NCBI GenBank assembly: GCA_015066715.1 | Contig: SVNU01000002.1 | Location: forward strand, 1 to 64,000 | Source: Ruminococcus sp. | GTDB taxonomy: Bacteria; Bacillota; Clostridia; Oscillospirales; Ruminococcaceae | Direction: 5' to 3' | DNA: 64,000 bases | Shown here: positions 1-64,000 of the stretch, piece by piece | Position numbering within the stretch: the stretch's first letter is position 1 | How the letters are laid out: each line of letters starts with the position of its first letter | The notes under the pieces: model-generated | Told to the model about the DNA's origin: nothing | Database searches by the model: none | The model's input: only the letters and a program-made list of their open reading frames with translations | Translations under genes and position numbers: made by a program

Positions 1-157
1 GATTTTCGCTCACTGCGGTGAGCGACCAAAGGCTCTGCCTTTGGATTCCGCCAGCATTTTTGAAAAATTGCTGGACCAAAAAACTTTTGGTTTGAAATTC
101 CAAAAACGACTTTTTCGACAAACTGAAGGACGCACATTCAAGTACGTCCTTTCAAAC
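1..157. repeat. Cluster of consecutive palindromes/hairpins downstream of the xylanase gene
   Basis: Successive inverted repeats: CGCTCACtgcgGTGAGCG, CCAAAGGctctGCCTTTGG, CCAGCAtttttgaaaaatTGCTGG, CCAAAAaacTTTTGG, AAGGACGcacattcaagtaCGTCCTT. Confidence 0.75.
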
Positions 158-3100
158 TTATTTCATAACAATTCTTTTAAGCGCAATAAGGTCAAATACA
201 TTTATCTTGTTATTGCTGTCCATGTCTGCTGCTTCCAAGAAAGCTACAGCTTTTACCTTTCTGCAAAGGAATTTCTGAAGAAGTACAACATCAGCTGTAT
301 TCACTTCACCGTCTGCATTAAGGTCACCAGGCTGAATATCATCAATACCGCTCTGAAGCTCAAGTGTGCCAAATCCAGAGGTATTAATATAGCCCTGACC
401 TGTAAGGTCGCTCCAGTTTGCAATGCCTGTTCTCTTGCCTTCGCCGTTATCATCGTTAATCTGAACGTCATAACCGATAACCTGACCTGCTGTAAATCCA
501 CCGTTTACTGTCGGAATTGCAACTTCGACAATATAACCGTCCGATGTCTTTTTAGCGGCTGTTGTGTAAATATCAGCAGTTCTGCCGTCTGTAACTGTAA
601 CTTCATTATCGAAGTTTACACGAAGCTGAATATCGTCATTTTCATAGTATGAAGTCTTGCCGTTGTTTTCATCAATGAAAATTTCAACCGTATCCTGCTC
701 ATAGGCATTTGCATTTGCCTTGCTTAAATTACCGTCCTTAACCTCAACAAGTACATATATGTTTTCTGAATCCCACATAGCTCTTGCTGTGGCTGTTGCA
801 CCGTCTGTACCCATTGTGTACTTGTCAACATTGATACTGCTTGTCATATTCCAGCATGCATCAATCTCACCGTCAACTACAGGTGTATTGTAAACGCCGT
901 ATGCTGTAAGAGGCTGTTCGATAAATGTAAGCTTACCGTATACTATATCCTTGCCCTGAATATAATCAAGGGTATTCCATGCATCTTCAAATGCAGGGAA
1001 AATTTCTGTATTTTCAGTAATAATTATTTCAAGCTCAAGAGTTGAATTAGCTTTTACTGCAAACTGAGAAAGGTCAATAGCAACATCGCATGTGTCACCG
1101 CTCTTTACTGTTGCGTTTTTTGAAATATATGATGTTTCTTCACTGTCAGTAATAATGATACTTGCCTCACCATCAACATTTGAATCAAGTCTTATTACTG
1201 CCTTCGAATCATTCCATATTGTTTTAAACGTTGCGTCTGTACCGATTTCATTGGCTTTCTGTAATTTGAATGCCTTTTCGTAATCTTCAGCTGTTCCGTC
1301 ATATTTAAGAGCATTTGCCTTTTTGATTGTCTGAATTTCAGCTTCTGTATCGGCAACTGCATAGAAAGCCGGCTTTGCAGAATAGTCCTTTGCGAATAAC
1401 AGAGGATAACCACCAATCCAGCTTGTGCTGTCTGTAATACCCCAGATAACTACCGCTGTAATATTTACGCCCTCATCCTTGAGTGACTTATAAAGCTTGA
1501 AAACTTCATTGTATCTCTTGGCAAGGTCAAGCTGGTCTTCATCGCTATTTGACTTCTGGTCAATATCAAGCTCGGTAATCTGAACCTCAAGACCTAAGCT
1601 GTCATACTTTCTGATAGCTTCTTCGTAAAGTGAAATTGTAGGACTGCTCATCTTGATGTGTGACTGCATGCCTACACCGTCAATAAGACCTTTTGCCGCA
1701 AGCTCCTTGCACTTTTCATAAATATCGTCTCTTTTTGTTTCGATATATTCGTTATAGTCGTTATAGAAAAGCTTACAGCCTGCTGGCATAATTTCTCTTG
1801 CAAGCTCGAAAGCCTTGTCAATAAATGAATCATCACCGTAAACCGACATCCATGCAGACTGACCGTTTACAGTATTGTTTGAACCGGCATCTCTCATTCC
1901 GCCTGCATCCTTGAATGCTTCGTTTACAATATCCCAGGCGTAGATTTCAAGGTCAGGATACTGTGTTGTAACTGCATTTACCACATTCTTCATATAATTT
2001 TCAAGGCGCTTGTTCATCTTTTCAGGAGTTACCCAGTCTGCTTCTGCATCAAAGTTTTCCTTGAAGAACCAGTCAGGTGTCTGACTGTGCCATACAAAAA
2101 CGTGTCCTCTGACAGGGATACTGTTTTCTTCCGCAAAGCTAAGCAGTGTAGCCGCATTGTCAAGTGTAATCTGCGGATTTGTGTCGTCACCTGTTTCAGC
2201 AAGGTACGCAAGAGTATTCTTGAGATTAAGTGTGCTGTCAGGCTTCAACTCGTTACCTAAAGTAAGGCTGTTATAGTGCTTTTTGATTAAATCCTGTGTA
2301 GCCTTTGTCTGAAGCTCTGTTGCAGTAGCGGCACAGCCAAGCTTGAAGTAGTCAGAATATATATCCTTGAGGGACGGAATATCTTCTTCAATTGCCGGGT
2401 CAGGAAGTCTTTCAGCCGCAACATCGTCAAGGTAGAAATCCATTAGATCTACCGTCTGAACGCTTGCATCAGGCTTATAGCCGGTCTGGAAATAAACAGA
2501 AAAGTTTGAGGCTGTTTCAGGGAGTGTATACTCACCCTCAATATAAGTCCATTCGCCGATATTGGCTGTTGAACTTGCTACCTCGTAGTAATTTTCCTTA
2601 CCGTCCTTCTGATACTGGAGATAAAGTGAAAACTTCTGTGACTGCGGATATTCAATTGTCTCACTGCTGCTCTTGTACTCACCCTTGTACATTACCCAGC
2701 CGCTGAATCTGTAGTAGTTGCCGGCATTGAGCACCAGAGTCTTGTTCGCAGCAGGAGCATTCCAGAGCTGCTGTCTGTTGTAAGTGTAAAGACAATCGCT
2801 GTCATTGTGACCATTACCTGCGGAAATTTCACATTTTGCGTCACCTCTGCCGCTCCAGTCGTTTACACCGTTTTCAAAGTCTTCTGTAAAGCCTTCAACA
2901 GCGTCACCCTCATCATTAGGCTCACCCTCTGCGGCAACATCGTCCACATAGAAGTTGATAAGGTTTGACGGTGTTTCAAAGTATACTGTAATTCCCTGTG
3001 CATCAGAAGGGATTGTATAGTTTGCGCCAACCTTTGTCCATTCACCCTTTTTAGCCTGTACATTTGCGACGCTTTTGTAATTTTCAGTTCCACTTGCGTC

Positions 3101-3454
3101 CTTGTAAAGAACCTGTAAATTAATCTGTTCTGTGTCGTTGCCCTCGTCCTGCATTACATAACCGCTGATATAGTACGTTTTGCCGGCACGAAGCTCCTTG
3201 ATTTTTGCGCAACCTGCACCGTTCCAGTTTTTGACACGGCCCGAAACATAAAGAGACTTTTCCCCGGTATTTGCTGTAGTGTCTACAATTTCGATAGAAG
3301 CGTCACCTCTTGGCGCCCAGCCTCCATAGCCGTCCTCAAATGTGTCCTTAAAAATTTCCACCGTTTCAGCAACCGCTGTAAACGGTAAAACTGCCGCCAT
3401 ACAGAAAACCATCACAGCCGCTGTAAGGCAGGACATAATACGCTTGAATTTCAT
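158..3454 (-). CDS. Secreted GH10 endo-xylanase: two N-terminal CBM22-like modules, GH10 catalytic domain, CBM9-like module, C-terminal dockerin
   Basis: Signal peptide MKFKRIMSCLTAAVMVFCMAAVLPF; GH10 motifs GHVFVWHSQTPDWF, YAWDIVNEAF, VQITELDID; two-repeat dockerin GDLNADGEVNTADVVLLQKFL...DMDSNNKINVFDLIALKRIV. Start set at 3454, downstream of AAAGGAAG. Confidence 0.93.
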   Translation of the reverse strand: MKFKRIMSCLTAAVMVFCMAAVLPFTAVAETVEIFKDTFEDGYGGWAPRGDASIEIVDTTANTGEKSLYVSGRVKNWNGAGCAKIKELRAGKTYYISGYVMQDEGNDTEQINLQVLYKDASGTENYKSVANVQAKKGEWTKVGANYTIPSDAQGITVYFETPSNLINFYVDDVAAEGEPNDEGDAVEGFTEDFENGVNDWSGRGDAKCEISAGNGHNDSDCLYTYNRQQLWNAPAANKTLVLNAGNYYRFSGWVMYKGEYKSSSETIEYPQSQKFSLYLQYQKDGKENYYEVASSTANIGEWTYIEGEYTLPETASNFSVYFQTGYKPDASVQTVDLMDFYLDDVAAERLPDPAIEEDIPSLKDIYSDYFKLGCAATATELQTKATQDLIKKHYNSLTLGNELKPDSTLNLKNTLAYLAETGDDTNPQITLDNAATLLSFAEENSIPVRGHVFVWHSQTPDWFFKENFDAEADWVTPEKMNKRLENYMKNVVNAVTTQYPDLEIYAWDIVNEAFKDAGGMRDAGSNNTVNGQSAWMSVYGDDSFIDKAFELAREIMPAGCKLFYNDYNEYIETKRDDIYEKCKELAAKGLIDGVGMQSHIKMSSPTISLYEEAIRKYDSLGLEVQITELDIDQKSNSDEDQLDLAKRYNEVFKLYKSLKDEGVNITAVVIWGITDSTSWIGGYPLLFAKDYSAKPAFYAVADTEAEIQTIKKANALKYDGTAEDYEKAFKLQKANEIGTDATFKTIWNDSKAVIRLDSNVDGEASIIITDSEETSYISKNATVKSGDTCDVAIDLSQFAVKANSTLELEIIITENTEIFPAFEDAWNTLDYIQGKDIVYGKLTFIEQPLTAYGVYNTPVVDGEIDACWNMTSSINVDKYTMGTDGATATARAMWDSENIYVLVEVKDGNLSKANANAYEQDTVEIFIDENNGKTSYYENDDIQLRVNFDNEVTVTDGRTADIYTTAAKKTSDGYIVEVAIPTVNGGFTAGQVIGYDVQINDDNGEGKRTGIANWSDLTGQGYINTSGFGTLELQSGIDDIQPGDLNADGEVNTADVVLLQKFLCRKVKAVAFLEAADMDSNNKINVFDLIALKRIVMK

Positions 3455-3670
3455 AGCATGACTTCCTTTCATTTTTATACCCCATAATATAACAGTATAT
3501 TATTACATTTATCATTATAGTACAACCACTGTTGAAAGTCAATTATTATCAGCAAATTTGATGTAATTTTATTTAACATGCACAATAACAATGTTGTATT
3601 TAAAGCAAAAATCACAAGAAAATGTTTTTTAAAAGGTCGGTACTTTTCAGAAAATTTTCATTTTTACCCC

Positions 3671-3699
3671 TTTACAAAAATAAAAAAGTGTGGTATAAT
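3671..3699 (+). promoter_or_regulatory. Sigma-A type promoter for tRNA-Pro
   Basis: TTTACA (3671-3676), 17 bp spacer, TATAAT (3694-3699) with extended TGG just upstream. Confidence 0.75.
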
Positions 3700-3710
3700 G
3701 TATTTGTTAA

Positions 3711-3787
3711 CGAGGTGTGGCTCAGTTTGGTAGAGCGCTGCGTTCGGGACGCAGAGGCCGTGGGTTCAAGTCCCGTCACCTCGACCA
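3711..3787 (+). tRNA. tRNA-Pro (anticodon CGG), CCA encoded
   Basis: Cloverleaf: acceptor CGAGGTG/CACCTCG, anticodon arm CTGCG-TTCGGGA-CGCAG, T arm GTGGG-TTCAAGT-CCCGT (G-T wobble), terminal ACCA. Confidence 0.95.
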
Positions 3788-3793
3788 GCATAG

Positions 3794-3822
3794 CGGGTTT
3801 CGCAAAGCGAAGCCCGTTTTTT
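3794..3822 (+). terminator. Intrinsic terminator after tRNA-Pro
   Basis: CGGGTTTCGC-AAA-GCGAAGCCCG followed by TTTTTT. Confidence 0.85.
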
Positions 3823-3854
3823 ACAAGCTTTGTTAAAAATAAAGGAGAAAATAT

Positions 3855-4346
3855 ATGTTTAAAAAATTATCTGCGTTTATTGTAATGCTATGCATGATTT
3901 TCTGTTTCACAGCCTGCGAAAATAATGAAAGCTTTGAGGAAAAAGGCGATTATCTGACAGGTAACAGCTGGGAAGGTACCGACGGTTCACTCATAGACCT
4001 TGAAACTGACGGCACTTATAAATTCTACAGAAGCTCTGCTGACAAGACAAACAATTATTATTCAGGCACATTTGAGGTTTTAAACGGTCAGACAGCTGTT
4101 GACTACATTGTTGAAGAATATGGTTTTTCCGAAGAAGCACAGCGTACTGTCATGGAAAAATACAGAGTTGAGGATCAGTACTATTATGTACTCGTTTTAA
4201 ACCAGAACGAATGTATTGTAGATGGTCAGAACACTCTCAGCGAACCTACCAAAACCGAATATTTCGGATATTATGCAATAAGCGACGAGCATCTGAACTT
4301 CACAAGTCTCAAAACAATGGGACAGATGGACTTTTATAAGAAATAA
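3855..4346 (+). CDS. Small predicted lipoprotein, uncharacterised
   Basis: 163 aa ORF with lipobox-like IFCFTAC; AAAGGAG upstream of the start. Confidence 0.8.
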   Translation: MFKKLSAFIVMLCMIFCFTACENNESFEEKGDYLTGNSWEGTDGSLIDLETDGTYKFYRSSADKTNNYYSGTFEVLNGQTAVDYIVEEYGFSEEAQRTVMEKYRVEDQYYYVLVLNQNECIVDGQNTLSEPTKTEYFGYYAISDEHLNFTSLKTMGQMDFYKK

Positions 4347-4348
4347 AA

Positions 4349-4388
4349 CTAAAAGGAACTGCAAATGCAGTTCCTTTTAGTTTTATTT
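4349..4388. terminator. Bidirectional hairpin AAAACTAAAAGGAACTGC-aaa-TGCAGTTCCTTTTAGTTTT
   Basis: Long A-rich/T-rich inverted repeat right after the lipoprotein stop. Confidence 0.85.
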
Positions 4389-4440
4389 TGTCAAAAAAAT
4401 ATTTAGAAAAGAAAATTTGTATTTAGCGTTCTAACATTAT

Positions 4441-4873
4441 GTACTTTTTGCTTGTACAAAAAGTACCAAAAATACATTTCTTTTTCTCAACGAGAAAAAG
4501 AAACAAAAAGAAATTCAAGTTTCGTCATTTAAAATGCAATCAGACTGTTTCCACGTAAAAGAACTACCATACCCGATAAAAAGCAAACTGTTGCAGATAG
4601 TCTGCATAAAACGCAATTCTCCCCGCAAATTAAGTTGTAACTTGAGAAAGCTTGAAATTTCGAACTTACAAATTCTATTTTAATTGCAACCATCTGCAAA
4701 TGAACTTTTAATTTTGTAATTATGAAGTTGCCAGGTACAAGGAAATATTATTATTTAAGTTACAGTGTGACGGATAGAATTTTTTCTTTTTTGGTCAAGC
4801 TTTTTATCTTTTTGAAGAAAAGAAAAAAGCTTGTGCATTCTTTTGTTACTTTTCTTGTGCAAGCAAGAAAAGT
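4441..4873 (+). repeat. Copy 1 of a ~432 bp structured non-coding element with hairpin ends
   Basis: Reverse-complement homology to 48901-49331; terminal hairpins at 4441-4466, 4477-4503, 4797-4832 and 4848-4873; no ORF shared by the two copies. Confidence 0.85.
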
Positions 4874-4914
4874 AAGGAAAAACAGAAATATAAAAATAAA
4901 TTTATCTTCTCTAA

Positions 4915-4950
4915 TTTAAAAGGAACTGCAAAACACAGTTCCTTTTGTTA
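4915..4950. terminator. Hairpin AAAAGGAACTG-caaaaca-CAGTTCCTTTT
   Basis: Inverted repeat closely matching the hairpin at 4349-4388 on the other side of the element. Confidence 0.8.
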
Positions 4951-5379
4951 TCTCTTGTGATAGCTTCTGAAGTCAAAATGAATAATTTCCGTGATAAAGC
5001 TCAGCATCTCCGAGGAGGACTGAATAAGCTCCATAATAGTTTCAGTATCAATATCAAATGGTACATCGGCAGGGTATCTTGTTTCAATATAATAATGGTT
5101 TAAAAGTGTGCTCTTTTCAAGCCATTTTTCAAAATGATAATCAGTCTGTGACGCCTGTTTACAAAGCCATGTAAGGTTATGCCCATCATAAAGATGATGC
5201 TTTTTATAAAGCAGATAACCTTTAAGTCCTTTTTCAATACACTGCTGGCAATGAAAGGCTGCGCTGTTATAGCATCTCTCATCATCAAGCAGATTTTTTG
5301 CCGCAAGCAAATCAAGATTAGCATAATAAAGCCAGTCAAAATATCTGCGGCTGTCCGAATCACGGTACCCTCTACCCAT
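4948..5379 (-). CDS. HEPN domain protein
   Basis: WLYYANLDLLAAKNLLDD...YNSAAFHCQQCIEKGLKGYLLYK...HNLTWLCKQ...YIETRYPAD matches the HEPN pattern. Confidence 0.85.
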   Translation of the reverse strand: MGRGYRDSDSRRYFDWLYYANLDLLAAKNLLDDERCYNSAAFHCQQCIEKGLKGYLLYKKHHLYDGHNLTWLCKQASQTDYHFEKWLEKSTLLNHYYIETRYPADVPFDIDTETIMELIQSSSEMLSFITEIIHFDFRSYHKR

Positions 5380-5683
5380 AGAGCACCGTCCCCGAATTGT
5401 CTATTTTCCAGGCGAATGTGCCGATTTCACCTCTGAGACCGTCAAACTCCGTTTGTGTATAGATTACAAGGTCAAAGGGCAGTTCACAGTCAATATTGAA
5501 ATAAAGATTTCCTGCAAGTTCCGATGTGCTTTTGATGCTGTCATCTACAATGAGTCCGAATTTGAAGCTTGTAAGCTCGCCCATTGTATCCACCTTAACA
5601 CTTATAAGGTAAATTTTTTTGATTTCCTTGCAGAATTCAAGCAGCTTCTGCTCAAGTTCCTTTACATACCTGTTGTCTTTCAT
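5372..5683 (-). CDS. Nucleotidyltransferase-like partner of the HEPN protein, divergent
   Basis: 103 aa, overlaps the HEPN start by 8 nt; size, position and fold-like pattern fit MNT/HEPN pairs, but no clear GSxxRG motif. Confidence 0.55.
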   Translation of the reverse strand: MKDNRYVKELEQKLLEFCKEIKKIYLISVKVDTMGELTSFKFGLIVDDSIKSTSELAGNLYFNIDCELPFDLVIYTQTEFDGLRGEIGTFAWKIDNSGTVLYG

Positions 5684-5726
5684 TACAATTCACCCTCCTT
5701 TATAATAATGCTATCACATAATTTGA

Positions 5727-6326
5727 TTAAACAAAAATATATATTCCGTCTGTACATGTGAAAATATACACTACCTGATCGGTATATGTATAACTTTCGC
5801 CGTTTGTTTCTGCGGTAAAGTCAAGGACTGCATATTTTGCAGAAGTAACAGTTTCCTTAAAAGTTGTCTCGCTGCCATTTTCTTCATATATTGAATCCAT
5901 AAGAGATGTAATTTCATCAATCTGAAGGTCATCGGTTCTGTCGCCGCATGCAACAGCTTCAATATATGTGTATTTATAATTTTCACCTAAAGAAGCCGCC
6001 GTTTTATCGTATATTTCCTTCATAAAATCCCCGACAGCCTTCTCACTGTTTTTTTCAATATACTTAATGTATTGTTCAGACTGGGTTGACGCAAAAAGCT
6101 GTTCATCTTGTATCTGAAGTGAATAGTAATAGTCACTGACAACTCTCATTTCATCGTCAGTAAAATACCGTCCGTCAAAACAAATATCAATATCCGTATC
6201 TTTTAACTGGCGTAATGTAGCACCATATGGAAGATCTTCCATTTCGATGTTTTCGCCGCTGTCGCAGGCACACAATGTTCCGGTTGCCAGAACTGCACAT
6301 AAAATCAATGATAAAAACTTTTTCAT
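5727..6326 (-). CDS. Predicted lipoprotein, uncharacterised
   Basis: Signal with lipobox (LATGTLCAC), 199 aa. Confidence 0.8.
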   Translation of the reverse strand: MKKFLSLILCAVLATGTLCACDSGENIEMEDLPYGATLRQLKDTDIDICFDGRYFTDDEMRVVSDYYYSLQIQDEQLFASTQSEQYIKYIEKNSEKAVGDFMKEIYDKTAASLGENYKYTYIEAVACGDRTDDLQIDEITSLMDSIYEENGSETTFKETVTSAKYAVLDFTAETNGESYTYTDQVVYIFTCTDGIYIFV

Positions 6327-6486
6327 ATATAATTCCTTCTTTTTATATTTTCTTTACTTAACAATAACACAAATTCTCACTTATGTCAACAATTCTTTTA
6401 AAATTCTATTGAAAAAAAGATAAAAATATAGTATAATTTACTTGTTAAGATTATAAAATTTCTGCAAATAATATTACGGAGGAAAT

Positions 6487-7206
6487 ATGCCCAGATTTTT
6501 TCTTGAAAATATAAATTTATCACAGCCTGTAATTACCGGTGAAGACGCAAAGCACATAGGTCGTTCACTGCGAATGAAACCCGGACAGCCGCTGACCGTC
6601 TGCTCCTGCGGAACGGATTATTACTGTGAAATAACAAGCATAACTTCTGACGAGGTTTATCTGAAAATTAATGACAGCCGGCTTTGTTCGGCAGAACCAT
6701 CTGTCGAAGTTACGTTGTTTCAGGCTGTTCCGAAGCTCGATAAACTTGAACATATTATCCAGAAATCAGTCGAGCTTGGAGTTACAAGAATTGTTCCTGT
6801 GCTGACAAGACGCTGTGTTTCAAGACCGGACAGGAAGGATTTTGAAAAAAAGCGTATCAGACTTAATAAAATTGCACTTGAAGCCGCAAAGCAGTCCGGC
6901 AGAGGTATTATACCCGAGGTAGGCGAAATTATTTCGTTTAACGAAGCTGTTAAACAAATGAGTGAGTACGACTGCCCGTTAATGCTTTACGAGGAGGGCG
7001 GAATAAGGTTTTCAGAGGTGCAGACAGATGCGTGTAAAAGCTTTGCGCTGTTTGTGGGAAGCGAGGGCGGATTTGACGAAAGCGAAGCCGAAACCGCAAA
7101 AAGCGCTGGCATTACTCCAATATGGCTTGGTGAAAGAATACTTCGTTGCGAAACCGCTCCCCTTACAGCAATATCAATTTTAATGTTTATTACCAAAAAT
7201 TTGTAA
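6487..7206 (+). CDS. rsmE: 16S rRNA (uracil-1498-N3)-methyltransferase
   Basis: RsmE motifs: HIGRSLRMKPG, QKSVELGVTRIVPVLTRR, FVGSEGGFDESE, LGERILRCETAPL. Confidence 0.95.
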   Translation: MPRFFLENINLSQPVITGEDAKHIGRSLRMKPGQPLTVCSCGTDYYCEITSITSDEVYLKINDSRLCSAEPSVEVTLFQAVPKLDKLEHIIQKSVELGVTRIVPVLTRRCVSRPDRKDFEKKRIRLNKIALEAAKQSGRGIIPEVGEIISFNEAVKQMSEYDCPLMLYEEGGIRFSEVQTDACKSFALFVGSEGGFDESEAETAKSAGITPIWLGERILRCETAPLTAISILMFITKNL

Positions 7207-7214
7207 AATTATGG

Positions 7215-7243
7215 TTGAAATTTATAGAAAAGTGTGGTATAAT
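7215..7243 (+). promoter_or_regulatory. Promoter for the small Cys/Asp-rich gene
   Basis: TTGAAA, 17 bp spacer, TATAAT preceded by GTGTGG, as upstream of tRNA-Pro. Confidence 0.65.
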
Positions 7244-7320
7244 AAAAAAGAACAATAAATGCCATATATAAAAAGGGCCGCAGACCGGGCAATTTTTCTG
7301 CGGAGAAATGAGGAATCAAA

Positions 7321-7617
7321 ATGAAAAAAGGTTTAATTTTAGGTCTTGTAGCAGGTGCTGCTGCGGCTGCAGCTGCAGTTCTTTTTATCAAGAAAAAGCA
7401 GGATGAATACTGCTACTATGACGAAGATATGGACGATCTCGATTGCGATTGCTGTTCAGATTGCTGCGATTGCGGTGACGAATGCAGCTGCGATGAAATC
7501 CCGGCTGATAAAGCAGAAGAAAGTATGATTATGACTGATGCATGTGTTGCATGCGGTGCTTCTGAAGAAGAAGCCCTTGCAGCTATCGAAGACGAAGTTG
7601 AATCAGACGAGGTTTAA
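7321..7617 (+). CDS. Small membrane-anchored acidic Cys-rich protein, uncharacterised
   Basis: 98 aa: N-terminal hydrophobic segment, then DLDCDCCSDCCDCGDECSCDE. Confidence 0.8.
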   Translation: MKKGLILGLVAGAAAAAAAVLFIKKKQDEYCYYDEDMDDLDCDCCSDCCDCGDECSCDEIPADKAEESMIMTDACVACGASEEEALAAIEDEVESDEV

Positions 7618-7739
7618 TTTTTAAAAGTTATCCCGATGCATATGCATCGGGATTTTTTTAGTATCATTAAAGTATTTCATGGAAATTACTTTCAAAGCGA
7701 AAACCAGGAGGCACTCCATTCGAAGTGCCTCCACATTTT

Positions 7740-9686
7740 TTATTTTACTTTTTTAGCAATATCATCAAGAAGCTTTAAAAGAAGTTCGTCTGATGTCATT
7801 GAGCCCAGATCTCCTTCACGTCTTGAACGTACTGAAACTGTCTTTTCCTCTACTTCCTTATCGCCGATTGTAAGCATAACAGGAAGCTTATCCATTGTAG
7901 CGCTGCGGATTTTGTAACCTACCTTTTCTGCTCTGTCATCAATAGTAATTCTGATGCCTGCCGCTTCAAGCTTATCTCTGATTTCATAGCAGTAGTCAAG
8001 GTGTCTGTCGGCAACAGGAATAATTCTCACCTGCTCAGGAGCAATCCAGAGCGGAAGTGCACCTGCAAAGTGTTCAATCATGTATGCAAGTGTACGTTCA
8101 TAACAGCCAAGTGAAGTTCTGTGAATGATATAAGGTCTTCTCTTGCTGCCGTCAACATCAACATATTCCATACCAAATCTCTCAGCAAGAAGCATATCAA
8201 TCTGAATTGTTACGATTGTATCTTCCTTGCCATAAACATTCTTGTACTGAATATCAAGCTTAGGGCCATAGAATGCCGCTTCGTCAATACCAACTGTATA
8301 ATCAACGCCAAGATTGTCAAGGATTTTACCCATAACAGCCTGTGCTTCCTCCCACTGTTCCTTTGTACCCTCATACTTGTTCTTAGGGTTTTCAGGATCC
8401 CACTGTGAGAATCTGAAAGTACAGTTTTCAAGCATTCCTACTGTCTCAAGCATATATTTTGCAAGTTCAAGACAGCCCTTGAATTCTTCTTCAAGCTGTT
8501 CAGGGCGAAGCACAAGGTGTCCTTCTGAAATTGTAAACTGTCTTACTCTGATAAGACCGTGCATTTCACCGCTGTCTTCGTTTCTGAAAAGTGTTGATGT
8601 TTCACCAAGACGCATCGGAAGGTCACGGTATGAACGCTGTCTGTTTAAGAATACCTGATACTGGAATGGGCATGTCATAGGACGGAGTGCAAAGCATTCC
8701 TTTGTTTCGTCATAAGGGTCGCCTAAAATAAACATACCGTCAAGATAGTGATCCCAGTGACCTGAGATTTTATAAAATTCTCTCTTAGCCATAAGAGGTG
8801 TTTTTGTAAGGAGATAACCATTCTTCTGTTCAACATCTTCAACCCATCTTTGAAGAAGCTGTACAACTCTCGCACCCTTTGGAAGAAGGATTGGAAGACC
8901 CTGTCCTACTGTGTCTACTGTTGTAAAATACTCAAGCTCACGGCCAAGCTTGTTATGGTCACGCATTTTAGCTTCTTCAAGCTGCTTTAAGTGTTCTTCA
9001 AGCTGTGAAGCCTTAGGGAATGCAACCGCATATACACGGGAAAGCATCTTGTTCTTTTCAGAGCCTCTCCAGTAAGCACCTGTACATGAAAGAAGCTTTA
9101 CAGCCTTAACCGGTGCAGTTGTCATAAGATGTGGTCCTGCACAGAGGTCTGAAAACTCACCCTGCTTGTAGAATGAAATCGGCTCGCCCTTGTCAGCATG
9201 CTCCTGACAAAGCTCAACCTTGTAGATTTCGCCCTGTTCTTCAAGTGCCTTTATAGCTTCTTCCGGTGTCATTGTATAGCTTTCAAGTGGAATACCGTCT
9301 TTTGCAATCTTCTTCATTTCAGCTTCAATCTTTGTAAGTTCTTCCGCTGTGAAAGGCTTGTCAAGGTCGAAGTCATAGTAGAAACCGCTGTCAATGGCAG
9401 GCCCGATGGCAAGCTTTGCCTGTGGGTAAAGTCTTTTTACAGCCTGCGCAAGAATATGTGAAGCTGTGTGCCAGAATGTCTTCTTACCCTCAATTGAATC
9501 AAATGTCATTACTTCAAATTCACAGTCTGCATCAATAACAGTTCTGAGGTCTTTTACCTCTCCGTTGATTTTTACACAGCATGCAGACTTGAAAAGTCCT
9601 GCTCCGATTCCCTTTACAATATCTGCTGCCGGCATTGCATTTTCAATTTCACGTATGCTGCCGTCTTTAAGTGTCAACTTAATCAT
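7740..9686 (-). CDS. thrS: Threonyl-tRNA synthetase
   Basis: TGS domain MIKLTLKDGS, HTASHILAQAVKRLYP, class II motifs, RPMTCPFQYQVF. The called ORF start at 9812 lies inside the T-box leader; real start is ATG 9686. Confidence 0.97.
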   Translation of the reverse strand: MIKLTLKDGSIREIENAMPAADIVKGIGAGLFKSACCVKINGEVKDLRTVIDADCEFEVMTFDSIEGKKTFWHTASHILAQAVKRLYPQAKLAIGPAIDSGFYYDFDLDKPFTAEELTKIEAEMKKIAKDGIPLESYTMTPEEAIKALEEQGEIYKVELCQEHADKGEPISFYKQGEFSDLCAGPHLMTTAPVKAVKLLSCTGAYWRGSEKNKMLSRVYAVAFPKASQLEEHLKQLEEAKMRDHNKLGRELEYFTTVDTVGQGLPILLPKGARVVQLLQRWVEDVEQKNGYLLTKTPLMAKREFYKISGHWDHYLDGMFILGDPYDETKECFALRPMTCPFQYQVFLNRQRSYRDLPMRLGETSTLFRNEDSGEMHGLIRVRQFTISEGHLVLRPEQLEEEFKGCLELAKYMLETVGMLENCTFRFSQWDPENPKNKYEGTKEQWEEAQAVMGKILDNLGVDYTVGIDEAAFYGPKLDIQYKNVYGKEDTIVTIQIDMLLAERFGMEYVDVDGSKRRPYIIHRTSLGCYERTLAYMIEHFAGALPLWIAPEQVRIIPVADRHLDYCYEIRDKLEAAGIRITIDDRAEKVGYKIRSATMDKLPVMLTIGDKEVEEKTVSVRSRREGDLGSMTSDELLLKLLDDIAKKVK

Positions 9687-9714
9687 TTTATTTTCCTCCT
9701 TATTTTCCAAACAA

Positions 9715-9965
9715 AAACACCCCTCAGGACACAAAAGTCCCAAGGGGCGATTATAACCGCTGTTCCACCCTTTTTCGCACACCTGTCCCATATACAAACA
9801 GATATACCTCAAAGCTGTTTTATAACGGAAACAAACCGTCGGGTATTAACCGAACTCAAAAGGCGGTGTATTTAATATCCGTTTTAACTCCGCTCTCAGC
9901 CGGTGACGAAGTTTCTCTGAAAAAACTCTGATAAAAAATCTTCCTTTATCAACGATTTATTGGTA
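9715..9965 (-). promoter_or_regulatory. T-box leader of thrS
   Basis: On the minus strand AGGGTGGAACAGCG (about 9758-9772), followed by terminator CGCCCCTTGGGAC...GTCCTGAGGGGTG-TTTTT, just upstream of thrS. Confidence 0.9.
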
Positions 9966-10095
9966 TAGCTTTATGTTATCACTAATTTTCGGTTTTGTCA
10001 AGAGTTTTTTTATTTCCAAAGAAATTTTTTTGATTTTCGGTGACAAATGCCGTGTAATTTGTTATTATTTATATGACAGCTGTCAAAGAGGTGAA

Positions 10096-10641
10096 ATGAT
10101 GAACGAGAAAAGAATGATAAGGCTCATACAAAAGCACAATACAAAAGCGTTTGAACTGCTTATTGATACATATTCCCATTATGTCGGTGCTGTAATCCGC
10201 AATGTCATAGGGCAGACTATGACAAACGAGGACGTTGAGGAAGTTGCTGCCGACGTATTTGTGGAAATATGGAACAGTCCGCACAAACTTTGCGAAAACA
10301 AGGTCAGACCGCTTTTATCTGCAATAGCACGAAATCTCGCCCGCAACAAGCTGCGCAACATCAACACTGCAGTTTCCGCTGACGAAAATGATTTTCTGCT
10401 GTTTGACGACAGCTTTGAAAACGAAATCGACCGATACGAAAAGGCAGAAATAATAAATGACGCATTAGGCACACTATCCGAAACCGAACGTGATATTTTT
10501 ATACGGTTTTATTATCTCGGTCAGTCGACAAAGATTATTGCGCAGGCGCTTGAAATGTCAGTTACTGCTATTACCAGTACTCTTTCAAGAGGCAGAAGAA
10601 AAATGAAAAAATATCTTAATGAAAATAACATTACAATGTGA
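10096..10641 (+). CDS. ECF-type RNA polymerase sigma factor
   Basis: Sigma-70 region 2 and region 4 (LSETERDIFIRFYYLGQSTKIIAQALEMSVTAITSTLSRGRRKM). Confidence 0.92.
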   Translation: MMNEKRMIRLIQKHNTKAFELLIDTYSHYVGAVIRNVIGQTMTNEDVEEVAADVFVEIWNSPHKLCENKVRPLLSAIARNLARNKLRNINTAVSADENDFLLFDDSFENEIDRYEKAEIINDALGTLSETERDIFIRFYYLGQSTKIIAQALEMSVTAITSTLSRGRRKMKKYLNENNITM

Positions 10642-10651
10642 GGTGCTGAAA

Positions 10652-11713
10652 ATGAAAAAGGATTATTTTAAAATCATGAAGAATTACAATCCCGAAGTCA
10701 CAAGCTTTTCCGTTTCATCGAAAAATATAAAGGAGAAAGCTATGAGTAAAATTAATAAACCAAAAAGACAGCTTCAGTTTACAAGAAGATTTTCGCCTGT
10801 TATCGCCGCTGCTGCTGTCTGTATAACAGCTGGTGTGGGGGTACTGGCATATGAGCTTAGTACACTTGACAGGGCAGAAAATTTCTTTGAAAACTACAAT
10901 GTTGCAGAGGAGACATTTGATGAAAATGATCGAACAGCTTTAAATAATGTTTTTAAGCCGGAAATAACACTTGCTGAATCAAATGGCACAACTATTGAAC
11001 TGACCGGAAATATTTATGATGAAAATGTTGCGTATTTCTTTTTTACTTTAACAGCTCCCGAAGGAACTGTTCTTGATGAAGAATCATATTCTTTTGAACT
11101 GTATGATCTGAAGCACGAAAAAATTTCTGCTTATGGCGGCGGTGCAGGTTCAACTTATGAGTTTAATGATGACAATTTAACTGACAATATCACATATTTT
11201 ACAGTTTCGATGCACTGTAATGGATATCAAATTCAAGATTTCTCTGAAATTACATTTGGTGATATGTACAGCTGGGGTGAAAAAGCAGATGTTGATGATT
11301 TAATTATTGAGGGAACATGGACTATTCCTATTACACCTGATGTTTATGCTGAATCAATTGAGCTGATAGATGAACCGTTCAATTTTTATACCAATACAAG
11401 ATATTACAGAATTGATAACATAAAAATATCTCCGATAAGTATTCTTGTTTACGGAAGCTTTGATATGAGTACCGAAGATGTAAATATAAGTCTTATTATG
11501 AAGGATGGAAGTGTTTATGATAACATCGATTTCGGACACGGTGGTGCTGTGACATTCAGCGGACAGTATACAACTTCTTATGCACTGGGTAAACCAATCG
11601 ACCTTTCACAGGTAAAATCAATAAAGCTTAATGATACAGAAATTTCCGTTGAGGAAAAATACACAGAAAAATATGGTAACTCTGCCGAAACAACAGAAAA
11701 GGAAACCGAATAA
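10652..11713 (+). CDS. DUF4179-type membrane protein, likely cognate anti-sigma/regulator
   Basis: Cytosolic N-terminus, single TM, extracellular domain; directly downstream of the ECF sigma factor. Confidence 0.75.
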   Translation: MKKDYFKIMKNYNPEVTSFSVSSKNIKEKAMSKINKPKRQLQFTRRFSPVIAAAAVCITAGVGVLAYELSTLDRAENFFENYNVAEETFDENDRTALNNVFKPEITLAESNGTTIELTGNIYDENVAYFFFTLTAPEGTVLDEESYSFELYDLKHEKISAYGGGAGSTYEFNDDNLTDNITYFTVSMHCNGYQIQDFSEITFGDMYSWGEKADVDDLIIEGTWTIPITPDVYAESIELIDEPFNFYTNTRYYRIDNIKISPISILVYGSFDMSTEDVNISLIMKDGSVYDNIDFGHGGAVTFSGQYTTSYALGKPIDLSQVKSIKLNDTEISVEEKYTEKYGNSAETTEKETE

Positions 11714-11806
11714 ACAATATAAGGCCCGTAAGATTATCTTTCGGGCTTTTACTATTGCATAAACTTCTTTATTCTTCAAATAATAATGCCGAAAGGAAGT
11801 GAAAAA

Positions 11807-12247
11807 ATGGTATCAAAAAAGGAATATGCACAGATGAGCAAAAAAGCATCCCCTCCGACAAAATCGTGGAAAAATATACCATGTGCGTTTATTATCGGCG
11901 GTCTTATATGCACCCTGGGACAAGCTATAAAGAACATTTTCATATACTATGGTGTTGACGAAGAAACCGCAGGTACATGGTGTTCGGTATGCCTTGTAGT
12001 ATTAAGCGCTATCCTTACCGGTCTTGGTCTTTACGAAAAGCTGGCAAAACATGCCGGTGCAGGAACCTTAGTACCTATTACAGGCTTTGCAAACTCTATT
12101 TCTTCCTCGGCGCTTGAAGCCAAATCAGAGGGCTTTATACTTGGTGTCGGCGCAAAAATATTCACAATTGCAGGGCCGGTAATCTTATACGGTACCGCTG
12201 CAAGTGTGGTTTACGGAATAATCTATTATTTTATACGGCAGTTTTGA
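11807..12247 (+). CDS. spoVAC: Stage V sporulation protein AC
   Basis: CAFIIGGLICTLGQ...AKHAGAGTLVPITGFANSISSSALEAKSEGFILGVGAKIFTIAGPVILYG. Confidence 0.92.
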   Translation: MVSKKEYAQMSKKASPPTKSWKNIPCAFIIGGLICTLGQAIKNIFIYYGVDEETAGTWCSVCLVVLSAILTGLGLYEKLAKHAGAGTLVPITGFANSISSSALEAKSEGFILGVGAKIFTIAGPVILYGTAASVVYGIIYYFIRQF

Positions 12248-12374
12248 AACTAAAACACACGCATATTAAATTACGGGCGGCTGACAGTCGCCCTAAGACT
12301 TTTGAAACATAAGTTTTCTTTATGTACATATTTCCTCCCAAAAGTTCAGGGGCTGTTTTTTACAGCCCCTTATC

Positions 12375-12689
12375 TTAATTTGATGATTCTTCTGTTGATG
12401 TACCATCAACCATATCTTCAAGAGCACTGCCTGCGTCAGTCATGATATTTTCGCCCTCTGACACCAGGTCATCTACAGCGTTCTCTGCCTCTGTAACCAT
12501 TTCCTCTACCATATTATTTGATTCGGAAGTAGTCTGGTTATCATTATTTTTGTCATCAAAACCATCTGTTTCCTGTCTGGCTTCAGTATTTTTTTCAGCC
12601 TGCGAGCTTACTGTATCATCTTTTCCACATGCCGTAAACGCACAGCAAATAATAGCCATACTTAAAATCAATGAAATTCTTTTAATCAT
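12375..12689 (-). CDS. Small acidic predicted lipoprotein
   Basis: MIKRISLILSMAIICCAFTACGKDD, low-complexity acidic tail. Confidence 0.7.
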   Translation of the reverse strand: MIKRISLILSMAIICCAFTACGKDDTVSSQAEKNTEARQETDGFDDKNNDNQTTSESNNMVEEMVTEAENAVDDLVSEGENIMTDAGSALEDMVDGTSTEESSN

Positions 12690-12958
12690 GATTTTTCCAG
12701 TCCTTTCATAAAATCTGCACTGCAATGCTATGCAATACGTTTTTATTTTTTCCCGTATGTCCCGATTTATCCGCTTCTTCACTTTAAATATTATAAGATT
12801 TTTTCAATTTTCATCATGAAAAATTATTTTTAAACATATAATGTTGAATTATCTGTTTAAATGTTGAAAACTCCAAAACATCTTTCAACATATTATTACA
12901 ATAATAAATCAACGTATCTACGTGAGTTACAAAATGGTAACAAAACATTTCAAAAATA

Positions 12959-13003
12959 TTATCAACAGACTTTTCAACACAGTGTTGAAAAGTCTGTTGA
13001 TAA
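12959..13003. repeat. Perfect palindrome, 22-bp arms with 1-nt centre
   Basis: TTATCAACAGACTTTTCAACAC-A-GTGTTGAAAAGTCTGTTGATAA. Confidence 0.9.
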
Positions 13004-13042
13004 CAAAAAAGACCTCTTTAATTCAAGAGGTCTTTTTATTCA
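13004..13042. terminator. Terminator of acpP (bidirectional hairpin)
   Basis: AAAAAAGACCTCTT-taattc-AAGAGGTCTTTTT. Confidence 0.85.
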
Positions 13043-13072
13043 ATAAAAGCAATATCCGTAAGTTATCAATAA

Positions 13073-13300
13073 TTACTGATTGTTTTCGATGTACTTAACA
13101 ATATCACCAACAGTTTTGATATCTTCAACAGCTTCATCAGGAATTTCGATGTCAAATTCTTCTTCAATAGACATAACAAGGTCTACTACGTCAAGTGAAT
13201 CTGCACCAAGATCTTCAGTAATGCTTGCATCAGGCACTACCTTATCTTCTTCAACGTCAAGCTGATCAGCTACAATGCCTTTAACCTTTTCTAAAACCAT
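13073..13300 (-). CDS. acpP: Acyl carrier protein
   Basis: [27 protein letters not shown]. Confidence 0.97.
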
Positions 13301-13367
13301 TTTGTATTACCTCCATAGATATTTTTTATATAAAGGTGTTTTCACACCTATATACACGTAATATTTA

Positions 13368-14171
13368 TTATTCTGTGAACTCACCGATTTTTCTAAATTT
13401 AGTGTACCTTTGTTCGAGCAAAATGTCAATATCTTTTTTGGAATTTCTTCTTAGAGTTTTTACCAAAAATGACTTGATATTTTCAGCCATTTTGTACACA
13501 TCATGTTGAGCCTTACCATTTGGCTCTTCAATAATTTCCTCTGCAACGCCAAGTCTGACCATATCTTCAGCTGTAATTTTAAGCATTTCACATGCTTCAT
13601 GCTCTTTTCCGGCATCCTTCCAGAGAATGCTTGCGCAGCCTCTCGGAGAAATTACCGAATAAAGGGCATTTTCGAGCATAGCAAGCTCATCGCAGACGCC
13701 CAGTGCAAGAGCACCACCGCTTCCGCCTTCTCCCAGAACAACTGATATAACAGGTGTACGCAGACGCATAAACTCCATAAGATTTTTTGCGATTGCTTCT
13801 CCCTGTCCTCTTTCCTCCGCTTCAACTCCGCAGAATGCTCCGGGAGTATCAATAAAGCAGATTACAGGTCTGTGAAACTTTTCCGCCTGCTTTGCAAGCC
13901 TTAAAGCCTTTCTGTAGCCTTCAGGATGGGGCATGGCAAAATTAGTTCTTTTGTTTTCGTTTAAATCTCTGCCCTTAACCTCTGCAATAACCGTTACAGG
14001 AATATTATTAATGCTGGCAATACCGCCCATAATGGCATTATCATCACCATAGAGCCTGTCACCATGAAGCTCATAGAATTCGCTGAAGATAAGCGGAATA
14101 TAGTCATTTACAGTAGGACGATCCTTTTCACGTATAAGAAGCTGACGCTCCCATGCTGTCAGTTCGCTCAT
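13368..14171 (-). CDS. accA: Acetyl-CoA carboxylase carboxyltransferase alpha
   Basis: CT-alpha signature, GEGGSGGALALGVCDELAMLENALYSVISPRGCASILWKD. Confidence 0.96.
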   Translation of the reverse strand: MSELTAWERQLLIREKDRPTVNDYIPLIFSEFYELHGDRLYGDDNAIMGGIASINNIPVTVIAEVKGRDLNENKRTNFAMPHPEGYRKALRLAKQAEKFHRPVICFIDTPGAFCGVEAEERGQGEAIAKNLMEFMRLRTPVISVVLGEGGSGGALALGVCDELAMLENALYSVISPRGCASILWKDAGKEHEACEMLKITAEDMVRLGVAEEIIEEPNGKAQHDVYKMAENIKSFLVKTLRRNSKKDIDILLEQRYTKFRKIGEFTE

Positions 14172-14173
14172 AA

Positions 14174-15046
14174 TCAGTCGTCCTCCTTTTTATAACCATG
14201 AAGCTTCATAACATGTGAAAGAACACTTCTCATTTTCTTTCTCTCAACTATCATGTCAACAAAACCCTTTTCCAGCAGAAATTCAGCAAGCTGAAAATCA
14301 TCCGGCAGCCTTTGCTTGATTGTACCTTCAATAACTCTGCGTCCTGCAAAACCAACAAGAGCCTTTGGCTCCGCAATAATAATATCGCCAAGGGATGCAA
14401 ATGACGCTGTAACACCGCCTGTTGTCGGGTCTGTAAGAACTGTAATATAAAGCTGTCCCGCTTCGGCATGCTTTGCAACAGCACCAGAGGTTTTAGCCAT
14501 CTGCATAAGCGAAACTATTCCCTCCTGCATTCTTGCACCGCCTGAAGCACTGAACAGGATTACAGGCTTTTTCTTTTTTGTTGCGGTTTCAATGGCACGG
14601 GTGATTTTTTCACCTACAACGCTTCCCATTGAAGCCATCATATATCTTGTATCCATAACACCTATAACAACAGGTATACCACGAATTAAAGCTTCACCTG
14701 TAATTATAGCGTCCTTAAGACCTGTTTTTTCCCTGAGCGCCTGCTGTTTTTCATCATAATCAGGAAAATCAATAGGATTTTTACTTGTCATGTTTTTATC
14801 AAATTCTTTGAAGCTGCCTCTGTCAACGGTTATGGCAATTCTTTCTCTTGCCGAAAGTCTGCCATGATAGCCGCAGTTCTGGCAAACCATATTAACAGCT
14901 TTATAATCGTCCTTAAAAATGACATTACGACACCTCGGACACTTAAAAAGCAAATCTTCTGGAATTTTATTCGAAGTGCCTGTTTTCCCGTCGGAACCGT
15001 CTCCGTTGAATCTTGTAGTAACAACCTTAAAAAGATCCTCCAGCAT
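14174..15046 (-). CDS. accD: Acetyl-CoA carboxylase carboxyltransferase beta
   Basis: Zinc ribbon CPRCRNVIF...CQNCGYHGRLSARERI, GGARMQEG. Confidence 0.97.
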   Translation of the reverse strand: MLEDLFKVVTTRFNGDGSDGKTGTSNKIPEDLLFKCPRCRNVIFKDDYKAVNMVCQNCGYHGRLSARERIAITVDRGSFKEFDKNMTSKNPIDFPDYDEKQQALREKTGLKDAIITGEALIRGIPVVIGVMDTRYMMASMGSVVGEKITRAIETATKKKKPVILFSASGGARMQEGIVSLMQMAKTSGAVAKHAEAGQLYITVLTDPTTGGVTASFASLGDIIIAEPKALVGFAGRRVIEGTIKQRLPDDFQLAEFLLEKGFVDMIVERKKMRSVLSHVMKLHGYKKEDD

Positions 15047-15078
15047 TTTCGGTTTACACCGCCTTTCTTATCCGGATT

Positions 15079-16422
15079 TTATTCAAATTCAAATGTTTCA
15101 AGAAATCTGTTATTATACTCGCCGCTGTGGAATGTCTCGTTTTTCACAAGTGCAAGCTGAAAATCAATATTTGTGTCAATACCCTCAACAATAAATTCCG
15201 ACAGCGCCCATTTCATTTTCATGATTGCTTCGTCTCTTGTCGGAGCATATACAATAAGCTTTGATATCATCGAGTCGTAATAAGGGGAAATTGTATACCC
15301 CTGATATGCAGCACTGTCAATACGGATTCCAGGACCACCCGGTGTATGAAGTGCCAGAATTTTACCCGGCGACGGTCTGAAGCCAAGCTTTGGATTTTCC
15401 GCATTAATGCGGCACTCGATAGCATGACCCTTGATTTCTATATCATCCTGTGAGTAGTCAAGCTGCTGGCCTGCCGCAATTTTTATCTGTGCTTTTACAA
15501 GGTCAACACCTGTTACAAACTCTGTTACAGGATGTTCAACCTGAATACGTGTATTCATTTCCATAAAGTAGAAATCCTTATTATTTTCCACAAGGAATTC
15601 TATTGTTCCTGCGTTGTGATATCCGCATGCCTTTGCAGCTTTGACAGCTGCTTCGCCCATTTTTTCACGCAGTTCATCAGTCATAACAGGACTCGGGCTT
15701 TCTTCAAGAACCTTCTGATTACGTCTTTGCATACTGCAGTCACGTTCACCCAGATGAATTACATTTCCGTGCTTATCGGCAAGAATCTGTATTTCAACGT
15801 GGCGTGGATTCTGAACAAAGCGTTCCATATATACAGCGTCATCACCAAAGAAGTTTTTCGCTTCCTGTCTTGCAATTTCAATCTGTGAATCAAGCTGTTC
15901 CTTGCTTTCAACAAGTCTGATACCACGACCGCCGCCGCCGGCTGACGCCTTGATGAGAAGCGGATAACCGATTTTTTCGGCAGCCTCCCTTGCCTCCTCA
16001 ACAGATCTGACAGCACCTTCTGACCCCGGAATTACAGGAACACCGGCTTTCTTCATAGTTTCCTTTGCAGTTGCCTTATCGCCGAGCATTTCAATAGATT
16101 CAGGAGTCGGCCCTATAAATTCAATGCCGCACTTTCTGCACATATCGGCAAAATGAGCGTTTTCGGAAAGGAAACCGAATCCGGGATGAACGGCGTCACA
16201 GCCTGTCATCTCACAGGCTGAAAGAATTGCCTTTATATTAAGATAGCTGTCTTTTGTATCAGCCGGTCCTATACAAACTGCTTCATCGGCAATCTGCGCA
16301 TGAAGAGCATTTCTGTCGGCAGTAGAATAAACTGCCACACAGCGTATGCCAAGCTCACGGCAGGCTCTTATTATTCTTACGGCAATTTCGCCTCTGTTAG
16401 CGATTAATACCTTTTTAAACAT
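15079..16422 (-). CDS. accC: Acetyl-CoA carboxylase biotin carboxylase
   Basis: [53 protein letters not shown]. Confidence 0.97.
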
Positions 16423-16501
16423 ATTTATTTACTCTCTTTCAGATGTAAGGTTTAAAGAAATCACTGACAAAACCAGCAATTTTCAGTGTGCACTAAACTG
16501 T

Positions 16502-16616
16502 GCCGCTGCCGCCCTCCGAATGGAGGGCACGGCGAAAACGTCATGTGTCCATATCTGCCAGTCGTAAGCATCACAGACGTTTTCGCCTGTTTTTTCTGCG
16601 AAAAAACGGCAGCGGC
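16502..16616 (-). other. Multi-branched structured element between accC and fabZ
   Basis: Nested perfect stems: GCCGCTGCCG/CGGCAGCGGC (16502-16511/16607-16616), CCCTCC/GGAGGG (16512-16517/16522-16527), GGCGAAAACGTC/GACGTTTTCGCC (16531-16542/16576-16587), TTTTTT/AAAAAA (16590-16595/16601-16606). Confidence 0.8.
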
Positions 16617-16632
16617 TTTGTGAATTCAACTG

Positions 16633-17067
16633 TTATTTTATCGCAAATGTAATTTCTGCAACAACAGCCTTTTGTCCGTCTACAGTTGCAATACCCTTTC
16701 CGACACCGATTGGCCCTTTAACCTTGATAATTTCAACTTCAAGCTTTAAAGTGTCTCCCGGCAGAACCTGACGCTTGAACTTTGCCTTGTCTATTCCGGC
16801 AAAGAAGCCAAGCTTACCCTTGTTTTCAGGAAGTGCAAGCATTGCTACACAGCCTGCCTGTGCAAGCATTTCTATCATAAGTACACCCGGTGTTACAGGA
16901 TGCTCCGGAAAATGTCCCTTGAACCAGAAATCATCTTCCTTGATGTACTTTGTTGCAACTACCCTTTTGCCTTCTTCAATTTCATTTACTTCGTCAATAA
17001 GAAGAAAAGGATCACGATGTGGAATGATTTCCATTATCTGCTCTTTATTGTATACTATTTCAGCCAT
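16633..17067 (-). CDS. fabZ: 3-hydroxyacyl-ACP dehydratase
   Basis: [39 protein letters not shown]. Confidence 0.96.
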
Positions 17068-17090
17068 TTTTTCAAGTCCTCATTAAAATT

Positions 17091-17573
17091 TTATTCGATT
17101 ATCATTACAGGCTGGTCAAATTCGACAGGATTACCGTTCTCAACAAGTATTTCCTTGACAGTACCGTCAAACTCGCTTGTTACTTCGTTCATAAGCTTCA
17201 TTGACTCGATAATCATGATAACGTCGCCCTTCTTTACCTGCTGACCTACTGTTACAAACGGTGCCTTGTCAGGTGCCGGTGCTGCATAGAATGTGCCTAC
17301 AATAGGTGCCTTAACAACATTTCCGCTTGGAAGTGCTGCTTCGTTTGAAGCGTCAGCGGCAGGCTCTGCTGTACCGGCTGCCGCAGCCTGTGAAACCATG
17401 TTCATTACAGGCGGCATTGCAGGCATCGGTACTGCCTTTGTTTCCTTTTCAATAATAATTTCAGATGCACCATTTACAATTTTTATCTTTGAAAGACTGC
17501 CGTTATTAACCTTGTCAGCAAGTCCGTTAATGTCATCAAGTGTAAGACCGCAAGCTATTACCTTTTCGCTCAT
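17091..17573 (-). CDS. accB: Acetyl-CoA carboxylase biotin carboxyl carrier protein
   Basis: C-terminal biotinyl domain with ESMKLMNEV. Confidence 0.96.
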   Translation of the reverse strand: MSEKVIACGLTLDDINGLADKVNNGSLSKIKIVNGASEIIIEKETKAVPMPAMPPVMNMVSQAAAAGTAEPAADASNEAALPSGNVVKAPIVGTFYAAPAPDKAPFVTVGQQVKKGDVIMIIESMKLMNEVTSEFDGTVKEILVENGNPVEFDQPVMIIE

Positions 17574-17587
17574 ATCCCTGTTCTCCT

Positions 17588-18832
17588 TTAGTCTGTTATC
17601 TTCTTCATGCAGATTGTGGCATTATGTCCGCCAAATCCAAGTGAATTTGAAAGCGCTGCTTTTACAGGTGTTTCAACGCCACTCTGTGTGCAGTAATCAA
17701 GATCGCATTCCTCATCCGGAGTCTTGTAGTTGATTGTCTGATGAATAAAGTCATTCTTGACGCTGAGTGCTGTAACAACTGCTTCAACACCGCCTGCTGC
17801 ACCTAAAAGATGTCCTATCATTGACTTTGTTGAATTGATTTTCACGCTGTTTGCCGCATCGCCCAAAGCCTTCTTTACTGCCTTTGTTTCATACTTATCA
17901 TTAAGTCCTGTTGATGTACCGTGAGCATTTATATATGTGATATCTGAAGGCTCAAGTCCTGCTTCCTTAATTGAGTAAGCCATAGCATGTGCTGCCGCTT
18001 CTCCTTCAGGATCCGGTGATGTGATGTGGTAACCGTCACCTGAAGCACCATAGCCTGCAAGCTCTGCGTAAATCTCAGCACCTCTCGCCTTTGCATGTTC
18101 ATATTCTTCAAGAACAAGCATTCCGGCACCCTCGCCAAGTACAAAGCCATCTCTGTTCTTGTCAAAAGGTCTTGATGCGTCCATAGGGTCTTCTGATTTT
18201 GTCAGTGCATGCATTGTTGCAAAACCACCAAGAACAAATTTTGTAACCGCACTTTCAGAACCGCCGCATACAGCCGCTGTAAGATAACCGTCCTTGATTT
18301 TTCTGAATGCTTCACCGATTGCATGTGTACCGGATGCGCATGCTGTTGTTGTACAGTAGTTGTCGCCCTTAAAACCAAGCTTTATCGCAACTTCACCTGC
18401 TGCCATGTTGCCAATCATCATAGGTACAAAGAATGGTGATATCTTTGAAGCGCCCTTGTCAAGCATCTTTGAGTACTGCTGTTCGATAAATTCGATACCG
18501 CCGATACCAACGCCGATAAGCACACCCACCTCATAAGGTGAAATATCCTTGAAATCAGTACCGCTGTCCTTTATCGCTTCACAAGCCGCCGAAATAGCAT
18601 ACTGTGTGTAAAGCTGCATATTACGAAGTTCTTTCTTTTCAAGCTTGCCGCATTCAAGCGCATCATAGTTCTGAACCTGTCCTGCAACGTGAATGCCGAT
18701 GTCAGATGCGTCAAACTTTTCAATTTTTGAGATACCGCATTTGCCCTGCTTTATATTTTCCCAGAACTGCGGAACATTATTTCCAAGGGGATTAACTGTT
18801 CCAAGCCCTGTTATAACAACTCTTCTGCTCAT
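17588..18832 (-). CDS. fabF: 3-oxoacyl-ACP synthase II
   Basis: MSRRVVITGLGTVNPLG, TTACASGTHAIGEA, NAHGTSTGLND. Confidence 0.96.
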   Translation of the reverse strand: MSRRVVITGLGTVNPLGNNVPQFWENIKQGKCGISKIEKFDASDIGIHVAGQVQNYDALECGKLEKKELRNMQLYTQYAISAACEAIKDSGTDFKDISPYEVGVLIGVGIGGIEFIEQQYSKMLDKGASKISPFFVPMMIGNMAAGEVAIKLGFKGDNYCTTTACASGTHAIGEAFRKIKDGYLTAAVCGGSESAVTKFVLGGFATMHALTKSEDPMDASRPFDKNRDGFVLGEGAGMLVLEEYEHAKARGAEIYAELAGYGASGDGYHITSPDPEGEAAAHAMAYSIKEAGLEPSDITYINAHGTSTGLNDKYETKAVKKALGDAANSVKINSTKSMIGHLLGAAGGVEAVVTALSVKNDFIHQTINYKTPDEECDLDYCTQSGVETPVKAALSNSLGFGGHNATICMKKITD

Positions 18833-18859
18833 TGTATTTTTCCTTTCCAAAATTTATAA

Positions 18860-19594
18860 TTACATTGAAAGTCCGCCTGAAATTTCAATTACCTGTCCTG
18901 TAACATAGCTTGCATCGTCTGAAACGAGGAATGATACAACCCCTGCGATTTCTTCAGGAAGTCCGTAACGCTTCATGGCAATCATCTGAAGCATTGCGTT
19001 TCTCTGTTCTTCTGTAAGCTTATCTGTCATAGGAGTCTTGATAAATCCAGGTGCTACGGCATTTACATTGACATTTCTTGAACCGAGTTCCTTTGCAACT
19101 GTCTTTGTCATACCGATAATAGCCGCCTTTGAAGCTGAATAGTTTACCTGTCCCGGATTACCGTAAAGACCTGCAACAGACGCAAGATTTACAATTTTAC
19201 CGCTTCTCTGCTTCATCATGATTTTACCTGCAAGCTTCATCATATTGAAAACACTCTTCTGGTTTACATTGATAACAACGTCATACTGTTCTTCTGACAT
19301 TCTTGCCATCAGACCGTCCTTTGTGATACCTGCGTTGTTTACAAGTACATCAAATCCACCAAGCTTTTCCTTTACAGCGTTTACCATTTCCTCGCACTGT
19401 GCATAATCTGAAACGTCAGCACAGAATGTTTCACACTTTACGCCTGTTTCCTTTATTTTATCCACTATATCATTATCTTCAAACATACTCTCATTTAAAT
19501 CGTTAAGAGCGATGTCAAATCCGTCCTGAGCAAGTCTGAGTGCGATTGCCGCACCGATTCCTCTTGACGAGCCTGTAATTAAAGCTACTGCCAT
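18860..19594 (-). CDS. fabG: 3-oxoacyl-ACP reductase
   Basis: SDR fold: GSSRGIGAAIA, YSASKAAIIGMTK, NAVAPGFI. Confidence 0.95.
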   Translation of the reverse strand: MAVALITGSSRGIGAAIALRLAQDGFDIALNDLNESMFEDNDIVDKIKETGVKCETFCADVSDYAQCEEMVNAVKEKLGGFDVLVNNAGITKDGLMARMSEEQYDVVINVNQKSVFNMMKLAGKIMMKQRSGKIVNLASVAGLYGNPGQVNYSASKAAIIGMTKTVAKELGSRNVNVNAVAPGFIKTPMTDKLTEEQRNAMLQMIAMKRYGLPEEIAGVVSFLVSDDASYVTGQVIEISGGLSM

Positions 19595-19608
19595 TTTCTT
19601 ACCTCCGA

Positions 19609-20535
19609 TTATTTTGAAAGAAGCTTTTCTGCCTCTGCAAACATTTCTTCAACAATTTCCTTACAAGGCTTCACATCATTTACCATACCTGCAATAAGTC
19701 CGCAGAGGAATGAACCTTCTTCAAGATTACCGTCCTGAACAGCCTTTCTGAGTGAGCCGAGTGTGATTTCCTCAAACTCATCAGGAGTAATAGCACCCTT
19801 CATTTCGTCTGCCGCAAGTCTCTTTGCAAACTTTGTCTTTACGTTTCTGCATGGATGACCTGTTGTTCTGCCTGTTACAACATTGTCTGTGTCCTTTGCG
19901 TCAACAACAAGATTTTTGTAAGTTTCATGAATCTGACATTCTTCTGACGCTAAAAATCTTGTTCCTACCTGAACACCCTCAGCACCAAGCATAACTGACG
20001 CCGCAACACCTCTGCCGTCAGCGATACCGCCTGCCGCAATAACAGGAATTTCAACAGCGTCCACAACCTGCGGAACAAGACACATTGTTGTGTTTTCGCC
20101 GATGTGTCCGCCTGATTCAGTACCTTCCGCAACAACAGCGTCTGCACCTGCTCTTTCCATTCTCTTTGCAAGTGCAACTGACGGAACTACAGGAATAACC
20201 TTAATTCCTGCTTCCTTCCATGCCGCCATAAACTTGCCCGGATTTCCTGCACCTGTTGTAACAACAGGAACTTTTTCATCGATAACAAGCTGTGCAAGCT
20301 CCTCTGCATTAGGGCTCATAAGCATGATGTTTACACCAAAAGGCTTATCTGTAAGCTCTTTGGTCTTTCTTATCTGATCACGAAGATAGTCAATCGGAGC
20401 AGAACCGCCTGCAATAAGTCCTAAACCGCCTGCGTTTGACACGGCAGCGGCAAGAGTGCTTTCAGCAATCCATGCCATACCGCCCTGTATAATCGGATAT
20501 TTAATTCCGAGTAATTCTGTAATACGGGTTGTCAT
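19609..20535 (-). CDS. fabK: Enoyl-ACP reductase II
   Basis: NMO/FabK pattern: YPIIQGGMAWIAESTLAAAVSNAGGLGLIAGGSAP, GTESGGHIGENTT. Confidence 0.93.
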   Translation of the reverse strand: MTTRITELLGIKYPIIQGGMAWIAESTLAAAVSNAGGLGLIAGGSAPIDYLRDQIRKTKELTDKPFGVNIMLMSPNAEELAQLVIDEKVPVVTTGAGNPGKFMAAWKEAGIKVIPVVPSVALAKRMERAGADAVVAEGTESGGHIGENTTMCLVPQVVDAVEIPVIAAGGIADGRGVAASVMLGAEGVQVGTRFLASEECQIHETYKNLVVDAKDTDNVVTGRTTGHPCRNVKTKFAKRLAADEMKGAITPDEFEEITLGSLRKAVQDGNLEEGSFLCGLIAGMVNDVKPCKEIVEEMFAEAEKLLSK

Positions 20536-20564
20536 TGTTTTTTCCTCTCTCTCAATACTATTAA

Positions 20565-21557
20565 TTAATATTCAAAAATAATCGCACCAAATGTAAGACC
20601 GGCACCAAAGCCTACAAATCCTACCTTGTCCCCTTTTTTGATACGTCCGCTTCTTACCGCCTCATCAAGTGCAATCGGAATTGAAGCGCTTGATGTATTT
20701 GCGTGCTTGTCAAGATTTATAACAAACTTATCCATTGAAACCCCTAAATTCTTTGCCGCAGTTTCAATAATTCTGACATTCGCCTGATGCGGAATAATAA
20801 CATCAAGCTCGTTCAGGTCAAAATCAATCTTTTCAGCCGCCTTAGTAAGGGCGTTGGGAAGTGCCTTTGTAGCAAATTTGTAAACCTCTCTGCCGTCCTG
20901 ATAAAGGTAATGCTGATTTGATTCAGGAAATTCATCATCAACCTTTCCCTCACCTGACATAAACGCATTTGCCGGTGGAATTGAACGTGCAAACAGATAT
21001 TTTGCACCTGTTCCGTCTGCGCCAAGAAAGCTTGAATACATGCTTTCCGAGCGTTCAATAACCATAGCCGCCGCACCGTCACCGAAAAGCACACATGTGC
21101 TTCTGTCACTGTAATCGGTAATTTTTGTAAGATTTTCATTAGCTATAACTAAAGCATACTTTATATTTTCGTCTGTCTGGAGGTATCTTTTTGCCATGTC
21201 AATTGCATAAACACAGCCTGCGCATGCACAGTTCACATCTATTGTCATTGCGTTTACAGCACCAAGCTTACCCTGAATCACACATGACATTGATGGTGTG
21301 TAATAATCCGGAGATACACTTGTGTCAATAATAACGCCGATATCCTCAACGGATATGCCTGCCGCCTTTACAGCTTCCCGGGCTGCCATAAGACCCATAT
21401 ACCATGTCGGCTCACCGTCTGAAACATATCTTTCAACCATGCCAGTACGTGTTCTTATCCATTCATCGCTTGTATCTACAATCTTTGCGAAATCTTCATT
21501 TGTAATTTTTTTCTTAGGCAGATATCCGCCTGTACCTAAAATTTTAATTCCCTGCAA
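20565..21557 (-). CDS. fabH: 3-oxoacyl-ACP synthase III
   Basis: IKILGTGGYLPKKKITNEDFAK, DVNCACAGCVYAIDMA, GFGAGLTFGA. Start proposed as TTG at 21557, preceded by GGGAGGAA; ATG 21575 is the alternative. Confidence 0.93.
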   Translation of the reverse strand: MQGIKILGTGGYLPKKKITNEDFAKIVDTSDEWIRTRTGMVERYVSDGEPTWYMGLMAAREAVKAAGISVEDIGVIIDTSVSPDYYTPSMSCVIQGKLGAVNAMTIDVNCACAGCVYAIDMAKRYLQTDENIKYALVIANENLTKITDYSDRSTCVLFGDGAAAMVIERSESMYSSFLGADGTGAKYLFARSIPPANAFMSGEGKVDDEFPESNQHYLYQDGREVYKFATKALPNALTKAAEKIDFDLNELDVIIPHQANVRIIETAAKNLGVSMDKFVINLDKHANTSSASIPIALDEAVRSGRIKKGDKVGFVGFGAGLTFGAIIFEY

Positions 21558-21602
21558 AAAAATTCCTCCCAGCATTGTATTTCGTTGAAAATTATGGTAT
21601 GA

Positions 21603-21622
21603 TAGTATATGAAGATATACTA
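21603..21622. promoter_or_regulatory. Palindromic operator candidate between divergent fabH and fabD
   Basis: TAGTATAT-GAAG-ATATACTA perfect inverted repeat; half-site ATAGTATAT recurs near 21651. Confidence 0.5.
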
Positions 21623-21784
21623 CTACAGCATAATTTATCATTTTTTTATTATAGTATATTTTTGAAAATTTTGCAATGTAATAAATGATATTTATTTGGC
21701 ATTTTTCCAAATCGTTACATTTTACACAAAAAAGCACATGTTGTTTTGTGCAACTACAACATTTAATGAAAGAGGTATAAAATT

Positions 21785-22693
21785 ATGACAGCATTTTTAT
21801 TTTCAGGACAGGGTTCACAGTATCCGGGTATGGGCAAGGAAATTCTGGAAGCAAATCCGGAATTTGAATTTATTTTTGAAAAGGCAGAGGAAATTTTAGG
21901 ATATGACCTGAAAAAAGTAATGTTTGAAGCTTCGGAGGAAGAACTTTCACGCACATGCAATTCACAGCCTGCAATTATGGCTATGTCACTCCTGTGCTTT
22001 GAAGCCGCAAAGAAAAACGGAATCACCTTTGACGCAGTTGCAGGTCATTCACTGGGCGAATACGCTGCAATGGTTGCTTCCGGCATTCTCACCCTTGAAG
22101 ACGGCTTCAAGGTAATCAAGGCAAGAGCCGCCGCTATGGACAAGGCAGGCAGAGAAACAGAGGGTGCTATGTACGCCGTTATGAAAATGACAGCCGAAGA
22201 AATCGAAGCTGTATGCGAAAGCGTTGACGGATATGTTGTGCCTGTAAACTACAACTCCCCTGCCCAGACAGTTATTGCAGGTGAAAAGCAGGCATGCGAA
22301 GAAGCTGTAAAAGTCTTTGCCGAAAAGGGCGCAAGAGCAGTACCGCTTAAAGTATCGGCTGCTTTCCATTCAAAGCTTATGCAGGGTGCTTCCGATGAAT
22401 TCTATGATGCTGTAAAGGACATTACGTTCAACGCTCCGAATGTTTCATTTTACTCGAATGTAACAGGCAGCGAGCTTAAAGACTTTTCAGACATGCCGTC
22501 ACTTCTTGCAAAGCACATGGTTTCACCTGTCCGCTTTACATCCGAGCTTGACGCTATGACAGCTGCCGGAATTGACAAGTTTATCGAGCTTGGTCCTAAT
22601 AAGGTTCTGACAGGACTTGTAAAGAAAACAATCAAGGGCGCAGACGCTAAAAACATCGAGAATTTAAAAACACTTGAAGCGGCTCTTGCTTAA
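21785..22693 (+). CDS. fabD: Malonyl-CoA:ACP transacylase
   Basis: FSGQGSQYPGMGKE, AGHSLGEYAAMVASG. Confidence 0.96.
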   Translation: MTAFLFSGQGSQYPGMGKEILEANPEFEFIFEKAEEILGYDLKKVMFEASEEELSRTCNSQPAIMAMSLLCFEAAKKNGITFDAVAGHSLGEYAAMVASGILTLEDGFKVIKARAAAMDKAGRETEGAMYAVMKMTAEEIEAVCESVDGYVVPVNYNSPAQTVIAGEKQACEEAVKVFAEKGARAVPLKVSAAFHSKLMQGASDEFYDAVKDITFNAPNVSFYSNVTGSELKDFSDMPSLLAKHMVSPVRFTSELDAMTAAGIDKFIELGPNKVLTGLVKKTIKGADAKNIENLKTLEAALA

Positions 22694-22728
22694 ACTTAAA
22701 CCACAAAAAACACAAGGAGGTATGAGTC

Positions 22729-23535
22729 ATGTATTCGGTTTTAATGTCAGTTTATAAAAAGGAATCACCCGAAAATTTAAGGGAAAGTGTCATAAGCATG
22801 ATGCAGCAGACTGTACCTCCCGATGATTTTGTACTGTATTGTGACGGCAGACTTACCGATGAACTTTATCTTGAAATTGAACGTCTGAAGCAGAAATATC
22901 CTGTGCTTAATGTTATATATAACGATGTAAATTCAGGGCTTGGCAAGGCGCTTTCAGCCGGAATTGACTACTGCCGCCATGATATTGTCGCAAGAATGGA
23001 CAGCGATGACATTGCAAAGCCCGACCGTATGAAGCTGCAGCTTGAGGCTCTGAAAAAATACAGCGTCGACATAGTAAGCGGTACAATCGAGGAATTTTCA
23101 GGGGATATTTCAAATATTACAGGAATAAAGACACTTCCGGAAAAGGACGAAGAAATAAAGAATTATGCAAGACGCCGAAATCCTTTCAATCATCCCTGTG
23201 TAACCTTCCGCAAGCAGCAGGTTTATCTGGCGGGAAATTATGAACACTGCCCTTTTTTTGAGGATTACTGGCTTTGGCTTCGTATGCTCGATAACGGATG
23301 TACGGGATACAATGTCCCCGAAAGCGTCCTGTACATGAGAAGCGGCTCTGAACTGTACAAAAGGCGGGGTGGATTTTCATATACCATAGACGCCCTGCGT
23401 TTCAGAAAGAAAATGAAAAATGCAGGCTTCTGCAGTTTCAGTGATTATTTTGTCTCATGTGCCGCACACATAATTTTTGCAATAATACCAAACAGACTTA
23501 GAATGTTTTTCTATTCAAAAATACTGAGGAAATAA
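22729..23535 (+). CDS. Glycosyltransferase family 2
   Basis: YSVLMSVYKKESPENLRESVISMMQQT, MDSDDIAKPDRM. Confidence 0.92.
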   Translation: MYSVLMSVYKKESPENLRESVISMMQQTVPPDDFVLYCDGRLTDELYLEIERLKQKYPVLNVIYNDVNSGLGKALSAGIDYCRHDIVARMDSDDIAKPDRMKLQLEALKKYSVDIVSGTIEEFSGDISNITGIKTLPEKDEEIKNYARRRNPFNHPCVTFRKQQVYLAGNYEHCPFFEDYWLWLRMLDNGCTGYNVPESVLYMRSGSELYKRRGGFSYTIDALRFRKKMKNAGFCSFSDYFVSCAAHIIFAIIPNRLRMFFYSKILRK

Positions 23536-23537
23536 AA

Positions 23538-24692
23538 ATGGGATTACTTCAAAAGGTACCAAGAAAAGCCTGGAGCTTTTTAAATATTATAAATAAAATT
23601 GTCAGAAAAGACAGCAAAACTATTTTCTTATATTCAAATCTCGGCTTTTATGATAATGTAAAAGCAATTTTCGACCATCTTATCGAAAACGGCTATAATA
23701 AAAAATACAAAATAATTGTAAGCCTGAACGACTGGGAAAAATATACCGAAACAGCTGAAAAGAATGTAAAATATGTCAGCAATGTAAAAGGGCTTTTTGC
23801 TTTTTTCCGCTCAAAGTACTGCTTTTACTGTTTCGGAAAATATCCGGTAAAGCCCTCAAAAAAACAAATAGTTTTTAATCTGTGGCACGGTATGCCGCTG
23901 AAAAGAATCGGAAATATGGTTAAAGGACACGAGAAAACAGACTACAACTATTTTACCCATCTGCTTTGCACTTCCGAATATTTCCGTGATATAATGAAGA
24001 AATCCTTTAATGCGACCGACAAGCAGATTTTCATCTGCGGTCAGCCAAGAACCGATGAAATGCTCTCACCTGTTGCTGCTGAGGATGAAATAACCGTAAA
24101 GGCGGCTCTCGTCAGCTACGAAGCAAGATTTTCAAAAATGCTGCTCTGGCTTCCTACCTTCCGTGAAAATGAAGGCTCAGAGCTTGATATACTGTCAGCT
24201 GACAAGCTGTCAGAGCTTGACCGAATCTGCGGTGAAAACGACTGGTGCATGATAGTTAAACTGCACCCGCTTTCTTCATTTGATGTTTCAAAATGCAGCG
24301 GGTATAAAAATATAGGCTTTGCAAGCAATGCCATGCTTTCAGAGCTGCATATCGGCTTTTATTCGCTTGTTGCAATGTCATCATGTCTTATAACAGATTA
24401 CTCGTCAATTTATTTTGACTATATGCTTCTTGACAGACCTATGGGTTTTGCAATATCCGATATTGACAAGTATAAGTCTGACCGTGGTTTTGTATTTGAT
24501 GACCCTCTAAGCCGAATGCCCGGTGACATTATAACTACAGGAGACGAGCTTTTAAAATTTGTCAGAAAAATTATTGACGGTAAGGATGACTATGTAAACT
24601 CAAGAAGAAAGCTGTCCGAGCAGTTCAATAAATACTGTGACAACAAAAACTGCGAAAGAATTTTAACCCTTTTAAATGACCATAATTCATAG
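23538..24692 (+). CDS. CDP-glycerol:glycerophosphate glycerophosphotransferase family protein
   Basis: NLWHGMPLKRIG, WLPTFRE, LITDYSSIYFDYMLLDRPMGF. Confidence 0.92.
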   Translation: MGLLQKVPRKAWSFLNIINKIVRKDSKTIFLYSNLGFYDNVKAIFDHLIENGYNKKYKIIVSLNDWEKYTETAEKNVKYVSNVKGLFAFFRSKYCFYCFGKYPVKPSKKQIVFNLWHGMPLKRIGNMVKGHEKTDYNYFTHLLCTSEYFRDIMKKSFNATDKQIFICGQPRTDEMLSPVAAEDEITVKAALVSYEARFSKMLLWLPTFRENEGSELDILSADKLSELDRICGENDWCMIVKLHPLSSFDVSKCSGYKNIGFASNAMLSELHIGFYSLVAMSSCLITDYSSIYFDYMLLDRPMGFAISDIDKYKSDRGFVFDDPLSRMPGDIITTGDELLKFVRKIIDGKDDYVNSRRKLSEQFNKYCDNKNCERILTLLNDHNS

Positions 24693-24701
24693 GAGAGAAC
24701 A

Positions 24702-25955
24702 ATGGACTTTAAATCATTCATTAAAAAATTTCCTTTTTTAAATAAATTTGTCAGGAACACCTATATAAAGAAGAAAGCCGCAGACTTTGAAAAGGTTTCA
24801 AAAAATATTCAGACAGACTCAAAACTTGTGGTTTTTGAAAGCTTTCAGGGCAGAAGCTATTCATGCAGTCCAAAAGCCATATATGAATACATGCTTTCTT
24901 CGGAATACTTTGCCGATTACAAATATGTATGGGTATTTCGTGACCCTTCTGCACACGGTAACTTTCCGGATAACACAAAGCTTGTGAAATTCGACAGTCA
25001 GGAAGCGTTTGAGGCTTACTCAAATGCAGGAACATGGATTGTAAATTCAAGACTGCGTGATTTTTTTGTGCCGAGGGATGACCAGAAATATATCCAGTGC
25101 TGGCACGGAACACCGCTGAAAAAAATCGGCTGTGATGTCACCTGCGCCGGAAACGCAACCTCAACCGTTGAGCAAATACACGCAGAATACACCAGAGACG
25201 CCGAAAAAATACATAAGCTTATTTCTCCGTCTGATTACACCACCGAAAAGCTCATTTCTGCATTTAATCTTGAAGCAATCGGAAAAGCAGATGCAGTTAT
25301 TCAGCAGGGTTATCCGAGAAACGACGCTCTTTTCAACACGTCTGATGAAGATGTTGAAAACATAAGGCAGCGGCTGAATCTTACCGATAACAAAAAGGTT
25401 GTACTTTACTGCCCGACATTTCGTGACAATCAGCACAACAACAATGGATACTCACTTAAAATAGGTATGGATTTTGAAGCGCTGAAAGAACGCTTCGGCG
25501 AAGAATGTGTGATACTCTTTCGTGCGCATTATTTTATTGCCGATAATTTTGACTTTGAAAAGTACAAGGGATTTGTAATCAATGTTTCGGAATATGACGA
25601 CATAAACGAGCTTTATCTTGTAAGTGACATTCTTATTACCGATTATTCCAGCGTTTTTTTCGACTTTGCAAATTTAAACCGTCCTATGATTTTCTATCTT
25701 TACGATTTCAAGGAATACAAGGAAAATATCAGAGATTTTTATTTTGGCACAGCAATGCTTCCGGGCATAACCGCAAATACGCAGGAAAAGCTTGAAAAAG
25801 CGTTGTCAGATATAATAAATGATATGAAGAAGGGCGGAACCGGTCTTATGAGGTACTCAACCGCCGTTGCTGCCTTCAACAAGCGTTTCAATCCGATTGA
25901 GGACGGACATTCTGCTGAAAGAACTGTAAAAGAAATTTTTAATATTACTCTTTAA
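24702..25955 (+). CDS. CDP-glycerol:glycerophosphate glycerophosphotransferase family protein (TagF-like)
   Basis: QCWHGTPLKKIGCD, YCPTFRDN, LITDYSSVFFDFANLNRPMIFYLYD. Confidence 0.93.
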   Translation: MDFKSFIKKFPFLNKFVRNTYIKKKAADFEKVSKNIQTDSKLVVFESFQGRSYSCSPKAIYEYMLSSEYFADYKYVWVFRDPSAHGNFPDNTKLVKFDSQEAFEAYSNAGTWIVNSRLRDFFVPRDDQKYIQCWHGTPLKKIGCDVTCAGNATSTVEQIHAEYTRDAEKIHKLISPSDYTTEKLISAFNLEAIGKADAVIQQGYPRNDALFNTSDEDVENIRQRLNLTDNKKVVLYCPTFRDNQHNNNGYSLKIGMDFEALKERFGEECVILFRAHYFIADNFDFEKYKGFVINVSEYDDINELYLVSDILITDYSSVFFDFANLNRPMIFYLYDFKEYKENIRDFYFGTAMLPGITANTQEKLEKALSDIINDMKKGGTGLMRYSTAVAAFNKRFNPIEDGHSAERTVKEIFNITL

Positions 25956-26053
25956 TACTTGCCAATTATGTTAAAGTGTGTTACAATAAGCATGGTAATT
26001 AATAAGAATATCAGATTACATTATGAAAAAGAGAGACAAAACAGGAGAAAAAA

Positions 26054-26881
26054 ATGAAGATTAAAGCAGTAGACGGTTTTTTGGATATAATAACCGAACA
26101 CAAGGGACAGGCAAAAAAAATATGGATGCTCTCTGTCAACAATCTTGTAAAAAAATACAAGGGAGCTGTTATGGGGCCTTTATGGGCTCTGATAAAACCA
26201 TCATTTACACTTTTTATTTTATGGTTTGCATTTACAGTGGGAATACGAGGCGGAAACTCTGTAAGCGGATATCCGAGATTTATTTTCATGCTGTCAGGAT
26301 ATATACCATGGTTTTTTGTCAGTGAAATGATTGTGGGAGGCTCAAGGTCTATAAGGCAAAACAGTCAGTTTGTTACGAAGCTTTCATTCCCCGTTTCAAA
26401 TATCATGACCTTCTGCACAATGTCATCCTTAATCATTCACCTTGGCATGTGCCTTATAATGTACGTAATTCTGCTGTTTGCGGGATACGGGCCAAGCATT
26501 TACAATCTGCAGTTTTTCTACTACATGCCGCTTATGTATGTGTTTTTCCTTGTTCTTTCATGGACAACAGCACCCCTCAGCGCCTTCAGCAAGGATTTTG
26601 AAAATCTGATAAACGCAATAATCACAGGACTTTTCTGGCTTTCAGGTATCTTCTGGGATACTTACAGCATACAGAATCCGATTATAAAAACTATAATGTA
26701 CTTTAACCCTATCAATTACTTCGTAAACGGATACAGAAAATCCTTCCTTTACGAAACCTCAATATTTGACGGAAATTACACAACCGAACTGATAATTTTC
26801 TATGCGGAGTTTATTTTACTGATTTTTATCGGCAGTCATCTTTACAGGAAGCTGAGAAAAATTCTTCCGGATATTCTTTAA
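26054..26881 (+). CDS. ABC-2 type polysaccharide/teichoic acid export permease (TagG-like)
   Basis: Six TM segments, YKGAVMGPLWALIKPSFTLFILWFAF, YFNPINYFVNGYR. Confidence 0.9.
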   Translation: MKIKAVDGFLDIITEHKGQAKKIWMLSVNNLVKKYKGAVMGPLWALIKPSFTLFILWFAFTVGIRGGNSVSGYPRFIFMLSGYIPWFFVSEMIVGGSRSIRQNSQFVTKLSFPVSNIMTFCTMSSLIIHLGMCLIMYVILLFAGYGPSIYNLQFFYYMPLMYVFFLVLSWTTAPLSAFSKDFENLINAIITGLFWLSGIFWDTYSIQNPIIKTIMYFNPINYFVNGYRKSFLYETSIFDGNYTTELIIFYAEFILLIFIGSHLYRKLRKILPDIL

Positions 26882-26895
26882 AAGGAGGCTGAAAA

Positions 26896-27618
26896 ATGAG
26901 TGAAGCAGTAATTAAATTTGACCATGTAAGCAAGGAATACTTTTTATATAAAAACGACAAGGCTCGTTTCAAGGCGATTTTTACAAACAACAGAGGCGTT
27001 AAAAAGCATCGTGCCCTTACAGATATTTCCTTTGAAATTCACAAGGGTGAGTCTGTAGGAATCATCGGCAGAAACGGTGCAGGCAAATCAACACTTCTCA
27101 AAATGATTACCGGCGTTTCATTTGCAACCTCCGGCGAAATCACTGTAAACGGAAAGGTTGCAGCGCTTCTTGAGCTGACTGCCGGCTTTTCAAATGATAT
27201 GACAGGCAGAGAAAACATCTATTTAAAAGGTTATCTTTTAGGTCTTGAAAATGCCGCTGTAAAACAGATTGAAGAAAATATTGTGGAATTTGCAAATCTC
27301 GGCGACTATATTGACCAGCCTGTAAGAACATATTCAAGCGGTATGAAAATGCGTCTGGGCTTTGCAATAAATATTAATATCAAGCCTGATATTCTTGTTA
27401 TAGATGAGGCTCTGAGTGTTGGCGACGCTCAGTTCAGAAAGAAATGCGAAAATAAGATAAAGGAGCTTCGCAACTCCGGTATCACCGTATTATTTGTAAG
27501 TCATTCTGTAAACAGCGTAAATGACACATGTGACAGAGCAATATACTTATGTGACGGAAAAATTGAGTACGACGGAAGTGTAAAGGAAGCTTTTGAACAT
27601 TATAACCTGAAAAAATAA
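26896..27618 (+). CDS. ABC polysaccharide/teichoic acid export ATP-binding protein (TagH-like)
   Basis: Walker A GRNGAGKST, YSSGMKMRLGFAI, DEALSVGDAQF. Confidence 0.93.
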   Translation: MSEAVIKFDHVSKEYFLYKNDKARFKAIFTNNRGVKKHRALTDISFEIHKGESVGIIGRNGAGKSTLLKMITGVSFATSGEITVNGKVAALLELTAGFSNDMTGRENIYLKGYLLGLENAAVKQIEENIVEFANLGDYIDQPVRTYSSGMKMRLGFAININIKPDILVIDEALSVGDAQFRKKCENKIKELRNSGITVLFVSHSVNSVNDTCDRAIYLCDGKIEYDGSVKEAFEHYNLKK

Positions 27619-27656
27619 ACGTATTGTTGTATTTTAGCAAAGGGCGGATATAAGTT

Positions 27657-28073
27657 ATGTACAAAAAAATAAAATCAGTTGTTAACAAGCTGTGTATTTT
27701 AGTTGTTGCAGCAGTTTTTTGCTCTATGAGTGCTGCTGTTATTGCCGGTTCAGCTGTTAAAGATGATGATATGAAATATACTGTTGAAATAGTTGACGCT
27801 GACAAGGAAGTACTTGATATAATTCCAATCGGTATCGGCGTAAGAGGTGATGCCAACACCGACGGCAAGGTAACTGTAAGTGACGCTTCGCATATTGCAA
27901 GGTATCTCGCAAATATAAGCATCAATAAAAACTATATGCCGGGTTTTAAAGGGTCTCTTGGAGAAGCCATGGGCGATGCTAACGCCGATGGTAAGCTGAC
28001 AGTCAGTGATGCTGCCAAAATCGCAAGATACCTTGCCAAAAAATTTGCAAATCCTGATCTCGGATGGGACTAA
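27657..28073 (+). CDS. Small secreted protein consisting almost entirely of a dockerin
   Basis: Signal peptide, then GDANTDGKVTVSDASHIARYLAN and GDANADGKLTVSDAAKIARYLAKK. Confidence 0.88.
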   Translation: MYKKIKSVVNKLCILVVAAVFCSMSAAVIAGSAVKDDDMKYTVEIVDADKEVLDIIPIGIGVRGDANTDGKVTVSDASHIARYLANISINKNYMPGFKGSLGEAMGDANADGKLTVSDAAKIARYLAKKFANPDLGWD

Positions 28074-28076
28074 TAT

Positions 28077-28105
28077 AAAAAGGCGGTCAATGACCGCCTT
28101 TTTAA
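28077..28105. terminator. Bidirectional terminator
   Basis: AAAAAGGCGGTCA-ATGACCGCCTTTTT. Confidence 0.9.
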
Positions 28106-28110
28106 TTTAT

Positions 28111-30358
28111 TTATTTTTTCGCCTTTGCAAGATACCTTGCTATTGCCGCCGCATCAGCTACAGTAACCTTGCCGTCATTATTATAGTCGGCATAAGGATT
28201 TTCGTCTATGCTGATTGTGATGCGTTTTGCAAGTGTTCTTGCGATAAATGCCGCATCACTGACATTCATTTTTCCGTCATTGTTAGCGTCACCAATCGGG
28301 CGTGTTGTGCCTGTTGCGGTAGTTGTTATCAGTGATGTAATGAATGTAGAAACTGTTGTTGCTTCTGTTGACGCCGCTGTTGTAACCGTAGTTGCTGTTG
28401 TATTTGTTGTGTTGGTTGTATCTGAATTTTCAGCTGTTGTATTTGTTGTTTCGGCTTTTGTTGTATCTGAAACGCTTGTTTCTGTTGTTGCAGCAGTTGT
28501 TGTAGTTGCAGCTGTCGTTGTAACGCTTGGGGTTGTCTGTGCAGGTGTATCATCCAGAGCAACGAAGTTTCTGTTGTATTTTTCAGCATACGCCTGAGCT
28601 GTTGAGTTTTTGTAGCCGTAAATTGTACCGCTGAAATAATAGTTATCATACTCAAAGCTATCGCATATTGTTGAAGCAGAATCGTAAATTTCACATTCAG
28701 GGTTTTCTATTGTTATACTTTCAAGATGTAAGCATCCTTTGAACGCTTCACTTCCAATACTTATTACAGTTTCTGGTATTGTTATACTTTCAAGGTAGAG
28801 AGTTGCTAGTGCACCGGATGCTATTCCTCTTGTACCTTCTTTTATTTCTACGGATGTTCCACCATCATAACCAATTATCCATGTATCGGCATAATACACA
28901 GGACCTGTCTGATTATTATGTAATGCTGTGTTAAGAAATGCACCGGAGCCTATACTTGTAACGCTGTCGGAAATCTTTACGCTTTCAAGAGATTCACACC
29001 ATCGAAATGCAGATTCTCCTATACTTATTACACCATCGGGAATTATTATACTTTCAAGAGCTGTACAATAACAGAAAGCACTTTCTCCTATGCTTGTCAC
29101 ACCATCAGGGATTTTGATGTTTGTAAGTGCTGAACAATAGTAAAAAGCATCTCTGCCTATACTTGTTACACCGACAGGAATTGATATACTCGTAAGGCTT
29201 TTGCAATCCTCAAATGCAAAGTCGCTTATAATTTTTACACCGTCTGGTATTATATATGATTCATCTGTTTTAGCCTCAGGATATAGAATTATTTCCGTTT
29301 GTTCTTTATTAAACAGTACTCCATCTATGCTTCTGTAATACGCATTATTTTCAGATACCTCTACACTTTCAAGAGATTCACAATAGCGAAATGCGCCTTC
29401 TCCTATACTTGTTACACCGTCAGGAATTGATATACTCGTAAGGCTTTTGCAATCCTCAAATGCAAAGTCGCTTATAATTTTTACACCGTCAGGAATTATT
29501 ATACTTTCAAGAGCTGTACAATAACAGAAAGCACTTTTTCCTATGCTTGTCACACTCTCCGGTATTGTTATGCTTTCAAGCTTGCGGCAACTTTTAAACG
29601 CTTCATCGCCTATACTTGTAACGCTCTCCGGTATCATTACACTTTCAATCTTTCCGGTACAAAATGCACCGGCTGCTATACTCGTTACATTGTCAGGTAT
29701 CACTGCATCGCCCGAACAGGTCATTCCATCAATTAAAATATTATTTACTATTACAAACGGATTTTCATCCTGTTTTGCGTTAAGCCATGGTGTCATAAGA
29801 AATGCATAAGACCCAATGCTTGTTACGCTTTCCGGTATTGTTATGCTTTCAAGTGCTGCGCATGCATAAAAAGCTGAATTTTCTATACTTGTAACATTTC
29901 TGGGTATTGTTACACTTTCAAGACTGTAACAACATGAAAAGGAACGGCTTTCTATTGTCGTTATATTTTCCGGAATCGTTACACTTTTAAGAGCCTTACA
30001 AAAATAAAATGCATTTTCACCTATACTTGTTATACTGTCCGGTATCTCTACGCTTTCAAGAGATTCACATTCATAAAACGCTTCTGCTGCTATACCGGTA
30101 ACAAGCAAACCTTCAATCTCATTCGGAATATCAACTTCAACTGCCGTTGTATCGCAATCAGTTATTATGACATAATCATATATCCCGTCCTCATCCTCAT
30201 CGACTTTCTTATAAGACAGATAATCTCCGTATTGTTCCTGTTCTCCGTAGGTTTCCGCCTTACCGGTTAAAGGCAGTACCCCCCCCCGAAAAACAAATGT
30301 CCGCTGTACAGAGAATCGCAGCTGTTGCAATTCCAAGCATTCTTTTTGCAATGTTCAT
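28111..30358 (-). CDS. BspA-like leucine-rich-repeat protein with Thr-rich linker and dockerin; frame interrupted by a G9 tract near the 5' end
   Basis: LRR_5 repeats (ITIPESVTSIGxxAFxxC); dockerin GDANNDGKMNVSDAAFIARTLAKR...YADYNNDGKVTVADAAAIARYLAKAKK. Good RBS and signal peptide MNIAKRMLGIATAAILCTADICFSG from ATG 30358 are out of frame with the rest. Confidence 0.85.
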
Positions 30359-30463
30359 TACAAATTTCCTCCTATTAATAAATTTATACTTAAATTATAC
30401 ACTAAAGTTAAATAACTGTCAATATTTACCGACAAAATAAATATTTCATTTCAGTTTTTCAAA

Positions 30464-30500
30464 AAACAAAAGGAGTTTCCAAAAAAGAAACTCCTTTCAG
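30464..30500. terminator. Hairpin AAAAGGAGTTTCcaaaaaaGAAACTCCTTT
   Basis: Inverted repeat AGGAGTTTC/GAAACTCCT with A/T flanks. Confidence 0.75.
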
Positions 30501-30535
30501 GCTATAACGCAAAGCCTGTATAGATTCAATATATT

Positions 30536-31495
30536 TTATCCATCAATACGTATAAGACCATTTTTCTCAAGATTATGAAGGAATAAGAATCTCGCCTCGT
30601 CACGGCACTCCGGCTTCACAAGATAGTACATATAACACTCTATGAGAAAAAGCTTTGTCGCAGTTCTTCCCTCGATTTTAAACTGATTTATTCCAAGAGG
30701 AAGATACTTGTTTATAATCATTTCGGGGCTTACATGGTGAGAGCGCTTTTTACTGTCAAAAATCGAATTTCCATCCGACGGACATTTAATGTCAGTTATA
30801 TTTTTGTCGTTATAATTTCTTACATCAAAAGGCTTTCCGGGATGCTTTTTAAGATGCTCACAGTAAAGAATCTGCTGGCGTCCCACAATCTCATACTCCT
30901 CGCTTCTGAATCGACAGCCGGGAACACAGCATGAATTAACCAGAATTTCGCATTTTTCTCTGTGAGGAATTCTTTCCAGAATATCAAATTTATTGTTCAA
31001 ATCGTAATCCAGTACAACAATATGGTAATCCTTATTCATCTCCTCTGAAAGCTGACTGACATCGAGAATGCGCTTACAGGTTGAGCTTGTCACCTTGTAT
31101 TTCGGGTATTTGTTCCTTATATAATCCTCAAGGAGGGGCGAAAATACAATAACCTCATTAAGACCATTATTTGCAACTTCCATTACCATGTTGCAGAATT
31201 CATCCTTGAGATGTTCTTCCTTTAATACAGGATTTGTAAATGTAAATCTTAGCGGAACGCCCTGACTGTTAAATGCATTTACGATGCTTTTAACCACATT
31301 CTTGTCACAAGGGCGATGCATGACAGTTCTGCCGCCATTCCACATAGAAGGCGGAAATGCACCGTAAAATGATGCAATCTCTAAATTATCATAAAAATAC
31401 TGCGGAGCATTTTTTATCATGTTCAAAAGTGTTAAATTCATTTTTGCGTGAATTGTAAAATCCGGAAGATGAAATTTGATTTTTTGATTTTCCAT
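30536..31495 (-). CDS. U32-peptidase-like protein of unknown function
   Basis: C-terminal GINQFKIEGRTA resembles the U32 family; Cys cluster NSCCVPGCRFRSE...YCEH. Confidence 0.55.
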   Translation of the reverse strand: MENQKIKFHLPDFTIHAKMNLTLLNMIKNAPQYFYDNLEIASFYGAFPPSMWNGGRTVMHRPCDKNVVKSIVNAFNSQGVPLRFTFTNPVLKEEHLKDEFCNMVMEVANNGLNEVIVFSPLLEDYIRNKYPKYKVTSSTCKRILDVSQLSEEMNKDYHIVVLDYDLNNKFDILERIPHREKCEILVNSCCVPGCRFRSEEYEIVGRQQILYCEHLKKHPGKPFDVRNYNDKNITDIKCPSDGNSIFDSKKRSHHVSPEMIINKYLPLGINQFKIEGRTATKLFLIECYMYYLVKPECRDEARFLFLHNLEKNGLIRIDG

Positions 31496-31785
31496 AAGTC
31501 TTAAAATCCCCTTTTGCTTTTATAATATAAAGTATATCATAGTTTTTCAAGTGTGTCAAGTTAACAAATTTTCTGAACAAAAAGCCGATTATATGTTGAA
31601 AACAATCATTTTTTTATTGCAACTATTTAATAAAGCGTAATAACAGATACATGGCATAAAAATTCCTCCCATGGTTTTTATTCATTATACCACAGGAGGA
31701 TTTTCTTTTTTGTCCGTGTGCATTTTATATTGCACAGGTATTACTTTAAGTATACTATTTATATTAACTAATAGAAATACAATCT

Positions 31786-32331
31786 TTATTTGAAATATCT
31801 GTCAAGGAGACCCTTGAATGCACAGCCATGTCTTGCTTCGTCCTTAGCCATTTCGTGAACTGTATCATGAATAGCGTCAAGACCAAGTTCCTTAGCTCTT
31901 GCAGCAAGCTTCTTCTTGCCTTCGCAAGCGCCGTTTTCAGCCATTACTCTCATTTCGAGATTCTTCTTTGTTGAAGCTGTAACAACTTCACCGAGAAGCT
32001 CTGCAAACTTTGCAGCATGCTCTGCTTCTTCATATGCTGCCTTTTCCCAGTAAAGACCGATTTCAGGGTAGCCTTCTCTGTGAGCAACTCTTGCCATTGC
32101 AAGATACATACCAACTTCTGAACATTCGCCGTTAAAGTTTTCTCTTAAACCTTCGATAATTTCCTTATCAACACCTTCAGCAACACCAACTACATGCTGG
32201 TCTGCCCATGACATTTCATCAGAATTGCTTTCTGTAAATTTTGAAGCCGGTGCGTTGCAAATAGGACATTTATCCGGTGCGCTGTCTCCTTCGTGAACAT
32301 ATCCGCAAATTGAGCATACATATTTTTTCAT
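31786..32331 (-). CDS. Rubrerythrin with N-terminal rubredoxin domain (reverse rubrerythrin type)
   Basis: [25 protein letters not shown] followed by a ferritin-like diiron domain ([35 protein letters not shown]). Confidence 0.92.
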
Positions 32332-32575
32332 TGTTTTGTTCCTCCAATATTTAAAAGTTAGTCAGCTTTATCAGCTGTTATTATTATAATACATCTTTTT
32401 TGAAATGTCAACACTTTTCATAATTTTTTTGTATATTAATTTTTGGTTATGTATATTATGCAAAGTATGATAGTAACAATTATCATTTATTGCCATTTTT
32501 CACAATAAAAGGAGCCGATAAATCAGCTCCCTTTATAAATATAAAATAATGATAATTAAAAACCGTAATTAAATA

Positions 32576-33868
32576 TTATTTTCCGTTAACCTTATCCCAT
32601 GATGTTCTGCCTGCTGCTACATATCTTGCGATTTTAGCGGCATCTCTTACATCCATTTTACCGTTATCGTCAACATCGGCAAAGAACTGACCTACTTCAT
32701 CAATATCCTTAGTGCCTGCACAATAACGTGCAACTTTCGCCGCATCTCTTACATCAGCTTTTCCATCAACATTTGCGTCACCACGCATGCTTACCATTGA
32801 GCCGATAACCTTTCCGCTCTGTGAATACTTCTTATATACCTTATGCTCCTGATACCGCTCATTTGGTCTTGATGACTCAAATATTGAAATAACTGCATCT
32901 TCAGTATCATAGCTCTCAAATGCTGCATTGCCAGATGAAAAATCAGTAACTGTATTAATCTTAACCTCATATGTGTCATTTGCTGTTGCATCTGCCGGAA
33001 TATGGAAATTAAGATGAACTAATGGATCGCCATCTCTGAATGCTTCATTTGAATATCCTACAAGTGAAACATATGATTTTCCGCCTTCTTCAAAAATACA
33101 GAATGCATTCGCACCTGATACATCCTTGTCTTCAAGTGTAAGTCTTGAATCATATTCAACAAGCATATCAAATGCTGTGCACTTGTTGCTTGAGTGAGGT
33201 ACAAGGTCAACTACCGCTGAATCGCCGGCAACGCCAACTGTACTCTTGAGTCTTAAACCGTCAGTCATCGCCTTTTCAACGCCGCCTGTTACTGTAACTA
33301 CAGCATTCTTTGTTTCATAATTTTCAAAATCATCATAGTCAGTTGAAAAACTTGTAATCTGACTGAAGTTTACAAAATAATCATCATTTTCAGCGCCTTC
33401 AGGAACACGAAGCTTAATAGTAGCAACAGCTTCACCATCCTGATAAGGAGCCGCATCATAACCTACAAGCGAAACATACTTTCTTCCGCTGTCTTCAAAA
33501 TCACATGAAGCCTTAGCGCCGCTAACGCCTACAAATTCAAATCTTGCATCGTATTCAACAAGTAGGTCGTAACAAGTACACTGATTACCTGTATTCATAA
33601 TAAGAGGAATTTCTACAATTTCTCCAACCTTTGCTTTCTTTCCCTGAAGCGCGATTGATACTTCTGATTCAACTTCTTCAATAGAAGTTTTTGATGATCC
33701 ACCCTTGGACCTTCTTGTTGTTCTTGTTGCACTTCTTGCTGTTCTTCCGCCTCGTAATGCCTCAGCGTTCTTCATGCTTGCCGCTGAAGTTGTCATACCT
33801 GTTGCTGATGCTGCCATAAGGGCTGTTGCTAAAACTGCTGAAACCTTCATTAACTTATTCTTTTTCAT
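32576..33868 (-). CDS. Secreted two-cohesin protein with C-terminal dockerin (scaffoldin-like)
   Basis: Two homologous modules (VGEIVEIPLIMNTGNQCTCYDLLVEYDARFEFVGV... and GDSAVVDLVPHSSNKCTAFDMLVEYDSRLTLED...), then dockerin GDANVDGKADVRDAAKVARYCAG...ADVDDNGKMDVRDAAKIARYVAAG. Confidence 0.85.
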   Translation of the reverse strand: MKKNKLMKVSAVLATALMAASATGMTTSAASMKNAEALRGGRTARSATRTTRRSKGGSSKTSIEEVESEVSIALQGKKAKVGEIVEIPLIMNTGNQCTCYDLLVEYDARFEFVGVSGAKASCDFEDSGRKYVSLVGYDAAPYQDGEAVATIKLRVPEGAENDDYFVNFSQITSFSTDYDDFENYETKNAVVTVTGGVEKAMTDGLRLKSTVGVAGDSAVVDLVPHSSNKCTAFDMLVEYDSRLTLEDKDVSGANAFCIFEEGGKSYVSLVGYSNEAFRDGDPLVHLNFHIPADATANDTYEVKINTVTDFSSGNAAFESYDTEDAVISIFESSRPNERYQEHKVYKKYSQSGKVIGSMVSMRGDANVDGKADVRDAAKVARYCAGTKDIDEVGQFFADVDDNGKMDVRDAAKIARYVAAGRTSWDKVNGK

Positions 33869-33920
33869 AATATTTCCTTCTTTCTTCATAAGACAAGGCA
33901 ATTATTGATAATAAAAACAA

Positions 33921-33960
33921 AAAAATCCGCTTAAATCATTCTGTATAATGAAAAGCGGCC
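33921..33960 (-). terminator. Intrinsic terminator in the scaffoldin leader
   Basis: Minus strand CCGCTTTTCATTatacagAATGATTTAAGCGG-ATTTTTTT. Confidence 0.75.
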
Positions 33961-33984
33961 ATATACACTAACCTTAGTGTTAAT

Positions 33985-34066
33985 GTATGCAACCGGCTGT
34001 CATACCGCCCCTCGCGGCTTAGACCCTTGGCTTTGCGTCCTTACCTTTCAATAAGTTTGCCAATTA
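33985..34066 (-). promoter_or_regulatory. Cyclic-di-GMP-I (GEMM-I) riboswitch aptamer
   Basis: Minus strand TTGGCAAACTTATTGAAAGGTAAGGACGCAAAGCCAAGGGTCTAAGCCGCGAGGGGCGGTATGACAGCCGGTTGCA matches the GEMM-I consensus (GGCAAA, GAAA loop, GGACGCAAAGCC, CUA, CAGCCGG). Confidence 0.94.
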
Positions 34067-34314
34067 TTTATTTCGAATATTGAATATACCTTTTACATCT
34101 CTGTTCAATTTGTTTCTGTTTCTTTCTATGTACACATTATAGCACCGTTTCCATTAAATGTCAATGGATTATTCGCAAATTCGTTCATTTAAATCAACAT
34201 CAGTTTATTATATTATGCACACTGCACATTTTTGAGATGTTTTTTAAAATTTGTAATATATTTTCTGTCAAATCATTTAAACCTTAAACGTTTTAAATGT
34301 CCTGTTTATGCATA

Positions 34315-34345
34315 AAGAAGCACCGATCGACATCGGTGCTTCTTT
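34315..34345. terminator. Intrinsic terminator
   Basis: AAGAAGCACCGAT-CGAC-ATCGGTGCTTCTT. Confidence 0.9.
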
Positions 34346-34373
34346 ACTGTTTTTGGTAATTTAAGATACTCTG

Positions 34374-34655
34374 TTAATTTTTTGCGGTTCTTGAAAGCCA
34401 TGCATTTGCAAGGTCAAGCGCTTCATAAAGGCTTTCCTTTTCGCTTGTTTTTGTTACCGCTTTATTAGGCGGAAGTGTCAGATCTGTTGACATCTGATAT
34501 ACTTTTATCTTACTTGCAATGTCCATATCATTAACCTTCTGTTTTTTCAGAATCTGAAGCATTACTACATAATCATCAGACATATTTCCATAATAGATGG
34601 TGTCTTCATGTCTTACAAGTGGGAATCCCTTGTATGTAAAAAATCCGTTGCTCAT
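34374..34655 (-). CDS. Small uncharacterised protein
   Basis: 93 aa ORF, GGAGGG upstream, terminator downstream. Confidence 0.65.
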   Translation of the reverse strand: MSNGFFTYKGFPLVRHEDTIYYGNMSDDYVVMLQILKKQKVNDMDIASKIKVYQMSTDLTLPPNKAVTKTSEKESLYEALDLANAWLSRTAKN

Positions 34656-34744
34656 TTTATGCCCTCCTTTAGTATAATTAAACCGCCGGCAAAACCGACA
34701 CTTTTATTATTATAGCATTTTTTCATGTTGTTTTTTGTCGTTTA

Positions 34745-36205
34745 TTACCAGTTCATAACAAATTCTTCGGTTGTGTCGAATTTACTTAAATTCTCGATAA
34801 GCAGGTCTACGTATGCAGTACGGCATTTAAAACATGGTATGCCATTCACAACAATAAGACTCTTCATTCCGTCAGCCTCATAGAATTCAACTGTCTGCTT
34901 TGTTGTGCCGTTTTGTGTTTCAAGATATATTGTGACCTCTGGTTCACCCTGCGGCTGCTCATCTATCACAAAATCCTCCGCTGAAGCTTTAAGCAGATAC
35001 TGATAGAAGCTCTGGAAGCGTTCGGGATCGCATTTCTCACCATTTTTGGCAACTTCATAATTATCAGATGTTCCGCTGCCGGTAAACAGTACATGTTCCC
35101 CACCGTTTACGTCAATTTCCAGTTTGCCAATATCCCACACATATGTACCGAAAATCATCTTTGAAGTAATATCACCCGGCGTTAATGTTGCCCAGCACAG
35201 ACTGTCCGCAGAAACTGCGTAAATTACATCCACGCCGTCAAGCATTACCGAATAATATTCGCCTTCAGAGATTTCAAGCTTTTCGCCTACTTTTATTACA
35301 TAGCTGTCGCCATCAAGTGTTGTCATTGAAACAGTGCATAAAGGATTGTCAAGTGAAACTCCCTTTATTTCCTCCTCCGAAGGATGTGCGGAAATTGCAG
35401 TATATGCACTAAGTCCGAAAAAGCCCTGTGTTGCATCCTGTGACTTCTGCACATCAAGATATGAAAATACTGGCTCTGACATGTAGTGGGTTGCAAGAGT
35501 ACCGCTTGTACCGTCGCTTTCAGATGTTGAGTCATCATATTTCAGTACAATGTCATAATCCAGATCGCTTCTTTCAATTGTGATTATTTCAGGAATCGGA
35601 TTATTTCCGTCAGCACTTGCCTCTATAAGCGTTGTGTTAATAAAGTTTTCTTCAGAGTTCAGAAATACACTTACCGAAGATGTTGCCGCAAGATAAACGG
35701 CATTTTCGCCATCTATCATGCAGTAAGTTTCACCGCTTGTGGGAGATTCATTTCCCACAAGAAGTGTCTTTTCCTCTGAAGCAGTTTTCACTGTAACCTC
35801 AGCCTGCGGTTTTGCAAGACCATACTTTTCAAGGTCAGCCGCATTTTCTTCAACAATATCATCACAGCCAAGTGATGCTGCGCTGTTTAAAAGCGACGCT
35901 GTAAGGGTATAATTTACATCAAGGTCCTCAATACCCATCACTGTAAATACAGGCTGACCGTCAGCACCTGTTTCACCGGAGGGTACAGCTTCGTATCCAC
36001 CGGCCGCATTGGTAACAGCAACAGTTTTAATATCAGCCTTTTCAAAGCTTAAAACAGCGTCAGGTATAACAGCTGCCGGCTCATTTGATGAGGATACTGC
36101 CGGCTTGTCTGATGAATCATCTGTCAGCATAAGAGCTGCATAGCCGCCGCCTGCAACAGCAAGAACTGCCGCACAGGCAATAACTGCCTTTACATTCTTT
36201 TTCAT
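34745..36205 (-). CDS. DUF4340 domain protein
   Basis: N-terminal TM and DUF4340-like repeats; start at 36205 overlaps the upstream GldG-like stop by 4 nt. Confidence 0.8.
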   Translation of the reverse strand: MKKNVKAVIACAAVLAVAGGGYAALMLTDDSSDKPAVSSSNEPAAVIPDAVLSFEKADIKTVAVTNAAGGYEAVPSGETGADGQPVFTVMGIEDLDVNYTLTASLLNSAASLGCDDIVEENAADLEKYGLAKPQAEVTVKTASEEKTLLVGNESPTSGETYCMIDGENAVYLAATSSVSVFLNSEENFINTTLIEASADGNNPIPEIITIERSDLDYDIVLKYDDSTSESDGTSGTLATHYMSEPVFSYLDVQKSQDATQGFFGLSAYTAISAHPSEEEIKGVSLDNPLCTVSMTTLDGDSYVIKVGEKLEISEGEYYSVMLDGVDVIYAVSADSLCWATLTPGDITSKMIFGTYVWDIGKLEIDVNGGEHVLFTGSGTSDNYEVAKNGEKCDPERFQSFYQYLLKASAEDFVIDEQPQGEPEVTIYLETQNGTTKQTVEFYEADGMKSLIVVNGIPCFKCRTAYVDLLIENLSKFDTTEEFVMNW

Positions 36206-37845
36206 CGGTTTCTTCTCCTTATGAATACCACGATACCGCAAACCGCAACAGCAAGCGGAATAATTGCTATTACGCTCCACATTACAGCGTTACGCTGTGA
36301 GGATGTAATATCAAGAGCTGTGGATTCAAAATTCTTTTCTGCGATAATAATACTGTTTTCCTTACCGCAGATTTTGTTTACAGTGTTCACAAAGAATTCA
36401 GCGTTATTATAAGTAGAAACACCTGTTATGCACGGGTCAAGGAACGAAACGCCGCCGATTACAAGCACATTATTTGAATGTACTACATCATTTGCATCCA
36501 CATTTGATTTACCTGCAAGCGCCATTACAACTGATTCGCCCTTTTCAGCATTTTCCATATCAAATTCAGTTGCTTCCTGAGTTTCTTCTTCAGCTGCCGG
36601 CTGTGTTTCTTCTCCAAGACTCTCAAGGTCCACTTCCTGTGCCTCTGTAAGATTCAGAGGGTACAGAATGGAGCTTTCAGAGGATTTTAAAAGTGCTGTA
36701 GTTGTTCTGTCTACATTTGCTTCAAATAAAAGTTCAATTTCTCTTGCCGCAGGAGCAACGAGAGGAAGCTTTGTGTTAGAAAGACCTTCGCTGTATGTAC
36801 TGTCAGCAATTGAAACAATCGGAGCTGTTACAGTCTGTGACATACCGTATGTGTTTCTTGCAACATTTATCTGCTGCATCATTTCTGCGCTTGATTCAAT
36901 AACCTGATTTCCATTTACTTTAATTCCCCATACTTCAAGGAAAGCATCAATTTTCGGAGTTTTTCTCTGTAAAATATCAGCCACATAAATCATGTTTTTG
37001 TCAAGATTTCCGTTATTATAGAGGAAATCCTCAAACTTTTTAATATCATTGTCTGTAAGGTCATTTGTTGGTGCCGGAAGAACTACCATGTCATAGACTT
37101 CAGGTGATATTTCATCTGTCAGCATATCAATAATTTCGTAGCTGTAACCGTTCTTATCAAAAAGCTGAACAAGCGAATTCATAGCGTAGCCCAGATCCGA
37201 ATGATAAATAAGCTCACCATTATAATAAGCCGCAATAGCAATGTTTACAGGATTTGCATCTGTAACGCTCATTATAGCTGATGTTATTTCAGATTCACCC
37301 TTATATCCTGTATAGGAATAACTGCCTGTTGTATAGTAGTTTGAAGTATCCACTGAGAAAAGTGTGTCAATTGAAGTTGCCTTGACTCTGTCTCCGCTTG
37401 CGATAATAATTGTACCTTCTGCAATTTCGCCGTTATAATGCTCTGCAAACTTATTGACAATATCAGGATTTTCTTCAATGTTGTAATAATTTACTGTAAT
37501 GTGGTCGGAATTCTGCTGATATTTTGCAAGTGATTCAACAATAATTTTACCCATACTGATGTCACCCATTCTGATGTTTTCAATATCAGCTTCATTCATC
37601 ATAACAGCAATTTCAACATCTGTATCTATATTCTTTATATAGTCAATCGTATCCTGTGAAACTTCATAAATTCCCTGAGAAGTAAGGTCAAGCTTCAGTC
37701 CCTTTTTTTCTGTCAGAAGTCCGGCAATAAGATTTATAAATACAACTATTGCGATAAAAAACAGTGTTATAACAGTCGCAATACTTCCGTATTTAAGCTT
37801 TTTCTTATTAAACGGCTTTTTTTCCTTTTTTATATCTTTACTCAT
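36202..37845 (-). CDS. GldG-family ABC-associated protein
   Basis: N-terminal TM, GldG-type domain (DTDVEIAVMMNEADI...), C-terminal TM. Confidence 0.85.
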   Translation of the reverse strand: MSKDIKKEKKPFNKKKLKYGSIATVITLFFIAIVVFINLIAGLLTEKKGLKLDLTSQGIYEVSQDTIDYIKNIDTDVEIAVMMNEADIENIRMGDISMGKIIVESLAKYQQNSDHITVNYYNIEENPDIVNKFAEHYNGEIAEGTIIIASGDRVKATSIDTLFSVDTSNYYTTGSYSYTGYKGESEITSAIMSVTDANPVNIAIAAYYNGELIYHSDLGYAMNSLVQLFDKNGYSYEIIDMLTDEISPEVYDMVVLPAPTNDLTDNDIKKFEDFLYNNGNLDKNMIYVADILQRKTPKIDAFLEVWGIKVNGNQVIESSAEMMQQINVARNTYGMSQTVTAPIVSIADSTYSEGLSNTKLPLVAPAAREIELLFEANVDRTTTALLKSSESSILYPLNLTEAQEVDLESLGEETQPAAEEETQEATEFDMENAEKGESVVMALAGKSNVDANDVVHSNNVLVIGGVSFLDPCITGVSTYNNAEFFVNTVNKICGKENSIIIAEKNFESTALDITSSQRNAVMWSVIAIIPLAVAVCGIVVFIRRRNR

Positions 37846-37860
37846 TTTCTTCGTTCCTCC

Positions 37861-38577
37861 TTAGCTCCAGCGTCTCTTTTCAAATATTCTGACTGTCAGG
37901 AAGTTGAAAATTACAGCAACACTGATATAGAAAAGCACACTGGAAAGATTAAATATTCCGCATGTAAATTCGTAATATTTATTATAGAACGAAATTGCCA
38001 TTAAAGCATCTGTAATAAAATCAACACTGATAAGATTGTCAATCAGTTCAGCAATAAGGTCAAGCATATAAACAAGTAAAAGTGCAAGCATGCCCACAAC
38101 CGCTGCTACAATCTGGTTTTCCGTAAGTGCCGAAATAAGCATGCCGATTGAAATACATGCAGCCCCCATAAGGAACAAAGCAGCATAGTTGGAAAGAACA
38201 ATTGTCCAGTCAACAGTTCCGAAAAAGCTGAGAATCACACCGTGTACAAGTACAATGCTGATACCGAATATGTACATAACAAGGACAGCAAAATATTTGC
38301 CCATTACCATTGCACCAAGACTTATAGGTGCTGTCAGAAGTCCCTGATCTGTTTTCTGCTTTTTTTCTTCACTGAAGGTTTTCATTGTAAGAATCGGAAC
38401 AAGCATTACTATTACAAGAAACAGCATTGAGAAAAATCCTGCCATATCCGATGAACCATATGCTATTGTATTTGAATAAAAGAACCAGCCGGATAAAAGA
38501 TAGAATACGCCAAGAAATACATAAGCTATACTTGAGGTAAAAAACGAACCCAGCTCTCTCCTGAATATTGCGCCCAT
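37861..38577 (-). CDS. ABC-2 type permease (GldF-like)
   Basis: Six TM segments, FRRELGSFFTSSIAYVFLGVF, PILTMKTFSEEKKQKTDQGLLTAPIS. Confidence 0.9.
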   Translation of the reverse strand: MGAIFRRELGSFFTSSIAYVFLGVFYLLSGWFFYSNTIAYGSSDMAGFFSMLFLVIVMLVPILTMKTFSEEKKQKTDQGLLTAPISLGAMVMGKYFAVLVMYIFGISIVLVHGVILSFFGTVDWTIVLSNYAALFLMGAACISIGMLISALTENQIVAAVVGMLALLLVYMLDLIAELIDNLISVDFITDALMAISFYNKYYEFTCGIFNLSSVLFYISVAVIFNFLTVRIFEKRRWS

Positions 38578-39551
38578 TATTCGTTTCCTCCTTTATCATC
38601 CTTATTTAATCCATCAACGCCTTCGCCCATAGTAATTTTAAGGAATATATCCTCCAGAGTGAGCTCTGTTGTCTTCATAAGCAGAATAGGCCAGCCGTTT
38701 TCCTGAGCCGCACTGCTTATTTTTCGTCGGAGATCAACATTTTCCATAGCCTCGATTTCGTACTCAAAAACTCCGCTTTCCTTTTCAAGGTCGGCAACAA
38801 CTGATTTAATTCCCTCAAGGGATTTGAGTTTTCTTAAAATCTCATCCTTGTCCCCCTCAAGTCTTACAATAAGGCGGTGGTCATCAGACATCTTCTTTGA
38901 AAGGTTGTCCGCAGTATCGTCCGCCGCAACAACGCCGTTGTTTATAATTATAACCCTATCGCATACCTGCTGTATTTCCGACAGAATATGGGAAGAAAGA
39001 ATAACCGTATGACTTTTGCCAAGTCTTTTAATAAGAGTTCTGATTTCCTTCATCTGGCTCGGGTCAAGACCTACCGTTGGTTCATCAAGAATGAGAACCG
39101 GCGGATTGCCGATAAGAGCCTGCGCAAGTCCCACACGCTGTTTGTAGCCCTTTGAAAGATGCTTTATAATTCTGTCCTTTACATTTGTAATCTTGCACAG
39201 ATTACAGATGCTGAGAAGATGATCCTTTCTCGGAAGCTTGCATTTTCTTAAATCATAAATAAAATTCAGATATGACTTTACTGTCATATCAACATAAAGC
39301 GGCGGTATTTCCGGAAGATAACCGATATTTGCCTTTGCCTTTATCGGGTCTTCAAGTATATCAACGCCATTGATAACGGCTGTTCCGGAAGTTGAGGAAA
39401 TATATCCTGTAAGCATATTCATTGTTGTGGATTTTCCTGCACCGTTAGGGCCGAGAAATCCGAGTATTTCACCGTCATTGACTGTAAAACTGATTCCCTT
39501 TACAGCCTGTTTGTCACCATAATTTTTGGTGAGTTCCTTTACCTCTATCAT
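38577..39551 (-). CDS. ABC transporter ATP-binding protein
   Basis: GPNGAGKSTTMNMLTG, LSKGYKQRVGLAQALIGNPPVLILDEPTVGLDP. Confidence 0.95.
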   Translation of the reverse strand: MIEVKELTKNYGDKQAVKGISFTVNDGEILGFLGPNGAGKSTTMNMLTGYISSTSGTAVINGVDILEDPIKAKANIGYLPEIPPLYVDMTVKSYLNFIYDLRKCKLPRKDHLLSICNLCKITNVKDRIIKHLSKGYKQRVGLAQALIGNPPVLILDEPTVGLDPSQMKEIRTLIKRLGKSHTVILSSHILSEIQQVCDRVIIINNGVVAADDTADNLSKKMSDDHRLIVRLEGDKDEILRKLKSLEGIKSVVADLEKESGVFEYEIEAMENVDLRRKISSAAQENGWPILLMKTTELTLEDIFLKITMGEGVDGLNKDDKGGNE

Positions 39552-39682
39552 TTAAGGTATAACCTCCTTTGTTTATCACATAACATATTTTCAAGAATAT
39601 TCAACGAATTAATTATAAAACTGCAATGTGACAGAAAAGTGAAAGTGTCATGAAAGCTTGTCAACACATGCAAAAGCAGATG

Positions 39683-40594
39683 TTATTTCGACAAATAAAG
39701 CTCTTTTGCACGGTTCAAATCATGTTCAATCTGATTTTTAAGCTGTTCAAGGGACGGGAATTTCCGTTCCTCTCTTAAAAATTCAATAAAATCCACCTTT
39801 ACATTTTTTCCGTAAAGGTCACTGCTGAAGCCTGAAATATGTGTTTCGGCAAGCGGCTTTATATTTTTTTCCACCGTTGGCTTAACCCCAATGTTTGTAA
39901 CTGCGCTGTATTCATCCCCCGATATTTCACAGCACGCCGCATATGCACCTTTTTTCGGAATTGTCTGACGTATGTCAAAAAGCTGATTTAAGGTCGGGAA
40001 ATTAATTGTCCGTCCGATACGGTTTCCCGTAACAACCTCTCCCATGATGAAATATTTTTTACCCAAAAGCTCATTCGCCTTTGATATTTCACCGTTTTTC
40101 AGATACTCCTTAATCTGACCGGAGGATATTTTTATTCCGTCCCTTTCAAGGATTTTACGGACACATACCTCAAATCCATACTTTTTTCCGAAAGTCTCAA
40201 GGTCTCTTACACCGCAGGATGCACCTTTTCCGAAACGGAAATTTTCTCCGCACACAACAACCTGTGCATTCATCTTTTCCCTGAGAATTTTCTGCGAAAA
40301 TTCTTCTCCGCTCATATTTTTAAGCTGTTCTATATCAGGAGAATATATATATTTCACACCCATTTCCGAGAAAATATAATTTTTCTGATTTTCGGTATAA
40401 ATATATTCATATGGATTTCCATGCTTTTTTTCAACAGAGGATGTTCTGAATGTAAAAACTGCAAATTCAAGTCCCTTATCCGTATACTCCTTTGCTTTGT
40501 TCAGAATATCCCTGTGCCCAAGATGAACACCGTCAAAAATTCCAAGTGCAACAGCTGTTTTTTCCCTTATATTATCATCGTTTATAAAATTCAT
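39683..40594 (-). CDS. ribF: Bifunctional riboflavin kinase/FAD synthetase
   Basis: ALGIFDGVHLGHRDI, GNRIGRTINFPTLN. Confidence 0.95.
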   Translation of the reverse strand: MNFINDDNIREKTAVALGIFDGVHLGHRDILNKAKEYTDKGLEFAVFTFRTSSVEKKHGNPYEYIYTENQKNYIFSEMGVKYIYSPDIEQLKNMSGEEFSQKILREKMNAQVVVCGENFRFGKGASCGVRDLETFGKKYGFEVCVRKILERDGIKISSGQIKEYLKNGEISKANELLGKKYFIMGEVVTGNRIGRTINFPTLNQLFDIRQTIPKKGAYAACCEISGDEYSAVTNIGVKPTVEKNIKPLAETHISGFSSDLYGKNVKVDFIEFLREERKFPSLEQLKNQIEHDLNRAKELYLSK

Positions 40595-41496
40595 TTACCG
40601 TCACCGTTTAAATTCTTGAGTACTCTCAGCACATTTTCTTCCCGGTCGGTCTGCGCTATTCCGATAAAGCGTCTGTCTGCTCCGTAAACACGGACTCTTT
40701 CCTGTCCGGATTCAATCGGCAGCCTGTCCAGTATAAGCTTTACGCCGTTTTTGTACATACCGGTCTTTTTTTCGGACAGATAAAGCTTAGGCAATGAACC
40801 AAACAGACTTTCCACAGGCTTTATTATTTCAGACAGCTTTTCCTCATCACGCAGCCTTTCAAGCTGTTCAAGAGTTATACATTCATCAAGCACAAAACCA
40901 TTTGAACAGGTTCTGACAAGAGAAGTCATTACAGCCCCGCTTCCAAGGCTCTGCCCCATATCATGAATTACCGACCTTACATAAGTCCCCTTTGAGCATG
41001 ACATTTCAAGTACTCCCATACCTGTGCTTTCGTCATACTCCAGAAGCTCCAGCCGGCTTATTTCAACCTCTCTTGACGGTCTTTCAACCTCGATTCCCTT
41101 TCTTGCAAGGTCATAAAGCCTTTTACCGTTCACCTGCACTGCCGAGTACATGGGCGGAAGCTGGGTAATCGTTCCCCTAAAAGCTGAAAGTGCCTGCTCA
41201 ATCTCTGCAAAAGATTTACTGAAAGTCTTTTCCTCAAGAATTTCACCCGTTATATCATAGGTATCGGTCGTAACACCAAGTCTGAAGCCTGCCCGATAGC
41301 TTTTTCCCATTTCCGGAATAATGCTTATCGCCTTTGTGGCACTGCCTGCAAAAACCGGCAGAACACCTGTTGCCATAGGGTCAAGTGTTCCCGAATGGCC
41401 GAGCTTTTTCATTTTCAGTATACCACGCATTTTGGCAATTACATCAAAAGATGTAAACCCCTCCGGCTTGTTTATACAGATTATTCCGTTGTACAT
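40591..41496 (-). CDS. truB: tRNA pseudouridine(55) synthase
   Basis: GIICINKPEGFTSFDV, KLGHSGTLDPMATGVLPV. Confidence 0.96.
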   Translation of the reverse strand: MYNGIICINKPEGFTSFDVIAKMRGILKMKKLGHSGTLDPMATGVLPVFAGSATKAISIIPEMGKSYRAGFRLGVTTDTYDITGEILEEKTFSKSFAEIEQALSAFRGTITQLPPMYSAVQVNGKRLYDLARKGIEVERPSREVEISRLELLEYDESTGMGVLEMSCSKGTYVRSVIHDMGQSLGSGAVMTSLVRTCSNGFVLDECITLEQLERLRDEEKLSEIIKPVESLFGSLPKLYLSEKKTGMYKNGVKLILDRLPIESGQERVRVYGADRRFIGIAQTDREENVLRVLKNLNGDGK

Positions 41497-42446
41497 ACTT
41501 CAATACCCTTTTTAACAGCGTCAACTATCTGCTCCTTAACCTCGTCAAGCGTGCCGTGAAGCAGACAGCCTGCCGCCTTGACATGACCGCCTCCGCCAAG
41601 CATAGCGCATATATCCGAAACATTTACATCATTTGCAGAACGCATTGAAATCTTGTAGCTTGTTTCATCACGCTGCTTTATTGTAATTCCGACCTCTGCG
41701 CCCTCAACCTGAAGCGGTATTCCCTCAATTCCGTCAAGCTCTGCGGGAGTAACTTCCATTTCCTCACGCATTTTACTTGTAACAGCAAGAAGCGTACATT
41801 TTCCCTCCAGATAATATTCAATTCTGTCAACTGCAAAGGCTTCCATTTTAAGTCTGCCACGGCTCTTGACATCAAACATTTCACGATTTATTTTTGCAAA
41901 ATTGACTTTGACAGTCTTTTTAAGCTCTGCTGCAATTTCATGCGCTCTCGCCGTAGTGTTTTCGTACCTGAAGCAGCCTGTATCAGTTGCAATGCCTGTA
42001 TAAATACACTTTGCAAGCTTTTCGTCAGCAGCTATTCCCATAACCTTCATAAGCTCGTACACAACCTCGCATGCTGCCGAGGCATCAGGGCATACAAGCG
42101 TATTTTTTGCATACCCCGTATTTGAAATATGATGGTCTATACAAAGGTCAACCTTATCGCCGTAAATTTCATTATATCTGCCCAGAAGCTTTGCATCGGC
42201 AACATCTGCTGCAATAATAATTTCCGGCTCAAATTCTTCATCTGTATACTCACGGCGCATAAAGTCAAATTTCTTCGGTATCTCATCCGAACAAAGCACT
42301 CTTGCTTTTTTTCCCATACCCCTGAGAATATAGTACAGAGCTGTTCCGGAACCGATGCAGTCACCATCCGGACTCTGATGAGTGAGAATATAAGCACTGC
42401 CGCAGCTTTTCAATATATCAGCCGCAGTATTAAAATCTATTTTCAT
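41481..42446 (-). CDS. DHH/DHHA1 phosphoesterase (NrnA-like)
   Basis: HQSPDGDCIGS, CIDHHISN, GGGGHVKAAGC. Confidence 0.93.
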   Translation of the reverse strand: MKIDFNTAADILKSCGSAYILTHQSPDGDCIGSGTALYYILRGMGKKARVLCSDEIPKKFDFMRREYTDEEFEPEIIIAADVADAKLLGRYNEIYGDKVDLCIDHHISNTGYAKNTLVCPDASAACEVVYELMKVMGIAADEKLAKCIYTGIATDTGCFRYENTTARAHEIAAELKKTVKVNFAKINREMFDVKSRGRLKMEAFAVDRIEYYLEGKCTLLAVTSKMREEMEVTPAELDGIEGIPLQVEGAEVGITIKQRDETSYKISMRSANDVNVSDICAMLGGGGHVKAAGCLLHGTLDEVKEQIVDAVKKGIEVCTTE

Positions 42447-42449
42447 AAA

Positions 42450-42785
42450 TTACAATCCTTTGAGAGTTTCATTAATTTCGGCGCTGTGCTCGATTGAATC
42501 GTCAGCAATAAACTTAAGTTCCGGACTTTTTCTCATCGGGAGCCTTCTGAAAAGCTCCCTTCTTATATAGCCCGAAGCGCTTGTCAGTCCTTTTACAGAC
42601 TCTCTTGCCTTCTCAATTCCCTCAAAACACGAAACATATACCTTACAATGTGAAAGGTCGTTTGAAAGGTCAACTCTTACAATTGTTGTAAATTCAGCAA
42701 TTCTTGGGTCTTTAAGCTCACGCAGAATAGCTGTAAGCTCTCTTTTGACGTCCTCTCCCATACGACCTGCCTTAAAGCTTGCCAT
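42450..42785 (-). CDS. rbfA: Ribosome-binding factor A
   Basis: RMGEDVKRELTAILRELKDPRI, RREL..RLPMRKSPELKF. Confidence 0.95.
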   Translation of the reverse strand: MASFKAGRMGEDVKRELTAILRELKDPRIAEFTTIVRVDLSNDLSHCKVYVSCFEGIEKARESVKGLTSASGYIRRELFRRLPMRKSPELKFIADDSIEHSAEINETLKGL

Positions 42786-42811
42786 AAATAAGCCCCCTTT
42801 TCATTAAAGGT

Positions 42812-45445
42812 TTATTCTGTATATTCTTCCATTATAAAGCCTTCAAGGATATCGCCTTCCTTAATATCGGCAAATTTCTCAAGACCTATACCGCATTCGT
42901 AGTTTTTAGCAACTTCCTTAACGTCATCCTTGAATCTCTTGAGTGAGTCAATCTTATCCTCTGCAATTACAATACCGTCACGAACAACTCTGATTTCGCA
43001 CTTTCTTGTAATTTTACCGTCAATTATATATGAACCTGCAACAGTACCCACATTCGAAATCTTGTATACCTGTCTTACCTCTGCCTTACCAAGAACAACC
43101 TCTCTGAACTTAGGTGCAAGCATACCCTTCATAGCTGTTGTGATTTCTTCAATTGCATCATAGATAATTCTGTAAAGTCTTATATCTACACCGTCACGCT
43201 TTGCGCTTTCTTCCGCAACAGGGTCAGGACGAACGTTGAATCCAACAATAATAGCGTTTGAAGCTTCAGCAAGCATAACATCACTTTCGGAAACAGCACC
43301 AACGCCGCCATGAATTACCTTGACTCTTACTTCTTCATTTGTAAGCTTTTCAAGTGACTGTCTTACAGCTTCAACAGAACCCTGAACATCCGCCTTTACA
43401 ATAACAGGAAGCTCCTTGACTTCACCCTGAGCAATCTGACTGAAGAGATTGTCAAGAGTAACCTTCTGGATAGCCTTGAACTGTTCCTGTTTAGCTTCGT
43501 GCTTTCTCTGTTCAACAAGTTCCTTGGCAAGTCTTTCGTCCTCAACGGCATTGAAGGTATCACCGGCACTCGGAACTTCCGCAAGACCTGTAATTTCAAC
43601 CGGAACCGACGGACCTGCTTCGTTTATTCTTCTGCCCTTATAGTCGGTCATTACTCTTACCTTACCGACAGCAGTACCTGCAATAATTACATCACCTGTT
43701 CTTAATGTACCATTCTGTACAAGCAGTGTTGCAACAGGACCTCTGCCCTTATCAAGTCTTGCTTCGATTACAGCACCCTTTGCAAGTCTGTCAGGATTTG
43801 CCTTGAGTTCCTTCATTTCAGCAATAAGAAGCACATCCTCCAGAAGCTCGTCAATACCTTCACCTGTCTTTGCAGATACAGGTACGCACATTACATCGCC
43901 GCCCCATTCTTCAATAACAAGTCCGTGTTCTGTAAGCTCTGTCTTTACCTTTTCAGGGTTTGCAGCTTCCTTATCCATCTTGTTTACAGCTACAACTATT
44001 GAAACACCTGCAGCCTTTGCATGGTTTATGGATTCTATTGTCTGCGGCATGATACCGTCATCGGCAGCAACTACAAGGATAGCAATATCTGTAATATCCG
44101 CACCTCTTGCTCTCATTGAAGTAAAGGCTTCATGTCCGGGAGTATCAAGGAAAGTGATAAGCTTGTTCTGCACCTTTACCTGATAAGCACCGATATGCTG
44201 TGTAATACCGCCCGCTTCAGAAGCTGTAACATTCGCATGTCTGATTCTGTCAAGAAGTGATGTCTTACCGTGGTCAACGTGCCCCATAACAACAACAACA
44301 GGGCTTCTTTCCTCTGTATTCTTGCTGTCATCCTCGCTGTCGTCAATAAGACGTTCCTCAATTGTTACAATAACTTCCTTTTCAACCTTTGCGCCAAGCT
44401 CATCGGCAACAAGAGAAGCTGTATCAAAGTCAATAACCTCATTGATTGTAGCCATAACACCAAGACCCATAAGCTTCTTTATTACATCAGTTGCTGTTGC
44501 TTTAAGTCTTGTTGCAAGCTCGCCGACTGTAATTTCATCCGGAATAAGAACTTTAAGCTGCTGCTTTCTTGCTCTTTCCAGTTCAAGTCTGCGAAGCTTA
44601 TCTGCTTCAGTTTCCTTCTTGCTTGAGAATTTATTCTTGTTTCTCTGTGCAGATTTCTGATTGATTTTCTGCTTCTTTGACGAATAATTGTCCTTATGCT
44701 TGTTTGCAGGGGCAATCTGCTCATATCTTTCATTGTACTTATCAAGATTTACGTATGAGCCTCTTGTATCAACAGTTCTTCTGTTTGACTTTGAAGTGCT
44801 GTCATCCGTTGTTGTTTCAACAGACATTAATATTGAAGCTGTACCAAGCTTTGTCTTTTCAGGCTGCGGCTTTGGCTTTGACTCGGTCTTTTTCTTCTTC
44901 TGTACCGGCTGTTCAGGTCTTTTGAATCTGTCAGCCTTATCCGGCTTCCTGACTGCCGGTGCTTTTTCTTCTGCGGCAGCTTCCGGCTGTGCTTTTGATT
45001 CCTGCTTTTCTTCCGGCTTTGGCTCAGCCTTTGCCTCTGCCTTTGCCTTCTTAGGCTTTTCTTCAGCATCAGTCTTTGTCTTTTTGTTTTTTTCTTCAGC
45101 ATCTGCCTTCGCCTTTGTCTTTTTAGGCTTTTCTTCGGCATCTGCCTTGGCTTTTGACTTTTTAGGCTTTTCCTCTGCCTTTGCAGCCGTCTTTTTAGCC
45201 GGTTTTTTTTCTTCCGTCTGTTCAGCAGGCTGTTCCGACTTTGCGTTCTTTGAGTCAAAGTATTCGTTGAAGCTATCCACCTGATTATTCTGTGAATAAT
45301 ACTCAAGAATATAATTCATTTCATCCTCTGTAAGAGAAGTTGTATTTTTTCTCTTTACATTGTCGTATTTTTCAAGCAGGTCTATAAGCTCCTGATTGTC
45401 GAGCTTTAAATCCTTTGCTGCTTCTGCAAGCTTTGTTTTCTTCAT
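42812..45445 (-). CDS. infB: Translation initiation factor IF-2
   Basis: [37 protein letters not shown]; Lys/Glu-rich N-terminal repeats. Confidence 0.97.
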
Positions 45446-45507
45446 AGGCGAAACCCTCCGTTATATTATTTTATGCCTGCGGTTTTTGCTCGCCGCTTAT
45501 AATAATT

Positions 45508-45861
45508 TTACTGTTCACTTTTTTTCTTCATACTTCTCGGAACTGTCGCTTTGACAACCTCGCCAAGTTCTTCAAAACGTTTTGCAAAGCCGAAGTCGGC
45601 AATAGCCATAACCACAGCTTCTTTACCGAGTGCATCAAAAACATCATCGGAATCAATACCGATTTTTATAATTTTTGTACCTGTGTTACTGCAGAAAAAC
45701 TTTACTTCCTTGAGCGTTTTCAGTGATATATTATCAGCAACAACAACACAGGATACTCCTTTTTCAATAGCCGCTTCCTTTACGGCGTCAAACCCCATTA
45801 TGACTCTGCCGGATTTACGGCACATCGTAAGTAAATTAATCGCTTTTTGCTGTGAGTTCAT
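45508..45861 (-). CDS. L7Ae/L30e-family RNA-binding protein (YlxQ-like)
   Basis: LTMCRKSGRVIMGFDAVKEAAIEKG; position between ylxR and infB. Confidence 0.9.
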   Translation of the reverse strand: MNSQQKAINLLTMCRKSGRVIMGFDAVKEAAIEKGVSCVVVADNISLKTLKEVKFFCSNTGTKIIKIGIDSDDVFDALGKEAVVMAIADFGFAKRFEELGEVVKATVPRSMKKKSEQ

Positions 45862-46108
45862 ATTCCATCTCCTCGTAAACTTCCTTTTCTATTTTACAGG
45901 AGAAGCTTTTCTCAAAGCGTCGTGACTTCCTTGCACTCTGAAAGCATTCTGTATTTTTACAGATATAAGCTCCTCGTCCGGACTTTTTACCTGTAAAATC
46001 AAGAGAGATTTCACCCTCCGGCGATTTTACAACCCTTATCATTTCTTTTTTTGGCTTCATTTCATTACAGCCAAGGCACATTCTCATAGGAATTTTTTTA
46101 GTTTTCAT
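45836..46108 (-). CDS. YlxR/RnpM family protein
   Basis: RMCLGCNEMKPKKEMIRVVKSPEGEISLDFTGKKSGRGAYICKN. Confidence 0.94.
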   Translation of the reverse strand: MKTKKIPMRMCLGCNEMKPKKEMIRVVKSPEGEISLDFTGKKSGRGAYICKNTECFQSARKSRRFEKSFSCKIEKEVYEEMEYELTAKSD

Positions 46109-46128
46109 AACTATTCACCTTGAAAATA

Positions 46129-47241
46129 TCAGTTTTCGTCTTCAGCGTTTTCTTCAGCTTCCGGTGTTTCCTCAACTGCTTTTTCTGTAATTTTAAGATT
46201 TATGTCAAGCTCCGGCTTGATATCAATCTTATATCCGGTAAGCTTTGCTGCAAGCTTTGCATTCTGCCCTCTGTTGCCGATTGCAAGTGAGAGCTGGTCA
46301 TTTGGTACAATAACACTGCATTCCTTTGTTTCACCCTCTGAAAGCGTTACGCTGAGTACCTTTGCCGGAGCAAGCGCTCTTGCAACAAATTCTGCCGGGT
46401 CTTCACTGTAAACGATAATATCAATCTTTTCACCACGAAGCTCATCAACAATCGCCTGAATTCTTGTTCTCTTAGGCCCGATACATGCACCCACAGGGTC
46501 AACATTTTCATCCCTTGAGGTTACGGCGATTTTTGTTCTTGCGCCAGCTTCTCTTGAAATAGACTTTATTTCAACAATACCGTCATATATTTCAGGTACT
46601 TCATTTTCAAAAAGTCTTTTTACAAGGTCTCTGTGTGCTCTTGAAATCTTGATAATAGGCTTCTTTGTCTTGTTTGCAATACCTGTAACATAAACCTTTA
46701 CCTTGTCGCCTTCCTTAAAGCGCTCACCCGGAATCTGTTCATTTCTGAAAAGGTAAAGCTCTGTTTTATCGTAAAGTACAGTCACCGTACCTCTTGCAGG
46801 TTCAACCTGTGAAACCTCAACGGTAATACATTCATTTTCCTTATCCTGGAACTGATTTAAAACATTTTCACGGTTGATTTCTCTCAAATCACCCTTTATG
46901 GACTGCTTTGCTGACTGCGCCGCCGCTCTGCCAAGGCATGACGCATCAAGCGGCCACTCAATTGTATCACCGATATAAGTATCAGGCTTTAAGGTTTTTG
47001 CCTCATCAATGTTTATTTCGTTTTCATCAATCGGTTCATCCTCAATAACTGTTTTGATGATAAACATTTCAAATTTCTTTTTCTGCGGATCAATATCAAC
47101 TCTGATATTATCTTCAACGTATGGAAATGCTTTTCTGATTGCTTTTAAAAGAGCTGATCTGACTTTTTCCACAATCACTTCAGTTTCCACACTGTTTTCA
47201 CTTTCGATAAGCGAAAGTGCTTCAAAAAAACCTTTGTTCAT
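46129..47241 (-). CDS. nusA: Transcription termination/antitermination factor NusA
   Basis: S1 and KH domains, DPVGACIGPKRTRIQAIVDELRGEKIDII. Confidence 0.96.
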   Translation of the reverse strand: MNKGFFEALSLIESENSVETEVIVEKVRSALLKAIRKAFPYVEDNIRVDIDPQKKKFEMFIIKTVIEDEPIDENEINIDEAKTLKPDTYIGDTIEWPLDASCLGRAAAQSAKQSIKGDLREINRENVLNQFQDKENECITVEVSQVEPARGTVTVLYDKTELYLFRNEQIPGERFKEGDKVKVYVTGIANKTKKPIIKISRAHRDLVKRLFENEVPEIYDGIVEIKSISREAGARTKIAVTSRDENVDPVGACIGPKRTRIQAIVDELRGEKIDIIVYSEDPAEFVARALAPAKVLSVTLSEGETKECSVIVPNDQLSLAIGNRGQNAKLAAKLTGYKIDIKPELDINLKITEKAVEETPEAEENAEDEN

Positions 47242-47262
47242 TTTTCCTAAACCCTTCCTTTA

Positions 47263-47760
47263 TTATAAATATTCATCAAAATCCTCGTAAAGCCTTACAG
47301 TGGCAATATCCGAAAGAAGTACAGTCTTTGCTGCCGCTTCATCCGTTTCAACAGGAAACGCAAGCTGCAGCGACTCCTTATCAAAGCCCGAAAGCTTTGC
47401 TGTAAAGTCCTTTACACCATCCAGCGCTTTAAAAAGCTTTACCGTAACAAGCTTACCGAGTGAAGCTTTAAAATGCGATTCCCTGATAAGCTCCCTTTCA
47501 AGTCCTGCCGAACCCACTTCCAGAAAATATCCCTGTGAAATAGGGTCTTTTTCATCAAGCAGGTCACTGAGCGGACGGCTTACAGCTTCACAGTCATCAA
47601 TAGTAACGCCTTCCTCCCTGTCAATAAACACACGCAGGTACCAGGACGCACCCTCTTTTTCAAATCTTACATCCCAGATTTCACTGCCGCACTCATCGGC
47701 AATCGGTTTTGCAAGGTCGAAAACAATCTGCTCGGTAGCCCCGAATTTTTTCATTTTCAT
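47263..47760 (-). CDS. rimP: Ribosome maturation factor RimP
   Basis: GASWYLRVFIDREEGVTIDDCEAVSRPLSDLLD; upstream of nusA. Confidence 0.93.
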   Translation of the reverse strand: MKMKKFGATEQIVFDLAKPIADECGSEIWDVRFEKEGASWYLRVFIDREEGVTIDDCEAVSRPLSDLLDEKDPISQGYFLEVGSAGLERELIRESHFKASLGKLVTVKLFKALDGVKDFTAKLSGFDKESLQLAFPVETDEAAAKTVLLSDIATVRLYEDFDEYL

Positions 47761-47962
47761 AAAACACAATCTCCTGTCTGAGCCGCTGAACAACAGTAAA
47801 TAATACTGTTATTGCGCTTTGCTCCCATATACATAAGAAAGACCGGAAGTTTTCCGGTCTTTAGCTTACATTATCATTCTTTTTATATTATAACACTTTT
47901 AAGAAATAAAATCAAGTGTTTTTTCATTTTTTTTAATTTTTCTTTGTTTTGTGTTTGTGTTA

Positions 47963-48169
47963 TTATCCTTTCTTCGCCAAATCCCTTGCAATCTGAGCGC
48001 AGTCGCTTACTGTCACAGCTCCATCACCGTTGGCATCACCGACAATTACAATTTCAGGAGTACCATTTAAATATGTTATCATGTCGACAGGCAAATTAAC
48101 TGTCTGAATTTCAAATGAAGTCCCGCCATTTATTTCAACATATTCAAAAGGCCTGTATATGATGTCCAT
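47963..48169 (-). pseudogene. 68-aa ORF ending in a single dockerin repeat; possible truncated dockerin remnant
   Basis: C-terminal GDANGDGAVTVSDCAQIARDLAKKG only; no second repeat and no signal peptide. Confidence 0.5.
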
Positions 48170-48186
48170 GGAAGTATATGCGTCAT

Positions 48187-48696
48187 TTATTTTTCCGTTT
48201 TATTCTTTTTTGAAATTCCGGCTGCACCTATAAAGCAAACGCATAGGCACAACGAAATTGCAAAAGGAAATTTACCTGCAATCTGCTCCCAGCAAACCAA
48301 CAGAAATAAAGGCGCATCGTCAATATTCAAAGAAAATGTTACAGTAAAATATATATCCTGATAAATCTCAGTAATATATAATAAGAGAATAATCAAAAAT
48401 GCAATCAGACTGCCGAGCATATATTTTCGTGCAGAATCTTTATTCTCAGCAATAATGTTTTTTCGCTTCTTTCTTATTATAAGTCCAACCGAAATTATTA
48501 AAACTATTTGCAAAATACTGTTTATCAGCTCATAATAACCATTGACCTCTTTACCGTGTTCCACAAACTGATTCAGCATCAAAAAATTTATAAATATAAA
48601 TGGTACAAATATTATGCAAACAGCCCAGATACAATTAAATACAATTTTGCTCATAACATAATCCTCCTTTCGGATTAATATTTTTCTGTAAAACAA
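48187..48696 (-). CDS. Uncharacterised membrane protein
   Basis: 169 aa, four hydrophobic segments, GGAGG upstream of the start. Confidence 0.65.
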   Translation of the reverse strand: MFYRKILIRKEDYVMSKIVFNCIWAVCIIFVPFIFINFLMLNQFVEHGKEVNGYYELINSILQIVLIISVGLIIRKKRKNIIAENKDSARKYMLGSLIAFLIILLLYITEIYQDIYFTVTFSLNIDDAPLFLLVCWEQIAGKFPFAISLCLCVCFIGAAGISKKNKTEK

Positions 48697-48828
48697 TAAT
48701 TGATTATTTTGTTTATAACAATATTATACAGCACACCAAAAGAAAAGTCAACACATTTAAAATAATTAATTGTATAATCTTATTTACAATTTGTTAACAA
48801 TTAATATTTTGTTGTACACAATGCACAA

Positions 48829-48853
48829 AAATGGTTCTTTTCAGAACCGTTTG
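48829..48853. repeat. Left bracketing hairpin of element copy 2
   Basis: ATGGTTCTtttcAGAACCGT. Confidence 0.65.
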
Positions 48854-48900
48854 ACTTTTGAAGGTGGAAATATATATTTATCTTTCTGTTTATATTCTTT

Positions 48901-49331
48901 ACTTTTCTTGCTTGCACAAGAAAAGTAACAAAAGAATGCATACACTTTTTTCTTTTCTCGAAAAGAAAAAAGTCAGCAAAAAAGAAAAAATTCCTTACAT
49001 AAATTTGTTGCTTAAATAATAATGTTTCCCTGTACCTGTCAACTTCATAATTACATAATTAAAAGTCCAACTATACATGAGTACAACAAAACAGAATATG
49101 CCAGACCAAAATTACAAGCTTTCTCAAGCTATAGCTTAATTTGCGTGGAGAATTGCGTTTTATGCAGACTATCTGCAACAGTTTACTTTTTATCGGGTAT
49201 GGTAGTTCTTTTAATAGGAAACAGTCTGAATTCACTCACAGTTTTAAGTATTATTTTCTTTGTTCAAACTTTCTTTTTATAAGAAAGTTTGTGCATTTCT
49301 TTGTTACTTTCTTTGTGCAAGCAAAGAAAGT
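48901..49331 (-). repeat. Copy 2 of the ~432 bp structured element, inverted relative to copy 1
   Basis: Hairpins at 48901-48926, 48944-48973, 49266-49290 and 49306-49331; the reverse complement contains AAAAGAACTACCATACCCGATAAAAAG-AAACTGTTGCAGATAGTCTGCATAAAACGCAATTCTCC as in copy 1. Confidence 0.85.
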
Positions 49332-49382
49332 TAATAACAAGATTGGAAAGAAAAATATAAATTTATCTGTTTATATATTTTC

Positions 49383-49408
49383 AAACGGCTCTGAAAGAAC
49401 CGTTTAAA
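49383..49408. repeat. Right bracketing hairpin of element copy 2
   Basis: AAACGGCTCTGAAAGAACCGTTT. Confidence 0.65.
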
Positions 49409-49467
49409 AATATATTGAATTTATTGCTGAAGTTAAGAAAACTTGCAAAGTATAATAATTACACGCT

Positions 49468-49983
49468 CTAATACTTCAGGCTTTTTTCTGCTTTTTCAAG
49501 AGCCTTTACTATCGGCAGTATAAGCAGTCCGCAGAAAAAATTACTTATCCCGTGAATGCAGTCATAAGGGAAACCGGCAGCTATCCACGAAAGCATCTGC
49601 CTGAAATCCAGTCCGAACAGTATCATCTGCGCCGGTGCATAAAGTACACCGAACAAAAATCCGTGCAGCGAGCACACTGTCATATACACCACCGGCTTTA
49701 TCCTTGTCGGGATATTTTTGGGAAGCAGCATAACTGCTCCCCAAAGTACCGTCCATATATAAAGATACGGAATCCACCATACCGAAAAACCGCCGAACAG
49801 TCCGTTTAAAAAAACGTAGGTATAAATTGCATAAAGTGCTTTTTTTCTGTAAACAAGTGTAATTGCAATTGTAAAAACGCCAAGAAGATGTATATTCGGC
49901 AAAGACTCCATTAAAACCTTTGAAACATACATCACCGCTCCAAGCATTGCAAAAACGGTAACTTCACGAACACTTAGCTTCAA
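49468..49983 (-). CDS. ECF transporter S component, predicted cobalamin-related
   Basis: Multi-TM protein starting MKLSVREVTVFAMLGAVMYVSK; overlaps the DUF4430 gene by 4 nt downstream of a cobalamin riboswitch. Confidence 0.8.
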   Translation of the reverse strand: MKLSVREVTVFAMLGAVMYVSKVLMESLPNIHLLGVFTIAITLVYRKKALYAIYTYVFLNGLFGGFSVWWIPYLYIWTVLWGAVMLLPKNIPTRIKPVVYMTVCSLHGFLFGVLYAPAQMILFGLDFRQMLSWIAAGFPYDCIHGISNFFCGLLILPIVKALEKAEKSLKY

Positions 49984-50435
49984 CCTTTTTCCGCCTTAAA
50001 TTCATATGTTTTGCCGTCTTCAATATCTGTCATGTCAACACCTGTCTGAGCATATTCTCCATTGATTAAAAACGACCAGTAATAGCCATCTGTGTCAAAA
50101 TCAAGGGTTTCACCATCTACAGTCTTTACATAAAGGCCATAATCCCCATCATCACCGCTGATAAGCTCTGCATCAAGAAGTGCCTCACCCACTGTTGTCT
50201 TATCAGTTGATACTTCATACTGCTTCTGACTTCCGTCCTTGTGGGTTACGGTAAAATCAAAGCTTGTCTGCCCCTCACCCACAGAAATAATGTCTGCCGT
50301 GCTGCTTTCTGATACCGATGCTGATGAGCTTTCTTCTTTGTCGTCACATCCTATTGTAAGTGGTGCCATAGCCGCAATAAGCATTATACAAAGGGAGCCT
50401 GACAAAAATCTTTTAAAATTTCCTGTCTTTTTCAT
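49980..50435 (-). CDS. DUF4430 domain lipoprotein
   Basis: Lipoprotein-type signal, TTVGEALLDAELISGDDGDYGLYVKTVDGETLDFDTDGYYWSFLINGEYAQTGVDMTDI. Confidence 0.87.
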   Translation of the reverse strand: MKKTGNFKRFLSGSLCIMLIAAMAPLTIGCDDKEESSSASVSESSTADIISVGEGQTSFDFTVTHKDGSQKQYEVSTDKTTVGEALLDAELISGDDGDYGLYVKTVDGETLDFDTDGYYWSFLINGEYAQTGVDMTDIEDGKTYEFKAEKG

Positions 50436-50496
50436 TTGAATATACTCCTTTAAATTTACTTTCCTGTACCGGCGCTCGCAGTATAATATAGGAATT

Positions 50497-50690
50497 TGTC
50501 AATCCGGATATTCCGACTCTGTACAGAATTTTTCGTCTTCCCGAAAAGCTTCAGTGACCTGTCGTTTTGTATTGCGGCATACAAAACCAGAAAAATTCCA
50601 TTGGCAATACCATACAATAATTGTGTAATACTCCCTTGTACATCACGGCGACGGGCTCGTACAGGATTTACACCTGTTTCCCCGAACCGA
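50497..50690 (-). promoter_or_regulatory. Cobalamin (B12) riboswitch
   Basis: Minus strand GGTTCGGGGAAACAGGTGTAAATCCTGTACGAGCCCGTCGCCGTGA...GGTCACTGAAGCTTTTCGGGAAGACG...GAGTCGGAATATCCGGATTGAC, matching conserved cobalamin boxes. Confidence 0.9.
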
Positions 50691-50802
50691 CTTTTTTATT
50701 TTATCATACAATCTGTTATTTTGCAAGTCATAACAAAAAAGCAGATTCTGATAATGCAGAATCTGCTTTCATTACATTAATAGTCAACCATACAGGATAT
50801 AC

Positions 50803-51063
50803 TTATCTCTGTTCGCAAATAAGCTTTATGGCTGTTCTTTCCTCGCCGTCAATAGTTATGTTTGCAAATGCAGGAATACAAATTAAATCCACACCGATTG
50901 GCGCAAGATAACCTCTTGCAATTGCAATGGATTTGATAGCCTGATTTGCAGCACCGGCACCTACCGCCTGAACTTCAACGGCTTTCTGTTCACGGATTAC
51001 ACCGGCAATCGCACCGGCAACTGAATTCGGGGAAGAGTGTGATGAAACTTTTAAAATTTCCAT
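50803..51063 (-). CDS. spoVS: Stage V sporulation protein S
   Basis: MEILKVSSHSSPNSVAGAIAGVIREQKAVEVQAVGAGAANQAIKSIAIARGYLAPIGVDL. Confidence 0.96.
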   Translation of the reverse strand: MEILKVSSHSSPNSVAGAIAGVIREQKAVEVQAVGAGAANQAIKSIAIARGYLAPIGVDLICIPAFANITIDGEERTAIKLICEQR

Positions 51064-51184
51064 TGTAATGACCTCCAATAAAATTTTTTGTTGAGTTTAC
51101 TTGCGATATAATTCCCTTTCTATCATATTGTCATTATACACTAAAAAAAATATAATTGCAATAGTTTTACATAAATATTGTTCA

Positions 51185-51952
51185 TTATCTCTCAATAATA
51201 CGTGAAATATTTGTACATTTTCCTGTTTTTTCATCAAATGTGATAACAACTCCATTGATAAAACAGGATGATTCAGCCTCTGTAAACCTTACAGGAAATT
51301 TAAATCTCTGCTTATCAACTGCCGCTTTTATATCAACACCCAAAACAGACAATTCCGGCCCTGTCATTCCGGCGTCAGTTATATAACCGGTATGTCCTCC
51401 TAAAATAATTTCGTCAGATGTCTGTACATGTGTATGAGTTCCCATAACAGCCGTAACCTTACCTGTCAGAAAATGCCCCATTGCTTTTTTCTCCGCAGTA
51501 GCTTCCGCATGGAAATCCAGAAAAATATTAGGAGTGTTTATTTCCCCAAGCAGCTTTTCTACGGTTGTAAAAGGATTATCCAGCGCTTCCATATAAACCG
51601 TACCCATAAGGTTTATTACAGCAATGTCAAAATATCCGCAATCGAGTATACAGACACCTTTACCAATACACCCGTCAGGGTAATTCGCAGGGCGCAGAAT
51701 ATTATCATTGTCATAAATACTCATGGAATCACGCCGCTTAAAGCAATGATTACCTGTAGTAATAACATCAGCTCCGCAGTTTAAAAGCATATCTGCCGAA
51801 AATTTCGTAATGCCGTTATTCTGCGCAGAGTTTTCGCCGTTTATCACAGTGAAATCTATATTATGCTTTTTTCTGATATCATATATTTTTTCTTTAAGAA
51901 AGTCGCAGCCGCTCTTTCCGACCACATCACCTATAAATAATAATTTTTTCAT
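51185..51952 (-). CDS. ymdB: YmdB family metallophosphoesterase
   Basis: LLFIGDVVGKSGCDFL, NGENSAQNNGIT, GTHTHVQTSDE. Confidence 0.93.
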   Translation of the reverse strand: MKKLLFIGDVVGKSGCDFLKEKIYDIRKKHNIDFTVINGENSAQNNGITKFSADMLLNCGADVITTGNHCFKRRDSMSIYDNDNILRPANYPDGCIGKGVCILDCGYFDIAVINLMGTVYMEALDNPFTTVEKLLGEINTPNIFLDFHAEATAEKKAMGHFLTGKVTAVMGTHTHVQTSDEIILGGHTGYITDAGMTGPELSVLGVDIKAAVDKQRFKFPVRFTEAESSCFINGVVITFDEKTGKCTNISRIIER

Positions 51953-52025
51953 TTTCTCACCCTAATAATTATAACAACAGCAAAGGGATGTGTCAATATC
52001 TTTTTGATAAAATTTTTGCAAAAAA

Positions 52026-52058
52026 ACAGCGAACCCTTGTATGGGTTCGCTGCTGCGT
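52026..52058. terminator. Intrinsic terminator downstream of nifJ
   Basis: CAGCGAACCC-ttgtat-GGGTTCGCTG flanked by A and T runs. Confidence 0.85.
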
Positions 52059-52142
52059 TTTTTCCGAACACTGCATTGTACTGCACTGCTGTTCGTTTTA
52101 CGCCGTTTATATAATCTAAAGAGCGAGATTATAAACTTTTAA

Positions 52143-55100
52143 TTATTCTTCACCATAAAGCTTTGAAAGACGAACGAGGTAATCATATCTGTCCTTAGCA
52201 TTTTCAAGAGCCTGATCAAAGAGTCTTTCAGCTCTTTCTGGGTTCTGACGAGCAAGGGCATTGTAACGAACTTCGCCCATGAGGAAGTTCTTGTATTCGT
52301 CTGTATTCGGAGCCTTTGAATCCATGATGAATGGGTTCTTACCTTCAGCCTTGAGCTGTGGGTTGTATCTGTAAAGGTGCCAGTAACCAGCCTGAACAGC
52401 CTTCTTTTCTTCTGCCATTGATGTACCCATACCAGTCTTGATACCGTGGTTGATACATGGAGCATAACCGATAATGATTGAAGGACCGTTGTAAGCTTCA
52501 GCTTCAGCGATAGCCTTGATACACTGATTCATGTCAGCACCCATAGCAATGTGTGCAACATAAACATAACCGTAGCTCATTGCAATACCGGCAAGATCCT
52601 TCTTCTTAACTTCCTTACCAGCTGCTGCGAACTGAGCGATAGCACCTGTTGGAGTTGACTTAGAAGACTGACCGCCTGTATTTGAGTAAACTTCTGTATC
52701 GAATACGAAGATGTTAACGTCTTCACCTGAAGCGATTACGTGGTCAAGACCGCCGAAACCGATATCGTAAGCCCAGCCGTCACCACCGAAGATCCACTGT
52801 GACTTCTTTCTGAGGTGATCCTTGTTTGCGAGGATTGCCTTAGCATCGTCACATCCGCAGTTTTCAAGTGCTGCTACGAGCTTTTCTGTTGCAGGTGTAT
52901 TTGCATTACCGTCTTCGAGAGTGTCAAGGTATTCAGCGATAGCTGCCTTTACATCTTCCTTTTCAGCCTTTTCAGCAAGTGCCTTAACCTGAGCTACTAC
53001 TCTGTTTCTGAGAGTCTTCTGACCGAGGAACATACCGTAACCAAATTCAGCATTGTCTTCAAAGAGTGAGTTGGACCATGCAGGACCCTGACCCTTCTTG
53101 TTGAATGTATATGGTGTAGAAGGTGCGCTACCGCCCCAGATTGATGAACAACCTGTTGCATTTGCAACGAACATTCTGTCACCGAATAACTGTGTAATAA
53201 GCTTTGCATAAGGTGTTTCACCACAACCTGCACATGCACCTGAGAATTCGAGCATTGGCTGCTTGAACTGTGAACCCTTAACTGTTGTTGCCTTGAACTT
53301 AGCAGCAACTTCAGGCTTTTCGTCAATTGTAAGACCGTATTCAAATGCTTCCTGTGCATCAAGCTGTGAAGCGAGTGGTTCCATAACGAGAGCCTTGTTT
53401 TTAGCAGGACATACGTTAGCACATGAGCCACAGCCTGTACAGTCAAGGGCTGAAATTGTCATTGTGAACTTAATGCCTTCCATAGCCGGCTTGAAGTCAA
53501 CAACCTTCATGCTTGCAGGAGCATTAGCAGCTTCTGCTTCGCTGAGTGCTACCGGTCTGATAACAGCGTGTGGACATACATATGCACACTGGTTACACTG
53601 GATACAGTTTTCAGGAATCCACTGTGGAACCTTAACTGCAATACCTCTCTTTTCAAATGCAGCACTACCCTGTGGGAATGTACCGTCAGGCATATCCTTG
53701 AATGTTGAAACAGGGAGTGTGTCACCCTTCTGAGCATTACATGGAATCTGAATGTTGTTTACATAGTCAGCGAGAACCTTGTTGTCGCAGTTAACTGAAG
53801 CCATACCCATCTGAGTATCAGCAGCGTCAGCCCATGAAGCAGGAACTTCAATCTTAACGATGTTCTGGTGACCTGCATCAATAGCATTCCAGTTCTTTTC
53901 AACAATATCCTGACCCTTCTTACCGTAAGAAGCTTCAGCAGCGTCCTTCATGTACTTAACAGCATCTTCAAAGTCAATGATGTTAGCAAGCTTAAAGAAT
54001 GCAGACTGGAGAATTGTGTTGATTCTTGTACCCATGCCTGTTTCTTCACCAAGCTTTACACCGTTGATTGTGTAGAAGTTGATGTTATTCTTAGCAATAT
54101 ATCTCTTAACCTGTCCAGGGAGGTTCTTTTCAAGACCTTCCATATCCCAGATTGTGTTGAGAAGGAATACACCGCCCGGCTTGATGTCTGAAACCATATC
54201 ATACTTGTCGATATAGCTCTGGTTGTGACATGCTACGAAGTCAGCCTTGTTGATAAGGTATGTTGACTTGATAGGTGACTTACCGAAACGGAGATGTGAA
54301 ACTGTTACACCGCCTGACTTCTTTGAGTCATATGAGAAGTAAGCCTGAGCATAAAGGTCAGTGTGGTCACCGATGATCTTGATTGAGTTCTTGTTGGCAC
54401 CAACTGTACCGTCTGAACCAAGACCCCAGAACTTACATGATGTTGTACCAGCAGGAGCTGTATCATCACAAGCAACTGAATCAAGTGAGAGGTTTGTAAC
54501 GTCATCCTTGATACCGATTGTGAACTTCTTCTTTGAATCATTCTGGAATACAGCGATGATCTGTTCAGGAGTTGTATCCTTTGAACCAAGACCATATCTT
54601 CCTGAGAATACAGGTGTGTTGTTGAACTTAGTATCCTTAAGTGCTGCAACAACGTCAAGGTAAAGAGGTTCGCCGAGTGCACCTGGTTCCTTTGTTCTGT
54701 CAAGAACTGAAATTCTCTTAACTGAATCAGGAATAGCAGCAACAAGCTTGTCAGCTACGAATGGTCTGTAAAGTCTAACCTTAACAAGACCGTACTTGCC
54801 GCCCTTAGCGTTTAAGTAATCAATTGTTTCTTCAATTGTATCGTTAACTGAACCCATAGCAACAATTACGTGTTCTGCATCAGCAGCACCGTAGTAGTTG
54901 AAGAGCTGGTAGTTTGTACCAATCTTAGCGTTAACCTTGTTCATGTAGTCTTCTACAACTGCAGGCATTGCATCGTAATATGGGTTACATGCTTCTCTTG
55001 CCTGGAAGAAGATATCAGGGTTCTGAGCAGTACCTCTGAGTACAGGATGTTCAGGATTGAGCGCTTCGTTACGGAAACGGTTAACTGCATCCCAGTCTAC

Positions 55101-55682
55101 GAGTTCCTTTAAATCTTCATCATCCCATGTTTCAATCTTCTGGATTTCATGAGAAGTTCTGAAACCATCGAAGAAGTGAAGGAATGGCACTCTGCCTGTG
55201 AGAGATGCAAGGTGTGAAATAGCACCGAGATCCATAACTTCCTGTGGGTTTGTTGAACAAAGCATAGCATAACCTGTCTGACGACATGCATATACGTCAG
55301 AGTGGTCGCCGAAAATGTTCAGAGCGTGTGAAGATACACAACGTGCTGAAACGTGGATTACTGATGGAATAAGCTCACCGGCAATCTTGTACATGTTAGG
55401 GATCATAAGAAGAAGACCCTGTGATGCTGTGTATGTAGTTGTGAGAGCACCTGCTGAAAGTGAGCCGTGAACGGCACCTGCAGCACCTGCTTCAGACTGC
55501 ATTTCAACAACCTGTACAGGCTGTCCGAATAAGTTCTTCTTGTCCTTTGCTGCCCACTGGTCTGTTACTTCAGCCATTGGTGATGACGGTGTAATAGGGA
55601 AAATTGCCGCAACTTCTGTAAATGGGTATGATGCCCAAGCAGCAGCGTTGTTACCGTCCATGGTTTTCATTTTTCTTGCCAT
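52143..55682 (-). CDS. nifJ: Pyruvate:ferredoxin (flavodoxin) oxidoreductase
   Basis: 1179 aa single-chain POR; two 4Fe-4S motifs CIQCNQCAYVCPH and CTGCGSCANVCP; TPP domain GGDGWAYDIGFGGLDHV. Confidence 0.97.
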   Translation of the reverse strand: MARKMKTMDGNNAAAWASYPFTEVAAIFPITPSSPMAEVTDQWAAKDKKNLFGQPVQVVEMQSEAGAAGAVHGSLSAGALTTTYTASQGLLLMIPNMYKIAGELIPSVIHVSARCVSSHALNIFGDHSDVYACRQTGYAMLCSTNPQEVMDLGAISHLASLTGRVPFLHFFDGFRTSHEIQKIETWDDEDLKELVDWDAVNRFRNEALNPEHPVLRGTAQNPDIFFQAREACNPYYDAMPAVVEDYMNKVNAKIGTNYQLFNYYGAADAEHVIVAMGSVNDTIEETIDYLNAKGGKYGLVKVRLYRPFVADKLVAAIPDSVKRISVLDRTKEPGALGEPLYLDVVAALKDTKFNNTPVFSGRYGLGSKDTTPEQIIAVFQNDSKKKFTIGIKDDVTNLSLDSVACDDTAPAGTTSCKFWGLGSDGTVGANKNSIKIIGDHTDLYAQAYFSYDSKKSGGVTVSHLRFGKSPIKSTYLINKADFVACHNQSYIDKYDMVSDIKPGGVFLLNTIWDMEGLEKNLPGQVKRYIAKNNINFYTINGVKLGEETGMGTRINTILQSAFFKLANIIDFEDAVKYMKDAAEASYGKKGQDIVEKNWNAIDAGHQNIVKIEVPASWADAADTQMGMASVNCDNKVLADYVNNIQIPCNAQKGDTLPVSTFKDMPDGTFPQGSAAFEKRGIAVKVPQWIPENCIQCNQCAYVCPHAVIRPVALSEAEAANAPASMKVVDFKPAMEGIKFTMTISALDCTGCGSCANVCPAKNKALVMEPLASQLDAQEAFEYGLTIDEKPEVAAKFKATTVKGSQFKQPMLEFSGACAGCGETPYAKLITQLFGDRMFVANATGCSSIWGGSAPSTPYTFNKKGQGPAWSNSLFEDNAEFGYGMFLGQKTLRNRVVAQVKALAEKAEKEDVKAAIAEYLDTLEDGNANTPATEKLVAALENCGCDDAKAILANKDHLRKKSQWIFGGDGWAYDIGFGGLDHVIASGEDVNIFVFDTEVYSNTGGQSSKSTPTGAIAQFAAAGKEVKKKDLAGIAMSYGYVYVAHIAMGADMNQCIKAIAEAEAYNGPSIIIGYAPCINHGIKTGMGTSMAEEKKAVQAGYWHLYRYNPQLKAEGKNPFIMDSKAPNTDEYKNFLMGEVRYNALARQNPERAERLFDQALENAKDRYDYLVRLSKLYGEE

Positions 55683-56016
55683 TGGATTTATCCTCCTAAT
55701 TTATACAAATTATTGGAATTATGTTATAAAAAGACACATAACTTCAACATTAATAATAACATAATTATACGATTTTGTAAATACCCTTTTTGTAAAATTC
55801 CATTATTTTCGACATGTTGTTTAATAAAATCGTTAAAGTTTCGTCAAAGTTGCTATTACATTACGTTTACGCCGAAAGCCTTCGTTTTTTCGACATAATT
55901 CAGCAAATTCTGGTAATCCGCAATCACCTTTTAATATAAAATCAACAAAATATCTTTCAGCAAATTAGGCAAATTCCCAAAAATAATCTATTTTTAGAAA
56001 ATTTTCGGATTTTTTG

Positions 56017-56045
56017 TTGACGATTAGCGGTTTTTAGTGTATAAT
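56017..56045 (+). promoter_or_regulatory. Strong sigma-A type promoter with no downstream ORF
   Basis: TTGACG (56017-56022), 17 bp spacer, TATAAT (56040-56045). Confidence 0.7.
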
Positions 56046-56052
56046 ATTGTTA

Positions 56053-56172
56053 GTGTTAAATAACAAGATTATTTACACTCGTTTTGTTGTCTCCTTTCTT
56101 TTGTTCTACACATATTTATTTTCTCTTTTTTAAACTTTCCCGGGTAACGTAAACCCGGGATTTTCTTTTTAC
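56053..56172 (+). ncRNA. Candidate small RNA (~115-120 nt)
   Basis: Starts ~7 nt after TATAAT; 5' hairpin AGTGTTAAATAA-caaga-TTATTTACACT; C/U-rich middle; terminator TCCCGGGT-aacgtaa-ACCCGGGA with T-rich tail; no ORF. Confidence 0.5.
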
Positions 56173-56177
56173 AAAAC

Positions 56178-56212
56178 AAAACTCGTTTGCATCAATTGTA
56201 AACGAGTTTTTA
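56178..56212. terminator. Terminator hairpin downstream of the XRE gene
   Basis: AAAACTCGTTT-gcatcaattgt-AAACGAGTTTTT. Confidence 0.8.
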
Positions 56213-56215
56213 TTT

Positions 56216-56427
56216 CTATCTTGGATACGGCTTTTTCTCATCTGTAAGCCCAACAATATAATCTATGCTTGTATCAAAAATTTCAGCAAGAGCAATCAAC
56301 TGATCAATGGTCGGATAACGAAGTCCTCTTTCAATTTTTGAATAATCACTCTGGTCAATTCCTATTTTCATCTGTATCTGAAGCTGTGTCATGCCTTTTC
56401 CTTTCGGAGTTCCCTGATACGTTTCAT
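56216..56427 (-). pseudogene. XRE-family HTH regulator with an apparent 1-nt frameshift near the N-terminus
   Basis: Frame 1 from ATG 56427 behind AAGGAG: MKRIRELRKEKA-stop; overlapping frame continues GMTQLQIQMKIGIDQSDYSKIERGLRYPTIDQLIALAEIFDTSIDYIVGLTD. Confidence 0.65.
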
Positions 56428-56673
56428 GTTTATGCTCCTTTACCAAAATTATATATTATAATTATGGCATATTGACCTATTGACAAATAGGTTTATTTGA
56501 CCTATTAATATTATAACAAAGGAGATACGATATGTTTTGTCAGAAATGCGGTATGCTTTTTTGTATACCGCATTTCTCATATATTCAGCAAATCTTTTTT
56601 TAACAAGAAGTCCGCAGTATTTACTGCGGACTTCTTGTTTTAAAGAGAAAATTTTATGAAATAAAACTTGCAA

Positions 56674-57795
56674 TTAGTTAATGATTGTTTCCTCTGTATC
56701 CTTATCAAAGAGATGAATTCTGTTAGGATCAATAGCAACCTTGATAACATCACCTGTCTTAGCTGTTGAACGTGGTGAAACTCTTGCTGTGAGTGGTGTA
56801 CCTTCACATGTGAGGTAAAGGTATGTTTCAGCACCCATCATTTCTGTAATGTCAACGTTACATGTAATAATACCTGTTGTTGCGTTTGAAAGATACATTT
56901 CTTCATCGTGAACGCTTTCAGGACGAATACCAAGTGTAACTTCCTTATCAAGGTACTTGTCAAGAACAGGTGAAACCTTTGATTCAGGAATTTCAACTGT
57001 AAACTTGTTTGTAGCTGAACCAAATTCAACAACATACTTTGAAATTGTCTTCTTGAGTACAGCATCGATAAAGTTCATCTGTGGAGAACCTAAGAAGCCG
57101 GCAACGAACTTGTTGCATGGACGTTCATAAAGAGCCTGTGGAGTATCTGTCTGCTGGATGATACCATCCTTCATAACAACGATTCTGTCACCCATTGTCA
57201 TAGCTTCTGTCTGGTCATGTGTAACATAAATAAATGTTGTTCCGAGCTTTAAGTGAAGCTTTGCAATTTCTGTTCTCATCTGTGCACGAAGCTTAGCATC
57301 GAGGTTTGAAAGAGGTTCGTCAAGAAGGAATACCTTTGGTGAACGAACAAGCGCACGACCTAAAGCAACACGCTGACGCTGACCACCTGACATAGCTTTA
57401 GGCTTTCTGTCAAGAAGATGTGTAAGGTCGAGAATCTTTGCAGCTTCCTTAACCTTGGCATCGATTTCATCCTTAGGAACCTTTCTGAGCTTAAGACCGA
57501 ATGCCATATTATCGTAAACTGTCATATGTGGATAAAGAGCATAGTTCTGGAAAACCATCGCAATATCTCTGTCCTTAGGTGCAATGTCATTTACAAGGCG
57601 ATCGCCGATGTAAAGCTCACCGTCAGAAATTTCTTCAAGACCGGCAATCATTCTGAGTGTTGTAGACTTACCACAACCTGATGGGCCGACAAGAATGATA
57701 AATTCCTTATCTATGATTTCTAAGTTAACATCCTTAACAGCGTGAAAACCGCCAGGATATCTTTTGTTAATGTGACGTAATGATAAACTTGCCAT
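56674..57795 (-). CDS. Sugar ABC transporter ATP-binding protein (UgpC/MsmK family)
   Basis: [71 protein letters not shown]-terminal TOBE domain. Confidence 0.95.
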
Positions 57796-57874
57796 ATTAC
57801 CAATTCCTCCTAAGTGAATATAATTCCGCTAACCTGATTTGAGATTAACTTACATATAATATAATACCAAATTT

Positions 57875-58690
57875 TTAACATCTATTCAAGTCGTTATTTT
57901 CACAAACTTCGCTTTGTTTGTTTATCCAATATGACGAAAAATTTTGAACAATGCGACTGTAAACGACCTCAAAACAAGGTTGTTTCAACAGTTTTTCAAC
58001 ATCTTTGTGCATTATCTCCATATACTCGCCAGCACCCAGTTTTACGGGAATTTCAAGGCTGCCCATCTGTATTCTCTGAAGCTTTACAACTTTATTTTCA
58101 ACAGCAGCAAACATCCGTTTTACCTGATGAAATTTCCCTTCACATATTTCCAGAAGCGCCGTATTTTCGTCTGCCTCAAAGGGTTTTACCACTGCCGGAA
58201 GGCAAACCTCACCGCCGTCTATTTCTATACCTTGTTTAAACTTTTGAATATATTCATTTTTAAAAGTTTCGGCAAGTTTTACAATATAATATTTCGGTAT
58301 ATGGCTTTTCGGAGAAAGAATTTTATGACTTAATTCACCATCATTTGTTATAAAAACCATTCCCACAGTATCCTTGTCAAGCCTTCCTGCCGGAAATATA
58401 TCCTTGCGCCTGTCCTTTTCATCAAGGAGCTCCATAATAGTCTTTTCCTTTTTATCCTCGGTAGCACATACATATCCCTGCGGCTTGTTGAGTATCATAT
58501 AAACTTTTTCACGGTAAGCAATCTTTTTTCCGTCCAGAACAATTTCCGAAAGCTTTGTATCAATTTTAAGACTTCCGTCACGTATTGGTTTACCGTCGAG
58601 TAAAATTTTATTTTTTGACAGAAGCTTTTTTATTTCGCTTCGTGTAAGACTTGTCTGTGTAGACAAAAACTTGTCAAGCCTGATTGTCAT
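57875..58690 (-). CDS. RsuA-family pseudouridine synthase
   Basis: S4 domain RLDKFLSTQTSLTRSEIKKLL, FPAGRLDKDTVGMVFITNDGELSHKILSP. Confidence 0.93.
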   Translation of the reverse strand: MTIRLDKFLSTQTSLTRSEIKKLLSKNKILLDGKPIRDGSLKIDTKLSEIVLDGKKIAYREKVYMILNKPQGYVCATEDKKEKTIMELLDEKDRRKDIFPAGRLDKDTVGMVFITNDGELSHKILSPKSHIPKYYIVKLAETFKNEYIQKFKQGIEIDGGEVCLPAVVKPFEADENTALLEICEGKFHQVKRMFAAVENKVVKLQRIQMGSLEIPVKLGAGEYMEIMHKDVEKLLKQPCFEVVYSRIVQNFSSYWINKQSEVCENNDLNRC

Positions 58691-58750
58691 AAAACAATTC
58701 CTTTCTGCATTTATTTATACTAACACCATGTTTTAAAAAGGAGAAATCCA

Positions 58751-59173
58751 ATGAGTTTAGCAAAAAAAATATTTATTATTGTCGGCGCACTTTTTGTCTG
58801 CATTATCCTTTTTCTTGTCTGCTTCAAAAAACACAGTAATCCTGTAAAACAGAATATCATACTCAAGGACAGCTACGCCCGTGAAGCATACCTGAACCTG
58901 AAGGGCTGGGATGTGGATTTAATCAGCGGCAGCAGCATAAGAATCCCCGAAAGCTTTGAAGGGATATATTCAACTTATGCAGAGATTCAGAAAAAACAAA
59001 ACCTTCCTCTTGAAAGCTATAAAGGAGAAACGGCAGAACGCTTCCTTTACAAAGTAAACAATTACAACGGAGATTATGATGTTTACGCCGAACTTTTAAT
59101 CTCCGGCAATGAGCTTGTTGCCGCTGCACTTATCCAACAGACTCCCGACGGTTTTATAAAGGAATTATATTGA
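58751..59173 (+). CDS. Small membrane-anchored protein, uncharacterised
   Basis: 140 aa, N-terminal TM, AAGGAG before the start, terminator after the stop. Confidence 0.7.
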   Translation: MSLAKKIFIIVGALFVCIILFLVCFKKHSNPVKQNIILKDSYAREAYLNLKGWDVDLISGSSIRIPESFEGIYSTYAEIQKKQNLPLESYKGETAERFLYKVNNYNGDYDVYAELLISGNELVAAALIQQTPDGFIKELY

Positions 59174-59201
59174 AAACGGACGCATCTGCGTCCGTTTTGA
59201 A

Positions 59202-59594
59202 TTAATGAATAAGATTTAAGAAACCGCCTATAAAGGGAAGTTTTTTCGCTTTACCCTGTACTGCTGTAACTACTCCTATAACGATATACGCCAAAATCGC
59301 AACAGAAACAATTGCAGAAATAATATCAGGCACAAAATTCCTGAGAATCGGCATAAATCCAAATACAGCGCACAATACCGAACGTGCAACCCCGAGGGCT
59401 ATAGCAGCAATAGTCAGGATAAGTCCCTGATTTGCATGGAATTTTGCAAAAGGTGAATTTGAAGCGCCAAGAAGCGGTACAAGAAACAAAACCGGAATAT
59501 AGCCTATAGCCGACACAACTTTATTCTGCTCTATGTCATTTGTATCGAAATTTCCGGTTGTATCCTCAGTTTCAAAAAAATTATTATTGCTCAT
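59202..59594 (-). CDS. DUF4870-like small membrane protein
   Basis: Hydrophobic segments with SPFAKFHANQGLIL pattern. Confidence 0.7.
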   Translation of the reverse strand: MSNNNFFETEDTTGNFDTNDIEQNKVVSAIGYIPVLFLVPLLGASNSPFAKFHANQGLILTIAAIALGVARSVLCAVFGFMPILRNFVPDIISAIVSVAILAYIVIGVVTAVQGKAKKLPFIGGFLNLIH

Positions 59595-59687
59595 ATAAGA
59601 TTACCTCTTTTCTGTCTGTATCTTTTCTTTATAATATCATAATCATTTTTATATTTCCATAAATAATTATGCATTTTGTAAGATTGT

Positions 59688-60179
59688 CTATATTTTATTC
59701 TTTTCACAGCATGAATTTGTGCAAAACTTCCTGCTGCCGTCAAGTTCAGATATTGCATTTACAAACTCATCTATGTCAGCAAAATCCTTGTAAACAGAAG
59801 CAAAACGAATGTATGCAACATCATCAATCTTTTTCAGATGCTCTAATATTATATCACCTATCTCAACAGTTGAAATCTGTGAAACCATTTTATTTGCACA
59901 GCTGTTTTCAATTTCATCAGCAATATTTTCAACCTGATGAGCGTTTACAGGTCGTTTCTTTATTGCGGTAAAAACCCCTCTTATAACCTTGTTTCTTTCA
60001 AAAGGTTCAACACTTCCATCCTTTTTCAGCACCATAAGAAGGGGGGTTTCGGCAGTTTCAAAGGTTGTAAACCTATGCCCGCATTCCGTACATCCCCGAC
60101 GGCGTCTTATTTTATTCTCCATGGGACGTGAATCAATAACCTTTGTTTCCTCAAATCCGCATGACGGACATTTCATCAA
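59688..60179 (-). CDS. nrdR: Transcriptional repressor NrdR
   Basis: MKCPSCGFEETKVIDSRPMENKIRRRRGCTECGHRFTTFE, ATP-cone domain. Confidence 0.97.
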   Translation of the reverse strand: MMKCPSCGFEETKVIDSRPMENKIRRRRGCTECGHRFTTFETAETPLLMVLKKDGSVEPFERNKVIRGVFTAIKKRPVNAHQVENIADEIENSCANKMVSQISTVEIGDIILEHLKKIDDVAYIRFASVYKDFADIDEFVNAISELDGSRKFCTNSCCEKNKI

Positions 60180-60192
60180 ATTATTACCCCCT

Positions 60193-60996
60193 TCAGCTAT
60201 TTACTGCCTCTGCCATATGAGACAGCATATTGTAATTTTCAACCAAATCCGATATACCATTAAAATTATTGCGGTAAAGCTCAAGTATCACCGAGCAGTC
60301 AGGGCTCAGCTGCGAAAGAAGATTGAAAAGCTGCTTTACATTGAATCTGCCCTTCCCTATCTGCAGGCAGTCGCCCATTTCACCATGGTCGCTCACATGT
60401 ACATGCACAACCTTTTCTCTCAGCGTCTTTATTATGTCAAAGCTGTTTTCGCCTGCTCTGACTGCCTGCTTTGTGTCAAGGACAAATTTGGCATCATCCT
60501 GCATCAGTTCTGCCATACGGCTCATAAACTCAAGAGAACCACCCTGACATACAGAAATGTTTTCCTGCGCTACGGTTATCCCAAAGCTTTTTCCCGTTTC
60601 AACAAGCTTTGAGTAGCTTTCACAGTATTTTTCAGCCGGAAGCTGTGTAATCTTTTTGTTCCCATGAAAAACAAAAACTTCAGCTCCGATTATATTCATA
60701 GCATTAAAATATTTTTTATAATATTCCAGAGCATCCTCAATCCTTCTCTGATACCCCGAAAAAAACATCATAGGCTCAAGGGAATACGTATATGAATGCA
60801 AAGCGCAGCAGGTCACCTCAAAGCGCTTAAGAGTATCTGCAATTCCGTTCATATATGTTTTTGAAAGCTCACAGTCGGTATTCACATAAATTTCAATATG
60901 ATTAATTCCGTTAACCGCTAGATCATATACTGCTTCCTCAAGCAGCTTCGGGTAAAGACATGCTGTCGATACTCCTGCTTTAATCACAACCTGCAC
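60193..60996 (-). CDS. Sugar phosphate isomerase/epimerase (AP endonuclease 2-like TIM barrel)
   Basis: VAQENISV, FVLDTKQAVRAGENSFDIIKTLREKVVHVHVSDHG. Confidence 0.87.
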   Translation of the reverse strand: MQVVIKAGVSTACLYPKLLEEAVYDLAVNGINHIEIYVNTDCELSKTYMNGIADTLKRFEVTCCALHSYTYSLEPMMFFSGYQRRIEDALEYYKKYFNAMNIIGAEVFVFHGNKKITQLPAEKYCESYSKLVETGKSFGITVAQENISVCQGGSLEFMSRMAELMQDDAKFVLDTKQAVRAGENSFDIIKTLREKVVHVHVSDHGEMGDCLQIGKGRFNVKQLFNLLSQLSPDCSVILELYRNNFNGISDLVENYNMLSHMAEAVNS

Positions 60997-61004
60997 CTCC
61001 CTCT

Positions 61005-61769
61005 TTATATTCTAAAGAATTTCCTTGCGTTTTCACATGTTACATCAAGAATTTCCTGTGGTGTTACACCTTTAATTTCCGCAGCCTTTGCCGCCGTCTG
61101 AGCAATCATGGAGCTGTCACACCGTTTTCCTCTGTAAGGCTCCGGAGCCATATACGGACAATCCGTTTCCAGCATAAGCCTGTCTAACGGCACGGCTTTA
61201 AGTGCCTTGACAGCCTTTTTTGCATTTTTGAAGGTTATTACTCCGGTAAAGCTTACATACATTCCCATTTTGACAATTTCTTCGGCAATTTCCGCAGAAT
61301 ATCCGAAGCAGTGCATAACACCCTTTGGCTTATATTGTCTCAGAATTTCCATGGTATCCTCGCAGGCATCCCTTGAATGAACAATAACCGGCATATCCAG
61401 CTTTTTCGCCAGTTCAAGCTGCTTTATAAAAATCCTTTTCTGATTTTCCTTTACATAACCTTCGTAATGATAATCAAGTCCAATCTCTCCGATTGCCTTT
61501 ATTTTAGGCTCGGACAGAATTTGTTTTTCAAGTTCATTTACAAAATCATCTGCTGTTGTATCAGCCGCATCGGGATGTACTCCAAGTGCCCCATAAATAA
61601 AATCATATTTTTTCACAAGACTTAGTATTTTATCGGAATCCTCCATAGCCGCCGCAACATTTACAATATTTACAACGCCTTTTTTCAAGATTTCTTCCAG
61701 AAGCTCACAGCGGTCAGCATCAAAAGCCCGATCGTTGTAATGAGCATGAGAGTCAAATATATTATTCAT
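61005..61769 (-). CDS. TatD family hydrolase
   Basis: MNNIFDSHAHYND, AIGEIGLDYHY, HCFGYSAEIAEE, LETDCPYMAPEPYRGKRCDS. Confidence 0.95.
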   Translation of the reverse strand: MNNIFDSHAHYNDRAFDADRCELLEEILKKGVVNIVNVAAAMEDSDKILSLVKKYDFIYGALGVHPDAADTTADDFVNELEKQILSEPKIKAIGEIGLDYHYEGYVKENQKRIFIKQLELAKKLDMPVIVHSRDACEDTMEILRQYKPKGVMHCFGYSAEIAEEIVKMGMYVSFTGVITFKNAKKAVKALKAVPLDRLMLETDCPYMAPEPYRGKRCDSSMIAQTAAKAAEIKGVTPQEILDVTCENARKFFRI

Positions 61770-62853
61770 TTCCCGTAACCGTCTCCGCTTCCGCAGCTGT
61801 ATCTGCTGTGCTTTCTGTTTCTGTTTCTTCACCTATCGAGCCGAAATAAACCTTTATATCATCGGCAAAATATTTATCGGCAACAAAATCGCTTCCGTCT
61901 GCAGAGCCGTAAGGTGTTATAAACTGTGCCCTTGTTGAACGTGCTTCACTGTCCTGAGGGTCACTGTATTTAAGCATAAACTTAATAGCATATTTTCTGT
62001 CATTGTAATCAATTGCAGATATATCGCTTTCGGTCATATTAATCATTGTATTGAAGATATTATCAAGATTTCCTGCAATTCTCTCGCCGCTTGTCTGATT
62101 CACCATAGCTGTAACAAGGGAAGAAACGGTTGATATACGCTGAAGCTCACCGCCGGAATAATTTCCGCAGCTTACAATTTCGGCAATCTGCTCTGCCGAA
62201 AGATACTGCTCACCATCTGCCGGAGTAACAGTCTTAACATCCTTCGGCACTGCAAAGGTAACACCGCCAAGAATGTTGCAGAGCTTTTCAAAGCTTTCTG
62301 TATTAAGCTTCATATATCTGTCAATAGGAATACCAAGTGTAAATTCTATACTTGAAGAAAGCGCCGAAGTACCATTATCAAGATAAATATCCTGCGCCTG
62401 ACGATTGCTTTCACCCACAAGCATATTACTTGGTATGCCCATAAATATCATTTTCTTGTCAACCGGTTCAGAACGCATTATCATGAACGTATACGGCTGC
62501 TGCGAATAGGTTTCTGTTTCTTCTTCCTCCTCGCCGTCTTCTTCCCAGTCGTATTCATCTTCCTCGGAATATTCATCATCTGAATACTCATCCTCATAGT
62601 TTTCTTCTTCCTCGTCATAGTAATCATTAGAATCAGACGCAACTGTATCGCTCATATCAAGTACAAACAGAATTGTATGGTCATCCTCCTCTGAAAGAGT
62701 TCCGACCTCGTTTACCATAGAAACAAGCGACGACTCATCGCTGTCTATCTTATCATAGATAAACATAGCTGCTCCGCCGATAATTACAAGTGAAATCAGA
62801 AATGTAATAAGAAATGGTATTGCAACACTACCTGTTCTCGATTTTTTCTTCAT
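61762..62853 (-). CDS. LytR-CpsA-Psr-like membrane-anchored protein with acidic insertion
   Basis: N-terminal TM; ILFVLDMSD, LGIPIDRYMKLNTESFEKLCNILGGVTFAVP, ISTVSSLVTAMVNQ resemble LCP domains; DYYDEEEENYEDEYSDDEYSEEDEYDWEEDGEEEEETE insertion. Confidence 0.7.
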   Translation of the reverse strand: MKKKSRTGSVAIPFLITFLISLVIIGGAAMFIYDKIDSDESSLVSMVNEVGTLSEEDDHTILFVLDMSDTVASDSNDYYDEEEENYEDEYSDDEYSEEDEYDWEEDGEEEEETETYSQQPYTFMIMRSEPVDKKMIFMGIPSNMLVGESNRQAQDIYLDNGTSALSSSIEFTLGIPIDRYMKLNTESFEKLCNILGGVTFAVPKDVKTVTPADGEQYLSAEQIAEIVSCGNYSGGELQRISTVSSLVTAMVNQTSGERIAGNLDNIFNTMINMTESDISAIDYNDRKYAIKFMLKYSDPQDSEARSTRAQFITPYGSADGSDFVADKYFADDIKVYFGSIGEETETESTADTAAEAETVTGNE

Positions 62854-62914
62854 AATGTATATTCTCCTTTTATTCATTTTATAAACTGCCGTTACTGCAC
62901 GCAAAACTGTGTTT

Positions 62915-63010
62915 TGACGTTCTTGTTTCAACAGCCGCTATACAAAATGTTGAAAACTGTGTTGAAACAGTTGAAAGTTTTTCTGCTCAAAAACAGTTTA
63001 AACTGTCAAT
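62915..63010. repeat. Cluster of TGTTGAAAA-type motifs in both orientations
   Basis: TTGTTTCAACAG, AATGTTGAAAACTGTGTTGAAACAGTTGAAAG, AAACAGTTTAAACTG. Confidence 0.6.
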
Positions 63011-63025
63011 ACTGATTTTAAACAA

Positions 63026-63592
63026 TTATGTGAAATGAATTATACCGGAATTTTTATTATTCCCACAATTTTCCGTCAGCGCATAATCCCTGATGTTTAT
63101 CATTTTTATATCGATGCCTTTTTTTCTGGCATAATTAATTGTTTGACCTGTACCGCTTCTGAAGTTTTCAACAACTGCTATAAGCCTTGATGAATTATCC
63201 ACCATGTAATAATTGCGAAGCCTGTAGCAATTCCTTGAATATTCCCCCGATACGGTTACAACCTCATCAGCATGCTTTAAAACGTTCATAAGCTCCCACA
63301 AATCCTTTCCATGAAAGCTGCTCTGATGTTTTTCAAAAGGCTTTGCACAGATAAGCTTCATATTCGGATATTTCTTTTTCAAGTCAATAACATACTCTGC
63401 CGCCCACATATCAACCCCTCTTGCAAGACCGGATATAAAAAATTCATACCCCTCCTCCGCAGCGCTGTATATCTGATAATAAAGCATGCTTTTTATCATT
63501 TCAACAGCAGGCTCGTCTATTCCGGCGACACTCATAATTTTTTCAGGACGATGCCCGGTAAAGCACACTGCCTTTTCTTTTATTATTTCCAT
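63026..63592 (-). CDS. SLOG-superfamily protein (DUF1273/YpsA-like)
   Basis: AVCFTGHRPEKI, ISGLARGVDMWAAEYVIDLKKKYPNMKLICAKPFEKH. Confidence 0.85.
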   Translation of the reverse strand: MEIIKEKAVCFTGHRPEKIMSVAGIDEPAVEMIKSMLYYQIYSAAEEGYEFFISGLARGVDMWAAEYVIDLKKKYPNMKLICAKPFEKHQSSFHGKDLWELMNVLKHADEVVTVSGEYSRNCYRLRNYYMVDNSSRLIAVVENFRSGTGQTINYARKKGIDIKMINIRDYALTENCGNNKNSGIIHFT

Positions 63593-63759
63593 TGTTCCAC
63601 CCTTTGTTTTCAGCATATTCTATATCAATTTATATTATAGCATAAAGAAAAAACTATTTCAACTTTTTATTTTTTCCTAAAATACTATTGCATTAATTTA
63701 TGTATTGTGTTATTATTTTAAAAGATATTTTATCGGAATTTATTTTTCGGAGGGATTTT

Positions 63760-64000
63760 ATGGGGAACACAACTAAAGCACAGCGAAATTACGGTCTGGA
63801 TTTACTGCGTATGTTCGCAATGTTTCTTATTGCAGTGCTTCATATACTCGGTCAGGGCGGCGTTCTGAATGCTGCATTTTCAGATGCGGACAAGTATGAC
63901 GCTGCATGGCTTCTTGAAATAGGGGCATACTGCGCAGTAAACTGCTATGCGCTTATTTCAGGATATGTAGGACTTAATTCAACTTTCAGATACTCCGGGA
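63760..64000 (+). CDS. Acyltransferase-3 family membrane protein, truncated by the window edge
   Basis: Open frame MGNTTKAQRNYGLDLLRMFAMFLIAVLHILGQGG...YALISGYVGL; GGAGGG upstream. Confidence 0.75.
   Translation, partial: MGNTTKAQRNYGLDLLRMFAMFLIAVLHILGQGGVLNAAFSDADKYDAAWLLEIGAYCAVNCYALISGYVGLNSTFRYSG

Follow-up and report, generated by a model that had tools for sequence, protein, structure and literature searches.

A stretch of 64,000 nucleotides from a Ruminococcus contig (the window) contains, on its minus strand, what is likely to be a working c-di-GMP-I riboswitch, forming the leader of a single gene. This gene encodes a predicted secreted cohesin-cohesin-dockerin protein of the cellulosome, which c-di-GMP would turn OFF, and the leader probably belongs to a genus-wide c-di-GMP regulon. 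That regulon would consist mainly of non-catalytic cellulosome parts, that is, cohesin-dockerin adaptors together with dockerin proteins that carry Listeria-Bacteroides repeats and CBM79-like modules. The promoter, aptamer, terminator and mutually exclusive folds of the leader, the domain content of the protein and the association across the genus were each established by computation and are described below. The features are collected in Table 1.

Table 1. Features of the putative scaffoldin locus and its predicted riboswitch control (window positions).
Feature	Coordinates	Strand	Basis
Sigma-70 promoter	34136..34164	(-)	-35 TTGACA 34164-34159, 17-nt spacer, -10 TATAAT 34141-34136
c-di-GMP-I (GEMM-I) aptamer	33985..34071	(-)	RF01051, cmscan; covariation in 16 congeners
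Antiterminator hairpin (predicted)	33956..33996	(-)	MFE fold of transcript shortened at terminator 5' arm
Intrinsic terminator	33919..33958	(-)	Stem 33958-33927 + U7 tract 33925-33919; folding and sequence
Shine-Dalgarno AAGAAGG	33876..33882	(-)	Sequence; 7 nt before ATG
ORF, 430 aa, 2 cohesins + 1 dockerin, putative scaffoldin/adaptor	32576..33868	(-)	ATG 33868; Pfam and profiles
Cohesin 1	33338..33658	(-)	PF00963; local profile iE 1e-34 (profile partly built from this domain)
Cohesin 2, approximate bounds	32927..33244	(-)	Second PF00963 stretch; local profile iE 2.4e-21
Type I dockerin	32618..32782	(-)	PF00404, 32-36 bits

The aptamer was found by cmscan as a complete match to RF01051 (model positions 1-87) with a score of 75.6 bits and an E-value of 4.7e-13, the gathering score of this family being 35 bits. 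It is the only non-tRNA Rfam match within the window. This bears out the full GEMM-I aptamer of the initial annotation, whose range of 33868-34066 covers all of the aptamer but the 5 nt at the start of the model match. When 16 congeneric aptamers are aligned, 12 of the 21 Rfam pairs have changed on both sides and 96.4% of cells are paired, a level that none of 500 shuffles attained, while slid controls were 22-52% paired. The core is invariant across the same 16 aptamers. A chance or mis-called aptamer is ruled out by the RF01051 score and the covariation. Judged by its score, by compensatory change and by an expression platform that is predicted to be coupled to it, the element is a c-di-GMP-I riboswitch in class, and the aptamer would be expected to bind c-di-GMP. 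In riboswitches of this kind, a G at Vc2 position 20 marks c-di-GMP binders rather than cGAMP binders, and the position that we equate with G20 of Vc2 is a G in 16/16 aptamers.

On the minus strand the order of elements is promoter, a 64-nt spacer, aptamer, a spacer hairpin, terminator, Shine-Dalgarno and ATG. The promoter matches the consensus at 12/12 positions, and a TG precedes the -10 element. All 19 congeneric GEMM-I elements are likewise preceded by a promoter, with 10-12 of 12 matches and a spacer that is always 17 nt. Upstream, a long terminator-like hairpin (34313-34346) separates the scaffoldin leader from the preceding ORF and downstream, the next gene, which encodes rubrerythrin, has a consensus promoter of its own (32411-32383). 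The scaffoldin gene is therefore probably transcribed alone.

The intrinsic terminator, previously placed at 33921-33960, was recovered by folding, with a CCGCUU...AAGCGG stem and a local dG of about -11 kcal/mol. The predicted antiterminator pairs 33996-33979, which is the 3' strand of aptamer P3 (C33996 to U33991 in the Rfam structure) plus the bases that follow, with 33972-33956. It covers the first 3 nt of the terminator 5' arm, an overlap of only 3 nt here. In the ensemble, these segments have 6.9 expected pairs when free and 1.5 when the aptamer is enforced. When the transcript stops at 33947, the ensemble energy is -38.3 kcal/mol if left unconstrained versus -31.4 if the aptamer is imposed. 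After synthesis of the 3' arm the terminator fold wins (-44.2, MFE), and in the unconstrained ensemble of the full-length transcript the terminator is favored, at -45.7 versus -42.6 kcal/mol for the antiterminator. Switching would thus have to be kinetic, with the choice made during transcription. Pairing between the aptamer and the terminator arm is present in the truncated MFE folds of 15/15 leaders with a terminator, the pairing partner in some of them being other than the aptamer 3' end. A duplex test of the antiterminator, which is weak for single leaders, was not significant for this leader alone (p = 0.17) and gave a combined P of about 9e-5 over 13 related leaders. The expression platform is therefore predicted to be coupled to the aptamer, through a terminator/antiterminator arrangement that is exclusive with P3.

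In the proposed mechanism, RNA polymerase would start at the consensus promoter and make the aptamer. At low c-di-GMP, the GGUU of the P3 strand (33994-33991) and the bases that follow it would pair with GGCC (33960-33957) at the base of the terminator 5' arm. The antiterminator would then form, polymerase would read through and scaffoldin would be made. When c-di-GMP is bound, P3 would be locked, the terminator (33958-33919) would form and the gene would be OFF. As the P3 3' strand doubles as the antiterminator, ligand binding should end transcription, and OFF is the direction that we infer.

The same riboswitch and regulon could instead work in the ON direction, with c-di-GMP favoring read-through and turning on the fiber-attachment parts, an effect that it has on many adhesins. 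This is unlikely, even if c-di-GMP usually promotes attachment and the ligand-free, full-length leader favors the terminator. The sole antiterminator found uses the P3 strand of the aptamer, which is incompatible with a ligand-bound aptamer, and similar pairing to the terminator arm recurs in the other terminator leaders. Class I c-di-GMP switches of Clostridioides difficile are OFF (PMC11477304) but Bc2 of Bacillus thuringiensis, a terminator-linked GEMM-I before the collagen adhesin Cap, was found by experiment to be ON with an antiterminator (PMC4933901), so that direction is not fixed by precedent. OFF is retained here as the preferred direction for the terminator-linked leader.

Some leaders of the genus look translational, namely L080, L081 and L082, which precede single-cohesin cohesin-dockerin genes. 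In place of a terminator, these leaders carry a hairpin, GCCCUU...AAGAAGGGC, over the Shine-Dalgarno. The aptamers of these three leaders share the variant GAUUGCC, and a near copy, AUUGCC or GUUGCC, is found at the start of the hairpin.

The protein downstream was assigned by its domains. PF00963 matches it in two stretches (37.6 bits, cut-off 24.1) and Dockerin_1, PF00404, matches it with 32.0 bits (cut-off 22.9), in agreement with the earlier call of two cohesins and one dockerin. The N-terminus has a signal-peptide-like segment, judged by eye. When a profile of nine congeneric cohesin-dockerin proteins was compared with the PDB, it matched cohesins of R. flavefaciens scaffoldins (5aoz, 5m2o and 5m2s), those of ScaB included, as well as the dockerins 5m2s_B and 5m2o_B and the ScaH dockerin 8ajy. 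An AlphaFold model is good in the cohesin part (pLDDT 72-93 for the block of residues 71-330) and poor in the linker and dockerin. Foldseek with this model returned cohesins first: structures of two cohesins and multimodular ones from cellulosomes were on top and single cohesins had a TMt of about 0.7 (for example 1aoh, TMt 0.74). The immunoglobulin folds lower in the list are generic beta-sandwich matches. By its cohesins and its attachment dockerin, the product is a putative adaptor scaffoldin, which would engage in cohesin-dockerin binding as a member of the cellulosome.

The source genome, a 2.66-Mb draft, has about 84 dockerin and at least 11 cohesin matches in profile searches and encodes a GH48. 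With many dockerins, several cohesins and GH48, the organism is a cellulosome producer, and this content makes "cellulosome" a better fit than "amylosome". The amylosome reading is also not favored by the presence of a GH10-CBM-dockerin enzyme in the window. Besides the scaffoldin gene, the window has three ORFs with a dockerin: that of this enzyme (161-3472), that of a small, 138-aa dockerin protein (27657-28073) and that of a BspA-type LRR-dockerin protein (28111-30351). The nearest loci that have names are from uncultured Ruminococcus metagenome-assembled genomes (RUG12849, RUG14211 and a third), and the RUG names presumably point to a rumen origin.

It is improbable, given this setting, that the aptamer responds to c-di-GMP while its product is a non-scaffold surface protein with cohesin/dockerin contacts, leaving the cellulosome proper unaffected. 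Cohesin and dockerin modules do occur in non-cellulosomal proteins, these cohesins are modestly similar in sequence (11-24%) to those of known structure, and no other cohesin ORF in the genome has a GEMM-I. Against this, a dockerin and cohesins in one protein is the layout of an adaptor scaffoldin, the best solved relatives are scaffoldin cohesins and dockerins of R. flavefaciens, and the dockerins, cohesins and GH48 of the genome and the GH10 enzyme of the window surround it with cellulosome components. An adaptor scaffoldin is thus the reading that is carried forward.

The survey of GEMM-I elements upstream of cohesin genes in related Ruminococcus, which the initial annotation had proposed, covered 11 congeneric genomes, including the source genome, and gave 19 elements above the cut-off. 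Two weak matches below it (G002a and G009d) were left out of the count. These elements repeatedly precede cohesin/dockerin genes: 17/19 are before dockerin genes, the dockerin being present in 16 and lost to a contig end in one. This ratio overstates independence because the loci are related by descent. Nine are before cohesin-dockerin ORFs (class A), in which the number of cohesins is one, two or three. In seven more, the ORF combines Listeria-Bacteroides repeats and Thr-rich linkers with DUF5620 and a dockerin (class B), the truncated gene being an eighth copy. One is before a large secreted M60-peptidase-like protein, and one (L083, G009:C16:2985-3076) has no ORF in the first kilobase downstream. 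A GGDEF gene lies about 1.3 kb from L083, on the opposite strand. The weakest cases are a tandem pair in G009 with low dockerin scores, in which one member has 23.5 bits against the Pfam cut-off of 22.9 and the other has no match with the local dockerin profile, yet aligns with its neighbor. In a profile search, the DUF5620 part of the class B proteins matched the carbohydrate-binding-module structures 4d3l/4v1k/4v1l, which we take to be CBM79 modules of R. flavefaciens. Beta-glucans and xyloglucan are ligands of CBM79-1 from RfGH9 (PMC10992016).

The source genome itself has two GEMM-I elements above the cut-off, the second of which (C24:5903-5986) is also before a dockerin ORF. Extra matches of 14-18 bits in this genome were regarded as noise, weak matches being present in control genomes as well. 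Dockerin-bearing genes are roughly 3.5% of all genes, as estimated from the dockerin count of the genome, and against this background 2/2 elements before dockerin genes has a P of about 0.001. When counted by independent gene families, at least 4/6 have a dockerin, with a P of about 2e-5. Both P values are rough owing to shared ancestry. Most of the regulated set, the CBM79-like dockerin proteins included, would be parts without a catalytic role that serve attachment in the cellulosome. The nine class A proteins, when all are aligned, share no stretch that is conserved enough for a genome scan, and a scan with a four-member class A alignment gave only three loci, which were congeners already known.

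In the wider family, GEMM-I is present in 69/299 genomes. Outside the genus, there are 105 leaders with an ORF downstream; the first such ORF has a hydrophobic N-terminal segment, a crude criterion, in 83/105, and 8/105 leaders lie near a dockerin gene. Six of these eight are in one genus, one is in G168 and one, in G095, is a cohesin-dockerin ORF that is seemingly frame-broken. It follows that GEMM-I before surface proteins is a habit of the family, and dockerin targets are enriched in the present genus. In another genus, GEMM-I precedes dockerin genes at L131 and L132 (G300 and G106) and also at L135 and L137, two of these elements being in tandem in G106 and G300. The targets include at least one transglutaminase-like dockerin protein. 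Tandem GEMM-I elements are also found before large secreted proteins (L157, L170, L180 and L210 in G039; L138 and L184 in G035).

The machinery for making c-di-GMP is present in the source genome as two GGDEF proteins with intact motifs. One of these (L087, G000:C54:2267-4180, minus strand) has a LacI-type sugar-binding domain (Peripla_BP_3, E 6e-24) in the same chain as an intact GGDEF. It is conserved in 9/11 congeneric genomes, including the source genome, with 57-81% identity. As a speculative candidate, it may link sugar sensing to c-di-GMP and supply the signal. A search of the source genome for an EAL protein found none; two HD_5 (HD-GYP-type) proteins are candidate phosphodiesterases. 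A larger circuit can be proposed tentatively, in which intracellular input from the sugar-binding-domain/GGDEF protein might switch the non-catalytic attachment parts through riboswitches, independently of the enzymes, and so rebuild the cellulosome.

One congener, G010 (99% complete), has neither a GGDEF protein nor a GEMM-I match of any strength; all the others have at least one of each. G010 keeps GH48 and cohesins. G002 (64% complete) has one GEMM-I match, below the cut-off. The joint absence in G010, a single genome, is suggestive support for the link between GEMM-I and c-di-GMP. It also bears on a further explanation, namely that the aptamer is a relic, inherited but regulating nothing, or senses another cyclic dinucleotide. 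The thermodynamic bias of the platform to termination would suit a relic. This explanation is nevertheless very improbable in view of the compensatory changes and invariant core noted above, and of the promoter-aptamer-platform layout, which is kept while the platform sequences diverge and fall into two types. The conserved G equated by us with G20 of Vc2 speaks against another dinucleotide.

Taken together, the data suggest that a second messenger decides when non-catalytic cellulosome parts are made, a link that is consistent across the genus. The riboswitch class and the protein families are known, and the regulon linking them appears to be new. A literature search, mostly without subscription papers, so that prior mention is possible, found no paper joining c-di-GMP/GEMM riboswitches with cellulosomes, cohesins or dockerins in a relevant way, and in the literature searched neither c-di-GMP nor a natural riboswitch is tied to the regulation of cellulosomes. 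A 2025 review of cellulosomes has riboswitches only as an engineering tool or design idea for designer cellulosomes (PMC12484212). If the proposal is true, fiber degraders of the gut and rumen would couple the building of their attachment scaffold to c-di-GMP, which elsewhere governs swimming versus sticking. This would provide a handle on fiber adhesion in organisms so far known only from metagenomes, as well as a natural part for designer cellulosomes.

The element resembles others of the RF01051 class in its complete aptamer, conserved core, terminator platform and predicted secreted surface protein downstream; it is unlike them in that the gene controlled is a cohesin-dockerin scaffoldin. 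The C. difficile and Bc2 switches similarly place flagella or surface adhesins under GEMM-I via transcription termination (PMC11477304, PMC4933901), whereas the target here would be the scaffold of a multi-enzyme complex in a commensal fiber degrader, and some leaders of the genus look translational. The cohesin and dockerin profiles match structures of the R. flavefaciens cellulosome, as do the class B modules with 4d3l/4v1k/4v1l. Unlike that system, the present one has a small, two-cohesin adaptor with a predicted c-di-GMP riboswitch of its own, in an uncultured Ruminococcus lineage.
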